A DNA stretch of 40,677 nucleotides, from NCBI GenBank assembly GCA_024643425.1, contig JAHEMY010000012.1, positions 1-40,677 of the forward strand. Reading direction: 5' to 3'. This document shows, in pieces, positions 1 through 40,677 of this stretch (positions within the stretch are counted from its first letter, which is position 1; every line of letters begins with the position of its first letter). Origin of the DNA: Flavobacteriaceae bacterium. GTDB taxonomy: Bacteria > Bacteroidota > Bacteroidia > Flavobacteriales > Flavobacteriaceae. The translations under genes and the position numbers were made by a program. The notes beneath the pieces are model-generated. The model had not been told where the DNA came from. It saw only the letters and a list, made by a program, of their open reading frames with translations, and ran no database searches.

Positions 1-792
1 AAAAACATCGATAAGGTCATTGACATCAATCAATCGCCCATTGGAAGAACTCCTAGATCGAATCCAGCTACCTATACCGGAGTCTTTTCGGAAATCCGTA
101 ATTTATTCGCAAAGGTCCCAGAAGCACTCATTCGCGGATATAAACCGGGACGCTTTAGTTTTAACGTGAAAGGCGGTCGTTGCGAAACGTGCCAAGGAGG
201 TGGATTAAAAGTAATTGAGATGAATTTCCTTCCGGATGTTTATGTAGAATGCGAAACTTGCCAAGGAAAGCGATTTAACCGCGAGACGCTCGAAATTCGA
301 TACAAAGGAAAATCGATTTACGATGTTCTAGAAATGACCATCAATGAAGCTTGCGAGTTTTTTGAGAACATTCCAAAGATCTATCGAAAATTAAAAACAA
401 TCCAAGATGTGGGCTTGGGATATATTACCCTTGGACAGCAATCTACAACGCTTTCAGGGGGTGAAGCACAACGTATCAAGCTCGCGACGGAACTTTCAAA
501 AAGAGATACCGGAAATACCTTTTATATTCTTGATGAACCTACGACCGGCCTTCATTTTGAAGACATTCGAGTACTCCTACTCGTTTTGAATAAACTGGTA
601 GACAAAGGAAATACGGTGCTCATCATTGAACACAACTTGGATGTGATCAAAACAACCGATTATATTATCGATATCGGCCCAGATGGAGGAAAAAATGGCG
701 GTGAAGTTATCGCAGAAGGTACTCCCGAGGTATTGATCACTTCAGAAAAGAGTTACACGGCGCATTTCCTTAAAAAAGAATTACTTTCGTAA
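1..792 (+). CDS. uvrA: UvrA, excinuclease ABC subunit A, C-terminal part (5' end outside window)
   Basis: The frame is open from base 1 to the TAA at 790-792, so the gene enters from the left and only its last 263 codons are present. UvrA is the DNA-damage-sensing ATPase of nucleotide excision repair; it acts as a dimer with UvrB in the cytoplasm. Visible are the C-terminal zinc finger (CETC...CETC, about bases 181-267), the ABC signature [12 protein letters not shown] and the Walker B/D-loop stretch [11 protein letters not shown] of the second ATPase domain, followed by the H-loop histidine in LIIEHN. The combination of a zinc finger inside an ABC ATPase is specific to UvrA. The next gene starts 15 bases downstream on the same strand, so the two may be cotranscribed. 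The N-terminal ATPase and UvrB-binding domain cannot be judged. Confidence 0.97.
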
Positions 793-807
793 ATAAGAAG
801 CTGAGCT

Positions 808-1494
808 ATGAGAAACGAAAAACGACATAAAAACTGGAATGAAATTAAGACCAACGATTCTTGGGCCATTTTTAAAATAATGGGTGAATTCGTTAACGGT
901 TACGAGAAATTAAGTCGGATTGGCCCCTGTGTCTCGATTTTCGGATCGGCACGCACAAAGCCGGATCATCCCTATTACTTGCTTGCAGAAAGTATTGCCA
1001 AACAAATTACAGAAAATGGCTATGGTATAATTACAGGAGGAGGTCCCGGAATTATGGAAGCCGGTAACAAAGGAGCCCATTTAGCGGGAGGAACCTCCGT
1101 CGGACTAAATATCGATCTGCCATTTGAACAAAAAGACAACCAGTTTATTGATAGTGATAAAAGCATGGACTTTGATTACTTCTTTGTACGCAAAGTTATG
1201 TTTGTAAAGTATTCGCAAGGATTTGTTGTTATGCCCGGAGGATTTGGGACACTCGATGAGCTTTTTGAAGCCTTAACTCTTATTCAAACCCACAAAATAG
1301 ATCGCTTCCCAATCATTCTTGTCGGCACCGAGTTTTGGGGCGGTTTGTTCGAATGGATTAAGAACACCCTTTTGACCATGGGGAATATTAGCCCGGAAGA
1401 TATCCATCTGCTTCACCTAGTGGATACCGAAGATGAAGTCTTGCATATCTTAAACAGCTTCTACGAAGAATTTAGTTTAAGTCCGAATTTCTAG
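808..1494 (+). CDS. LOG family protein (TIGR00730-type Rossmann-fold nucleotide-monophosphate hydrolase)
   Basis: A 228-residue cytoplasmic protein of the LOG / 'lysine decarboxylase-like' family. The family hallmark PGGFGTLDE is present (about residue 146), preceded by the nucleotide-binding GGGPGIMEAGNKGA (about residues 77-90). Members characterised in plants and some bacteria hydrolyse nucleoside 5'-monophosphates such as cytokinin ribotides to base plus ribose 5-phosphate; in most bacteria the physiological substrate is unknown. Length is typical for the family. It lies 15 bases after uvrA with no terminator between them. The family assignment is firm, but a cytokinin-specific role is not implied. 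Confidence 0.9.
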   Translation: MRNEKRHKNWNEIKTNDSWAIFKIMGEFVNGYEKLSRIGPCVSIFGSARTKPDHPYYLLAESIAKQITENGYGIITGGGPGIMEAGNKGAHLAGGTSVGLNIDLPFEQKDNQFIDSDKSMDFDYFFVRKVMFVKYSQGFVVMPGGFGTLDELFEALTLIQTHKIDRFPIILVGTEFWGGLFEWIKNTLLTMGNISPEDIHLLHLVDTEDEVLHILNSFYEEFSLSPNF

Positions 1495-1666
1495 AGCGAA
1501 CTAATTATGAAGCGTATTCCTTTGTGTCTAAAAGTTGTCTTTTCAATTATTTTCAATGGTACTATCCTTTGTATGAATTTCATTTTAACAAGTCAGAATC
1601 CTTTAGAAACTTATACCTTTCTAGGTGGTAACCAAACGTTCTTTCAACCAAAAATAAATTTAATGT

Positions 1667-4516
1667 ATGCTTAAGGTAAGCACATATAACACATTAATTT
1701 TAAATAGGTTAATTGTTTGTTTAGTTTTTATTTACTCGGGATTGTTTTCAGTAAATGCCCAGCATTCCATAACGCTGGACGCCACTTTAGATAATGAAAA
1801 CAACACCCTCTTAATTCGAGAACAACTCATCTATAAAAACAGCTCTCAGGATACCCTTAAGGAGATATTTCTAACCGATTGGGCGAATAGCTTTTCGAGC
1901 AAAACAACGCCTCTAGCAAAGCGATTTGCCGAAAATTTTGAAAGCGCTTTTCACTTTGAGAACGACGAAAATAGAGGACGAACAACAATATCGTCCATAA
2001 AATCCCCTTCGGGAACGGCCTATCTTTGGGAGCGAGGAAAAGAATTGGACCTTCTAAGAATCCCATTGAAGTCAGCGCTCGCACCAGGTGCTTCGGAAAC
2101 GATGTACTTAGAATATTCAGTAAAAATTCCCGATGATAAATTTACGCGCTACGGCATAAGCAAATTTGGCGATTACAAACTTCGCTATTGGTTTATTGCA
2201 CCGGGAGTTTACGATCATGGCTGGCAGGTCTATAGCAATAAGAATACAGACGATTTCTATATGCCCCCTTCGAAGTTTGTTATCAATTTCAAATATCCAG
2301 AATCCTATAAATTATTTAGCGACCTCAATAATTCAAATGAGATCACCACTGAAGGTTATACCGTGGCTCATTTAACCGGTGAAAATCGAATGGGAGCCAC
2401 TATCTATTTAGATAAAACCCTTGGGTTTCGAAGCGTGGTTACCGATCAACTTGAATTAGTAACCGACATCAAGGACAAAAAAGTGACTCCTGCTATTAAA
2501 GCCTTACAGGTAGACCGCATTACTCGATTTCTACAAGACAAATTAGGCCCCTATCCTTTTAAAAAGTTAGTGATTAGCGATGCCGATTATAGAAATAATC
2601 CGGTCTATGGACTCAATCAGCTTCCCGACTTCATTAGTCCCTTTCCTGCAGGTTTTGAAATGGATATGGAACTGCTCAAAACCATCACCAGAAAGTATAT
2701 TGAGACTACACTGCCCATAAACCCCAGAAACGACTATTGGCTTCATGGTGCCCTGCAAATATATTTGATGAGCGAATACGTAAATACGTATTATCCCGAC
2801 ATCAAGATTATGGGAAATATGAGTGAGTTTTTCATTATTCGATGGTCGCATGCCAGCGAATTGGAATTCAATGACCAATATCCTTTTCTCTACTTAAACG
2901 TGGCAAGAAATAATTTACATCAGTCGCTTGTTACCCCAAAAGACTCCTTACTTAAATTCAATAAAAATATTGCCAACGACTATTTAGCGGGAACTGGATT
3001 ACAATATTTAAGTGATTATATAGGGAAAGAAAACTTAGAAAAATCCTTGTCAGAGTTTTACAAAAATGATTTACTAAAAACGTCGAAACCTGAAGATTTT
3101 AAAAATATTCTTGAATCAAACACTTCCCTACCTGTCGATTGGTTTTTTGACGATTACATCGGAAAAAGAACCACCATCGATTTCAAGATTCAGCAGGTAG
3201 AAACCGTGGGAGACTCGTTAAGGGTCACTGTGAAAAACACTCGAAACAATAAAATGCCGGTTTCCTTGTATGGAATCAATAAGGATGAAGTTGTTCTAAA
3301 AAAGTGGCTGGAACCTATCAATGGCTCTACTTCTATAATGATTCCGAAGGAAGGAATAAAAAAATTGGTGCTCAACCATGAAGGTGTTATTCCGGAATAC
3401 AATCGCAGAAATAATTACAAAAATGTTACCGGCCTGCTTAATAGACCTTTGCAGGTGCGACTTTTAAAGGACGTTGAGGACCCTCGCTACAATCAGATGT
3501 TTTTTATGCCTGTTTTTGGCTATAACTTATACGATGGATTTAGCCTAGGGCCAAAGCTTTACAATAAGACGTTTTTACCCAAAGGATTTCATTACCGCAT
3601 TGAACCACAATACGGATTCCGCTCAAAAACTCTTGTTGGAAAAGGGTCGCTGCTCTATACCGATTTAATCGATGGAAGTGATCTTTATTCGGTACGTTAT
3701 GGTGTTAGCGGAAATTATTTCTCCTACAATACAGATCTCTTCTATAAACGTTTTTCTCCTTTTGTGACCTTCTCATTTCGAGACCATGAAGACTTGCGAA
3801 AGAACAAACGTCATTTTATTAATTTGAGAAACGTAAACGTAAATCGAGATGAGGATCCTGAAAATATGGCCGAGGAGCCCAACTATAATGTTTACAACGC
3901 TCAGTATGTATATTCAGATAAGAACCTCATTAATTATTACAGAGCCCTGTTTGACTTTCAGCACTCAAAGAACTTTAGTAAAATTTCCACCCAATTAGAG
4001 TACCGTAAACTCTTTTTAAGCAACCGTCAATTAGACGTTCGTTTTTTTGCAGGCCTTTTTCTGCGGAATGCTACAAATCCGGAAGACGACTATTTTAGCT
4101 TTGCTTTGGACCGACCTACCGATTATCTCTTCGACTACAATTACTATGGACGAAGTGAAGATACCGGATTATTTAGTCAGCAAATTATTATCGCGGAAGG
4201 TGGTTTTAAGTCAAAATTAGAGCCCGCCTTCGCCAACGATTGGATCATGACACTTAATGCCAGTACCAATATTTGGAAATGGATCTATGCCTATGCCGAC
4301 GTTGGTTTGGTTAAAAATACGGGCTTTAACGCTAAAACGGTATACGACGCAGGAATTCGTGCAAACTTGGTCGCCGATTACTTTGAAGTATACTTCCCAC
4401 TCTATTCCAATTTAGGTTGGGAACCAGGGCTACCGGGCTACGACACTCGCGTGCGCTTTATCGTAACGCTCGATATTAAAACCCTTTTTGGACTATTCAC
4501 AAGAAAATGGTACTAA
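1667..4516 (+). CDS. M1-peptidase-like protein without zinc site, fused to C-terminal outer-membrane beta-barrel
   Basis: A 949-residue exported protein. Residues 1-31 form a signal peptide ending in VNAQ. Residues about 32-250 resemble the N-terminal beta domain of M1 (gluzincin) aminopeptidases, and about 260-520 the thermolysin-like domain, with VYGLNQLP at the place of the GAMEN loop and a DYWLHGALQIYLMSEY helix at the place of the usual WL-NEG helix. The HEXXH zinc motif is absent: the matching stretch reads TITRKYIETT. The last about 330 residues are rich in alternating aromatic strands (YRIEPQYGF, LYSVRYGVSG, FDFQHS...) and end in an aromatic tail (RKWY), as in outer-membrane barrels. 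It is probably a non-catalytic M1-fold periplasmic domain anchored in the outer membrane. Function unknown. The ATG at 1667 is the first that includes the full signal peptide. Confidence 0.7.
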   Translation: MLKVSTYNTLILNRLIVCLVFIYSGLFSVNAQHSITLDATLDNENNTLLIREQLIYKNSSQDTLKEIFLTDWANSFSSKTTPLAKRFAENFESAFHFENDENRGRTTISSIKSPSGTAYLWERGKELDLLRIPLKSALAPGASETMYLEYSVKIPDDKFTRYGISKFGDYKLRYWFIAPGVYDHGWQVYSNKNTDDFYMPPSKFVINFKYPESYKLFSDLNNSNEITTEGYTVAHLTGENRMGATIYLDKTLGFRSVVTDQLELVTDIKDKKVTPAIKALQVDRITRFLQDKLGPYPFKKLVISDADYRNNPVYGLNQLPDFISPFPAGFEMDMELLKTITRKYIETTLPINPRNDYWLHGALQIYLMSEYVNTYYPDIKIMGNMSEFFIIRWSHASELEFNDQYPFLYLNVARNNLHQSLVTPKDSLLKFNKNIANDYLAGTGLQYLSDYIGKENLEKSLSEFYKNDLLKTSKPEDFKNILESNTSLPVDWFFDDYIGKRTTIDFKIQQVETVGDSLRVTVKNTRNNKMPVSLYGINKDEVVLKKWLEPINGSTSIMIPKEGIKKLVLNHEGVIPEYNRRNNYKNVTGLLNRPLQVRLLKDVEDPRYNQMFFMPVFGYNLYDGFSLGPKLYNKTFLPKGFHYRIEPQYGFRSKTLVGKGSLLYTDLIDGSDLYSVRYGVSGNYFSYNTDLFYKRFSPFVTFSFRDHEDLRKNKRHFINLRNVNVNRDEDPENMAEEPNYNVYNAQYVYSDKNLINYYRALFDFQHSKNFSKISTQLEYRKLFLSNRQLDVRFFAGLFLRNATNPEDDYFSFALDRPTDYLFDYNYYGRSEDTGLFSQQIIIAEGGFKSKLEPAFANDWIMTLNASTNIWKWIYAYADVGLVKNTGFNAKTVYDAGIRANLVADYFEVYFPLYSNLGWEPGLPGYDTRVRFIVTLDIKTLFGLFTRKWY

Positions 4517-4517
4517 T

Positions 4518-4745
4518 ATGAACATTCTAAACAATTGGCGCATTATTATTTTTCTCTGCCTTACCCTGGGCCTTGCTCCATTTTTTCCCGAGCCACATTT
4601 GTGGGGTAAACTAAAATGGGTTGCCGGAGGCGGAGTGGGGATGACAGCCATGGATTATTTTGACTTATGCTTTCATGGGCTGCCTTTCTTTTTGCTCATT
4701 CGCAGGCTTTTTGTCGAAATACGTAATAAAAATACAGATAATTAA
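4518..4745 (+). CDS. small inner-membrane protein of unknown function
   Basis: A 75-residue protein starting one base after the stop of the M1-like gene (TAATATG), so translation is probably coupled. An in-frame start at 4488 would overlap the upstream gene and is less likely. It has two hydrophobic segments (about residues 8-24 and 40-62) separated by a glycine-rich WVAGGGVGM motif, and a charged C-terminal tail. I recognise the general look of small conserved flavobacterial membrane proteins but no named family. Its position suggests it is expressed with the barrel protein, but nothing shows a shared job. Confidence 0.65.
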   Translation: MNILNNWRIIIFLCLTLGLAPFFPEPHLWGKLKWVAGGGVGMTAMDYFDLCFHGLPFFLLIRRLFVEIRNKNTDN

Positions 4746-4787
4746 AATTTTAAGGGTTTTTACTGAGAAATCATTAAAATTTTTGCA

Positions 4788-4818
4788 TTGTCTTGCATTA
4801 CTTTTTTCGCTACTTTTG
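4788..4818 (+). promoter_or_regulatory. Bacteroidota-type promoter of the E1 gene
   Basis: TACTTTTG at 4811-4818 matches the Bacteroidota -7 consensus TAnnTTTG exactly, and TTG at 4788-4790 lies 20 bases upstream as a possible -33 element. The box ends 20 bases before the ATG at 4839, giving a short leader. The region before it is A/T-rich. Inferred from consensus only. Confidence 0.6.
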
Positions 4819-4838
4819 CGTTATAAAACCAGTACTTC

Positions 4839-7253
4839 ATGCAGACAAACCCTAAAGCAAACGAATCACTTTCATTTGAAGATTTCAAGTCGGAAGTAAT
4901 CAATGATTACACCATCGCGGTAACAAGCCGTGAATGTAGTTTGCTAGGACGTCGTGAGGTACTTACCGGAAAGGCAAAATTTGGAATTTTCGGTGATGGA
5001 AAAGAGGTGCCGCAATTAGCTTGGGCCAAAGCTTTTAAAAACGGTGATTGGCGCAGTGGTTATTATCGCGACCAAACTTTTATGATGGCATTGGATGAAC
5101 TTTCCATCGAAGGCTTTTTTGCCGGATTATATGCCCATACTTCTATTGAAGCAGACCCCATGAGTGCCGGAAGGCAAATGGGAGGTCACTTTATGACCCA
5201 TAGTTTGAATGAAGATGGTTCTTGGAAAAATCTGGCTGAGCAAAAAAATAGCAGTTCGGACATTTCCCCTACCGCCGGACAAATGCCTCGTCTTTTAGGA
5301 TTGGCGCAGGCTTCAAAAATATTCAGGAATGTATCCGAAGTTCAGCACTTATCTCAGTTTTCAAACAAAGGGAATGAGGTCGCATGGGGAACCATTGGTA
5401 ATGCAAGTACGAGTGAAGGTCTTTTCTGGGAAACGATTAACGCAGCGGGAGTTTTACAGGTCCCCATGGTGATGTGTGTTTGGGACGATGAATACGGAAT
5501 TTCTGTTCATGCAAAACATCAAACCACCAAAGAGGATATTTCAGAGGTGCTAAGTGGTTTCCAACGAACCGATGAAAAACCCGGATTCGAAATTTTTAAA
5601 GTGCAGGGATGGAACTATCCCGAACTTGTTGAAACCTTTGAGAAGGCAGGAAGATTGGCTCGTGAGGAACATGTTCCGGTACTAATTCATGTTGTTGAGC
5701 TTACCCAACCCCAAGGACATTCTACAAGTGGGTCCCATGAGCGCTACAAAAGCCCTGAAAGACTTCAATGGGAAAAGGATCACGACTGCAATCTTAAAAT
5801 GCGTACGTGGATGATTGAAAACAACATCGCCACCGAGGAAGAATTGGTTGAGTTGGAGAAATCATTGAAGAAAAAAGTGCGTGAGGCTAAAACAAAGTCT
5901 TGGACAGCATTTTTAGCACCTCATAAACAAGAACAAAAAGAGGCAATTACACTCATCGGGAATGTTGCTGAATCGAGCCCGAATAAAGTATTCATCGATA
6001 AAATTAAAGAGGATCTGGCGTCTGAGAGCGAACCGCTTCGAAGGGATGTCATCTCACGTGCCCGTAAGGCACTGCGCTATGTGGTTGGTGAATCGACTCC
6101 TGAAAAGAAACAACTTCAAGATTGGGTGAATAATTACTTCGAAATTGTTCAACCAAAATACAGTACGAACTTATACTCCAATCTGCCCAACAAAGCTACC
6201 AATGTGAAGGAAGTAGTTCCTTCCTATTCAAATGAATCGGAAGAGGTTGACGGACGTGTGATCCTTCGTGATAATTTTGATTACCTATTTTCAAAATTCC
6301 CGGAAACCTTAGTTTTTGGGGAAGATAGCGGAACCATTGGTGATGTAAATCAAGGTTTGGAAGGAATGCAAGAGAAGTACGGCGAATTCCGTGTGAGTGA
6401 TGCCGGAATCCGAGAAGCGACCATTTTAGGTCAGGGAATTGGTCTTGCGCTCCGTGGCTTACGCCCTATTGCTGAAATCCAATATTTGGACTATGTAATG
6501 TATTGCTTGCAAACTATGAGTGATGATCTTGCCACTGTGCGATACCGTACCAATGGTAAACAAAAAGCTCCATTGATTGTAAGAACCAGAGGTCATCGAT
6601 TGGAAGGAATCTGGCACAGCGGATCTCAAATGGGCGGATTGATTCACTTACTTCGCGGCATGTATATCTTGGTGCCTAGAAACATGACTAAAGCTGCCGG
6701 ATTTTACAATACACTCCTAGATAGCGATGAACCTGCATTGATTATAGAATGCCTGAATGGGTACCGACTAAAAGAAAAAATGCCGTCTAACCTAGGTGAA
6801 TTTAAAACGCCAATCGGTGTTGTAGAAACCGTTAAGGAAGGAAATGATATCACCATCATTTCTTACGGAAGTACCTTGCGAATTGTACAAGAAGTTGCGA
6901 TCGAACTGCTTCAAGTAGGAATCGATGTCGAAATAATCGATGCGCAATCATTGCTTCCTTTTGACTTAAATCACGACACGGTAAAGAGTATTCAGAAAAC
7001 CAACCGTTTGTTGGTCATCGATGAAGATGTACCCGGAGGCGCTTCAGCCTATCTAATGGAGCAAATAGTCAATGAACAAAATGCCTATCAGTATCTTGAT
7101 AGCAAGCCTCAAACCCTCACTGCAAAAGCGCATAGACCGGCATATGCAACCGACGGAGATTATTTTTCTAAACCATCGGCAGAAGATATTTTTGAAAAGG
7201 TGTATGCAATTTTTAACGAAGTAGATCCGGAAGAATATCCTGCGCTTCGCTAA
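4839..7253 (+). CDS. 2-oxoacid dehydrogenase E1 component, alpha and beta subunits fused
   Basis: An 804-residue thiamine-diphosphate enzyme. Residues about 30-400 match the E1 alpha subunit: the segment GTIGNASTSEGLFWETINAAG followed by VCVWDDEYGIS-like residues (MCVWDDEYGISVH) corresponds to the GDG...NN ThDP/Mg site. Residues about 470-800 match E1 beta (VFGEDSGTIGDVNQGLEGMQEKYG, RVSDAGIREATILGQGIGLALRGLRPIAE, LLVIDEDVPGGASAYL). E1 decarboxylates a 2-oxoacid and passes the acyl group to the lipoyl E2; fused E1 of this kind is common in Flavobacteriaceae and usually assigned to branched-chain 2-oxoacids, which feed iso-fatty-acid synthesis. Substrate cannot be read from sequence. E2 and E3 are not adjacent. 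The gene has its own promoter box 20 bases upstream of the ATG. In the ThDP motif the usual GD is GN, a divergence within the motif. Confidence 0.88.
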   Translation: MQTNPKANESLSFEDFKSEVINDYTIAVTSRECSLLGRREVLTGKAKFGIFGDGKEVPQLAWAKAFKNGDWRSGYYRDQTFMMALDELSIEGFFAGLYAHTSIEADPMSAGRQMGGHFMTHSLNEDGSWKNLAEQKNSSSDISPTAGQMPRLLGLAQASKIFRNVSEVQHLSQFSNKGNEVAWGTIGNASTSEGLFWETINAAGVLQVPMVMCVWDDEYGISVHAKHQTTKEDISEVLSGFQRTDEKPGFEIFKVQGWNYPELVETFEKAGRLAREEHVPVLIHVVELTQPQGHSTSGSHERYKSPERLQWEKDHDCNLKMRTWMIENNIATEEELVELEKSLKKKVREAKTKSWTAFLAPHKQEQKEAITLIGNVAESSPNKVFIDKIKEDLASESEPLRRDVISRARKALRYVVGESTPEKKQLQDWVNNYFEIVQPKYSTNLYSNLPNKATNVKEVVPSYSNESEEVDGRVILRDNFDYLFSKFPETLVFGEDSGTIGDVNQGLEGMQEKYGEFRVSDAGIREATILGQGIGLALRGLRPIAEIQYLDYVMYCLQTMSDDLATVRYRTNGKQKAPLIVRTRGHRLEGIWHSGSQMGGLIHLLRGMYILVPRNMTKAAGFYNTLLDSDEPALIIECLNGYRLKEKMPSNLGEFKTPIGVVETVKEGNDITIISYGSTLRIVQEVAIELLQVGIDVEIIDAQSLLPFDLNHDTVKSIQKTNRLLVIDEDVPGGASAYLMEQIVNEQNAYQYLDSKPQTLTAKAHRPAYATDGDYFSKPSAEDIFEKVYAIFNEVDPEEYPALR

Positions 7254-7286
7254 TTTTTTTTCAAAAAAAACCTAGAATTCAACATT

Positions 7287-7313
7287 TTGTAAGAAATTAT
7301 TGCGATATTTATC
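7287..7313 (+). promoter_or_regulatory. candidate promoter for the asnB leader RNA
   Basis: TTTTG ends at 7289 and, 16 bases on, TATTTATC (7306-7313) is a partial match to TAnnTTTG. A start near 7319 would place the leader-peptide ATG about 18 bases into the RNA. The -7 match is imperfect (mismatches at the sixth and last bases), so confidence is low; its main support is that a promoter is needed here if the leader peptide is real. Confidence 0.3.
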
Positions 7314-7336
7314 ATTCAACATTGAAATCACAAGGA

Positions 7337-7387
7337 ATGTTACTATCTGTTTTTAATAATAATAATAATAATAACGGAAACCCGTAA
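7337..7387 (+). CDS. poly-asparagine leader peptide of asnB (attenuator)
   Basis: A 16-codon frame, ATG at 7337, TAA at 7385-7387, reads MLLSVFNNNNNNNGNP. Codons 7-13 are AAT six times then AAC (7355-7375), with another Asn codon AAC at 7379-7381, so 8 of 16 residues are asparagine. It lies 86 bases before asnB and directly upstream of a mutually exclusive pair of hairpins. The design is that of amino-acid leader peptides such as those of the his and thr operons: lack of charged Asn-tRNA would stall the ribosome on the run and leave the antiterminator strand free, while translation to the stop would cover it. There is no proper Shine-Dalgarno (AAGGA lies too close), which is normal in this phylum. 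The main alternative is a chance AAT microsatellite. Confidence 0.72.
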   Translation: MLLSVFNNNNNNNGNP

Positions 7388-7389
7388 CA

Positions 7390-7424
7390 GAAACTTGTAC
7401 CCTATACCGAACCCGTCAAGTTTC
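7390..7424 (+). promoter_or_regulatory. antiterminator hairpin of the asnB leader
   Basis: GAAACTTG (7390-7397) is perfectly complementary to CAAGTTTC (7417-7424), an 8-bp stem with a 19-base loop. The 3' arm overlaps the last part of the terminator's 5' arm and its loop (7410-7425), so the two structures cannot coexist. The 5' arm begins 3 bases after the leader peptide's stop codon, where a ribosome terminating there would mask it. Confidence 0.62.
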
Positions 7425-7443
7425 AAATTTGACGGGTTTTTTT
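7410..7443 (+). terminator. intrinsic terminator between leader peptide and asnB (attenuator terminator)
   Basis: AACCCGTCAA (7410-7419) pairs with TTGACGGGTT (7429-7438); the stem continues with G-T and two A-T pairs to a TCA loop, and is followed by a run of seven T (7437-7443). It is a strong rho-independent terminator 30 bases before the asnB start. It may also end E1 transcription, but its overlap with the antiterminator and the poly-Asn frame points to attenuation of asnB. Confidence 0.85.
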
Positions 7444-7472
7444 ATTGATTAAAAATTTAAAACAAAAATGAT

Positions 7473-9143
7473 ATGTGTGGAATTGTATGTGCTTTTGACC
7501 TGAAACAACCCTCCGAAATATTACGGCCCCAATTATTGACCATGGCGAAGTGTATCCGTCATCGAGGTCCCGATTGGAGCGGTATTTACGACCATCCTAA
7601 AACAATCATGGCACACGAGCGCCTTGCTATTGTAGATCCTACATCCGGAAAACAACCGCTACTTTCGGAAGATAAAAACCTAGTGCTTGCCGCCAACGGC
7701 GAAATCTATAACCATGCTGAACTCCGCAAACAGTTTGAAGGCAGCTATAAATTTCAAACCAAAAGTGATTGCGAAGTGATCCTGGCTTTGTATCAGAAGA
7801 AAGGCGCAGATTTTTTGGACGACCTTAATGGTATCTTCGGATTCGCACTTTACGATGTGGAGAACGATGCGTATCTTATTGCCAGAGATCATATGGGAAT
7901 TATCCCGTTATATATGGGCTGGGACCAAAATGGGACCTTTTATATTGCATCCGAATTAAAAGCATTGGAAGGAGTTTGCACCAAAATCGAATTATTCCCA
8001 CCGGGACATTACCTCCACAGCAAAGAGGGTACATTGAAGAAATGGTATACCCGCGATTGGATGGACTTTGAGAATGTCAAGGATAACAAAACATCGATTA
8101 AAGAATTACGAGAAGCTTTGGATGCAGCGGTGCATCGACAATTAATGAGTGATGTTCCCTATGGGGTTTTATTATCCGGAGGATTGGACAGTTCGATTAC
8201 TTCGGCACTGGCTAAAAAGTACGCTGATAAACGTATTGAAAGTGGAGATACCGAAGGCGCTTGGTGGCCTCAATTACACTCCTTTGCAGTGGGACTTGAA
8301 GGATCTCCTGATTTGGCTGCTGCTCAAAAGGTTGCCAATCATTTAGGAACTGTTCATCACGAAATAAAGTTTACCATCCAAGAAGGAATTGACGCACTTC
8401 GTGATGTAATTTATCAACTAGAAACCTATGATATTACCACGATACGAGCTTCCACACCGATGTATTTAATGGCTAGGGCTATAAAGGCAATGGGAATTAA
8501 AATGGTGCTTTCGGGAGAGGGAAGCGATGAAATTTTTGGTGGGTACCTCTATTTTCATAAAGCTCCTAATGCCGAAGAGTTTCATAAAGAAACCGTACGA
8601 AAATTAGACAAATTACATCAGTATGATTGTTTACGAGCCAACAAATCGCTGGCTGCTTGGGGTATTGAAGGACGGGTTCCTTTTTTAGATAAAGAGTTTA
8701 TGGATGTAGCGATGCGCTTAAATCCTAGCGACAAGATGATTACTCCCGAACGAATGGAAAAATGGGTCTTAAGAAAAGCCTTCGAAGACATGCTTCCTGA
8801 AAGCGTGGCATGGCGACAAAAAGAACAATTTAGCGATGGCGTAGGATATAGCTGGATTGACACCTTAAAAGAAATGGTTAATGCTGAAATTACCAACGAG
8901 CAAATGGAAAATGCGAAGTATCGTTTTCCACTGCAAACCCCTTCTTCAAAAGAAGAATTCTATTACCGAAGTATTTTTGAAGAACATTTTCCCAGCGACA
9001 CAGCAGCCTTAAGTGTCCCTAGTGTGCCAAGCGTAGCATGCAGCAGTCCCGTGGCATTAGAATGGGACGAGAGTTTTAAAAACATGAACGATCCCAGCGG
9101 TCGCGCGGTCGCTAAAGTCCATTCAGATGCATATAAAAAATAG
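7473..9143 (+). CDS. asnB: asparagine synthetase B (glutamine-hydrolysing)
   Basis: A 556-residue cytoplasmic enzyme that makes asparagine from aspartate, glutamine and ATP. The start is fixed by the catalytic N-terminal cysteine: MCGIVCAF, with Cys2 as the glutaminase nucleophile; the ATG five bases earlier is out of frame. The N-terminal class-II glutaminase domain (about 1-190, with RHRGPDWSG, NGEIYNH and the SDCEV motif) is followed by the ATP-pyrophosphatase synthetase domain with the PP-loop LLSGGLDSSI and SGEGSDEIFGGY. Length and the C-terminal PSVACSSPVALEWDESFK segment match the Escherichia coli AsnB type closely. It is preceded by a poly-Asn leader with terminator/antiterminator, suggesting regulation by asparaginyl-tRNA supply, and followed by a hairpin terminator. 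Confidence 0.97.
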   Translation: MCGIVCAFDLKQPSEILRPQLLTMAKCIRHRGPDWSGIYDHPKTIMAHERLAIVDPTSGKQPLLSEDKNLVLAANGEIYNHAELRKQFEGSYKFQTKSDCEVILALYQKKGADFLDDLNGIFGFALYDVENDAYLIARDHMGIIPLYMGWDQNGTFYIASELKALEGVCTKIELFPPGHYLHSKEGTLKKWYTRDWMDFENVKDNKTSIKELREALDAAVHRQLMSDVPYGVLLSGGLDSSITSALAKKYADKRIESGDTEGAWWPQLHSFAVGLEGSPDLAAAQKVANHLGTVHHEIKFTIQEGIDALRDVIYQLETYDITTIRASTPMYLMARAIKAMGIKMVLSGEGSDEIFGGYLYFHKAPNAEEFHKETVRKLDKLHQYDCLRANKSLAAWGIEGRVPFLDKEFMDVAMRLNPSDKMITPERMEKWVLRKAFEDMLPESVAWRQKEQFSDGVGYSWIDTLKEMVNAEITNEQMENAKYRFPLQTPSSKEEFYYRSIFEEHFPSDTAALSVPSVPSVACSSPVALEWDESFKNMNDPSGRAVAKVHSDAYKK

Positions 9144-9182
9144 GTGTCGAATACATAAATAATTTTATTTCCAACAGTAGTC

Positions 9183-9226
9183 AAAAAAAATGCCCGGTTC
9201 TTTCCACTTATAGAAACCGGGCATTT
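9183..9226. terminator. bidirectional terminator between asnB and DoxX-like gene
   Basis: AAATGCCCGGTT (9188-9199) and AACCGGGCATTT (9215-9226) form a 12-bp perfect stem with a 15-base loop between convergent genes. On the - strand it is followed by a long T run (complement of A 9183-9190), so it works best for the DoxX-like gene; on the + strand the T run is short. Confidence 0.85.
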
Positions 9227-9249
9227 CGCTTAACGCTTTTTCAATTTAA

Positions 9250-9630
9250 TTAATCAAACAATTCACTGTATTTTTCTTTTCGAGATAAAATCAATGCCAT
9301 ATTAATCATTGCCACCAGCAAGGCTGGCCAAAGTTCATTCAAGTCTCCATTAATGATACTGAACATCAAAAATGCTATAGATAATGGAGCTAATACTAGG
9401 TAAATAACCGTTTTCCATTTATTTAATACGAGAAACAGTCCTACAATAATTTCAAATATGTAAAGGAATGGTAGGTATCCTGCAACAGCATCTATAAAAT
9501 CTTGAGCATCCTCATTCATTGCCCCATAATCAGAAGGAACAAAATGAAAAAACTTATTGAGTGCATACACAATTAGAAAAATGCCTAAAAAGATGCGGAG
9601 AAATCGAAAGGTTGGTCTGGACTTTTCCAT
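9250..9630 (-). CDS. DoxX-like four-helix membrane protein
   Basis: A 126-residue inner-membrane protein with four hydrophobic segments (about residues 9-28, 47-67, 72-92, 97-114) and short loops, the layout of DoxX-like proteins. The motif LRIFLGIFLIVYALNKF in helix 1 is typical of the flavobacterial DoxX-like group. The biochemical role of this group is not established; relatives are linked to quinone/terminal oxidase and thiol stress functions. It is a single-gene unit between two terminators/gaps; about 130 bases separate it from the menB stop upstream. Confidence 0.7.
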   Translation of the reverse strand: MEKSRPTFRFLRIFLGIFLIVYALNKFFHFVPSDYGAMNEDAQDFIDAVAGYLPFLYIFEIIVGLFLVLNKWKTVIYLVLAPLSIAFLMFSIINGDLNELWPALLVAMINMALILSRKEKYSELFD

Positions 9631-9763
9631 AAGTTGAGCGATTACGATTATTGTTTAAATGATTCTTATGGTAAAAGTATCTTATTGGGGTCGGTCGATA
9701 AATGATAAATATCATATCTTTTTGAAGCCTTTCTATTGAAGAATTCATTTAAAAAAAGCAAAA

Positions 9764-10603
9764 CTAGGGTAGCCACTTCTTCTCAAAATTGGGCTTTCGC
9801 TTTTCTAGAAATGCATCACGCCCTTCCTTTGCTTCATCGGTCATATAGGCTAAACGAGTTGCCTCTCCTGCAAAAACCTGTTGCCCAACCATTCCATCAT
9901 CGGTGAGATTCATTGCAAATTTTAACATTTTTATGGAAATTGGAGATTTTGCCAAGACTTCTTGAGCCCATTCGAATGCAGTTTGTTCCAAATCGGCATG
10001 TGGCACCACCGCATTTACCATTCCCATCTCAAAAGCTTCCTGCGCACTGTAATTTCGGCCTAAGAAAAAGATTTCCCGCGCCTTCTTCTGACCCACCATT
10101 TTTGCTAAATAAGCGCTCCCATAACCTCCATCAAAACTGGTTACATCGGCATCGGTTTGCTTAAAAATGGCGTGTTCTTTACTCGCTAAGGTCATATCAC
10201 AAACCACATGCAAACTATGCCCTCCTCCTACTGCCCAGCCGGGAACTACGGCAATAACTGCCTTTGGCATAAACCGGATTAATCGTTGAACTTCAAGGAT
10301 GTTCAGACGGTGGTAACCATCTTCACCCACATAGCCTTGTTGACCGCGAGCACTTTGATCTCCTCCACTACAAAAGCTATAAACGCCATCTTTTGGTGAA
10401 GGCCCTTCAGCAGATAAAAGAACAACTCCTATGGATGTATCCTCCTGAGCATTGTGAAAGGCATCGAGCAACTCGCTCGTAGTTTTCGGTCTAAATGCAT
10501 TTCGCACTTCAGGTCGATTGAAGGCAATTCGCGCAACACCATCACACTTTTTATAGGTGATATCGCTATATTCTTTAACGGTTTTCCAATTAGGTTGATG
10601 CAT
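9764..10603 (-). CDS. menB: 1,4-dihydroxy-2-naphthoyl-CoA synthase (MenB)
   Basis: A 279-residue crotonase-fold enzyme that closes the second ring in menaquinone synthesis, converting o-succinylbenzoyl-CoA to dihydroxynaphthoyl-CoA. The signatures are the oxyanion-hole segments SFCSGGDQSARG (about residue 76) and VPGWAVGGGHSLHVVCDMT, the TDADVTSFDGGYGS loop that is specific for MenB, and the C-terminal KRKPNFEKKWLP. Length matches the family. A TATCTTTG promoter box sits 18 bases upstream of the ATG. It is separated from menD/menF/menI by four genes, two on the opposite strand. Confidence 0.97.
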   Translation of the reverse strand: MHQPNWKTVKEYSDITYKKCDGVARIAFNRPEVRNAFRPKTTSELLDAFHNAQEDTSIGVVLLSAEGPSPKDGVYSFCSGGDQSARGQQGYVGEDGYHRLNILEVQRLIRFMPKAVIAVVPGWAVGGGHSLHVVCDMTLASKEHAIFKQTDADVTSFDGGYGSAYLAKMVGQKKAREIFFLGRNYSAQEAFEMGMVNAVVPHADLEQTAFEWAQEVLAKSPISIKMLKFAMNLTDDGMVGQQVFAGEATRLAYMTDEAKEGRDAFLEKRKPNFEKKWLP

Positions 10604-10620
10604 TATACTTATTTTTACCT

Positions 10621-10628
10621 CAAAGATA
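10621..10628 (-). promoter_or_regulatory. -7 box of menB
   Basis: On the - strand the bases read TATCTTTG, an exact TAnnTTTG match, 18 bases before the menB ATG. The neighbouring + strand TATTTTTA (10610-10617) could be a weaker -7 box for the divergent peptidase gene, so the two promoters would overlap in the 36-base gap. Confidence 0.6.
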
Positions 10629-10639
10629 AATATAATATT

Positions 10640-11761
10640 ATGCGCAGCTTATTTTTCCTTCTTGCAATTTTAGGAGTCCAGTGTTCAGTTTTGAGTCAGC
10701 AACCCTACCAATTCAAAGAAATTATTAATCTTGAAACAACCCCGGTGATTAGCCAGGGAAATACCGGCACATGCTGGAGTTTTTCAAGCACTTCTTTTTT
10801 GGAAAGTGAAATAATCCGACTTACGGGTACTCCAATCGATCTTTCAGAAATGTACACAGTACGAAATACCTATCCGGTAAAAGCACAAAACTTTGTAATG
10901 AGGGACGGGAAAGCGCAATTTGCTGAAGGCGGACTCGCGCATGATGTAATTAATTCTATTCGTATAAACGGACTAGTTCCACAGGAAACCTATAACGGAC
11001 TATATGATAATGCTGAAAATCATAATCATGCCGAATTGGTGGCTGTTCTTACCTCCATGTTGAATACGGTGGTTGAAAACCCCGGGGAAAGAAGATCTGT
11101 TCATTGGAAACAGGCCGTTGAAGGCGTTTTAGATGCCTATTTAGGCAAAAATCCAACTTCCTTTACCTATGAAGGAAAAAGTTATACCCCTCAATCGTTT
11201 ATGGCGATGACTAAAGTTAATCCAAATGATTACCTCACCTTGACTTCCTTCTCTCATGCTCCTTTTTACAGTTCCTTTATACTGAACATCATGGATAATT
11301 GGAGCAATGGAAGCATGTATAATGTCCCTTTAGACGATCTCATTTCAGTTTTAAATCAGGCACTTGAGAACGGTTATACCGTTGAATTAGACTGTGATGT
11401 AAGTGAACGCACTTTCTCTTCAAAAGATGGGGTGGCTGTTGTACCGGCAAATACTGAAAATAACATAAAAGCCTTACAAGGAGTTTATCCGGAAATGAAC
11501 ATTGATCAAAACTACCGACAACAAGAATTTGAAAGTGGCGCTACCTCCGATGATCATTTAATGCACATCACAGGAATGTTAAAAGATCAGAATGGGACCA
11601 TCTACTATAAAGTAAAAAATAGTTGGGGCACCGACCCTGCAAGAAATGCAAATGGTGGTTATGTTTATTTCAGTGAAAGTTATATGCGTTTAAAGGCGAT
11701 TAGCATTATGATTCACAAAGACGCGCTGCCTAAAGCCACAGCAAAAAAGTTAAATATTTAA
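10640..11761 (+). CDS. secreted papain-fold C1B-type (bleomycin-hydrolase-like) cysteine peptidase
   Basis: A 373-residue exported protein. I start it at ATG 10640 because this gives a clean signal peptide (MRSLFFLLAILGVQCSVLSQ); upstream in-frame codons lie within the divergent menB. The catalytic set is visible: Gln and Cys in QGNTGTCWSFSS (about residue 38), His in DDHLMHITG (about residue 311) and Asn in VKNSWGTD (about residue 330). Order and spacing match aminopeptidase C/bleomycin hydrolase, but the protein is exported rather than cytoplasmic. The next gene, a small secreted protein, follows 43 bases later and has its own promoter box. Substrate is unknown; peptide degradation in the periplasm or outside is likely. 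Confidence 0.85.
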   Translation: MRSLFFLLAILGVQCSVLSQQPYQFKEIINLETTPVISQGNTGTCWSFSSTSFLESEIIRLTGTPIDLSEMYTVRNTYPVKAQNFVMRDGKAQFAEGGLAHDVINSIRINGLVPQETYNGLYDNAENHNHAELVAVLTSMLNTVVENPGERRSVHWKQAVEGVLDAYLGKNPTSFTYEGKSYTPQSFMAMTKVNPNDYLTLTSFSHAPFYSSFILNIMDNWSNGSMYNVPLDDLISVLNQALENGYTVELDCDVSERTFSSKDGVAVVPANTENNIKALQGVYPEMNIDQNYRQQEFESGATSDDHLMHITGMLKDQNGTIYYKVKNSWGTDPARNANGGYVYFSESYMRLKAISIMIHKDALPKATAKKLNI

Positions 11762-11782
11762 AAAGAAAAATTACTTCGGAAC

Positions 11783-11799
11783 TATTTTTGATAGCTTTG
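11783..11799 (+). promoter_or_regulatory. tandem -7 boxes before the small secreted protein
   Basis: Two exact TAnnTTTG matches lie in tandem: TATTTTTG (11783-11790) and TAGCTTTG (11792-11799). The ATG follows at 11805, so the RNA would be nearly or fully leaderless. No convincing -33 TTG is seen. Confidence 0.5.
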
Positions 11800-11804
11800 A
11801 CCCA

Positions 11805-12257
11805 ATGAAGAAATTGCTATTCATCTTATTATTGTCACCTGTGCTTTTGTGCGCACAATACGATTTTGATACACGATATTTCACCATCGATGCAGCTTCT
11901 CTTCCCGATGTGCCTGAAATAAGTTCGTTTGAAATGAATTTGGGACCAATAAAGACGTTTGAAATAAAGTCCTTATCCGACTTCAACAAAGTAACCGCTG
12001 TGAATTATTGGGAGGCCGTTGACATGGCGAGTGCCATAGAAAAAAAGGATAATTTTAAGCGCGCTGAATATGATTCAAAACTCTTAAAACAAAAATTTTC
12101 TGCCATTGGAGGTGCGGCAGGATATTCCAAAGACGGCTCTTCAAAAGTGGTGAACGCCGTTTACAAAGAACAACGTGGGCTTGATTTTATGGACCCATGT
12201 CCTCCTTTCGGAATTTGCCCGCGATGTGCGCCTTATCGCGTTGGAAGAGGATTCTAG
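11805..12257 (+). CDS. small secreted protein with C-terminal CxxxxxCxxC motif, unknown function
   Basis: A 150-residue exported protein: signal peptide MKKLLFILLLSPVLLCAQ, then a mixed polar domain, and a conserved-looking tail DPCPPFGICPRCAPYRVGRGF-type segment with three Cys (about residues 132, 138 and 141) that could form a disulphide or bind a metal. I recognise no family. It is 43 bases downstream of the secreted cysteine peptidase, so a substrate, inhibitor or partner role is conceivable but not shown. Its TAG stop and the TAG stop of the convergent CvfB-like gene are the two strands of the same CTAG (12254-12257). Confidence 0.75.
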   Translation: MKKLLFILLLSPVLLCAQYDFDTRYFTIDAASLPDVPEISSFEMNLGPIKTFEIKSLSDFNKVTAVNYWEAVDMASAIEKKDNFKRAEYDSKLLKQKFSAIGGAAGYSKDGSSKVVNAVYKEQRGLDFMDPCPPFGICPRCAPYRVGRGF

Positions 12258-13084
12258 ATTAATTCAATCCCGTCTTCCTTTATTTCAATTTGTTTATTCT
12301 TGTATAAGGTGCCTACTGCCTTTTTAAAACTTTTTTTACTAAGTCCTAAGCTGTTTTTAATTTCCTCCGGGTCCGTCTTGTCGTGTAAAGGTAGAAACCC
12401 ACCTGCTGCTTTCAATTCATCTAAAATATACTGGGCATTAGGTTCAATACTGCGATAGCCGGCCGGTTGCAGAACAACATCAATCTTTTTATCATCCCGA
12501 ACTTTTTTAATGTAGGCTTTCAAACGATCTCCACTGCGGATATCCTCGAAAATATCGTCGATAAAAATGAGTCCTTTATGAATTCCGTTGATAATTACAT
12601 TCGCTCCTTTGTCGGTAAGGTGGGTGACCAAAACATCCACCTCATCGAACTTCTCGACCGTAATTTCATCGTTACTTACATATTTATTCGTCTTGCTCGA
12701 ACCCACTAGTCGGTTGGTCTTCTCATCCAAGTATAAATAAACAATATACCAGCTTCCTATTTTCATGGGACGAGCCTGTTCCTTAAAAGGCACGAACAAT
12801 TGTTTCACCAAGCCCCAATCCATGAAAGCACCGTACTGATTTACATCATTGCAACGCAAATATCCAAAGGTATTTAAGGTAAGATAAGGTTTGTCTGAGG
12901 TGGCTATGGGACGCTCCTCATTGTCTAAGTATAAAAAGACTTCAATCTTATCACCAATATCATAGACCTCCGGTTTATATCGGTGTGGCAGAAGTACTTC
13001 ATTTTCTTCTTCATCTCCCAAGAACAAACCCGGATCGGTTTCTCTTAAGATCGTTAATGTGTTATATTCCCCTAGTTTCAGCAT
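12254..13084 (-). CDS. CvfB/YitL-type S1 RNA-binding protein
   Basis: A 276-residue cytoplasmic protein of the CvfB (YitL) family: tandem S1-like OB domains (about residues 5-60, 70-135, 145-210) with VNQYGAFMDWGL and NGIHKGLIFIDDIF, then a C-terminal winged helix (about 225-276, DPEEIKNSLGLSKKSFKKAVGTLYKNKQI). Characterised relatives bind RNA and affect virulence gene expression in Firmicutes; the role here is unknown. A TATCTTTG box six bases before the ATG gives it its own near-leaderless promoter despite lying between men genes on the same strand. Confidence 0.9.
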   Translation of the reverse strand: MLKLGEYNTLTILRETDPGLFLGDEEENEVLLPHRYKPEVYDIGDKIEVFLYLDNEERPIATSDKPYLTLNTFGYLRCNDVNQYGAFMDWGLVKQLFVPFKEQARPMKIGSWYIVYLYLDEKTNRLVGSSKTNKYVSNDEITVEKFDEVDVLVTHLTDKGANVIINGIHKGLIFIDDIFEDIRSGDRLKAYIKKVRDDKKIDVVLQPAGYRSIEPNAQYILDELKAAGGFLPLHDKTDPEEIKNSLGLSKKSFKKAVGTLYKNKQIEIKEDGIELI

Positions 13085-13089
13085 GGTGG

Positions 13090-13097
13090 CAAAGATA
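13090..13097 (-). promoter_or_regulatory. -7 box of the CvfB-like gene
   Basis: The - strand reads TATCTTTG, an exact TAnnTTTG match, ending 5 bases before the start codon. The arrangement (TATCTTTGCCACC-ATG) is nearly the same as that before menD. Confidence 0.6.
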
Positions 13098-13206
13098 ATG
13101 TATTTGTAAAGTAAATTAAGAACATTTTAAAGCCTCGACAATTGCCTTCTTAGTTTTCCATATCCGGATGTAACCAGCCACAGTTGGTATTCAAATCTGA
13201 TTAATC

Positions 13207-14868
13207 CTATTCAATGGCTTTAAAATAAGATTTCAACACCTTATCATTTAGTTCAGACGGTGTAAAAACCTCTAAGAGTTTTGGTCGTTCCGACGCTTCA
13301 TAAAAACTGCTTAACGCATTTTCCAAGGTCATCTGGTTATTGGCTGAATCGTAGTCCCAATCGTGCATTTTGCACAAGTGAGCTGCTGAAAGCTGATGTT
13401 TTGTTTCAAAGAATGTTTCAAAACGACTCATCTGTTGCGCTTTGGGTAAGATTCTAAAAATGCCTCCCCCACTATTATTCACGACCACAACTCTGAAATT
13501 CGCAGGTACATAGTTGTTCCACAATGCATTATTATCGTAGAAAAAGCTCAAGTCTCCGGTAATTAAAACAACGGGGGTATTGCTTGCCACTGCCGCACCT
13601 ATGGCGGTACTCGTACTACCGTCAATGCCACTTGTACCACGATTACAAAACACTGTTACTTTGGGATTCGAATCGAATAATTGTGCATAACGAACCGCCG
13701 CACTATTGGCTAAATGCAGTTGTAAACCGTTAGGAATGTGTTCAAACAATGTGCGATACACACTAAAATCGGAAAAAGGAACAGCTTCCAAGAATTTTTG
13801 ATGCATCGCCCCTCGGTATTCTTTAAGTTTTAAGCCTTCTTGCTGATACTCTGCTTCCACACTGCTTGAATTCCTATAAAATTGAGCAAAAAGTATATTC
13901 GGTTCAACCTTAAAATGATGGGTTAATTTAAAAAAGGTATCATTTGCCTTATGTGTGCCCACATGCCAATGTTCCTTTGGAGCATATTTACGTAGAAAGG
14001 CCTTCACCCTCTTCGAAACAATCATTCCTCCTATGGTGAGCAAATAGTCCGGTTGTAGCTTTTGAAACTCTTCTTCGCTCATTGCCGTTATTAATTGGTC
14101 AATGGCTGAAATAAAGTTTGAATGATGAAGGTTCGACAATGTCTCCGTAAATACCAATACTGAAGAATCTTCAGCAAGAACATTAACCCATTCTTCTGCC
14201 AACGAATGAGGCTCCAAGGCTCCTACGAGTACCAATTTTTTACCACTTTCTTGCCATTTTTTCAAAAACGAATCAGGAACATCCACAGAAACCATAGACG
14301 CCTTTGGAGGGTCATTTATTGGTTGTACCAAGAGATTTTCGGTGATATCGTATAAGGGTTCCGAAAATGGAATGTTTATATGAACGGGACCATGGTCCAA
14401 AATTGCTACGTTTAATGCCTGGTTGATGAGCGTTTCATTGAATTCTTGAAATTCGTTTCCTTCAATAAGATTCGCATTTTGAAGAATATGATTAGCATAT
14501 ACATTTTCCTGTCGGATAGTTTGTCCGTCACCTATGTCGATTAACTCCATCGGGCGATCTGCAGAAAGCACCACTAAGGGGATGTTGCTGTAAAAAGCTT
14601 CAGCAATTGCAGGGTAATAATTTAACAAAGCCGACCCCGACGTACATACCAGTGCCACAGGCTTTTTTAGTTGTTGGGCTAGCCCCAATCCGAAGAATGC
14701 CGCAGAACGTTCGTCTACAACACTATAACATTGAAACGAGGGATGATCTGTAAACCCAATGGTCAATGGAGCATTTCGGGACCCAGGAGATATGACGATA
14801 TGCTCAATTCCTTTTGCAAGGCACAACTGAATTATCGTTTGCGAAAGGATATTTGAAGAGTAGTTCAT
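13207..14868 (-). CDS. menD: SEPHCHC synthase MenD (menaquinone synthesis)
   Basis: A 553-residue thiamine-diphosphate enzyme joining isochorismate and 2-oxoglutarate, the committed step of menaquinone synthesis. Seen are HIVISPGSRNAPLTIGF at the N-terminus, the ThDP-activating Glu in VDERSAAFFGLGLA (about residue 52), CTSGSALLNYYPAIAEA, RGTSGIDGSTSTAIGAA, and the cofactor motif GDLSFFYDNNALWN...VVNNSGGGIF. I choose ATG 14868 (MNYSSN); the alternative TTG at 14877 lies inside the TATCTTTG promoter box. It follows menF by 32 bases. Confidence 0.96.
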   Translation of the reverse strand: MNYSSNILSQTIIQLCLAKGIEHIVISPGSRNAPLTIGFTDHPSFQCYSVVDERSAAFFGLGLAQQLKKPVALVCTSGSALLNYYPAIAEAFYSNIPLVVLSADRPMELIDIGDGQTIRQENVYANHILQNANLIEGNEFQEFNETLINQALNVAILDHGPVHINIPFSEPLYDITENLLVQPINDPPKASMVSVDVPDSFLKKWQESGKKLVLVGALEPHSLAEEWVNVLAEDSSVLVFTETLSNLHHSNFISAIDQLITAMSEEEFQKLQPDYLLTIGGMIVSKRVKAFLRKYAPKEHWHVGTHKANDTFFKLTHHFKVEPNILFAQFYRNSSSVEAEYQQEGLKLKEYRGAMHQKFLEAVPFSDFSVYRTLFEHIPNGLQLHLANSAAVRYAQLFDSNPKVTVFCNRGTSGIDGSTSTAIGAAVASNTPVVLITGDLSFFYDNNALWNNYVPANFRVVVVNNSGGGIFRILPKAQQMSRFETFFETKHQLSAAHLCKMHDWDYDSANNQMTLENALSSFYEASERPKLLEVFTPSELNDKVLKSYFKAIE

Positions 14869-14874
14869 TCGTGG

Positions 14875-14882
14875 CAAAGATA
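14875..14882 (-). promoter_or_regulatory. -7 box of menD
   Basis: TATCTTTG on the - strand, 6 bases before the menD ATG; it fits TAnnTTTG exactly. TTTG at 14907-14910 (- strand) is a possible -33 element, 24 bases away. It implies menD can be transcribed separately from menF/menI. Confidence 0.55.
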
Positions 14883-14900
14883 CGAAGGCCTATTCATATT

Positions 14901-15968
14901 TTAAAGCAAAGGTTCAAGAACACGCAGCATGGTTTGCTGCTTATTTTCGGTTTCAATCCACTCCATTTCAGGATCAGATCCTTTTGTGATTCCACCGCCT
15001 ACGTAAACATGCGCATTGTTACCTTCGATTTTCATGCATCGCAAATTCACAAAGAAACTTGACGCTTGGTGTTGACGTCCTAAAATCCCTAAATACCCGG
15101 TATAGAACTCTCGATCATAGCCTTCCTTTTCAGTAATAAAACCGAAGGATTTTTTAGTTGGAGTTCCGCAAACGGCGGGTGTGGGATGTAGGGTATGCGC
15201 TATGGAAAACAGCGAGCCTTTTCCCTTTTTTACAAATCCACTTATATCGGTTCTTAGATGCACCAAAGAACCAGCTGTGTGGTTGGTTGTTTTAGAAATT
15301 TTTATCACCGAAAGTATGCTTTGCAACTTCGAAGTAATGTCATCGACCACTAATTGCTGTTCATCGCGCTCCTTCTCTTCCCAAATCACTTTTGAATCGC
15401 CATGGATATTTCTCGTTCCAGCTAAAGCCATCGTTTTAAAACATTCGCCATCTGCCTCCAACAATAATTCCGGCGTTGCTCCGCACCATAATCCCGTATC
15501 AGGATGATACCAAATGTATCGAAATGCATGCTCATACATAGGAAAAAGCGATTCCATCAATAGCTGCATATCGAAATTCTTTAGCGGATAAGACACACGG
15601 CGTGAAGTCACAATTTTGTGTATTTTTTTTGCGCTAATCAATCCCTTTGCATCTTGAACTAATTGTTTATAAGCCTCTTTTGCCTCAATAGAAGCTTTGG
15701 AAGGAATGATGTTTTTGTTCGGTTTCCATTCTTCAAAACTTTCAGAGATAACGGTGGCATGTTCCACCGGAATGGCATAACCATCCGTACCCATTTGAAA
15801 CGGCTGAAAAATAAATCCATCCTGCATTGTTTCTTCAAAATGAAATCGCGTGGTATCCTTTTGAAAATACCCTGTAACTTCTCGTTGCTCTGGCAAGGAG
15901 AACAATACAAAGGGTTTTTTGGAATTTAGATAGGTGGTGGCGTTTTTGCTAAGTAGGTTTAGTGACAT
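14901..15968 (-). CDS. menF: isochorismate synthase MenF
   Basis: A 355-residue chorismate-binding enzyme converting chorismate to isochorismate. The family core is present: GATPELLLEADGECFKTMALAGTR (about 170-193), WEEKERDEQQLVVDDI, VHLRTDISG, LHPTPAVCGTPT and EFYTGYLGI, then YVGGGITKGSDPEMEWIETENK, which carries the Mg-binding Glu. The N-terminal third is short, as usual in Bacteroidota. Its start is 3 bases after the thioesterase stop, so menI-menF are one transcription unit, with menD next. Confidence 0.94.
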   Translation of the reverse strand: MSLNLLSKNATTYLNSKKPFVLFSLPEQREVTGYFQKDTTRFHFEETMQDGFIFQPFQMGTDGYAIPVEHATVISESFEEWKPNKNIIPSKASIEAKEAYKQLVQDAKGLISAKKIHKIVTSRRVSYPLKNFDMQLLMESLFPMYEHAFRYIWYHPDTGLWCGATPELLLEADGECFKTMALAGTRNIHGDSKVIWEEKERDEQQLVVDDITSKLQSILSVIKISKTTNHTAGSLVHLRTDISGFVKKGKGSLFSIAHTLHPTPAVCGTPTKKSFGFITEKEGYDREFYTGYLGILGRQHQASSFFVNLRCMKIEGNNAHVYVGGGITKGSDPEMEWIETENKQQTMLRVLEPLL

Positions 15969-15971
15969 AGG

Positions 15972-16391
15972 CTAAGTTTCCAAAGTAAGGGTTGTTAGTT
16001 TAATGAATGAGATCAAGTCGTTTTGATCGTTTCGTATATCGATATGCCATAATTGTGTCGTTCTTCCACGATGAATCATTTTTGCGTGGGCATAAACATG
16101 ACCTTCACGAGCGCTTTTCACATGATTCGCAGAAATTTCGATCCCTCGAATAACCACATCAGAACGCTTAAGGAATACCAGCGCACCGGCACTTCCAACA
16201 CTTTCAGCAAGGGCCACTGAAGCACCCCCATGCAATACACCATCCGGTTGATGAACACGACTATTTACAGGCATTCGAGCGGTGATAGTTTCATCTGATA
16301 CCTCTACGAACTCAATTCCTAGTGTCTCCATCAAGGTATTCTTGCACATTTCATTGCACGCACGCAGGATGTCGGCATTACTCTTTTGCAT
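15972..16391 (-). CDS. menI: hotdog-fold thioesterase, probably MenI (DHNA-CoA hydrolase)
   Basis: A 139-residue hotdog-fold acyl-CoA thioesterase. The motif HQPDGVLHGGASVALAESVGS (about residues 47-67) contains the catalytic Glu of the PaaI/YdiI type, and the layout (TMPVNSRVHQP..., HIDIRNDQ) closely follows Escherichia coli YdiI/MenI, which hydrolyses 1,4-dihydroxy-2-naphthoyl-CoA in menaquinone synthesis. Placement directly before menF and menD supports that substrate. A generic PaaI thioesterase remains possible from sequence alone. It is first in the menI-menF-menD unit; a near-consensus box on the - strand (TACCTTTA, 16410-16417) lies 18 bases before the ATG. Confidence 0.82.
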   Translation of the reverse strand: MQKSNADILRACNEMCKNTLMETLGIEFVEVSDETITARMPVNSRVHQPDGVLHGGASVALAESVGSAGALVFLKRSDVVIRGIEISANHVKSAREGHVYAHAKMIHRGRTTQLWHIDIRNDQNDLISFIKLTTLTLET

Positions 16392-16564
16392 ATTCCATTT
16401 ATTGATTTATAAAGGTACTGAATCCTTGAATACATGTAAAAAAAATTGAAAATAATCTCATATTCAAAACATTAGATTGTGCATTTCATCGAAAATATTG
16501 ATTATTACATCGGTATATTAAAGTAAATATACTATTATTGTAGGGTAATTCTTAGCCCCGTATT

Positions 16565-17269
16565 ATGAATCGTTTCCTACTCACCGTATATTTACTCCTA
16601 TTAGGAGCCTCCCTGTTTGCTCAAGTTCCGAAAAACGAGCTTCAAGCATTAACCGATTTGTACCATAGTACGAATGGAAAAGAATGGAACCAATCATGGG
16701 ATTTGAAAAAAGATGTTAGCTTTTGGGAAGGAGTTACCATTGAGAATGATCATGTCACCGAGATTAGAATGTTATTCAACAATTTAAATGGCACACTTCC
16801 CGCTTCTTTATCTCAACTCGAGCAATTGAAGGTTCTTGAGCTTTCATTCAACAAAATATCCGGATCACTCCCTTCTCAAATAGGAGCCCTGAAAAACTTA
16901 GAAGTTTTAGCATTAAATGGCAACCACCTTTCGGGGACTATTCCAGCCAGTTTTGGAAACTTAAAAGCATTAAAGCAATTGCATTTAAGCAGTAATGAAT
17001 TATCCGGCACTGTTCCCCAAAGTTTCAATCAATTAGATCAGCTTGTTGTTTTTAATGTATTTCAAAATCAATTAAGAGGTGAAGTACCCATAGGATTGGC
17101 TCGCGGAAGAAACATCAAAGAGTTCATCATCGCTGAAAACAACTTTAATCCTACCACGGGATTGTCAACAATCCTAATTAGCAATTCGGCTCAAATTAAT
17201 TTCTCTGAATCGGATATCTATACCACTGGAAAACAAATTATTGCAATTGAAACAGAAAACGAAGACTAA
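16565..17269 (+). CDS. secreted plant-type leucine-rich repeat protein
   Basis: A 234-residue exported protein: signal peptide MNRFLLTVYLLLLGASLFAQ, an N-cap region (ALTDLYHSTNGKEWNQSWDL), then about five plant-type LRRs of roughly 24 residues with the pattern LxxLxxLxLxxNxLSGxIPxxxGxL (about residues 60-190), and a short C-terminal cap with no sorting domain. It is likely to mediate protein binding outside the inner membrane; the partner is unknown. It lies between menI (divergent) and glgE (154 bases downstream, after a terminator), so it is a separate unit. Confidence 0.88.
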   Translation: MNRFLLTVYLLLLGASLFAQVPKNELQALTDLYHSTNGKEWNQSWDLKKDVSFWEGVTIENDHVTEIRMLFNNLNGTLPASLSQLEQLKVLELSFNKISGSLPSQIGALKNLEVLALNGNHLSGTIPASFGNLKALKQLHLSSNELSGTVPQSFNQLDQLVVFNVFQNQLRGEVPIGLARGRNIKEFIIAENNFNPTTGLSTILISNSAQINFSESDIYTTGKQIIAIETENED

Positions 17270-17290
17270 CTAACCAACTAGTTTTATTCA

Positions 17291-17317
17291 ACCCTTCCCT
17301 CCGGAAGGGTTTTTTTA
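17291..17317 (+). terminator. intrinsic terminator of the LRR gene
   Basis: ACCCTTCC (17291-17298) and GGAAGGGT (17303-17310) form an 8-bp stem with a CTCC loop, followed by eight T (17310-17317). It lies 21 bases after the stop codon. Confidence 0.92.
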
Positions 17318-17423
17318 TATATTCCACAATCATAAGGAGATTCCTTTTCAAAGTATCAAAAATCTCACCGTTAATTGCCTTCTGTTTTATATATTTAACG
17401 TTATCTAAGCAATTAAAATCTCT

Positions 17424-19364
17424 ATGCTAAATCAAAGTAGGGTAATCATCGAGCAAATTCACCCGGAGCTCGATGGTGGAATGCATCCCATAACCTGTGT
17501 GATTAATGAAATTATCCCTGTAACTGCAGACATTCTTGCCGATGGCCACGATGTGGTTGCCGCCCATCTCAAATTTCGCCATGAAAAAAGTAAAACATGG
17601 AATGAAGTTCGGATGACACTTTTAGAAAATGATCGATGGTCGGGAAGTTTTCAAGTTGAAAAACAAGGGTATTACGAATATAAAATTGAAGCCTGGATTG
17701 ATTATGCCCTGAACTGGCAACATGGAATTCATCGAAAAATTGACGACCATCAAAAAGTCTCCTCCGAACTGCTTGAAGGCGTGGAATACATTGATGGTAT
17801 CCTAAAGAATTGCAGCAAAGAAGACGCTGCTTACCTTAACCATTTAAAATCGGCTTTTGTAAATCCGGATCTTTATGATGAATCCATCGCGGAAGCTATT
17901 TCCGATCGGTTGCATCATTTGTTCGAACAGCATCCAAAAAAACACTTGGCCAACGAAAGTCATGTACTCCGAGCGTATTGCGACCGTTTAAAGGCTCGAT
18001 TTAGCACCTGGTACGAGTTTTTCCCTCGTTCGGCTTCACCTAAACCAGGACAACACGGCACCTTCAAAGATTGTGAAACCTTGCTTCCAAGGGTAGCAAA
18101 AATGGGGTTCGACACGCTTTACTTCCCTCCCATTCATCCTATTGGAGAAGTAAATCGAAAAGGTAAGAACAACACCACCGTCGCTAAAGAGGGTGATGTG
18201 GGTTCCTGCTGGGGTATAGGATCGGCGTTGGGAGGTCATAAGGATATACATCCCGAATTAGGATCGGTAGACGATTTTAAATCGTTGGTTCAAAAAGCAA
18301 AGGAACTCCATATTGAAATTGCCATGGATTTCGCCTTACAGGCCGCACCGGATCATCCTTGGGTAAAGGAACATCCGGATTGGTTTAAATGGCGTCCGGA
18401 CGGTACCGTGCAATATGCCGAAAACCCGCCGAAGAAATACCAAGATATCTTACCTATCTATTTTGAAAGTCCTGATTGGAAGAATCTTTGGAAAGAGATG
18501 CTAGCCACAGCCCTTTACTGGGTTGAAGAATGCGGAATTCAGGTATTTCGTGTAGACAATCCTCATACCAAACCATTCTATTTCTGGGGATGGCTCATCG
18601 CCGAAGTAAAAAAGAAACATCCTAATGTACTGTTTCTTTCTGAAGCCTTTACACGTCCTAAGATCATGCATCAATTGGCAAAACAAGGGTTTACCCAATC
18701 CTATACTTATTTTACCTGGCGAAATAGCAAACACGAACTTATTGAATATGTGTATGAACTCACGCAAACGGATCAACGCTATTTCTTCCGACCCAATTTC
18801 TGGCCTAATACGCCGGATATTAATCCATGGGCACTGCAAGGGAATCTAGAATCGGTCTACCTGCAGAAGTATTTCTTGGCAGCTACGCTTTCTTCAAATA
18901 TCGGTATTTACGGACCTGTGTTTGAATATATGCAAGGTGCCGCCCTTGCGGGTAAAGAGGAATACCTGGATTCAGAAAAATTTCAAATCAGGCATTGGGA
19001 TTGGACTGTAGAAAACAAGTTAACGACTTTAATCACGAAAATCAATCAGTTTCGAAAAGAGCACAAAGCCCTTCAGCAAACCAACAATATTAAATTCTTA
19101 ACCATAGAAAACGACAACCTTCTTGCATTTTACAAACACGACGACACCAAAGAAAGTGAAGTAATTTGTATCGTGAATCTGGATCCTTATTATTCTCAAA
19201 AAGGAATGGTGCAATTACCGCTAAAGGAGCTCGGAATTCATGCTGGACATCAGCTCCGTGTGCAAGACTTAATAACGAATAGCAGCTATATATGGGGGCA
19301 AGAGTGGAATTATGTAGAATTGCATCCTGTATTGCCCTTTCATTTGTTTAAAATAAATAAATAA
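17424..19364 (+). CDS. glgE: GlgE, alpha-1,4-glucan:maltose-1-phosphate maltosyltransferase
   Basis: A 646-residue GH13_3 enzyme that transfers maltosyl units from alpha-maltose 1-phosphate to alpha-1,4-glucan. The N-terminal domain (about 1-190, RVIIEQIHPELDGG..., VVAAHLKFRHE) is the GlgE-specific region. The (beta/alpha)8 domain carries FRVDNPHTKPFYFW (nucleophile Asp about residue 378) and LFLSEAFTRPKIM (acid/base Glu about residue 407), both GlgE-type. The C-terminal beta domain ends at residue 646. The stop overlaps the next start by one base (TAATG), so it is translationally coupled to the maltokinase that supplies its substrate. Confidence 0.95.
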   Translation: MLNQSRVIIEQIHPELDGGMHPITCVINEIIPVTADILADGHDVVAAHLKFRHEKSKTWNEVRMTLLENDRWSGSFQVEKQGYYEYKIEAWIDYALNWQHGIHRKIDDHQKVSSELLEGVEYIDGILKNCSKEDAAYLNHLKSAFVNPDLYDESIAEAISDRLHHLFEQHPKKHLANESHVLRAYCDRLKARFSTWYEFFPRSASPKPGQHGTFKDCETLLPRVAKMGFDTLYFPPIHPIGEVNRKGKNNTTVAKEGDVGSCWGIGSALGGHKDIHPELGSVDDFKSLVQKAKELHIEIAMDFALQAAPDHPWVKEHPDWFKWRPDGTVQYAENPPKKYQDILPIYFESPDWKNLWKEMLATALYWVEECGIQVFRVDNPHTKPFYFWGWLIAEVKKKHPNVLFLSEAFTRPKIMHQLAKQGFTQSYTYFTWRNSKHELIEYVYELTQTDQRYFFRPNFWPNTPDINPWALQGNLESVYLQKYFLAATLSSNIGIYGPVFEYMQGAALAGKEEYLDSEKFQIRHWDWTVENKLTTLITKINQFRKEHKALQQTNNIKFLTIENDNLLAFYKHDDTKESEVICIVNLDPYYSQKGMVQLPLKELGIHAGHQLRVQDLITNSSYIWGQEWNYVELHPVLPFHLFKINK

Positions 19365-20992
19365 TGGCAAAACTAGATACTTCAAAAATGAAATCCCCGT
19401 CCAACTTTAATACCACCTGGGAACAACTTATGGACGATCCCGGGTTTATGAAGATGTTCCTTTCGGAAGTACTGGAAGATTACATCATTAAGCAACGTTG
19501 GTATGGCGGAAAGTCTAGTAAATTAAAATACATTGAACTCACAGAATATTTCAGAATTCAACAAAATGAAGAGGTTTATTACGGACTTATTCTCGAGGTG
19601 AATTTTGTAGAAGCCTTTTACCAGCATTACTTCTTGCCAATAGCCTTTGTAACCGACGAGAGTTTCGCTAAAGAAGAACGGATTTTAAAAGTAACCATAA
19701 ACGGTGTGGATGGCTATATTATCGACGCCATCAATTTGGAAGCGTTTCGAAAGCTCGTATTTGAACGTATTTTAAATTCCGAACCCAACGATACCACCCG
19801 AGTGCAATACCATAAAGGGGATAGCCTTAAGGAAACCGAATATAAGTCGTCGCGTTTCATGGGAATGGAACAAAGCAATACATCCATCATTATCAACGAT
19901 AGTTGCGTGATTAAGTTTTTCAGAAGAATTTATGCCACGAAAAATCCCGATTATGAAATGTCGCGTTTTCTATCGGATAAAAAAGGATATAAAAACACGC
20001 CCGCTTATTTGGGAAGTTTGAATATTAAAGACAGTGAGAATATTATCACCACCATAGCTTTGATGCAGGTGCTCGTTCCCAACGAAGGAGATGCCTGGGA
20101 ATACATGTTGAAGAAGTTAGATCGGGTATTTTTAAACTTAAAAGACAAACATATTAATGTCCATCACCTCCCGGATGTCGACATGTTTCAACGTTTAAAG
20201 ATTAGTGAGGTGGCTCCAGAGATTATCGATTGGGCGGGACTGAGTTTATTTCAAAATTTAAAACAACTGGCCGTACGCACTGCGGAAATGCATATCGCTT
20301 TAGGCTCAGAATTTGAAGAGACAGCTTTCACCCCAGAACGTTTCAATGGAGATTATGAAGTTTGGTTAAAGAATAGGCTATTATACCAATTCCAAAACCG
20401 CCTAAATACTGTAGAGAACAACATACATAAATTAGAAGGTCTCACCTTGGACTTGGCAAAGCAATTCTTGGAACACAAAAATGAAATAAGAAAACGATTT
20501 CTGGATTTCGATTGGACGAAGCTAAAAGGAGAACGATTAAGAGTTCATGGCGATTACCATTTAGGTCAAATCCTTGTAAAGAATGGAGATTTCTATATTC
20601 TGGACTTTGAAGGAGAGCCTGAAAGCACCATTCGCGATCGTAAAGTAAAACAGCCTCCCTTAAAAGATGTTGCAGGATTATTTCGCTCTTTTCACTACGC
20701 CATTTACGCGACCATTTTTAACAATGGCGAGCATTATCCGCAATCGGAAGAAGAATTATTCCACGCCGGTGAATTACTATACCGGTATTTTATTGGAGTC
20801 TTTTTGGAAACCTATACCGAAAAAATTCAAAACGCCAATATTAATATCGGATATCGACAAGAGCGCGCCTATGTCCTAAAATATTCCATGTTGGAAAAAG
20901 CAGTGTATGAGCTAGGATACGAAATGAATGCCCGACCGCTATGGGCCGTAATTCCGCTAGAAGGAATTGCATCAATTATGAAATTAGACTAA
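19364..20992 (+). CDS. mak: maltokinase (Mak/Pep2), stand-alone
   Basis: A 542-residue aminoglycoside-phosphotransferase-like kinase that phosphorylates maltose to alpha-maltose 1-phosphate with ATP. Seen are the N-terminal cap motif IIKQRWYGGKS (about 44), the Lys-containing VIKFFRRI strand, the catalytic loop RVHGDYHLGQIL (His395, Asp397) and FYILDFEGEPESTIRDRKVKQPPLKD-type Mg site (Asp414). In many genomes this domain is fused to trehalose synthase TreS; here it stands alone and starts inside the glgE stop. The glgB gene follows 8 bases later. Assignment is strong from motifs plus operon. Confidence 0.92.
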   Translation: MAKLDTSKMKSPSNFNTTWEQLMDDPGFMKMFLSEVLEDYIIKQRWYGGKSSKLKYIELTEYFRIQQNEEVYYGLILEVNFVEAFYQHYFLPIAFVTDESFAKEERILKVTINGVDGYIIDAINLEAFRKLVFERILNSEPNDTTRVQYHKGDSLKETEYKSSRFMGMEQSNTSIIINDSCVIKFFRRIYATKNPDYEMSRFLSDKKGYKNTPAYLGSLNIKDSENIITTIALMQVLVPNEGDAWEYMLKKLDRVFLNLKDKHINVHHLPDVDMFQRLKISEVAPEIIDWAGLSLFQNLKQLAVRTAEMHIALGSEFEETAFTPERFNGDYEVWLKNRLLYQFQNRLNTVENNIHKLEGLTLDLAKQFLEHKNEIRKRFLDFDWTKLKGERLRVHGDYHLGQILVKNGDFYILDFEGEPESTIRDRKVKQPPLKDVAGLFRSFHYAIYATIFNNGEHYPQSEEELFHAGELLYRYFIGVFLETYTEKIQNANINIGYRQERAYVLKYSMLEKAVYELGYEMNARPLWAVIPLEGIASIMKLD

Positions 20993-21000
20993 CCACCATT

Positions 21001-22926
21001 ATGAGCAAAGTAAAACCACATAGTTTTTTTACCGAATTTGACATCAACCTATTCAAGGCCGGGAAACATTTTCGATTGTATGACAAATTAGGAGCGCATT
21101 TAACCCAATTAGAAGGAGAGCAAGGGGTCTATTTTGCGGTTTGGGCTCCGTCGGCAAAAGCAGTTTCGGTGATTGGTGATTTCAATTATTGGATAGAAGG
21201 AGAACACCCACTGAATGTTCGCTGGGATGGCTCAGGGATCTGGGAAGGTTTTATTCCCGGAGTTCAGAAGGGAGATAAATACAAGTATAAAATACATTCC
21301 AGTCATAACGATATAAAAACTGAAAAAGCAGATCCTTTTGCCTTGCGTTGTGAACATCCTCCCTTAACCGCTTCCGTGGTTTGGGATTTAGATTATTCCT
21401 GGAAGGATGCCAAATGGATGGAAGCTCGTAAGGAAAATGGAAAGCTCGACAAACCCTTTTCGGTATATGAAGTACATTTGGGTTCTTGGATGTTTGACGA
21501 AAAAGAGAACCGTCCGCTTACCTACCTCGAACTTGCCAAAAAACTTACCGCCTACCTGAAAATGATGAATTTCACGCATGTGGAATTCATGCCCATCATG
21601 GAATATCCCTACGATCCTTCTTGGGGGTATCAACTTACCGGATATTTTGCTCCTACTTCTCGTTTTGGAAAACCTCAAGATTTTATGCTTCTGGTCGATG
21701 AATTGCATAAAAACAACATTGGTGTGATCTTGGACTGGGTTCCTTCCCACTTTCCTGAAGATGCACACGGACTAGGATACTTTGATGGATCCCATTTATA
21801 TGAACACCCCGACCGCAGAAAAGGGTACCATCCGGATTGGAAAAGTTTGATCTTCAATTACGGACGTAATGAAGTACGAGCCTTTTTAATTAGTAATGCG
21901 ATTTTCTGGCTGGATCGCTACCATGCCGACGGACTTCGAGTAGACGCGGTAGCTTCCATGCTCTATTTGGATTATTCCAGAGAAGAAGGCGAATGGGAAC
22001 CTAATGAATTTGGAGGACGAGAGAACCTTGACACTATTTCGTTCTTAAAAGAGATGAATGAAGAAGTGTATGCTAGTTTTGAAGGCGTACAAACCATCGC
22101 AGAGGAGTCTACTTCCTTTCCTATGGTTTCCAAACCCACTTTCATAGGAGGATTGGGTTTTGGTATGAAATGGATGATGGGATGGATGCATGATACTTTG
22201 GAGTATTTCAAAAAAGAACCAGTGTATCGAAAGCACCATCAAAACGACCTTACCTTCAGTATGACCTATGCGTTCACTGAAAATTTCATGCTTCCGCTTA
22301 GTCACGACGAGGTGGTTTATGGAAAGAAATCTTTGCTCTATCGCATGCCCGGAGATGAATGGCAGCGCTTTGCGAACCTCCGACTGCTTTTTGGCTATAT
22401 GTTCACCCATCCAGGCGGAAAACTAATCTTCATGGGTGGAGAATTTGGACAAGGCGAAGAATGGAATTTTCAGCAAAGCTTGGATTGGCATGTGCTCGAA
22501 TACGATTTGCACAAAGGAGTTCAAAAGCTTGTATCGGATATTAACGCCCTTTATCAAAAGCAACCGGCTTTATACGAAAAACAGTTTTCTTCGGAAGGGT
22601 TCGAATGGATCGATTATAACGACGCAGAGAATTCGGTGTTGTCTTACATCCGAAAAGGGAATCACGAAAAAGATGATGTCCTCGTTATTTGTAATATGAC
22701 TCCAGTGCCTCGCGAGGAGTATCGATTGGGTGTGCCCAAAAAAGGAAGCTATAAACTTATTTTCAATAGCGACGAGACGCAATATGCCGGTAGCGGTTTC
22801 CCTGTAAAAAAGCAGTACGCCTCTGAAGCGAAAGCATGGCAGTTTAGAGACAATTCCATGGTCCTAAACCTCCCTCCATTGAGCATGATGGCCTTTAAAC
22901 GAGTGAATTCCAAAGAAAAAAGTTAA
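21001..22926 (+). CDS. glgB: 1,4-alpha-glucan branching enzyme GlgB
   Basis: A 641-residue GH13_9 enzyme that makes alpha-1,6 branches in glycogen. ATG 21001 is chosen because it follows the mak stop by 8 bases and begins the usual short N-terminus; an in-frame start at 20941 would overlap mak. Present are the CBM48 domain (VYFAVWAPSAKAVSVIGDFNYW), then the catalytic barrel with DGLRVDAVASMLY (nucleophile about Asp315), TIAEEST (acid about Glu368) and LSHDEVVYGKKSLL. The long N1 extension of the Escherichia coli enzyme is missing, as in the short GlgB type. It completes a GlgE-Mak-GlgB route. Confidence 0.96.
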   Translation: MSKVKPHSFFTEFDINLFKAGKHFRLYDKLGAHLTQLEGEQGVYFAVWAPSAKAVSVIGDFNYWIEGEHPLNVRWDGSGIWEGFIPGVQKGDKYKYKIHSSHNDIKTEKADPFALRCEHPPLTASVVWDLDYSWKDAKWMEARKENGKLDKPFSVYEVHLGSWMFDEKENRPLTYLELAKKLTAYLKMMNFTHVEFMPIMEYPYDPSWGYQLTGYFAPTSRFGKPQDFMLLVDELHKNNIGVILDWVPSHFPEDAHGLGYFDGSHLYEHPDRRKGYHPDWKSLIFNYGRNEVRAFLISNAIFWLDRYHADGLRVDAVASMLYLDYSREEGEWEPNEFGGRENLDTISFLKEMNEEVYASFEGVQTIAEESTSFPMVSKPTFIGGLGFGMKWMMGWMHDTLEYFKKEPVYRKHHQNDLTFSMTYAFTENFMLPLSHDEVVYGKKSLLYRMPGDEWQRFANLRLLFGYMFTHPGGKLIFMGGEFGQGEEWNFQQSLDWHVLEYDLHKGVQKLVSDINALYQKQPALYEKQFSSEGFEWIDYNDAENSVLSYIRKGNHEKDDVLVICNMTPVPREEYRLGVPKKGSYKLIFNSDETQYAGSGFPVKKQYASEAKAWQFRDNSMVLNLPPLSMMAFKRVNSKEKS

Positions 22927-22940
22927 CGAAATCGATTTCG
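22927..22940. promoter_or_regulatory. 14-bp perfect palindrome, possible operator
   Basis: CGAAATCGATTTCG is a perfect palindrome immediately after the glgB stop, in the 110-base gap before the GH31 gene and 35 bases upstream of its candidate -7 box. A central CG dyad resembles LacI-family operators in general. No regulator gene is in the window. Function inferred from position only. Confidence 0.3.
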
Positions 22941-22975
22941 ATTGTTCATTACTTTCTTGAATTAATCCATTTGAA

Positions 22976-22983
22976 TAGCTTTG
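22976..22983 (+). promoter_or_regulatory. candidate -7 box of the GH31 gene
   Basis: TAGCTTTG is an exact TAnnTTTG match 53 bases before the ATG at 23037; TTG (22957-22959) lies 16 bases upstream, slightly short for the usual spacing. It suggests the GH31 gene can be expressed independently of glgE-mak-glgB. Confidence 0.45.
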
Positions 22984-23036
22984 CTTTTCTCTGAAAACAT
23001 TTCATTTGTAATTACCGAAATTTTGAAGCAAGACCT

Positions 23037-25436
23037 ATGATTGTAAATACCGAACTTGAACATAAAGGAAACCAGTTTCCTCAACAAATAACCTCCTTCC
23101 TAAAAGAAAAAGATAAATTCCTCATCACCTGTCAAAATGAAGTCCAATTACAAGTCACCGTAGTTCGTGATAGTGTATTGCGTTTTCGTTATGCCACCGA
23201 TGGTAGTTTTCCAAAAGATTTTAGCTATGCCATTGACAGCGATGCAGTTCGTGGTTATAACCATCTAGAATATACTGAGGAAGAGGATCGATATATTATA
23301 AGAACCAGCAAGCTGGAGCTGCATATTACCAAGGCGAATATGCATAAATCCATATATGATACCGATGGTAATCTTATTAATCAAGACGAAATTGGATTTC
23401 ATTGGGAATACAGCTACGAGCACGGTAGTGATATCGTGAAAATGAGTAAAGTAGAGCAAAAATTAGAATGTTATTACGGCTTGGGAGATAAGCCTACCCA
23501 TTTCAATTTGAAAGGAAAACGTTTCGAAAATTGGGTAACCGATGAATACGCTTTCGGGAAAGATCGCGATCCGCTATACAAAGCGGTTCCATTTTTTATT
23601 GGGCTACACAACAACAATTCCTATGGAATTTTCTTCGACAATACCTTCCGAACATTTTTCGATTTTGGTCATGAGCGCAGAAATGTGACCAGTTTTTGGG
23701 CACAAGGAGGTGAAATGAATTATTATTTCTTCTACGGTCCTGAAATGAATGAAGTGGTCACCAGTTATACCGATCTTACCGGAAAACCTGAACTACCACC
23801 CCTATGGGCACTTGGGTTTCACCAAAGCAAATGGAGCTATTATCCTGAAAGCAATGTGCGTGAAATCACTCAAAAATTTCGCGATTTAAAAATTCCGTGT
23901 GATGCTATTTATCTAGACATCGATTATATGGATGGATGGCGTTGCTTTACTTGGAATAAAGAATACTTCCCGGATCCTAAAAAGATGGTAAGCGATTTAA
24001 ACGAACAAGGTTTTAAAACCGTTGCCATTATTGACCCGGGAATTAAAATAGACAAAACTTATTCGGTCTATAATGAAGCCTTGGAAAACGATTATTTCTG
24101 TAAGCGTGCCGATGGGCCTTTAATGCGTGGGAAAGTTTGGCCGGGAGAATGTAATTTCCCAGATTTCACCAATCCGAAAGTCCGTAAATGGTGGAGCGGT
24201 CTTTACAAAGAGCTTATTGAAGATATTGGTATTGCAGGAGTTTGGAACGATATGAATGAACCTGCTGTGATGGAGGTTCCAACCAAAACGTTCCCCTTGG
24301 ATGTTCGCCACGACTATGATGGAAATCCTTGCAGCCATAGCAAGGCACACAATGTTTATGGCATGCAGATGGCACGAGCTACCTTTAAAGGAGTAAAACA
24401 ATTTGTGTTTCCAAAACGACCTTTTATCATAACCAGAGCGGCCTATTCCGGAACACAACGTTACAGTTCTTCATGGACGGGCGATAACGTGGCTTCTTGG
24501 GAACACTTATGGATTGCCAATCAGCAAATCCAACGTATGTCGGTGTCGGGAATGTCATTTATAGGAACCGATATTGGAGGTTTTGCCGAACAGCCCAACG
24601 GCGAATTGTTTGTTCGTTGGATCCAACTTGGAATTTTTCATCCATTCTGCCGGGTGCACTCTTCCGGAGATCACGGTGATCAAGAACCTTGGTCATTCGA
24701 CGAAGATGTGACGAACATTACGCGAAAGTTCATTGAACTTCGCTATAAGCTACTTCCTTATATCTATACCGCTTTCAGGCAGTATGTAAATGAAGGAACC
24801 CCGATGATTCAACCCTTAGTTTTGTTTGACCAAAACGATCCTCAAACGTATTATCGTACGGACGAATTCATTTTTGGCGATCATATCTTGGCATGTCCAA
24901 TCCTCGAACCTAATGCACGAGGGAGGCGCATGTACTTCCCTAAAGGACGCTGGTACAATTACTGGACCCATGAAATGGTTCAGGGCGGAAAAGAACAATG
25001 GGTGGACGCAGATATCGATTCCATTCCAATGTTCATCAAAGAAGGAGCCATTATTCCAAAATATCCGGTACAACAATATGTGGGTGAAAAAGAATTTGAT
25101 GAAGTTGAATTAGAAGTGTATTACAAAGAAGGAAAAGAAGATTCTATATTATACGAAGATGCCCATGATGGCTACGATTATCGAAAAGGGCGTTTTAGCT
25201 TCCGTACCTTTAAACTTACCGGAAAACCTAAGGAATTAATTATTCAGCAACACAAGGAAGGAAAATACATGACGCCTTATACCAAATTTAAATTGGATTT
25301 GAAGCGTTTGCCTTTTACCATTAAAACCATTGAAGTGGATAATCAAGTAACTTCGTTGTCCAAATTAAAGGTGAATGGCAATACCTCCTTAGTGGTGGAT
25401 AAGAATTTTACCGAACTACACCTTATAGGAAAATAA
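23037..25436 (+). CDS. GH31 family alpha-glucosidase-type glycoside hydrolase
   Basis: A 799-residue enzyme of glycoside hydrolase family 31. The N-terminal beta domain (about 1-240) precedes the catalytic barrel with YLDIDYMDGWRCFTWN, the nucleophile in GVWNDMNEPAVM (Asp405) and the acid/base in SSWTGDNVASWEHL (Asp483); RVHSSGDHGDQEPW and the C-terminal beta domains follow (DUF5110-like, about 690-799). No signal peptide is visible, so it is probably cytoplasmic. Placed after glgB, it most likely hydrolyses maltose or malto-oligosaccharides to glucose, competing with or supplying the maltokinase route, but GH31 includes other activities. Confidence 0.9.
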   Translation: MIVNTELEHKGNQFPQQITSFLKEKDKFLITCQNEVQLQVTVVRDSVLRFRYATDGSFPKDFSYAIDSDAVRGYNHLEYTEEEDRYIIRTSKLELHITKANMHKSIYDTDGNLINQDEIGFHWEYSYEHGSDIVKMSKVEQKLECYYGLGDKPTHFNLKGKRFENWVTDEYAFGKDRDPLYKAVPFFIGLHNNNSYGIFFDNTFRTFFDFGHERRNVTSFWAQGGEMNYYFFYGPEMNEVVTSYTDLTGKPELPPLWALGFHQSKWSYYPESNVREITQKFRDLKIPCDAIYLDIDYMDGWRCFTWNKEYFPDPKKMVSDLNEQGFKTVAIIDPGIKIDKTYSVYNEALENDYFCKRADGPLMRGKVWPGECNFPDFTNPKVRKWWSGLYKELIEDIGIAGVWNDMNEPAVMEVPTKTFPLDVRHDYDGNPCSHSKAHNVYGMQMARATFKGVKQFVFPKRPFIITRAAYSGTQRYSSSWTGDNVASWEHLWIANQQIQRMSVSGMSFIGTDIGGFAEQPNGELFVRWIQLGIFHPFCRVHSSGDHGDQEPWSFDEDVTNITRKFIELRYKLLPYIYTAFRQYVNEGTPMIQPLVLFDQNDPQTYYRTDEFIFGDHILACPILEPNARGRRMYFPKGRWYNYWTHEMVQGGKEQWVDADIDSIPMFIKEGAIIPKYPVQQYVGEKEFDEVELEVYYKEGKEDSILYEDAHDGYDYRKGRFSFRTFKLTGKPKELIIQQHKEGKYMTPYTKFKLDLKRLPFTIKTIEVDNQVTSLSKLKVNGNTSLVVDKNFTELHLIGK

Positions 25437-25442
25437 AACCGC

Positions 25443-26105
25443 TTACTTCAGCGTAATGTCTTTATAATCGATGGTCAAGTAAATGGCACCTTCTTTGGTG
25501 CCATCTTGGCGCATTTCTTTTCGATTGATTTCGGTGTCTTTTCCCATAAAATTGAAAGGAAGACTTACCTTTTCCAATTCGAAGGAAACCTTTACTTTAT
25601 CGGGTAAAATCTTTTTAACCGACTCAAATTGAAAGGCCACTCGATAAACTCCTTCATTTTTAGTACTTACCTCAAAGGATTGAATGCGCTTGTTTCCGGT
25701 ATCCAAAAATAACTTGGCAATCGAGAAATCCGCCTTGGAATCGGTAGGGATTACATTAAGCACTTTATAACTTTTCCCCTCTATGGTCTCAGTTCCACGA
25801 TCCACCGTAATAAACGATTGCTCAAACAACTGGTTCAGGGATAAGTCCAATCCCTTTTTGGGAATCAACACAAAATCGTCCGAATCAAATCGCAGCTTCT
25901 CCCCTTTTTCAAAGTAAATGATAGCTTCCTTTTTAGGCATATTGATAAAACTAATGTCGACGTCGAAAGTGACATTAGCCGTATAGGACTGGATTTGCTG
26001 CAATTGCTCTTTTATTTGTAACAGATCGGAATCAATTTCCTGTGCTTTCAACATGAAGGGGTAAAAACAAATCAAAAGCAACAAATATATTCTCAAAAAC
26101 CTCAT
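25443..26105 (-). CDS. LolA-like periplasmic protein
   Basis: A 220-residue exported protein with signal peptide MRFLRIYLLLLICFYPFMLKAQ and a beta-rich half-barrel pattern similar to LolA/RseB-like folds (LLQIKEQLQQIQSYTANVTFDVDISF at the start, then paired strands). It lacks residues that would prove lipoprotein-chaperone function. Its start overlaps the permease stop by 4 bases (ATGA), making it the last gene of the ABC operon. It ends 6 bases from the convergent GH31 gene, with no evident terminator. Confidence 0.65.
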   Translation of the reverse strand: MRFLRIYLLLLICFYPFMLKAQEIDSDLLQIKEQLQQIQSYTANVTFDVDISFINMPKKEAIIYFEKGEKLRFDSDDFVLIPKKGLDLSLNQLFEQSFITVDRGTETIEGKSYKVLNVIPTDSKADFSIAKLFLDTGNKRIQSFEVSTKNEGVYRVAFQFESVKKILPDKVKVSFELEKVSLPFNFMGKDTEINRKEMRQDGTKEGAIYLTIDYKDITLK

Positions 26106-26929
26106 TCGATATCGTTTTTATAAAATTGAACCATTCCCACAAAGATGACTAAAATAGTGAGGAAAACTAGTAGTAAATGACTCCCCCAGATTTGTTCCCA
26201 AGGGATTTCGAAATTAAAGAATTTTCGCCAAGTGGTGACTAGTTTTGGAAAGAACCAATAATCCCAACCCGGAAGGTTAAATTGTAATTGCCCGGTTAAA
26301 TTAGTTATGATTAAAAACAAAATAGAGATGAGCCACGTTTTTAAAGCATCCTTTAGGAAAACGGCGATGGTAAGGCATAAGCATGAATAAAAAATCATGG
26401 TTAGCATGCCGCTAAAGAAGGAATACAGCAAGCGTTTAAAGGCATCTTGTTCACTAAAAAAATTTAATGAATCCATGTAGACCACAAGGTCTCCTCGTCC
26501 AAATAATCCATACGAAAAAGTAAATGCGGTTATTGCCAAAACAAAGACAACCCCTATGGTAAATACAATTGCCGCCGCAAATTTGGCTGCTAAAAATTTC
26601 CATTTAGAAACAGGCTGAAGAAATACGGTACGTATGGTCCCTTCCTGGTATTCTAAGGTTACAATTCCCGAAACGATAATCATTAATAAGAGGGGTAAAT
26701 GAAAGGCCATGGAATTCACCAAAAAGAACGTAATGAGGTTTCCGTTAAGCAAATCTCCTTTTAAATAGAACGAATCTTTCAGCGTATTTAAAACAACATC
26801 GAGAATGTTTGCTCCTTGGTCGTAGGCAATCACAAAAACAACGATTTCAAAAATGAATACCGCAGCTAATGCCAAAAAGGTTCTTCGCTGTTTGAATAAT
26901 TTAAAAAGCTCTATTTGAATCAAATTCAT
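26102..26929 (-). CDS. ABC-2 type transporter permease
   Basis: A 275-residue inner-membrane protein with six hydrophobic segments: MNLIQIELFKLFKQRRTF precedes the first helix, and VTLEYQEGTIRTVFLQPVSKWKF is the coupling-helix region typical of ABC-2 permeases (ABC transporters that move substrates outward). I place the start at ATG 26929, 13 bases after the ATPase stop, because it matches the usual N-terminus; an earlier in-frame start at 26983 would overlap the ATPase by 41 bases. Substrate unknown. It works with the adjacent ATPase. Confidence 0.85.
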   Translation of the reverse strand: MNLIQIELFKLFKQRRTFLALAAVFIFEIVVFVIAYDQGANILDVVLNTLKDSFYLKGDLLNGNLITFFLVNSMAFHLPLLLMIIVSGIVTLEYQEGTIRTVFLQPVSKWKFLAAKFAAAIVFTIGVVFVLAITAFTFSYGLFGRGDLVVYMDSLNFFSEQDAFKRLLYSFFSGMLTMIFYSCLCLTIAVFLKDALKTWLISILFLIITNLTGQLQFNLPGWDYWFFPKLVTTWRKFFNFEIPWEQIWGSHLLLVFLTILVIFVGMVQFYKNDIE

Positions 26930-26942
26930 TATCACGCCCTCA

Positions 26943-27782
26943 TTAAAATAAAGATTCCATATTCCAAACTGCCTTACATCCATGAACTTGAATTCCCTCC
27001 TTCAATAAATCGGTCAGTAATTTGGATACCTGTTCCTTCTGTATGGAAACAAGTGCACTGCTATTGACAAACACCACTTGATATGCTTCAAGTACTTTTG
27101 AACCTTTCAGACCCGTTCCGCTAATCTCATATTGATGAATATGACGCTCCATAAGTACATCAATGGCACCAGAATTGACAATTTTTCCATTTTTCAACAC
27201 ATACAATTTGGTACACAGGCTTAATAGGTGTTCCATGATGTGGGAAGAAATAAAAATACCTATTCCCTTTTCGTGTGCCAAGTGACGAATCAAACCTTTT
27301 AAAGATTCAATCCCCAAAGGATCCAGTCCCGAGAAAGGTTCATCCAAAATAAGCGATTCGGGATTATTCAAAAGGGCAATAGCTATTCCAAGCCTTTGTT
27401 TCATGCCCATTGAAAACTTACTTACTGCATAATTCTTTTCTAAAGGAAGCCCAACCAACAGCAATTGCTCATCGATTTCCTTCGGTGAAAGTTTTAAAGA
27501 TTGCATTTTCGCAAATACCGAAATATTTTCACGAGCATTTAAGTAAGGGTATAAGGCCGGTTTTTCGATAATACCCCCTATTGCTTTTGATGAATGTGTA
27601 TGAATTTTTACGCTCCCCGATGAAGGTCCTATCAGGCCCGTAATTATTTTAAACAAGGTTGATTTTCCGGCACCATTGGCCCCTAACACTCCACATATTT
27701 CGCCCTTGGAACAAGAAATACTAATTCCGTCCAAAACCAAAAAATCATCATAGCTTTTTGTGATGTTTTGAGCTTCAATTAT
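26943..27782 (-). CDS. ABC transporter ATP-binding protein, apparent AUA start
   Basis: A 279-residue ABC ATPase: Walker A GANGAGKST, signature FSMGMKQRLGIA, Walker B SLILDEPFSGLDPLG, H-loop ISSHIM, and a C-terminal extension of about 65 residues. The first conventional start (TTG at 27740) would remove the first beta strand and the A-loop tyrosine. The frame upstream reads IEAQNITKSYDDFLVLDG, with the normal family N-terminus, back to ATA at 27780-27782, which overlaps the upstream stop as ATAA where ATGA would be expected. I therefore annotate from 27782. It drives the adjacent ABC-2 permease; the substrate is unknown. Confidence 0.85.
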   Translation of the reverse strand: MIEAQNITKSYDDFLVLDGISISCSKGEICGVLGANGAGKSTLFKIITGLIGPSSGSVKIHTHSSKAIGGIIEKPALYPYLNARENISVFAKMQSLKLSPKEIDEQLLLVGLPLEKNYAVSKFSMGMKQRLGIAIALLNNPESLILDEPFSGLDPLGIESLKGLIRHLAHEKGIGIFISSHIMEHLLSLCTKLYVLKNGKIVNSGAIDVLMERHIHQYEISGTGLKGSKVLEAYQVVFVNSSALVSIQKEQVSKLLTDLLKEGIQVHGCKAVWNMESLF

Positions 27783-28339
27783 GACATTTGATACTGCAGT
27801 GATAGCGCTTTGAAATTATATTTAGGAGTGTAATTCTTTTCCAGAAAGGTACGGCGCCAGAATCGCTTTCGAAATAAAAAAAGAGGATCTTTTATCATAA
27901 AATAAGGAACATAATGATACCACTTTACGCCAATCTTTGAATAGTGGTCGTTTAGTTTATCTTTCATTCCCAATTCTTCTGCCGCAACTAATGCCGCCAT
28001 ACGTTGGCACTTCGAGCCAATATAGAGGTTGGCCAAACGCTCACTAAATCCAAATTCATACAACTGATCCTTGGCTTTTCGATAATTCTGAAATCGGGAC
28101 CAGCCATCCATTATCACCAAGAAAATATGAATAAAAGAAAAAAGAAAACAGTAGGCCCAAAATACAATGCGCCAAGTGCTCTGCTCTTCTATGGCTCTTA
28201 AAAGCTCCCATCCGTACCAATACGATTCTAAAACAAACAATAGCAGGGACCAATACAATAGCTTCCCTACTCTCAAATAGGAGATAAACACGGGGGGTGC
28301 TGTTATTTTTTGAAAAGTATCCGACAATTTTTCTAGCAA
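27779..28339 (-). CDS. membrane protein of unknown function, first gene of the ABC operon
   Basis: A 186-residue protein with two clear membrane segments (about residues 28-48, LLYWSLLLFVLESYWYGW, and 57-77, WRIVFWAYCFLFSFIHIFLVI), followed by a basic, aromatic C-terminal half (RFQNYRKAKDQLYEFGF..., FRKRFWRRTFLEKNY). I recognise no family. The stop overlaps the ATPase start region (ATAA), suggesting coupling and a link to the transporter. Confidence 0.6.
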   Translation of the reverse strand: MLEKLSDTFQKITAPPVFISYLRVGKLLYWSLLLFVLESYWYGWELLRAIEEQSTWRIVFWAYCFLFSFIHIFLVIMDGWSRFQNYRKAKDQLYEFGFSERLANLYIGSKCQRMAALVAAEELGMKDKLNDHYSKIGVKWYHYVPYFMIKDPLFLFRKRFWRRTFLEKNYTPKYNFKALSLQYQMS

Positions 28340-28414
28340 TTTTTTCGACGATCCAGAAAAGATGCCGAGTTGCTAATTTATAAAAAACAAGGAAATAAAA
28401 CATTGAATTTCAAA

Positions 28415-28507
28415 ATGAGAAAGAAAAGATTACAAGTTTCAGTATTAATCTTTGTTTCTTTCGGTTTCATGTGCATGAAGTCCAATCCAAAATTTAGTGT
28501 GTTTTGA
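28415..28507 (+). CDS. possible 30-residue membrane/exported peptide
   Basis: The frame ATG 28415 to TGA 28505-28507 encodes MRKKRLQVSVLIFVSFGFMC followed by a 10-residue polar tail, i.e. a basic start and one hydrophobic segment. It lies in the 226-base gap before the GH109 gene, on the same strand. The sequence looks like a signal peptide with almost no mature part, so it may be a remnant or chance. No family is recognised. Confidence 0.18.
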   Translation: MRKKRLQVSVLIFVSFGFMCMKSNPKFSVF

Positions 28508-28565
28508 ATCAAACAGAATTTCATTAAATGAAGAAAAATAGTACTTTTAACACAAACCGAATCCT

Positions 28566-29927
28566 ATGAATACACGCAGAGAATTTGTCAAAAAAACAGC
28601 CCTTGTTAGCGCGGGGATCACACTTGCTCCTCAACTTAGCTGGGGACAATCCTTTACCACCACTAAAGACCGATTAAAAGTTGGCCTAATAGGTGTAGGC
28701 TTGCGCGGAACCAATCATTTACAAAACTTACTTTTTCGGGACGACTGTGACGTCACCGCTATCTGTGATATCGATACGCGTAGGAATGAGATTGCGTTGG
28801 ACATGTTTTCAAAAGCAGGGAAATCCAAACCAATGGTGTTTGGTGCTGACGAATACGATTATAAAAATTTATTAGCTTTAAAGAATGTCGATGCCGTTAT
28901 TATTTCGACACCCTGGTTGTGGCACACCCGAATGGCAAAGGATTCGATGAAAGCCGGAAAATATACAGGTCTTGAGGTTTCTGCGGCCAATACCATGGAA
29001 GAATGCTGGGATTTAGTGAATGTTCATGAAGAAACCGGGAGTCATTTAATGATTTTAGAAAACGTTTGTTATCGTCGTGATATTCTCGCTGTTTTAAACA
29101 TGGTGAAACAAGATATGTTTGGCGAATTATTGCATTTCAGATGCGGTTACCAACATGACCTTCGCTTTGTAAAACTCAACGACGGGAAAAGTGCTTATGG
29201 CCTTGGCGTGGAATTTGGAGAAAAAGGAATTTCTGAATCTGCTTGGAGAACCCAACATTCGTTGCTTCGCAATGCCGATGTGTATCCAACCCATGGGGTG
29301 GGTCCTATTGCCGTAATGTGCGATATCAACCGAGGAAATCGCTTTGTGAGTATCACCTCAATGGCGAGTAAGGGCGTGGGACTGCACAATTACATCGTAA
29401 AACACGGTGGAGAAGACCATCCAAACGCAAAATTAAAATTTAAACAAGGGGATATCATTACTTCAATGATTGAAACCTCAAACGGTGAAACCATTATCGT
29501 TACCCATGATTGCAATTCACCTCGACCCTACTCCTTAGGATTTCGTGTTCAGGGTAGCGAAGGTATCTGGGAAGTCGACGGCAATCGAATCTATATTGAA
29601 GGAAAGGCTTCAAATCCTCACCAATGGGATGAAGCTACCTCTTGGTTAAAGGAATACGATCATCCTTTATGGAAAAAATATGGGGAATTAGCTTCCGGAT
29701 CCGGACATGGAGGAATGGACTTTTTTGTAATCCAAGCTTTTGTCGAATCGGCAAAACAAAACATAGCGCCGCCTCTCGATGCCTATGACGCTGCAGCTTG
29801 GAGTGCGATCACACCGCTCTCTGAAGTTTCCATCGAAAATAATGGAGAGCCTCAAGATTTTCCGGATTTCACCCGTGGAAATTGGGTGAAGCGTAAACCC
29901 TATAATTGGATGAGAGATGCCTATTAA
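28566..29927 (+). CDS. Tat-exported GH109-type NAD-dependent glycosidase (alpha-N-acetylgalactosaminidase family)
   Basis: A 453-residue Gfo/Idh/MocA-fold protein. The Tat signal is MNTRREFVKKTALVSAG (twin Arg), cleaved near SWGQ. The Rossmann motif is VGLIGVGLRGTNHL (about 41-54). Many conserved segments agree with the Elizabethkingia GH109 alpha-N-acetylgalactosaminidase: EVSAANTMEECWD, LENVCYRRDILAVLNMV, FGELLHFRCGYQHDLR, YPTHGVGPIAVMCDINRGNR, GHGGMDFF and LDAYDAAAWSAITPLSE. GH109 enzymes use bound NAD+ for retaining hydrolysis of terminal alpha-GalNAc and related sugars. An ordinary oxidoreductase role cannot be excluded. The stop abuts the kinase start; a near-consensus TACTTTTA box lies at 28542-28549. 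Confidence 0.82.
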   Translation: MNTRREFVKKTALVSAGITLAPQLSWGQSFTTTKDRLKVGLIGVGLRGTNHLQNLLFRDDCDVTAICDIDTRRNEIALDMFSKAGKSKPMVFGADEYDYKNLLALKNVDAVIISTPWLWHTRMAKDSMKAGKYTGLEVSAANTMEECWDLVNVHEETGSHLMILENVCYRRDILAVLNMVKQDMFGELLHFRCGYQHDLRFVKLNDGKSAYGLGVEFGEKGISESAWRTQHSLLRNADVYPTHGVGPIAVMCDINRGNRFVSITSMASKGVGLHNYIVKHGGEDHPNAKLKFKQGDIITSMIETSNGETIIVTHDCNSPRPYSLGFRVQGSEGIWEVDGNRIYIEGKASNPHQWDEATSWLKEYDHPLWKKYGELASGSGHGGMDFFVIQAFVESAKQNIAPPLDAYDAAAWSAITPLSEVSIENNGEPQDFPDFTRGNWVKRKPYNWMRDAY

Positions 29928-31025
29928 ATGAATGACATTTCGAAGCATATTCAAATTAGGACTCCTGCTAGAGTTTGCCTTTTTGGTGATCATCAGGATT
30001 ATTTAGGACTTCCCATTATCGCCGGAGCCATTAATCGGTTTCTACAATTTCATGCAACTTCAAATAACGAAGATTATTTAGAAATTATAATGCCTGACAT
30101 TCAGTCTACTAGGTATATTTACCTAAATGAAATTCATAAGCATAAAACCAACGAAATTGATTTTCTATTGGCCGGACTTCGGGTCGTTGAACGGGTGGGA
30201 TGTGTTCCAAAAAATGGTTTAAAGGTGACTATTTCAGGAACTATTCCTATTAATGCAGGAGTGTCCAGTTCCTCGGCCTTTACAGTAGGATGGATTCATT
30301 TATTATTAGGCTGTTTTGGCGCTTCTAAGAAGATAAACTCAGAACTTATTGCCCAATTAGCCTATGAAGCAGAAGTGCTCGAACACCACAGTCCCGGAGG
30401 TAAAATGGATCAGTATACCATTGCCTTGGGAGGGTTGATCTACTTAGAGACCAAAGAACCTACCACCTTTCAGTTATTTACCCCCAAATTAAAAGGCTTG
30501 ATTTTGGCCGAATCGGGAATTTCTAAAGAAACTATCAGCACGTTACGAAACGTTCGAAGTATGGCCCAAGAGGCAATTCAGAAGGTGCACGAATCGAATA
30601 AAGGCTTCAACTTAAATAATTGTACAGTTTCTCAAGCAACCGTCTATTCAAAGGAATTGCCTGAGGAGTTAGTTCCTTTCTTTATGGCTGCCATAGAAAA
30701 CCATGCAATCACAAAGGAAGCATTCACTGAATTTCAACAAGAAGTTTGGAATCATGAAAAATTGGGCAAATTGATGTATAACCACCAGATAGTCTTACGT
30801 GATCGTTTGCAAGTCTCACATCCAACCATTGATAAAATGATTGAGGCTGCTATGAATACCGGTGCTTATGGTGGGAAAATAGTAGGCTCAGGAGGCGGCG
30901 GTTGTGCTGTGATCCTTGCAGAAGAAAAGAAAGAAGCGCAAGTCGTTGAAGCGCTTATGAAAGCCGGAGCTAAAGCGGCCTACCCTATCCATTTAACAGA
31001 AGGAAGCGTAATTCAGAAAACATGA
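29928..31025 (+). CDS. galactokinase-like GHMP sugar kinase
   Basis: A 365-residue GHMP kinase. The galactokinase-like signature is TPARVCLFGDHQDYLGLPII (about 12-31; GDH replaces the usual GEH), the ATP loop is TIPINAGVSSSSAFTVG (about 104-120), the catalytic Asp lies in PGGKMDQYTIALGG, and motif 3 is GGKIVGSGGGGCAVIL. It should phosphorylate a sugar at C1 or similar. The start directly follows the GH109 stop, and its end overlaps the nucleotidyltransferase by ATGA. The context suggests a sugar released by GH109, e.g. GalNAc (human GALK2 is a GHMP-type GalNAc kinase), but galactose is equally compatible with the motifs. Confidence 0.85.
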   Translation: MNDISKHIQIRTPARVCLFGDHQDYLGLPIIAGAINRFLQFHATSNNEDYLEIIMPDIQSTRYIYLNEIHKHKTNEIDFLLAGLRVVERVGCVPKNGLKVTISGTIPINAGVSSSSAFTVGWIHLLLGCFGASKKINSELIAQLAYEAEVLEHHSPGGKMDQYTIALGGLIYLETKEPTTFQLFTPKLKGLILAESGISKETISTLRNVRSMAQEAIQKVHESNKGFNLNNCTVSQATVYSKELPEELVPFFMAAIENHAITKEAFTEFQQEVWNHEKLGKLMYNHQIVLRDRLQVSHPTIDKMIEAAMNTGAYGGKIVGSGGGGCAVILAEEKKEAQVVEALMKAGAKAAYPIHLTEGSVIQKT

Positions 31026-31873
31026 CAGACATCCTCATTATACTCGCAGCAGGGGCTTCCTCGAGAATGAAGAAATCCCTCGAATTACAAGGCGATCAAA
31101 ACGCTGTTTCCTTCAAAAGTAAAGCCCTAATAAAGCTTGGCGACGAACAACGCCCGGCTGTAGATTTCCTCGTGGACCATGCAATGGAAGCAGGGTACAA
31201 AGAAATTATTTTTGTGGTCAATGACGAATCAGAAGCGTTTAGAGCCTATTTTGGAGATATAGACCATGGTAATAGCTATAAGAAATGTTCTATTTCCTAT
31301 GCGATTCAGAAAGTTCCAGAGGGTAGAGAAAAACCATTAGGCACTGCCGATGCGCTATTGCAGGTTTTTAATCAGTACCCCTCCATAAAGAATAAGAATG
31401 TTGTGGTTTGTAATGCCGATAATTTGTATTCGGTACAAGCCCTTTCCATTTTGGCGCAATGCCCAGAACCGAATGCCTTAATAAGTTATGATCGCGAGGG
31501 CTTGAAGTTCGATAAAGAACGAATCTTGAGTTTTGCCCTACTGGTTACCAATAATGAAAATAACCTCGAGGCAATTGTCGAGAAACCCAATGAAGATGAT
31601 TCCAAACGATATCAAGATGCTTTTGGTCGTTTGCACATTAGCATGAACTTATGGAAGTTCTTTGGTCATGACATCGTACCCCATTTGCAGAACTGTCCAG
31701 TACATCCTGAACGCAATGAGAAAGAGCTTCCATCTGCGGTACGACTGCTTCTAGAAACTGAGGGCAAGGCGGTGAAAAGTTTTCCTTTAAGAGAACACGT
31801 TCCGGACTTAACCTCTGCCGAAGACATTGCCATTGTTGAGGACTACCTTAGAAATAAAAAAAGCCCCAACTAA
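31022..31873 (+). CDS. sugar-phosphate nucleotidyltransferase
   Basis: A 283-residue NTP-transferase-fold protein: LIILAAGASSRMKKS (activation loop, about 5-19), KALIKLGDEQRPAVDFLVDHAMEAG, EKPLGTADALLQVF (about 99-112) and VVVCNADNLYS with the metal-binding Asp. It would couple a sugar 1-phosphate to an NTP. It overlaps the kinase by 4 bases, consistent with consecutive steps sugar, sugar 1-phosphate, NDP-sugar. The sugar and nucleotide cannot be read from sequence. Its stop codon lies in the loop of a bidirectional terminator. Confidence 0.85.
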   Translation: MTDILIILAAGASSRMKKSLELQGDQNAVSFKSKALIKLGDEQRPAVDFLVDHAMEAGYKEIIFVVNDESEAFRAYFGDIDHGNSYKKCSISYAIQKVPEGREKPLGTADALLQVFNQYPSIKNKNVVVCNADNLYSVQALSILAQCPEPNALISYDREGLKFDKERILSFALLVTNNENNLEAIVEKPNEDDSKRYQDAFGRLHISMNLWKFFGHDIVPHLQNCPVHPERNEKELPSAVRLLLETEGKAVKSFPLREHVPDLTSAEDIAIVEDYLRNKKSPN

Positions 31874-31882
31874 GGGGCTTTT
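31856..31882. terminator. bidirectional terminator between nucleotidyltransferase and aconitase genes
   Basis: AAAAGCCCC (31859-31867) and GGGGCTTTT (31874-31882) form a 9-bp stem around the loop AACTAA, which contains the + strand stop codon. On the - strand a seven-T run follows (complement of 31856-31862), ending aconitase transcription 4 bases after its stop. Confidence 0.9.
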
Positions 31883-31885
31883 ACA

Positions 31886-34153
31886 TTAAGCGTTTTGCTT
31901 CTTTATTAAATTCAGTGCCGATCCTTCTCGATACCAAAGAATCTGTTGTGCATTATAAGTGTGATTGACTTTAATAGAGTCTTTACTCCCATCTGCATGC
32001 ACTAATTCAATTGTTAATGGCTTATCGGGTGCAAAGTTGGCTATATCTATAAAGTTGAAGGTATCGTTCTCCTGAATTAAATCGTAGTCGCTCTCTTTGA
32101 CGAAGGTTAATGCTAACATCCCCTGTTTTTTCAGGTTGGTTTCATGGATTCGCGCAAATGATTTCACCAATACTGCCGCCACACCTAAAAATCTTGGCTG
32201 CATCGCAGCATGCTCTCTGGAAGAACCTTCTCCGTAATTGTGATCTCCAACAACAATAGTTTTGATTCCCTTTGCTTTGTATTCTCTTTGCGTGTCGGGC
32301 ACACCACCATAATCGCCGGTAAGCTGATTCTTAACAAAATTTGTCTTCTTATTGAAGGCATTTACCGCTCCAATGAGTGTGTTGTTCGCAATATTGTCCA
32401 AATGCCCTCTGAATCGCAACCAAGGACCTGCCATCGAAATGTGGTCTGTGGTGCATTTTCCATGGGCTTTAATAAGCAATTTCATTCCTTGCAACTCACT
32501 GTCTTTGATTGGGTTGAAAGGCTCTAGCAATTGAAGTCGTTCGGAATCCTTGTTCACCTTTACTTCAACATGACTACCATCGGCCTCAGGTGCCAAATAG
32601 CCATTTTCTTTAACTTCAAACCCTTTTGGAGGCAATTCCCATCCTGTCGGTTCGTCCAACATTACTTCATCTCCATTCTCATTAATAAGCTTATCTGTAA
32701 GCGGATTAAAATCCAGACGACCCGCAATTGCAATTGCTGCCGTTAATTCCGGAGACGCAACAAAAGCATGGGTGTTTGGGTTTCCGTCGGCTCTTTTCGC
32801 AAAGTTTCGATTGAAAGAATGCACAATCGAGTTTTTAGGTGCGTTCTTAGGATCTTCATAACGTGCCCATTGTCCAATACACGGTCCACAAGCATTGGTG
32901 AAAATTTTAGCATCCAATTTTTCGAAGATTTCTAAAATACCATCCCGTTCGGCCGTATAACGTACTTGTTCCGAACCAGGGTTAATACCAAATTCGGCCT
33001 TGGTTTTTAAATTTTTATCAAGCGCTTGCTGCGCGATTGAAGATGCTCTGGACAAATCCTCGTAGGAAGAGTTCGTACAAGAACCGATCAAGCCCCACTC
33101 TACTTTCAAAGGCCATTCGTTCTTAGTGGCTTTATCAAGCATGGTCCCTACTTCCGTAGCAAGGTCCGGGGTAAACGGACCATTTAGCATTGGCATCAAT
33201 TCTGAAAGATTGATATCAATTACTTCATCAAAATATTTTTCAGGGTTTGCATAAACTTCGGCATCCCCGGTAAGGTATTCTTTTATTTTATTGGCTTCAT
33301 CCGCAACCTCAGCTCTTTCTGTCGCTCGCAGATAACGTTCCATCGATTCATCATAACCAAACGTAGAGGTTGTTGCGCCTATTTCGGCACCCATATTACA
33401 AATGGTTCCTTTTCCGGTACAAGACATGGAAATAGCCCCCGGTCCGAAATATTCAACAATCGCTCCGGTTCCTCCTTTTACGGTTAAAATTTCGGCTACT
33501 TTTAGAATCACATCTTTAGGAGCCGTCCAACCTGATAATTTTCCGGTTAGGCGCACCCCAATTAATTTTGGAAATTTCAATTCCCAAGCCATTCCTGCCA
33601 TAACATCTACGGCATCGGCTCCTCCTACTCCAATGGCAACCATCCCTAGACCACCCGCGTTTACTGTGTGGCTATCGGTTCCAATCATCATTCCTCCAGG
33701 AAATGCATAATTTTCCAATACTACTTGATGGATAATTCCCGCTCCCGGTTTCCAGAAACCAATTCCATATTTGTTGGATACCGATTCTAAGAAGTGAAAT
33801 ACTTCGTTGCTAGTGCTCAACGCCGATTTCAAATCCTGTTCGGCTCCTACCTTCGCTTGAATAAGGTGATCGCAATGCACGGTTGTTGGAACGGCGACTT
33901 CAGGTTTCCCGGCTTGCATAAACTGCAATAAGGCCATTTGAGCAGTAGCATCCTGACAGGCAATACGGTCCGGAGCAAAATCGACATAATCCTTTCCTCG
34001 CACATAGGCCGTGGATGGATTACCATCCCAAAGGTGGCTGTATAATATTTTTTCAGAAAGGGTTAAAGGTTTTCCCACAATAGCCCGCGCTTTATCTACT
34101 CGCTCGGGAATTTGGGCGTATACCTTTTTGATCATGTCTAAGTCAAATGCCAT
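31886..34153 (-). CDS. acn: aconitate hydratase (mitochondrial-type aconitase)
   Basis: A 755-residue TCA-cycle enzyme isomerising citrate to isocitrate. The three [4Fe-4S] cysteines are visible: Cys359 in [12 protein letters not shown] and Cys422/Cys425 in [10 protein letters not shown]. Other signatures are [35 protein letters not shown] and the swivel-domain [19 protein letters not shown]. Length and motif order match the mitochondrial/Bacteroidota aconitase rather than AcnA (about 890) or AcnB. It is monocistronic: an exact -7 box lies upstream and a strong terminator downstream. Confidence 0.97.
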
Positions 34154-34178
34154 AATGTAAGTCGTTTTTGAAGTGTCG

Positions 34179-34186
34179 CAAAATTA
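34179..34186 (-). promoter_or_regulatory. -7 box of aconitase
   Basis: The - strand reads TAATTTTG, an exact TAnnTTTG match, ending 25 bases before the ATG. The -33 element is not obvious; the upstream 150 bases are very A/T-rich. Confidence 0.5.
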
Positions 34187-34553
34187 AGTAAAATTCATTT
34201 AAATTAAAAATAATCCAATGAATTAGACTTTTTTGTATATATAATTTAATAAATATTAATTTTTACTGAATTATTTTAAATAAATGATAAATATTTAAAA
34301 CATAAATTATCAAATTAACAATTATCACGCACAAAATGGGTGCATTTTTAAGGATACCCAAATGATGATAGATCGGTCTCCTGTAATACAAGGCAAGGAT
34401 TCTAATGCACTACTATCTAGGTAGAGCTATGAATGTTTTGCATTCTGGTGATTCAGTGCATCGATTGCGCCAGATTATGAATTAAGCGTTGCTATTTGCC
34501 GTATATATTTTAATTCAATTTATTTCAAAATTGAAACAAACTTTTCAAATTGC
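34187..34553. other. A/T-rich intergenic stretch with no recognisable gene
   Basis: About 370 bases upstream of aconitase. The first 150 are nearly all A/T with runs of TTTAAAT type, the rest (34335-34490) has mixed composition and only short frames of about 20 codons interrupted by stops. I see no RNA gene or conserved domain. The stretch 34340-34490 looks less random than its flanks and may be a decayed remnant, but I cannot name it. Confidence 0.5.
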
Positions 34554-34685
34554 ACCTAACGGTCTCGGCTATTAGTAGTTGTGTGGGTTAGTGCTTATCC
34601 GAGTGGCGGAACACAACAAACTGAAATTCCAGCGGAATTTCCAAAGTTGGTGAGAGCAAGTAATTACTTATAGCCCTTGTTGGCA
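34554..34685 (-). repeat. structured attC-like repeat element downstream of pliI
   Basis: A 132-base element with nested inverted repeats. Read on the - strand (pliI direction) it begins TGCCAAC (34685-34679) and ends GTTAGGT (34560-34554), which fits the integron core GTTRRRY. Inside these are paired GGCTAT/ATAGCC boxes (34567-34572 and 34670-34675) with unequal spacers of 6 and 3 bases, a GTTGTGT/ACACAAC pair (34578-34584, 34611-34617) and a perfect GAAATTCC-agc-GGAATTTC hairpin (34623-34641). Elements of similar look occur beside accessory genes in flavobacterial genomes, to my recollection. Whether it is an attC site, a MITE or another repeat is open. Confidence 0.5.
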
Positions 34686-34709
34686 ATAGATTTTATTTAA
34701 AAACTTCAG

Positions 34710-35357
34710 TTAATACTCACTAATTTTATCTAAGACAAAAAGTCTAGAAGATTCACCATCTTTTAGTTTGTATTCTATTTGGCGAGTACCTCCGGTTGGA
34801 CTATTATTAGTATCTCCATCCTTGTAAATAGGAAACCTTCTTGCTAAAGTAGTTTCTATAAGTGTGAATTCATCATGTCCCATATATCCACGACTTGCCT
34901 CTTTGTTTTCAGATATCTCTGGAAAGAAAATTTCACTAATAGACTTTCCATTATTTACAGAATAACCAATCACTTTCCCATAGCTACCACTTCCCGCAGA
35001 TATTGTATAAATTAAAATTTCAGGAAATCCATCTGAATTTAAATCTTCAATTTCTGCATTAGTAACTTGCCCGAACAATTCAAGAGTAATTTTTTCATTA
35101 TCTATTTCCAATCCTTTAGGTTGAATCGTTAATTGACCAATAGATCCTTCACCAGTATTACTTATATCAAAGGTTATATTTTGCAAGGTCAAAGTTTTTT
35201 GAAAAATAATTTTTTGTTCTCCTTGAATAGGATTCTCATTACTTAAGTCCTTATTATTTTCAATTTGTTCTTGATTGATTTTTCCCTGTTCGTTCTTACA
35301 AGCTATAATAGTTAGTGCTACAACTAGAGCAATTGTGATTGTTTTTAATTGTTTCAT
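34710..35357 (-). CDS. pliI: PliI-family lysozyme inhibitor lipoprotein
   Basis: A 215-residue lipoprotein: MKQLKTITIALVVALTIIAC with lipobox IIAC (Cys20), then a charged linker to about residue 50. The rest matches the PliI family (periplasmic inhibitor of invertebrate, I-type lysozyme) known from Aeromonas: FQKTLTLQNITFDI, ISAGSGSYGKVIGYS containing the SGxY lysozyme-contact motif (about 121-124), RGYMGHDEFTLIETTLARRFPIYKDGD and PTGGTRQIEYKL. It would protect peptidoglycan from I-type lysozymes of invertebrate hosts or grazers. It is more A/T-rich than its neighbours and lies alone between aconitase and moxR beside a structured repeat, suggesting acquisition. Confidence 0.8.
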   Translation of the reverse strand: MKQLKTITIALVVALTIIACKNEQGKINQEQIENNKDLSNENPIQGEQKIIFQKTLTLQNITFDISNTGEGSIGQLTIQPKGLEIDNEKITLELFGQVTNAEIEDLNSDGFPEILIYTISAGSGSYGKVIGYSVNNGKSISEIFFPEISENKEASRGYMGHDEFTLIETTLARRFPIYKDGDTNNSPTGGTRQIEYKLKDGESSRLFVLDKISEY

Positions 35358-35363
35358 GTTTTT

Positions 35364-35387
35364 TATTATTTAATTATTTAATTATTT
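35364..35387. repeat. three 8-base A/T tandem repeats before pliI
   Basis: TATTATTT, AATTATTT, AATTATTT occupy 35364-35387, starting 6 bases upstream of the pliI ATG. They make the leader A-rich on the coding strand, which may aid initiation in this phylum; slippage could change promoter-start spacing. Confidence 0.6.
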
Positions 35388-35400
35388 CCAGCTCGTTAGA

Positions 35401-35438
35401 ATGAAAAATAAATCAGCTTGCATTGCACATTGCAAGCT
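35401..35438 (-). terminator. hairpin terminator after moxR
   Basis: AGCTTGCA (35415-35422) and TGCAAGCT (35431-35438) form a perfect 8-bp stem with an 8-base loop, 22 bases after the moxR stop; on the - strand it is followed by the T-rich GATTTATTTTTC. It probably ends the chaperone-moxR operon before pliI. Confidence 0.6.
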
Positions 35439-35460
35439 CTTGAACAAAATCGTTTCTACC

Positions 35461-36414
35461 CTAAAACAATCCTTTTATTATAGCCTCAATGGTGAGCCCT
35501 TCTGCTTCCGCTTTGTAGTTTTTTATAAGTCGGTGACGCAGTACCGGATTGGCCACACGTTGCACGTCTTCAATATCGGGAGAAAATTTTCCGTGCAAGG
35601 CAGCATTTGCTTTTGCTGCAAGTATAAGGTTTTGAGAGGCACGCGGACCCGCTCCCCAATCGATGTAGTTCTTCACTTGTTCTGTGGCGGCTTGACTTTT
35701 AGGTCGAGTTTTTCCAACAAGGGTTACGGCATATTCCACCACGTTATCTGCAACGGGAATTCTTCGAATTAATTTTTGAAAATCGATAATCTCATTCCCT
35801 GTGAAGAGCGCATTTACAGTAGCTTCATTTCCCGTAGTGGTCGATTTCACCACTTCAACCTCTTCACTGAACGTAGGATAATCTAGATTAATCGCAAACA
35901 TAAAGCGGTCTAGTTGCGCTTCAGGAAGTGGATAAGTTCCCTCCTGTTCGATAGGATTTTGCGTTGCCAATACAAAATATGGCAAATCCAATTTATAGTG
36001 ATGTCCGGCAACCGTTACTGCCCGTTCTTGCATTGCTTCAAGAAGCGCTGCTTGTGTTTTAGGAGGCGTACGGTTAATCTCATCGGCTAGAATGATATTA
36101 GCGAAAATAGGGCCCTTTATAAACTTAAACTCACGATTATTATCGAGAATCTCAGATCCAAGTATATCACTTGGCATCAAGTCGGGTGTAAACTGTATCC
36201 GTTTAAATTGCAATCCTAATGCTTGGGCAACCGTATTCACTAACAAGGTTTTTGCCAATCCCGGCACCCCAATAAGCAAAGCGTGTCCGCCAGAGAAGAT
36301 GGAGAGTAATACTTGCTCTACCACATCATCTTGTCCAACGATTACTTTTTTGATTTCGTTTCTTAGCGTGTTATATTTTGATACAAGCTGTTCTACAGCT
36401 GCTACATCTGACAT
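35461..36414 (-). CDS. moxR: MoxR-family AAA+ ATPase
   Basis: A 317-residue cytoplasmic AAA+ ATPase. Walker A is GVPGLAKT (about 45-52), Walker B IILADEINR (about 108-116) with the PKTQAALLEAMQE segment after it, sensor 1 in FVLATQNPIEQEGTYPLPEAQLDRF and sensor 2 GPRASQNL. MoxR proteins act as chaperones, often with DUF58 and VWA proteins encoded next to them; here the genes downstream are pliI and aconitase instead, so the usual partners are not adjacent. It is the last gene of the PPIase operon, 18 bases after the SurA-like gene. Confidence 0.95.
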   Translation of the reverse strand: MSDVAAVEQLVSKYNTLRNEIKKVIVGQDDVVEQVLLSIFSGGHALLIGVPGLAKTLLVNTVAQALGLQFKRIQFTPDLMPSDILGSEILDNNREFKFIKGPIFANIILADEINRTPPKTQAALLEAMQERAVTVAGHHYKLDLPYFVLATQNPIEQEGTYPLPEAQLDRFMFAINLDYPTFSEEVEVVKSTTTGNEATVNALFTGNEIIDFQKLIRRIPVADNVVEYAVTLVGKTRPKSQAATEQVKNYIDWGAGPRASQNLILAAKANAALHGKFSPDIEDVQRVANPVLRHRLIKNYKAEAEGLTIEAIIKGLF

Positions 36415-36432
36415 TCGTTTAAGTTTTTAGGA

Positions 36433-37896
36433 TTAATCCTTTCTCCAATTACTCGAGAAAACACAATCGTTGTAATCGCGATTCACGCTTACATAAGTTT
36501 CTTTGATTTTTTTATCCTGCCATTCTCCAATGGCTCTAATTTGCTTTTCTTTTAAAGCAAGATCTTGAATTTTTTCGTAATCTTTTACAAAGTCGGCCGG
36601 ATGTTCTTGGTATCGCTTCGTGACGGAAAGCAACTTGAATTTACTTTTCCCGGTGTAATCACGATCTGTAAGCACTTGTGAAACCTCCCCTTCTTGCAAA
36701 TTATAAACTTGTGCGCTTAACGTAGGTTCCATTTTGGTAAGGTCGAATCTTGTGTCTAACGAAACCGGATTCACCAACTGACCACCATTATTTCTCGTTT
36801 CTTTTTCACTGGAAAATTTTCGTGCCGCATCGGCGAAAGTTATTGTGCCTGATACGATTTCACTTCGAAGGGAATCAATTTTTACTTTAGCCTCGTCAAT
36901 CACTTTTTGAGAAACTTCTGGAAATAAGATGATGTGTCGCACGTCGATTTCTTGTCCGCGTACTTTATCTACCGTTACAATGTGATACCCAAATTCAGTT
37001 TCGAAAGGTTCACTCACCTCTCCTTCCAGCAGAGAAAAAGAGACATCTTTAAATTCTTTAGCAAAGGGTGAATCTTTTCTGATTCCTTCTATAAGTCCTC
37101 CTTTAGACGCAGAACCATCCTTAGAATACAATACTGCTTTTGTAGCAAAACTGGCTCCGTTCTCCACAATGTCTTGTCGAAATTCATTCAAACGATCGAT
37201 CACATTTTGTTTAGCTTCCTCCGTGATTTCGGGTTCAATAATGATTTGAGCCACTTCGACTTCAGCACTAAAAACCGGGCGTTCATCTTCGGGGATGGAG
37301 TAGAAAAACTGACGCACCTCTTCAGGAGTCACTTCAATATCTTCCACCACTTTTTGCTGCATTTGATTTGCTAAGTAAATAATCTTGTTGGTTTCAAACA
37401 ACTCTTGGCGCAATTCACTAATGCTATTCTTTTTATAGAATTTTGCAACCTTATCCTCGTCACCGCCAAATTGTTCTGTGATGTAAGCGATTTGTTGATC
37501 GATACGGGATGTTATTTCCTCATCCGACACCATTATACTATCCACTTTTGCATGGTGTGCGTATAATTTATCTTCAAGGAGCTTTCCTAACAACTGGCAA
37601 CGCGTAACATTTTCTATGGACATGCCCTGTTGTTGCAGCTCCAAATAACTTTTATCAATATCACTGTCGAGTACCACGAACTCTCCTACTACTGCAGAAA
37701 CACCTTCGGCTTTGAACCTTTCAAATGGTTTTAAGCTATCTACCTTTAAGGTAACTTTCTCTTTGTCCTGAATTACATTGGTGCTATCGATCACGATTTC
37801 TTGGGCATGAATGCTCAAAAATCCGAAAGCACATAAAAACAAGGCTATACTATGGTTGGGGAGTGTAAATTTCAAATGTCTTTTTCCTAATTGCAT
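36433..37896 (-). CDS. SurA-like periplasmic peptidyl-prolyl isomerase with two parvulin domains
   Basis: About 487 residues, exported (hydrophobic segment SIALFLCAFGFLSIHAQ). A SurA-type N-terminal helical domain (about 60-195) is followed by parvulin domain 1 (about 208-315: VAQIIIEP..., GGLIEGIRKDSPFAKEF, FGYHIVTVDKVRG) and parvulin domain 2 (from IDVRHIILFPEVS, about 318 on). SurA-like proteins escort outer-membrane barrels through the periplasm. Two starts are possible: ATG 37896 (used here) and ATG 37917; both overlap the preceding gene, by 47 or 68 bases. moxR follows 18 bases later. Confidence 0.88.
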   Translation of the reverse strand: MQLGKRHLKFTLPNHSIALFLCAFGFLSIHAQEIVIDSTNVIQDKEKVTLKVDSLKPFERFKAEGVSAVVGEFVVLDSDIDKSYLELQQQGMSIENVTRCQLLGKLLEDKLYAHHAKVDSIMVSDEEITSRIDQQIAYITEQFGGDEDKVAKFYKKNSISELRQELFETNKIIYLANQMQQKVVEDIEVTPEEVRQFFYSIPEDERPVFSAEVEVAQIIIEPEITEEAKQNVIDRLNEFRQDIVENGASFATKAVLYSKDGSASKGGLIEGIRKDSPFAKEFKDVSFSLLEGEVSEPFETEFGYHIVTVDKVRGQEIDVRHIILFPEVSQKVIDEAKVKIDSLRSEIVSGTITFADAARKFSSEKETRNNGGQLVNPVSLDTRFDLTKMEPTLSAQVYNLQEGEVSQVLTDRDYTGKSKFKLLSVTKRYQEHPADFVKDYEKIQDLALKEKQIRAIGEWQDKKIKETYVSVNRDYNDCVFSSNWRKD

Positions 37897-38707
37897 CTTT
37901 TGTAATATCCTTTTCAAGTTTCTTGGTAAGTTCTTGTTTTCTCTTATTTAAAATAATCTGTCTGATTGTTGGCTCAACATAGGACAAAGGAGCCGTTTCA
38001 TTGCGCTCAAGAACGTCTTCAATTTTGAGTAAATATAATCCTAATGAATCTTGCAAGCGGGTAAAATTAGATTTTTTTAACACTTGCGCATCTGCCGTCT
38101 GTAAAATTGGGACACTTTGCAAAAGGTTATCTTTTTTTACCCAAGTTGAATCGTTTAAATTAAACGATTTGAACTGTATGCTCAATTCTGATAGTTCCTG
38201 TTGGTCCTTTTCATTAAATCGCTTCAATTGCTCGGTTACTGCATTCAATTTAGAATAATTCACCGGCAATTCGATATACCTAAGTTTTAAGAGAACATCG
38301 TTTAATTTAAAGTTGTCCTTATTGAGTTCATAATAGGTAATCAACTCGGCTTTGCTAATAGTACTGTCCAATTGTTGTGCCACGATACTACTCTTATAAG
38401 CCTCGGTAAATAAATCGGTACGGTACTGCTCCACCAAATTTTCGAAAGCGGTTTGTTGCGATTCCGACAAGTTTATGAGTGCTTGATCGATGAGTAATTG
38501 TTGCGTTGCCCAACGATTAATAAAATTATTCATTAACTGTGCACTATCTTCTTTTGTTGTAATCTGATTTAAAACTTCACGAAGATCCTCCTCATACAAA
38601 TACGTATTGTTCACACGAGCCACAGGAGTTCTGGATTCCTCTTTCTTGAAGTAATCACAAGAAGAGATCAAAACCACTCCTAAAACAAAAAGTGTGAATT
38701 TTTTCAT
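37850..38707 (-). CDS. SurA-N-like lipoprotein chaperone lacking a parvulin domain
   Basis: A 285-residue lipoprotein (MKKFTLFVLGVVLISSC, lipobox ISSC, Cys17). The next section, RVNNTYLYEEDLREVLNQIT through about residue 150, is the SurA/PpiD-type N-terminal chaperone region (substrate helix, LLIDQALINLSESQQ). No intact parvulin core (GG...PF...FGYHI) can be found; the C-terminal part is mostly helical and charged (IRQIILNKRKQELTKKLEKD). It sits between two double-parvulin proteins and overlaps the second, so it is likely a non-catalytic subunit of the same folding machinery. Confidence 0.75.
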   Translation of the reverse strand: MKKFTLFVLGVVLISSCDYFKKEESRTPVARVNNTYLYEEDLREVLNQITTKEDSAQLMNNFINRWATQQLLIDQALINLSESQQTAFENLVEQYRTDLFTEAYKSSIVAQQLDSTISKAELITYYELNKDNFKLNDVLLKLRYIELPVNYSKLNAVTEQLKRFNEKDQQELSELSIQFKSFNLNDSTWVKKDNLLQSVPILQTADAQVLKKSNFTRLQDSLGLYLLKIEDVLERNETAPLSYVEPTIRQIILNKRKQELTKKLEKDITKDAIRKKTFEIYTPQP

Positions 38708-40663
38708 TTAAGCACGTAATTCCTTTTTAATTTTTTTAAGTGTCTTTTCATTCACCTCCACTTTGTATTTGTTGCGAAGGCTTTCCATCCATTTAACTTC
38801 CATCTCGTTCTGAAAATCGCTTAACACACGACCTTCAACTTCTTCATAATTTTTTAATCCCGACGGAAGAACCTTATCTACTACTACCACAGTAAACGAA
38901 TCATCCTGCGTATATATTTTAGAAATTCCAGACTTCAAATCAAACTTAGCAGGCAATTCACTGGCGCCGTTTTCAAAAATACCTTTGGTAGTAAGCACAT
39001 TCACGGTTCCTTCCGGATTCATGGATTCTTTGATTTCATCCATTGTTTTACCATTACTCAAATGTACTAAGACTTGATCTATCGCATCTTTGGACTTGGT
39101 ACGGTATATGGTTCCGTCGGCACGATCCTTCCAAACGTAATCGGATCGATGCATTTCGAAAAACTTTTTCTGCCCTAAAGTATCAAGCTTGGCTTTTTTC
39201 CAAACATTTTGCTCCATCACCTCGAAAATGAGCAGTCCATCTCTATATTCATTAATAATGGCCGCATAATCTTCGTTTTCATCTTCTAACTTGTTCCGGA
39301 AATATTCCTTCAACTTTGTTGTTTCAAACTCGTCATACAAGATGTTTAACATGGTTCTAATTTGTCTGTAAGGGCGAACCTTACCCTGACGATCTTGAAT
39401 ATACTGACCAAATTCGTTGTAATAGAACGTTTTGTCTCCAATGGTGAATAATTTTTTATTATCCTGTGCATTTAGGGTTTCAAACTTCCATTTTTTCTTA
39501 AAAATGCTGTCGGTAACATTAGTCTCGAAAAAACTTAGGTATTCAAACTTTTCGAAGCCAAACTTGTGCTTTATTTTATCGGTGATGGCACTGGTGATAA
39601 TTTTAGCACGTTCACCGTCTTTAATTCGACGCTCTAACTCTGTTCTTTTTTCCTCTAAGGTTGGTATGTCATGACGCTTCTCCAAACGAATAATATGCCA
39701 TCCAAACCTTGTTTGAACAGGCTTTGAAATTTCACCTACTGTTTTTAAGCTGTAAGACGCGTCTTCAAAAGGCGGTGCTTTTAGATCTCCTTTGGTGAAT
39801 GGCCTCATCAACCCTCCGTTGCGGCCGGTATTTTGATCGTCTGAATATTGTTTCGCCAATTCTTCAAAGGATTCCCCTTGATTTAGCAACGCATAGATTT
39901 CGTTAATGCGTTCTTTTGCCTTGGTTCCTGTAGAATCAGATTTCGATGAAATCATGATGTGGGATACAGTAACCTGAGGAGATTTCTCGCGTCGGTCGTG
40001 CACTTTAAGGATGTGGTAACCAAATTGAGTTCTCACAATTTCTGAAATCTCTCCTACCGGCGTGTTATAAGCCATACTTTCAAAAGGATAGACCATGTCG
40101 AAGGCTGAAAAATATCCTAATTTCCCTTCGCGCTCATCGGCTTTGGGCTCTTCCGATAACTTCTTCGCCAATTCGTTAAAATCTTCTTTGCCTTTTAAGG
40201 CTCTGTCTCTAATGGATTTTATTTTGTTATAGGCGGCTAAAGTATCTTGCGGAAATGCATCCCAATTACACATAATAAGAATGTGTGACACATCCAATTC
40301 TTCCAACCCACGGTCATAGGCCTCCATTAATAAATCGGAGGTAATATTTTCTTCGTAAATATAGTTTCGTGAAAGCTGCTCTTCGTATTTGGCAAAGTCA
40401 TTAATATACTCTTGGTTTTTATCCAACCCTTGATTATAAGCTTCTGTCACCTTCAATTTATAATCGATGTACAACTTTAAATAACCATCCACCGACTTTT
40501 GTTCCTTGTCTTGAACTAAATCCAAATTTTTCTGATATACTTTTTTGAATTCGTTAGAATACATTGGTTTGTTATCGATGGTAAGCAATACCTCTTTCTT
40601 TTGCTGCGCCAGCGAAACGACACTACACAGAATCGCGCCAATAATTACAATGCTTTTTTTCAT
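38708..40663 (-). CDS. periplasmic peptidyl-prolyl isomerase with two parvulin domains
   Basis: A 651-residue exported protein, signal peptide MKKSIVIIGAILCSVVSLAQ. A SurA-like N-terminal region precedes parvulin domain 1 (about 117-225: VSHILIMCNWD, KLGYFSAFDMVYPFESMAY, FGYHILKVHDRR) and domain 2 (about 231-330: VTVSHIMIS, GGLMRPF, FGWHIIRLEKRHD). A further 300-residue C-terminal part repeats a weaker chaperone-like helical pattern and ends in KKELRA. It is first of the unit 38708-40663, 37850-38707, 36433-37896, moxR, with no gaps over 20 bases. The start ATG 40663 is preceded by only 14 bases of window, so its promoter is mostly not seen. Confidence 0.9.
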   Translation of the reverse strand: MKKSIVIIGAILCSVVSLAQQKKEVLLTIDNKPMYSNEFKKVYQKNLDLVQDKEQKSVDGYLKLYIDYKLKVTEAYNQGLDKNQEYINDFAKYEEQLSRNYIYEENITSDLLMEAYDRGLEELDVSHILIMCNWDAFPQDTLAAYNKIKSIRDRALKGKEDFNELAKKLSEEPKADEREGKLGYFSAFDMVYPFESMAYNTPVGEISEIVRTQFGYHILKVHDRREKSPQVTVSHIMISSKSDSTGTKAKERINEIYALLNQGESFEELAKQYSDDQNTGRNGGLMRPFTKGDLKAPPFEDASYSLKTVGEISKPVQTRFGWHIIRLEKRHDIPTLEEKRTELERRIKDGERAKIITSAITDKIKHKFGFEKFEYLSFFETNVTDSIFKKKWKFETLNAQDNKKLFTIGDKTFYYNEFGQYIQDRQGKVRPYRQIRTMLNILYDEFETTKLKEYFRNKLEDENEDYAAIINEYRDGLLIFEVMEQNVWKKAKLDTLGQKKFFEMHRSDYVWKDRADGTIYRTKSKDAIDQVLVHLSNGKTMDEIKESMNPEGTVNVLTTKGIFENGASELPAKFDLKSGISKIYTQDDSFTVVVVDKVLPSGLKNYEEVEGRVLSDFQNEMEVKWMESLRNKYKVEVNEKTLKKIKKELRA

Positions 40664-40677
40664 TTTATATTTTTTTT

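Follow-up and report, generated by a model that had tools for sequence, protein, structure and literature searches.

The leader peptide HisL of Enterobacteria contains seven His codons, and in Firmicutes Asn-specific T-box elements couple asparagine genes to the charging of Asn-tRNA at transcription termination; T-boxes bind uncharged tRNA directly, without translation. A comparative survey of attenuation by Lopatovskaya et al. from 2010 reportedly may include Bacteroidetes. For Flavobacterium psychrophilum, the main text of PMC9723704 gives strong clues of leader-peptide attenuation at amino-acid biosynthesis operons, with conserved 5′ elements at pheA, hisG and others, and describes the genes of this bacterial group as having no Shine–Dalgarno sequences; asnB and asparagine are absent from that main text, and its Table S7 could overlap with the case described here. 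For Bacteroides thetaiotaomicron, PMC7366714 reports short leader-like frames within long 5′ UTRs; asnB and asparagine are absent from its main text as well. In the literature that we searched, judged by titles and the openings of abstracts, no description of an Asn leader attenuator was found, and within this literature the kind of system appears to be known and its Asn specificity undescribed.

The window analysed here is a stretch of 40,677 nt from a Flavobacteriaceae bacterium (contig JAHEMY010000012.1 of assembly GCA_024643425.1), and the features around the start of its asnB gene are collected in Table 1. Half of the codons of the leader frame (8 of 16) are Asn codons; the seven consecutive ones are six AAT and one AAC, and the eighth is AAC. 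An initial annotation of this DNA had described a 16-codon frame with eight Asn codons, seven of them consecutive, which proved exact on re-reading of the sequence, and a pair of complementary arms of which the first begins two bases past the stop, which are read directly as the perfect complements GAAACTTG and CAAGTTTC. The strong intrinsic terminator overlapping the 3′ arm, previously placed at 7410–7443, was found again with a 14-pair stem, and asnB, which had been located just past the terminator, indeed starts 29 nt after its T-tract.

Table 1. Features of the asnB leader region, with positions in the window
Feature	Position	Strand	Description
TATTTATC, possible −7 promoter element (inferred)	7306–7313	+	−31 to −24 from leader start
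Segment 1, CAAGG 7331–7335 and TGTTAC 7338–7343	7331–7343	+	overlaps leader start codon
Leader frame MLLSVFNNNNNNNGNP	7337–7387	+	ATG 7337–7339, 16 sense codons, TAA 7385–7387
Regulatory Asn codons	7355–7381	+	seven consecutive 7355–7375, Gly, eighth 7379–7381
Segment 2 (arm 2), antiterminator 5′ arm GAAACTTG	7390–7397	+	begins 2 nt past TAA
Intrinsic terminator	7409–7443	+	14-pair stem 7409–7422/7426–7439, 3-nt loop, T-tract 7437–7443
Segment 3 (arm 3) CAAGTTTC	7417–7424	+	antiterminator 3′ arm; also upper 5′ arm and loop edge of terminator
asnB, asparagine synthase B, controlled gene	7473–9143	+	NF006949, 934 bits, cut-off 499

From these features we propose, with a probability of about 0.84 on the evidence of sequence, that the leader is a ribosome-mediated transcription attenuator of asnB which senses the charging of Asn-tRNA. 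With Asn-tRNA in good supply, the ribosome would reach the stop codon and cover arm 2, the terminator (3:4) would then form, and transcription would end before asnB. With Asn-tRNA in short supply, the ribosome would stall in the Asn run and leave arm 2 free, which would pair with the emerging arm 3, and RNA polymerase would clear the T-tract before the terminator displaces the 2:3 pairing. Translation of the leader, stalling and the direction of control are what we infer here, and since relatives keep the Asn-rich frame and the terminator before asnB, the cell probably gauges its asparagine supply by the speed of the ribosome on the leader frame.

The predicted fold of the leader RNA is more stable than that of all 200 shuffles (z = −4.4), and in the minimum-energy fold of the window segment 1 can pair with segment 2 and with GTAACA (7384–7389). 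Terminator-like sites at 4000–10000 are not raised in number (3 versus a shuffle mean of 6.2), and the leader's terminator has 14 pairs. With E up to 1, Rfam returned for window positions 7000–7800 four sRNA families alone, lying over the hairpin and far below their cut-offs, and at gathering thresholds it gave no family except a tRNA at one locus (L168) among 14 related loci. A T-box riboswitch was considered and rejected, with no Rfam T-box match in these 14 loci or in window positions 7000–7800.

In the genome of the window, whose assembly is rated 96% complete, AsnB looks like the sole route to asparagine for tRNA charging, because there is a single asnB match at E ≤ 0.001 and one asnS above its cut-off, with no gatB and no match to asnA. 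Visual inspection of ∼350 nt before its asnS showed no Asn leader. Five consecutive AAY codons occur at two further sites of this genome, both within long reading frames. A His leader, MNLNQLHHHHFHTSSQAR, with a terminator behind it, precedes a gene that we take, from its starting sequence, to be hisG; leader attenuation thus appears to be in use in this genome.

To see how far the arrangement is shared, genome contigs were scanned with the AsnB protein and the best 80 loci among the matches listed were taken, of which 79 had the 150 nt or more of upstream sequence that made them testable and one (L053, with 7 nt) was dropped. A leader precedes asnB in 16 of these 79 loci from the best 80 listed (L002–L010, L013, L022, L023, L028, L030, L035 and L075), and 63 have none. 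A mechanical test, defined by an ATG frame of 8–40 codons in which some stretch of 8 residues includes 4 or more Asn, and by a terminator close behind, was positive for the leader of the window and for 14 of the 79 loci (again from the best 80 listed), and for none of the 275 other reading frames of at least 150 codons in the window and the same loci. The leader arrangement exceeds chance. Two of the leaders (L005 and L022) fail the mechanical test and yet align with the others.

The terminator and the frame occur together in this set. All 16 leader-bearing asnB genes have a terminator stem with 9 or more pairs in the 300 nt before them, versus 1 of the 63 leaderless ones, and the hairpin at this single exception (L015) is AT-rich and unlike the others. 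For a motif resembling arm 2 the figures are likewise 16/16 and 1/63 loci, where recognition of leaders had used arm 2 in part and never the terminator. The same hairpin without an Asn-rich frame, which the initial annotation had named as an observation that would count against its reading, was not seen at these loci.

We then ran a covariance model, built from the 16 leaders, over 397 genomes of the family of the window. Matches at E ≤ 0.01 were obtained in 64 genomes, and 39 of them, including that of the window, match strongly (E ≤ 7.5e-8). All 39 have an Asn-rich leader frame 73–214 nt upstream of asnB, and at all 38 strong matches in other family genomes the frame is present directly before asnB, a count that could not alone have shown a hairpin without the frame, because the model includes the frame. 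Ten of the 32 weaker match sites were inspected: two (L131 and L137) are Asn leaders before asnA and eight are hairpins without an Asn-rich frame. Over the 395 genomes of the class, the model found the genome of the window and one other at E ≤ 0.001. On a tree of AsnB with 119 rows, presence of the leader needs two changes, leader-bearing rows being a group of 53 (support 89, not starred) and the pair L125 and L128, which sits on long branches elsewhere in the tree and whose arms match the main leader set. This pattern could reflect common ancestry followed by loss, a transfer that moved asnB along with its leader, or long branches that are misplaced.

For comparison of the leaders with each other, 55 were reduced to 48 distinct ones by dropping 7 that are identical from start codon to T-tract. 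The 48 leaders, one of which starts with GTG, have 11–19 codons, with 3–10 Asn codons and 44% Asn overall. Between the first and the last Asn codon they contain 235 AAT, 87 AAC, 2 AAA and no AAG, i.e. 322 Asn versus 2 Lys codons; the asnB genes of the same 48 loci use AAR more than AAY (1661 versus 683). Since AAT and AAC are mixed in 42 of the 48 leaders and Lys is nearly absent from them, next to asnB genes rich in AAR, the Asn run is a selected protein code and not a microsatellite. A drifting AAT microsatellite, which had been raised earlier as grounds for refutation, is ruled out by the mixing in 42/48 leaders and the ratio of 322 to 2. The length of the run does vary among relatives (3–10 Asn codons), and the several leaders with only 3–4 Asn codons speak somewhat against a uniformly strong sensor.

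In the same 48-row alignment, the site of TATTTATC reads TATTTAC or TATTTG in relatives, T7308 is invariant, and A7305 and T7309 are nearly so. Bacteroidota promoters have a −33/−7 consensus; the full pattern lies upstream of 7 of the 48 leaders, versus 6% in shuffles, and is not present in the window, so a promoter upstream of the leader stays a candidate. A sigma-70 promoter scan gave 15 matches, versus 15.3 in shuffles.

Asn-rich leaders were also found before asnA, and were reached through weak matches of the covariance model. The product of one such locus (L140) is aspartate–ammonia ligase AsnA (TIGR00669, 396 bits, cut-off 293). AsnA and AsnB have unrelated folds. Relatives of the L140 AsnA at E ≤ 1e-20 occur in 22 of the 395 class genomes (23 loci) and in 29 of the 397 family genomes (29 loci), where the TIGR00669 match is that of L140 and the other loci are assigned by 42–74% identity to its protein. 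Of these 52 loci, 50 had enough upstream sequence (2 were dropped), and 12 of the 50 carry an Asn-rich leader with a terminator, versus none of 1000 shuffled upstream regions. The 12 loci span five families (our codes f1, f3, f22, f34 and f50), and five of them (L143, L150, L166, L193 and L194) have two leader–terminator modules in series. The sequence that separates the Asn run from the terminator pairs with the 5′ arm and loop of that terminator in 16 of the 17 asnA modules, and does so better than 97% or more of 300 base shuffles. In the first module of L194, the odd one out, 136 of 300 shuffles did as well. Because the modules are partly related, they do not count as 17 separate events. 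At L131/L167 a second Asn-rich frame runs through its terminator without a stop, and this frame was left out of the count. The same kind of sensor on two different asparagine synthetases is a natural replicate, which makes the case for Asn sensing unusually strong for one drawn from sequence alone; the Asn leader frame, the selection for Asn, the place of arm 2 after the stop, the mutually exclusive hairpins and the association with both synthetases are all seen in the sequences.

The position of arm 2 is steady. It starts 2 nt past the stop codon in 45 of the 48 asnB leaders and 2–5 nt past it in all 48, unlike the distance from the stop to asnB, which varies over 73–214 nt. Over the alignment, the antiterminator arms 2:3 are paired in 99.0% of cells, a value that none of 500 shuffles reached, and the terminator is also paired in 99.0%, with two-sided changes at 6 of its 10 counted pairs. 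In the antiterminator, two-sided changes are confined to the outer pair (AU 27, GC 13, GU 5, unpaired 2), which lies outside the counted terminator pairs and where 13 cells are changed on both sides; counts of such pairs and of pair types in the antiterminator are not above shuffles. When mapped on a tree of the 48 AsnB proteins, both sides of this outer pair require 6 or more changes each, and an independent-contrast covariation test was not significant, with three contrasts only on well-supported branches, which are too few. The protector hairpin (1:2), over the start codon, is paired in 83.7% of cells and covaries hardly more than shuffles do. The alignment of related loci suggested in the initial annotation thus bore out the conserved Asn-rich frame and the covarying terminator, and for the antiterminator it gave two-sided changes at one pair only.

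Folding energies were computed for the same 48 leaders. In the nascent stretch, i.e. the RNA before the 3′ arm of the terminator emerges, the minimum-energy fold contains at least 6 pairs between arm 2 and arm 3 in 48/48 leaders, and the median for the stretch is −8.6 kcal/mol, comparable to the median of −7.1 kcal/mol for a terminator of which four basal pairs have yet to emerge. Taken by themselves, the eight pairs of the antiterminator have a median of −3.8 kcal/mol (range −6.0 to +0.7), and the complete terminator has −19.2 kcal/mol. The antiterminator forms in 34/48 leaders when the model places a ribosome in the Asn run versus 29/48 when the RNA is ribosome-free, which is a small contrast; the 0/48 obtained when the ribosome stands at the stop is so by construction, because the modelled footprint covers arm 2. 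For full-length leader RNA the terminator is the predicted fold in 48/48 leaders and in every ribosome state. Since the finished terminator is far more stable, the switch would have to be kinetic and decided while RNA polymerase crosses the T-tract, and this kinetic decision is the weakest part of the case for an attenuator. The spacing of arm 2 fits the geometry proposed earlier; the terminator wins at equilibrium in every modelled state, and the 1:2 hairpin is only partly kept.

Three other explanations have to be weighed. The hairpin might do no more than terminate the dehydrogenase gene upstream, beside an AAT run that arose by chance as an intergenic microsatellite; that gene ends at 7253, no other terminator on the + strand is found between 7253 and 7409 by the terminator scan, and the run of the window itself is mostly AAT. 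This neighbour precedes the leader in 23 of the 48 loci and was not found there in the other 25, so the leader travels with asnB; terminator and leader co-occur (16/16 versus 1/63), and arm 2 lies 2–5 nt past the stop in every leader. Together with the mixed Asn codons, the near absence of Lys and the Asn leaders of asnA, this makes a neighbour's terminator beside a chance repeat scarcely credible. It is also conceivable that a translated leader regulates asnB in response to any slowing of translation, be it through ribosome stress, drugs or weak initiation, and not to asparagine. PP motifs stall ribosomes without EF-P, and some of the asnA leaders contain them; but the repeated residue is Asn at both kinds of asparagine synthetase, with its two codons in use, and none of the 275 other long frames has such a leader; we regard sensing of general slow translation as very unlikely.

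The remaining explanation accepts Asn-specific stalling and lets it control asnB without the 2:3 antiterminator, via coupling to RNA polymerase, Rho or some other route. The antiterminator is much weaker than the finished terminator, as such a route would allow. Against it, arm 2 is nearly invariant and co-changes with arm 3 at the outer pair, which is not among the terminator pairs counted, and a comparable arm is present in 16 of the 17 asnA modules, so that control bypassing the antiterminator seems to us very unlikely. The Asn-sensing attenuator that the initial annotation had put forward is therefore the reading we keep, supported by the conserved frame, the selection for Asn, the covariation, the asnA leaders and the His leader of the same genome.

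The last sense codon of the leader is Pro in 35 of the 48 cases. Pro before a stop codon slows release, and a terminal Pro may thereby hold the ribosome on arm 2 and reduce basal read-through. In PMC1183508, release at the stop codon is modelled as a source of basal read-through, so a ribosome parked at the Pro–stop would tighten the off state; that the terminal Pro does so in these 35 leaders is speculative. On a wider view, which we hold to be about evenly poised between right and wrong, Asn attenuation would be a recurrent strategy of Bacteroidota, with leaders recruited separately to asnB (in one clade of the family of the window) and to asnA (in at least five families), often in tandem on asnA, where the dynamic range would be multiplied, and with the terminal Pro parking the finishing ribosome on the antiterminator arm as a brake on leak. 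If the proposed attenuator is true, asparagine would join the amino acids whose supply is gauged by translating a leader, in bacteria about whose regulation little is known, and the tandem attenuators of asnA and the Pro–stop ending bear on how attenuators set sensitivity and leak.

Compared with described systems, the candidates of Flavobacterium psychrophilum (main text of PMC9723704) come from a bacterium with the same family name as that of the window. The cysS leader uORFC-8-2 of Rhodobacterales (PMC8632094) is likewise a frame with cognate codons that controls how much transcription reads through into a gene concerned with that amino acid, and the differences are that the amino acid is cysteine, the gene that of a tRNA synthetase and the host an alphaproteobacterium. 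The Asn T-box shares with the asnB leader the tie between Asn-tRNA charging and transcription termination; it differs in binding uncharged tRNA directly, without translation. With the his attenuator of Enterobacteria the asnB leader shares its plan, a short frame in which codons for the product follow one another, mutually exclusive hairpins and then a biosynthetic gene, and it differs in having Asn in place of His, in belonging to a different phylum, in an arm 2 that begins directly past the stop codon, and in a terminator much stronger than the antiterminator, with a 1:2 hairpin that is only partly conserved.

Of the 48 distinct asnB leaders in alignment A2, 35 have a Pro codon as their final sense codon, 12 a Thr codon and one an Arg codon. 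In the protein tree, AsnB of two loci from genomes of the family, L125 (genome G233) and L128 (genome G128), lies apart from the remaining leader-bearing rows, and yet the arms of their leaders agree with those of the main set. In alignment A2 both leaders carry a terminator stem of the CCGCCGGG type, which differs from that of the other leaders. The asnB genes of L055, from a record titled Rufibacter, and of L053, whose record bears the title Chitinophagaceae, cluster among Flavobacteriaceae rows of the tree, a placement that may reflect either transfer or contig contamination.

Upstream of asnA, which encodes a synthetase of a different family, two Asn-rich leader frames are arranged in series at five loci, each frame being followed by its own terminator, and the second frame ends with KSPP or KSPPG directly before the stop codon in L143 and L166. 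A further asnA relative, L170 (genome G060), has an in-frame TAA within the matched region. The window's genome also contains a His leader, whose downstream gene, judged by the sequence of its start, we take to be hisG.

Leader features at asnA and in the window's genome
Feature	Position	Locus	Downstream gene
Tandem Asn leader modules	<=0.4 kb upstream of asnA	L143, L150, L166, L193, L194	asnA
His leader MNLNQLHHHHFHTSSQAR with terminator	contig C106 near 4577, window's genome	L183	putative hisG
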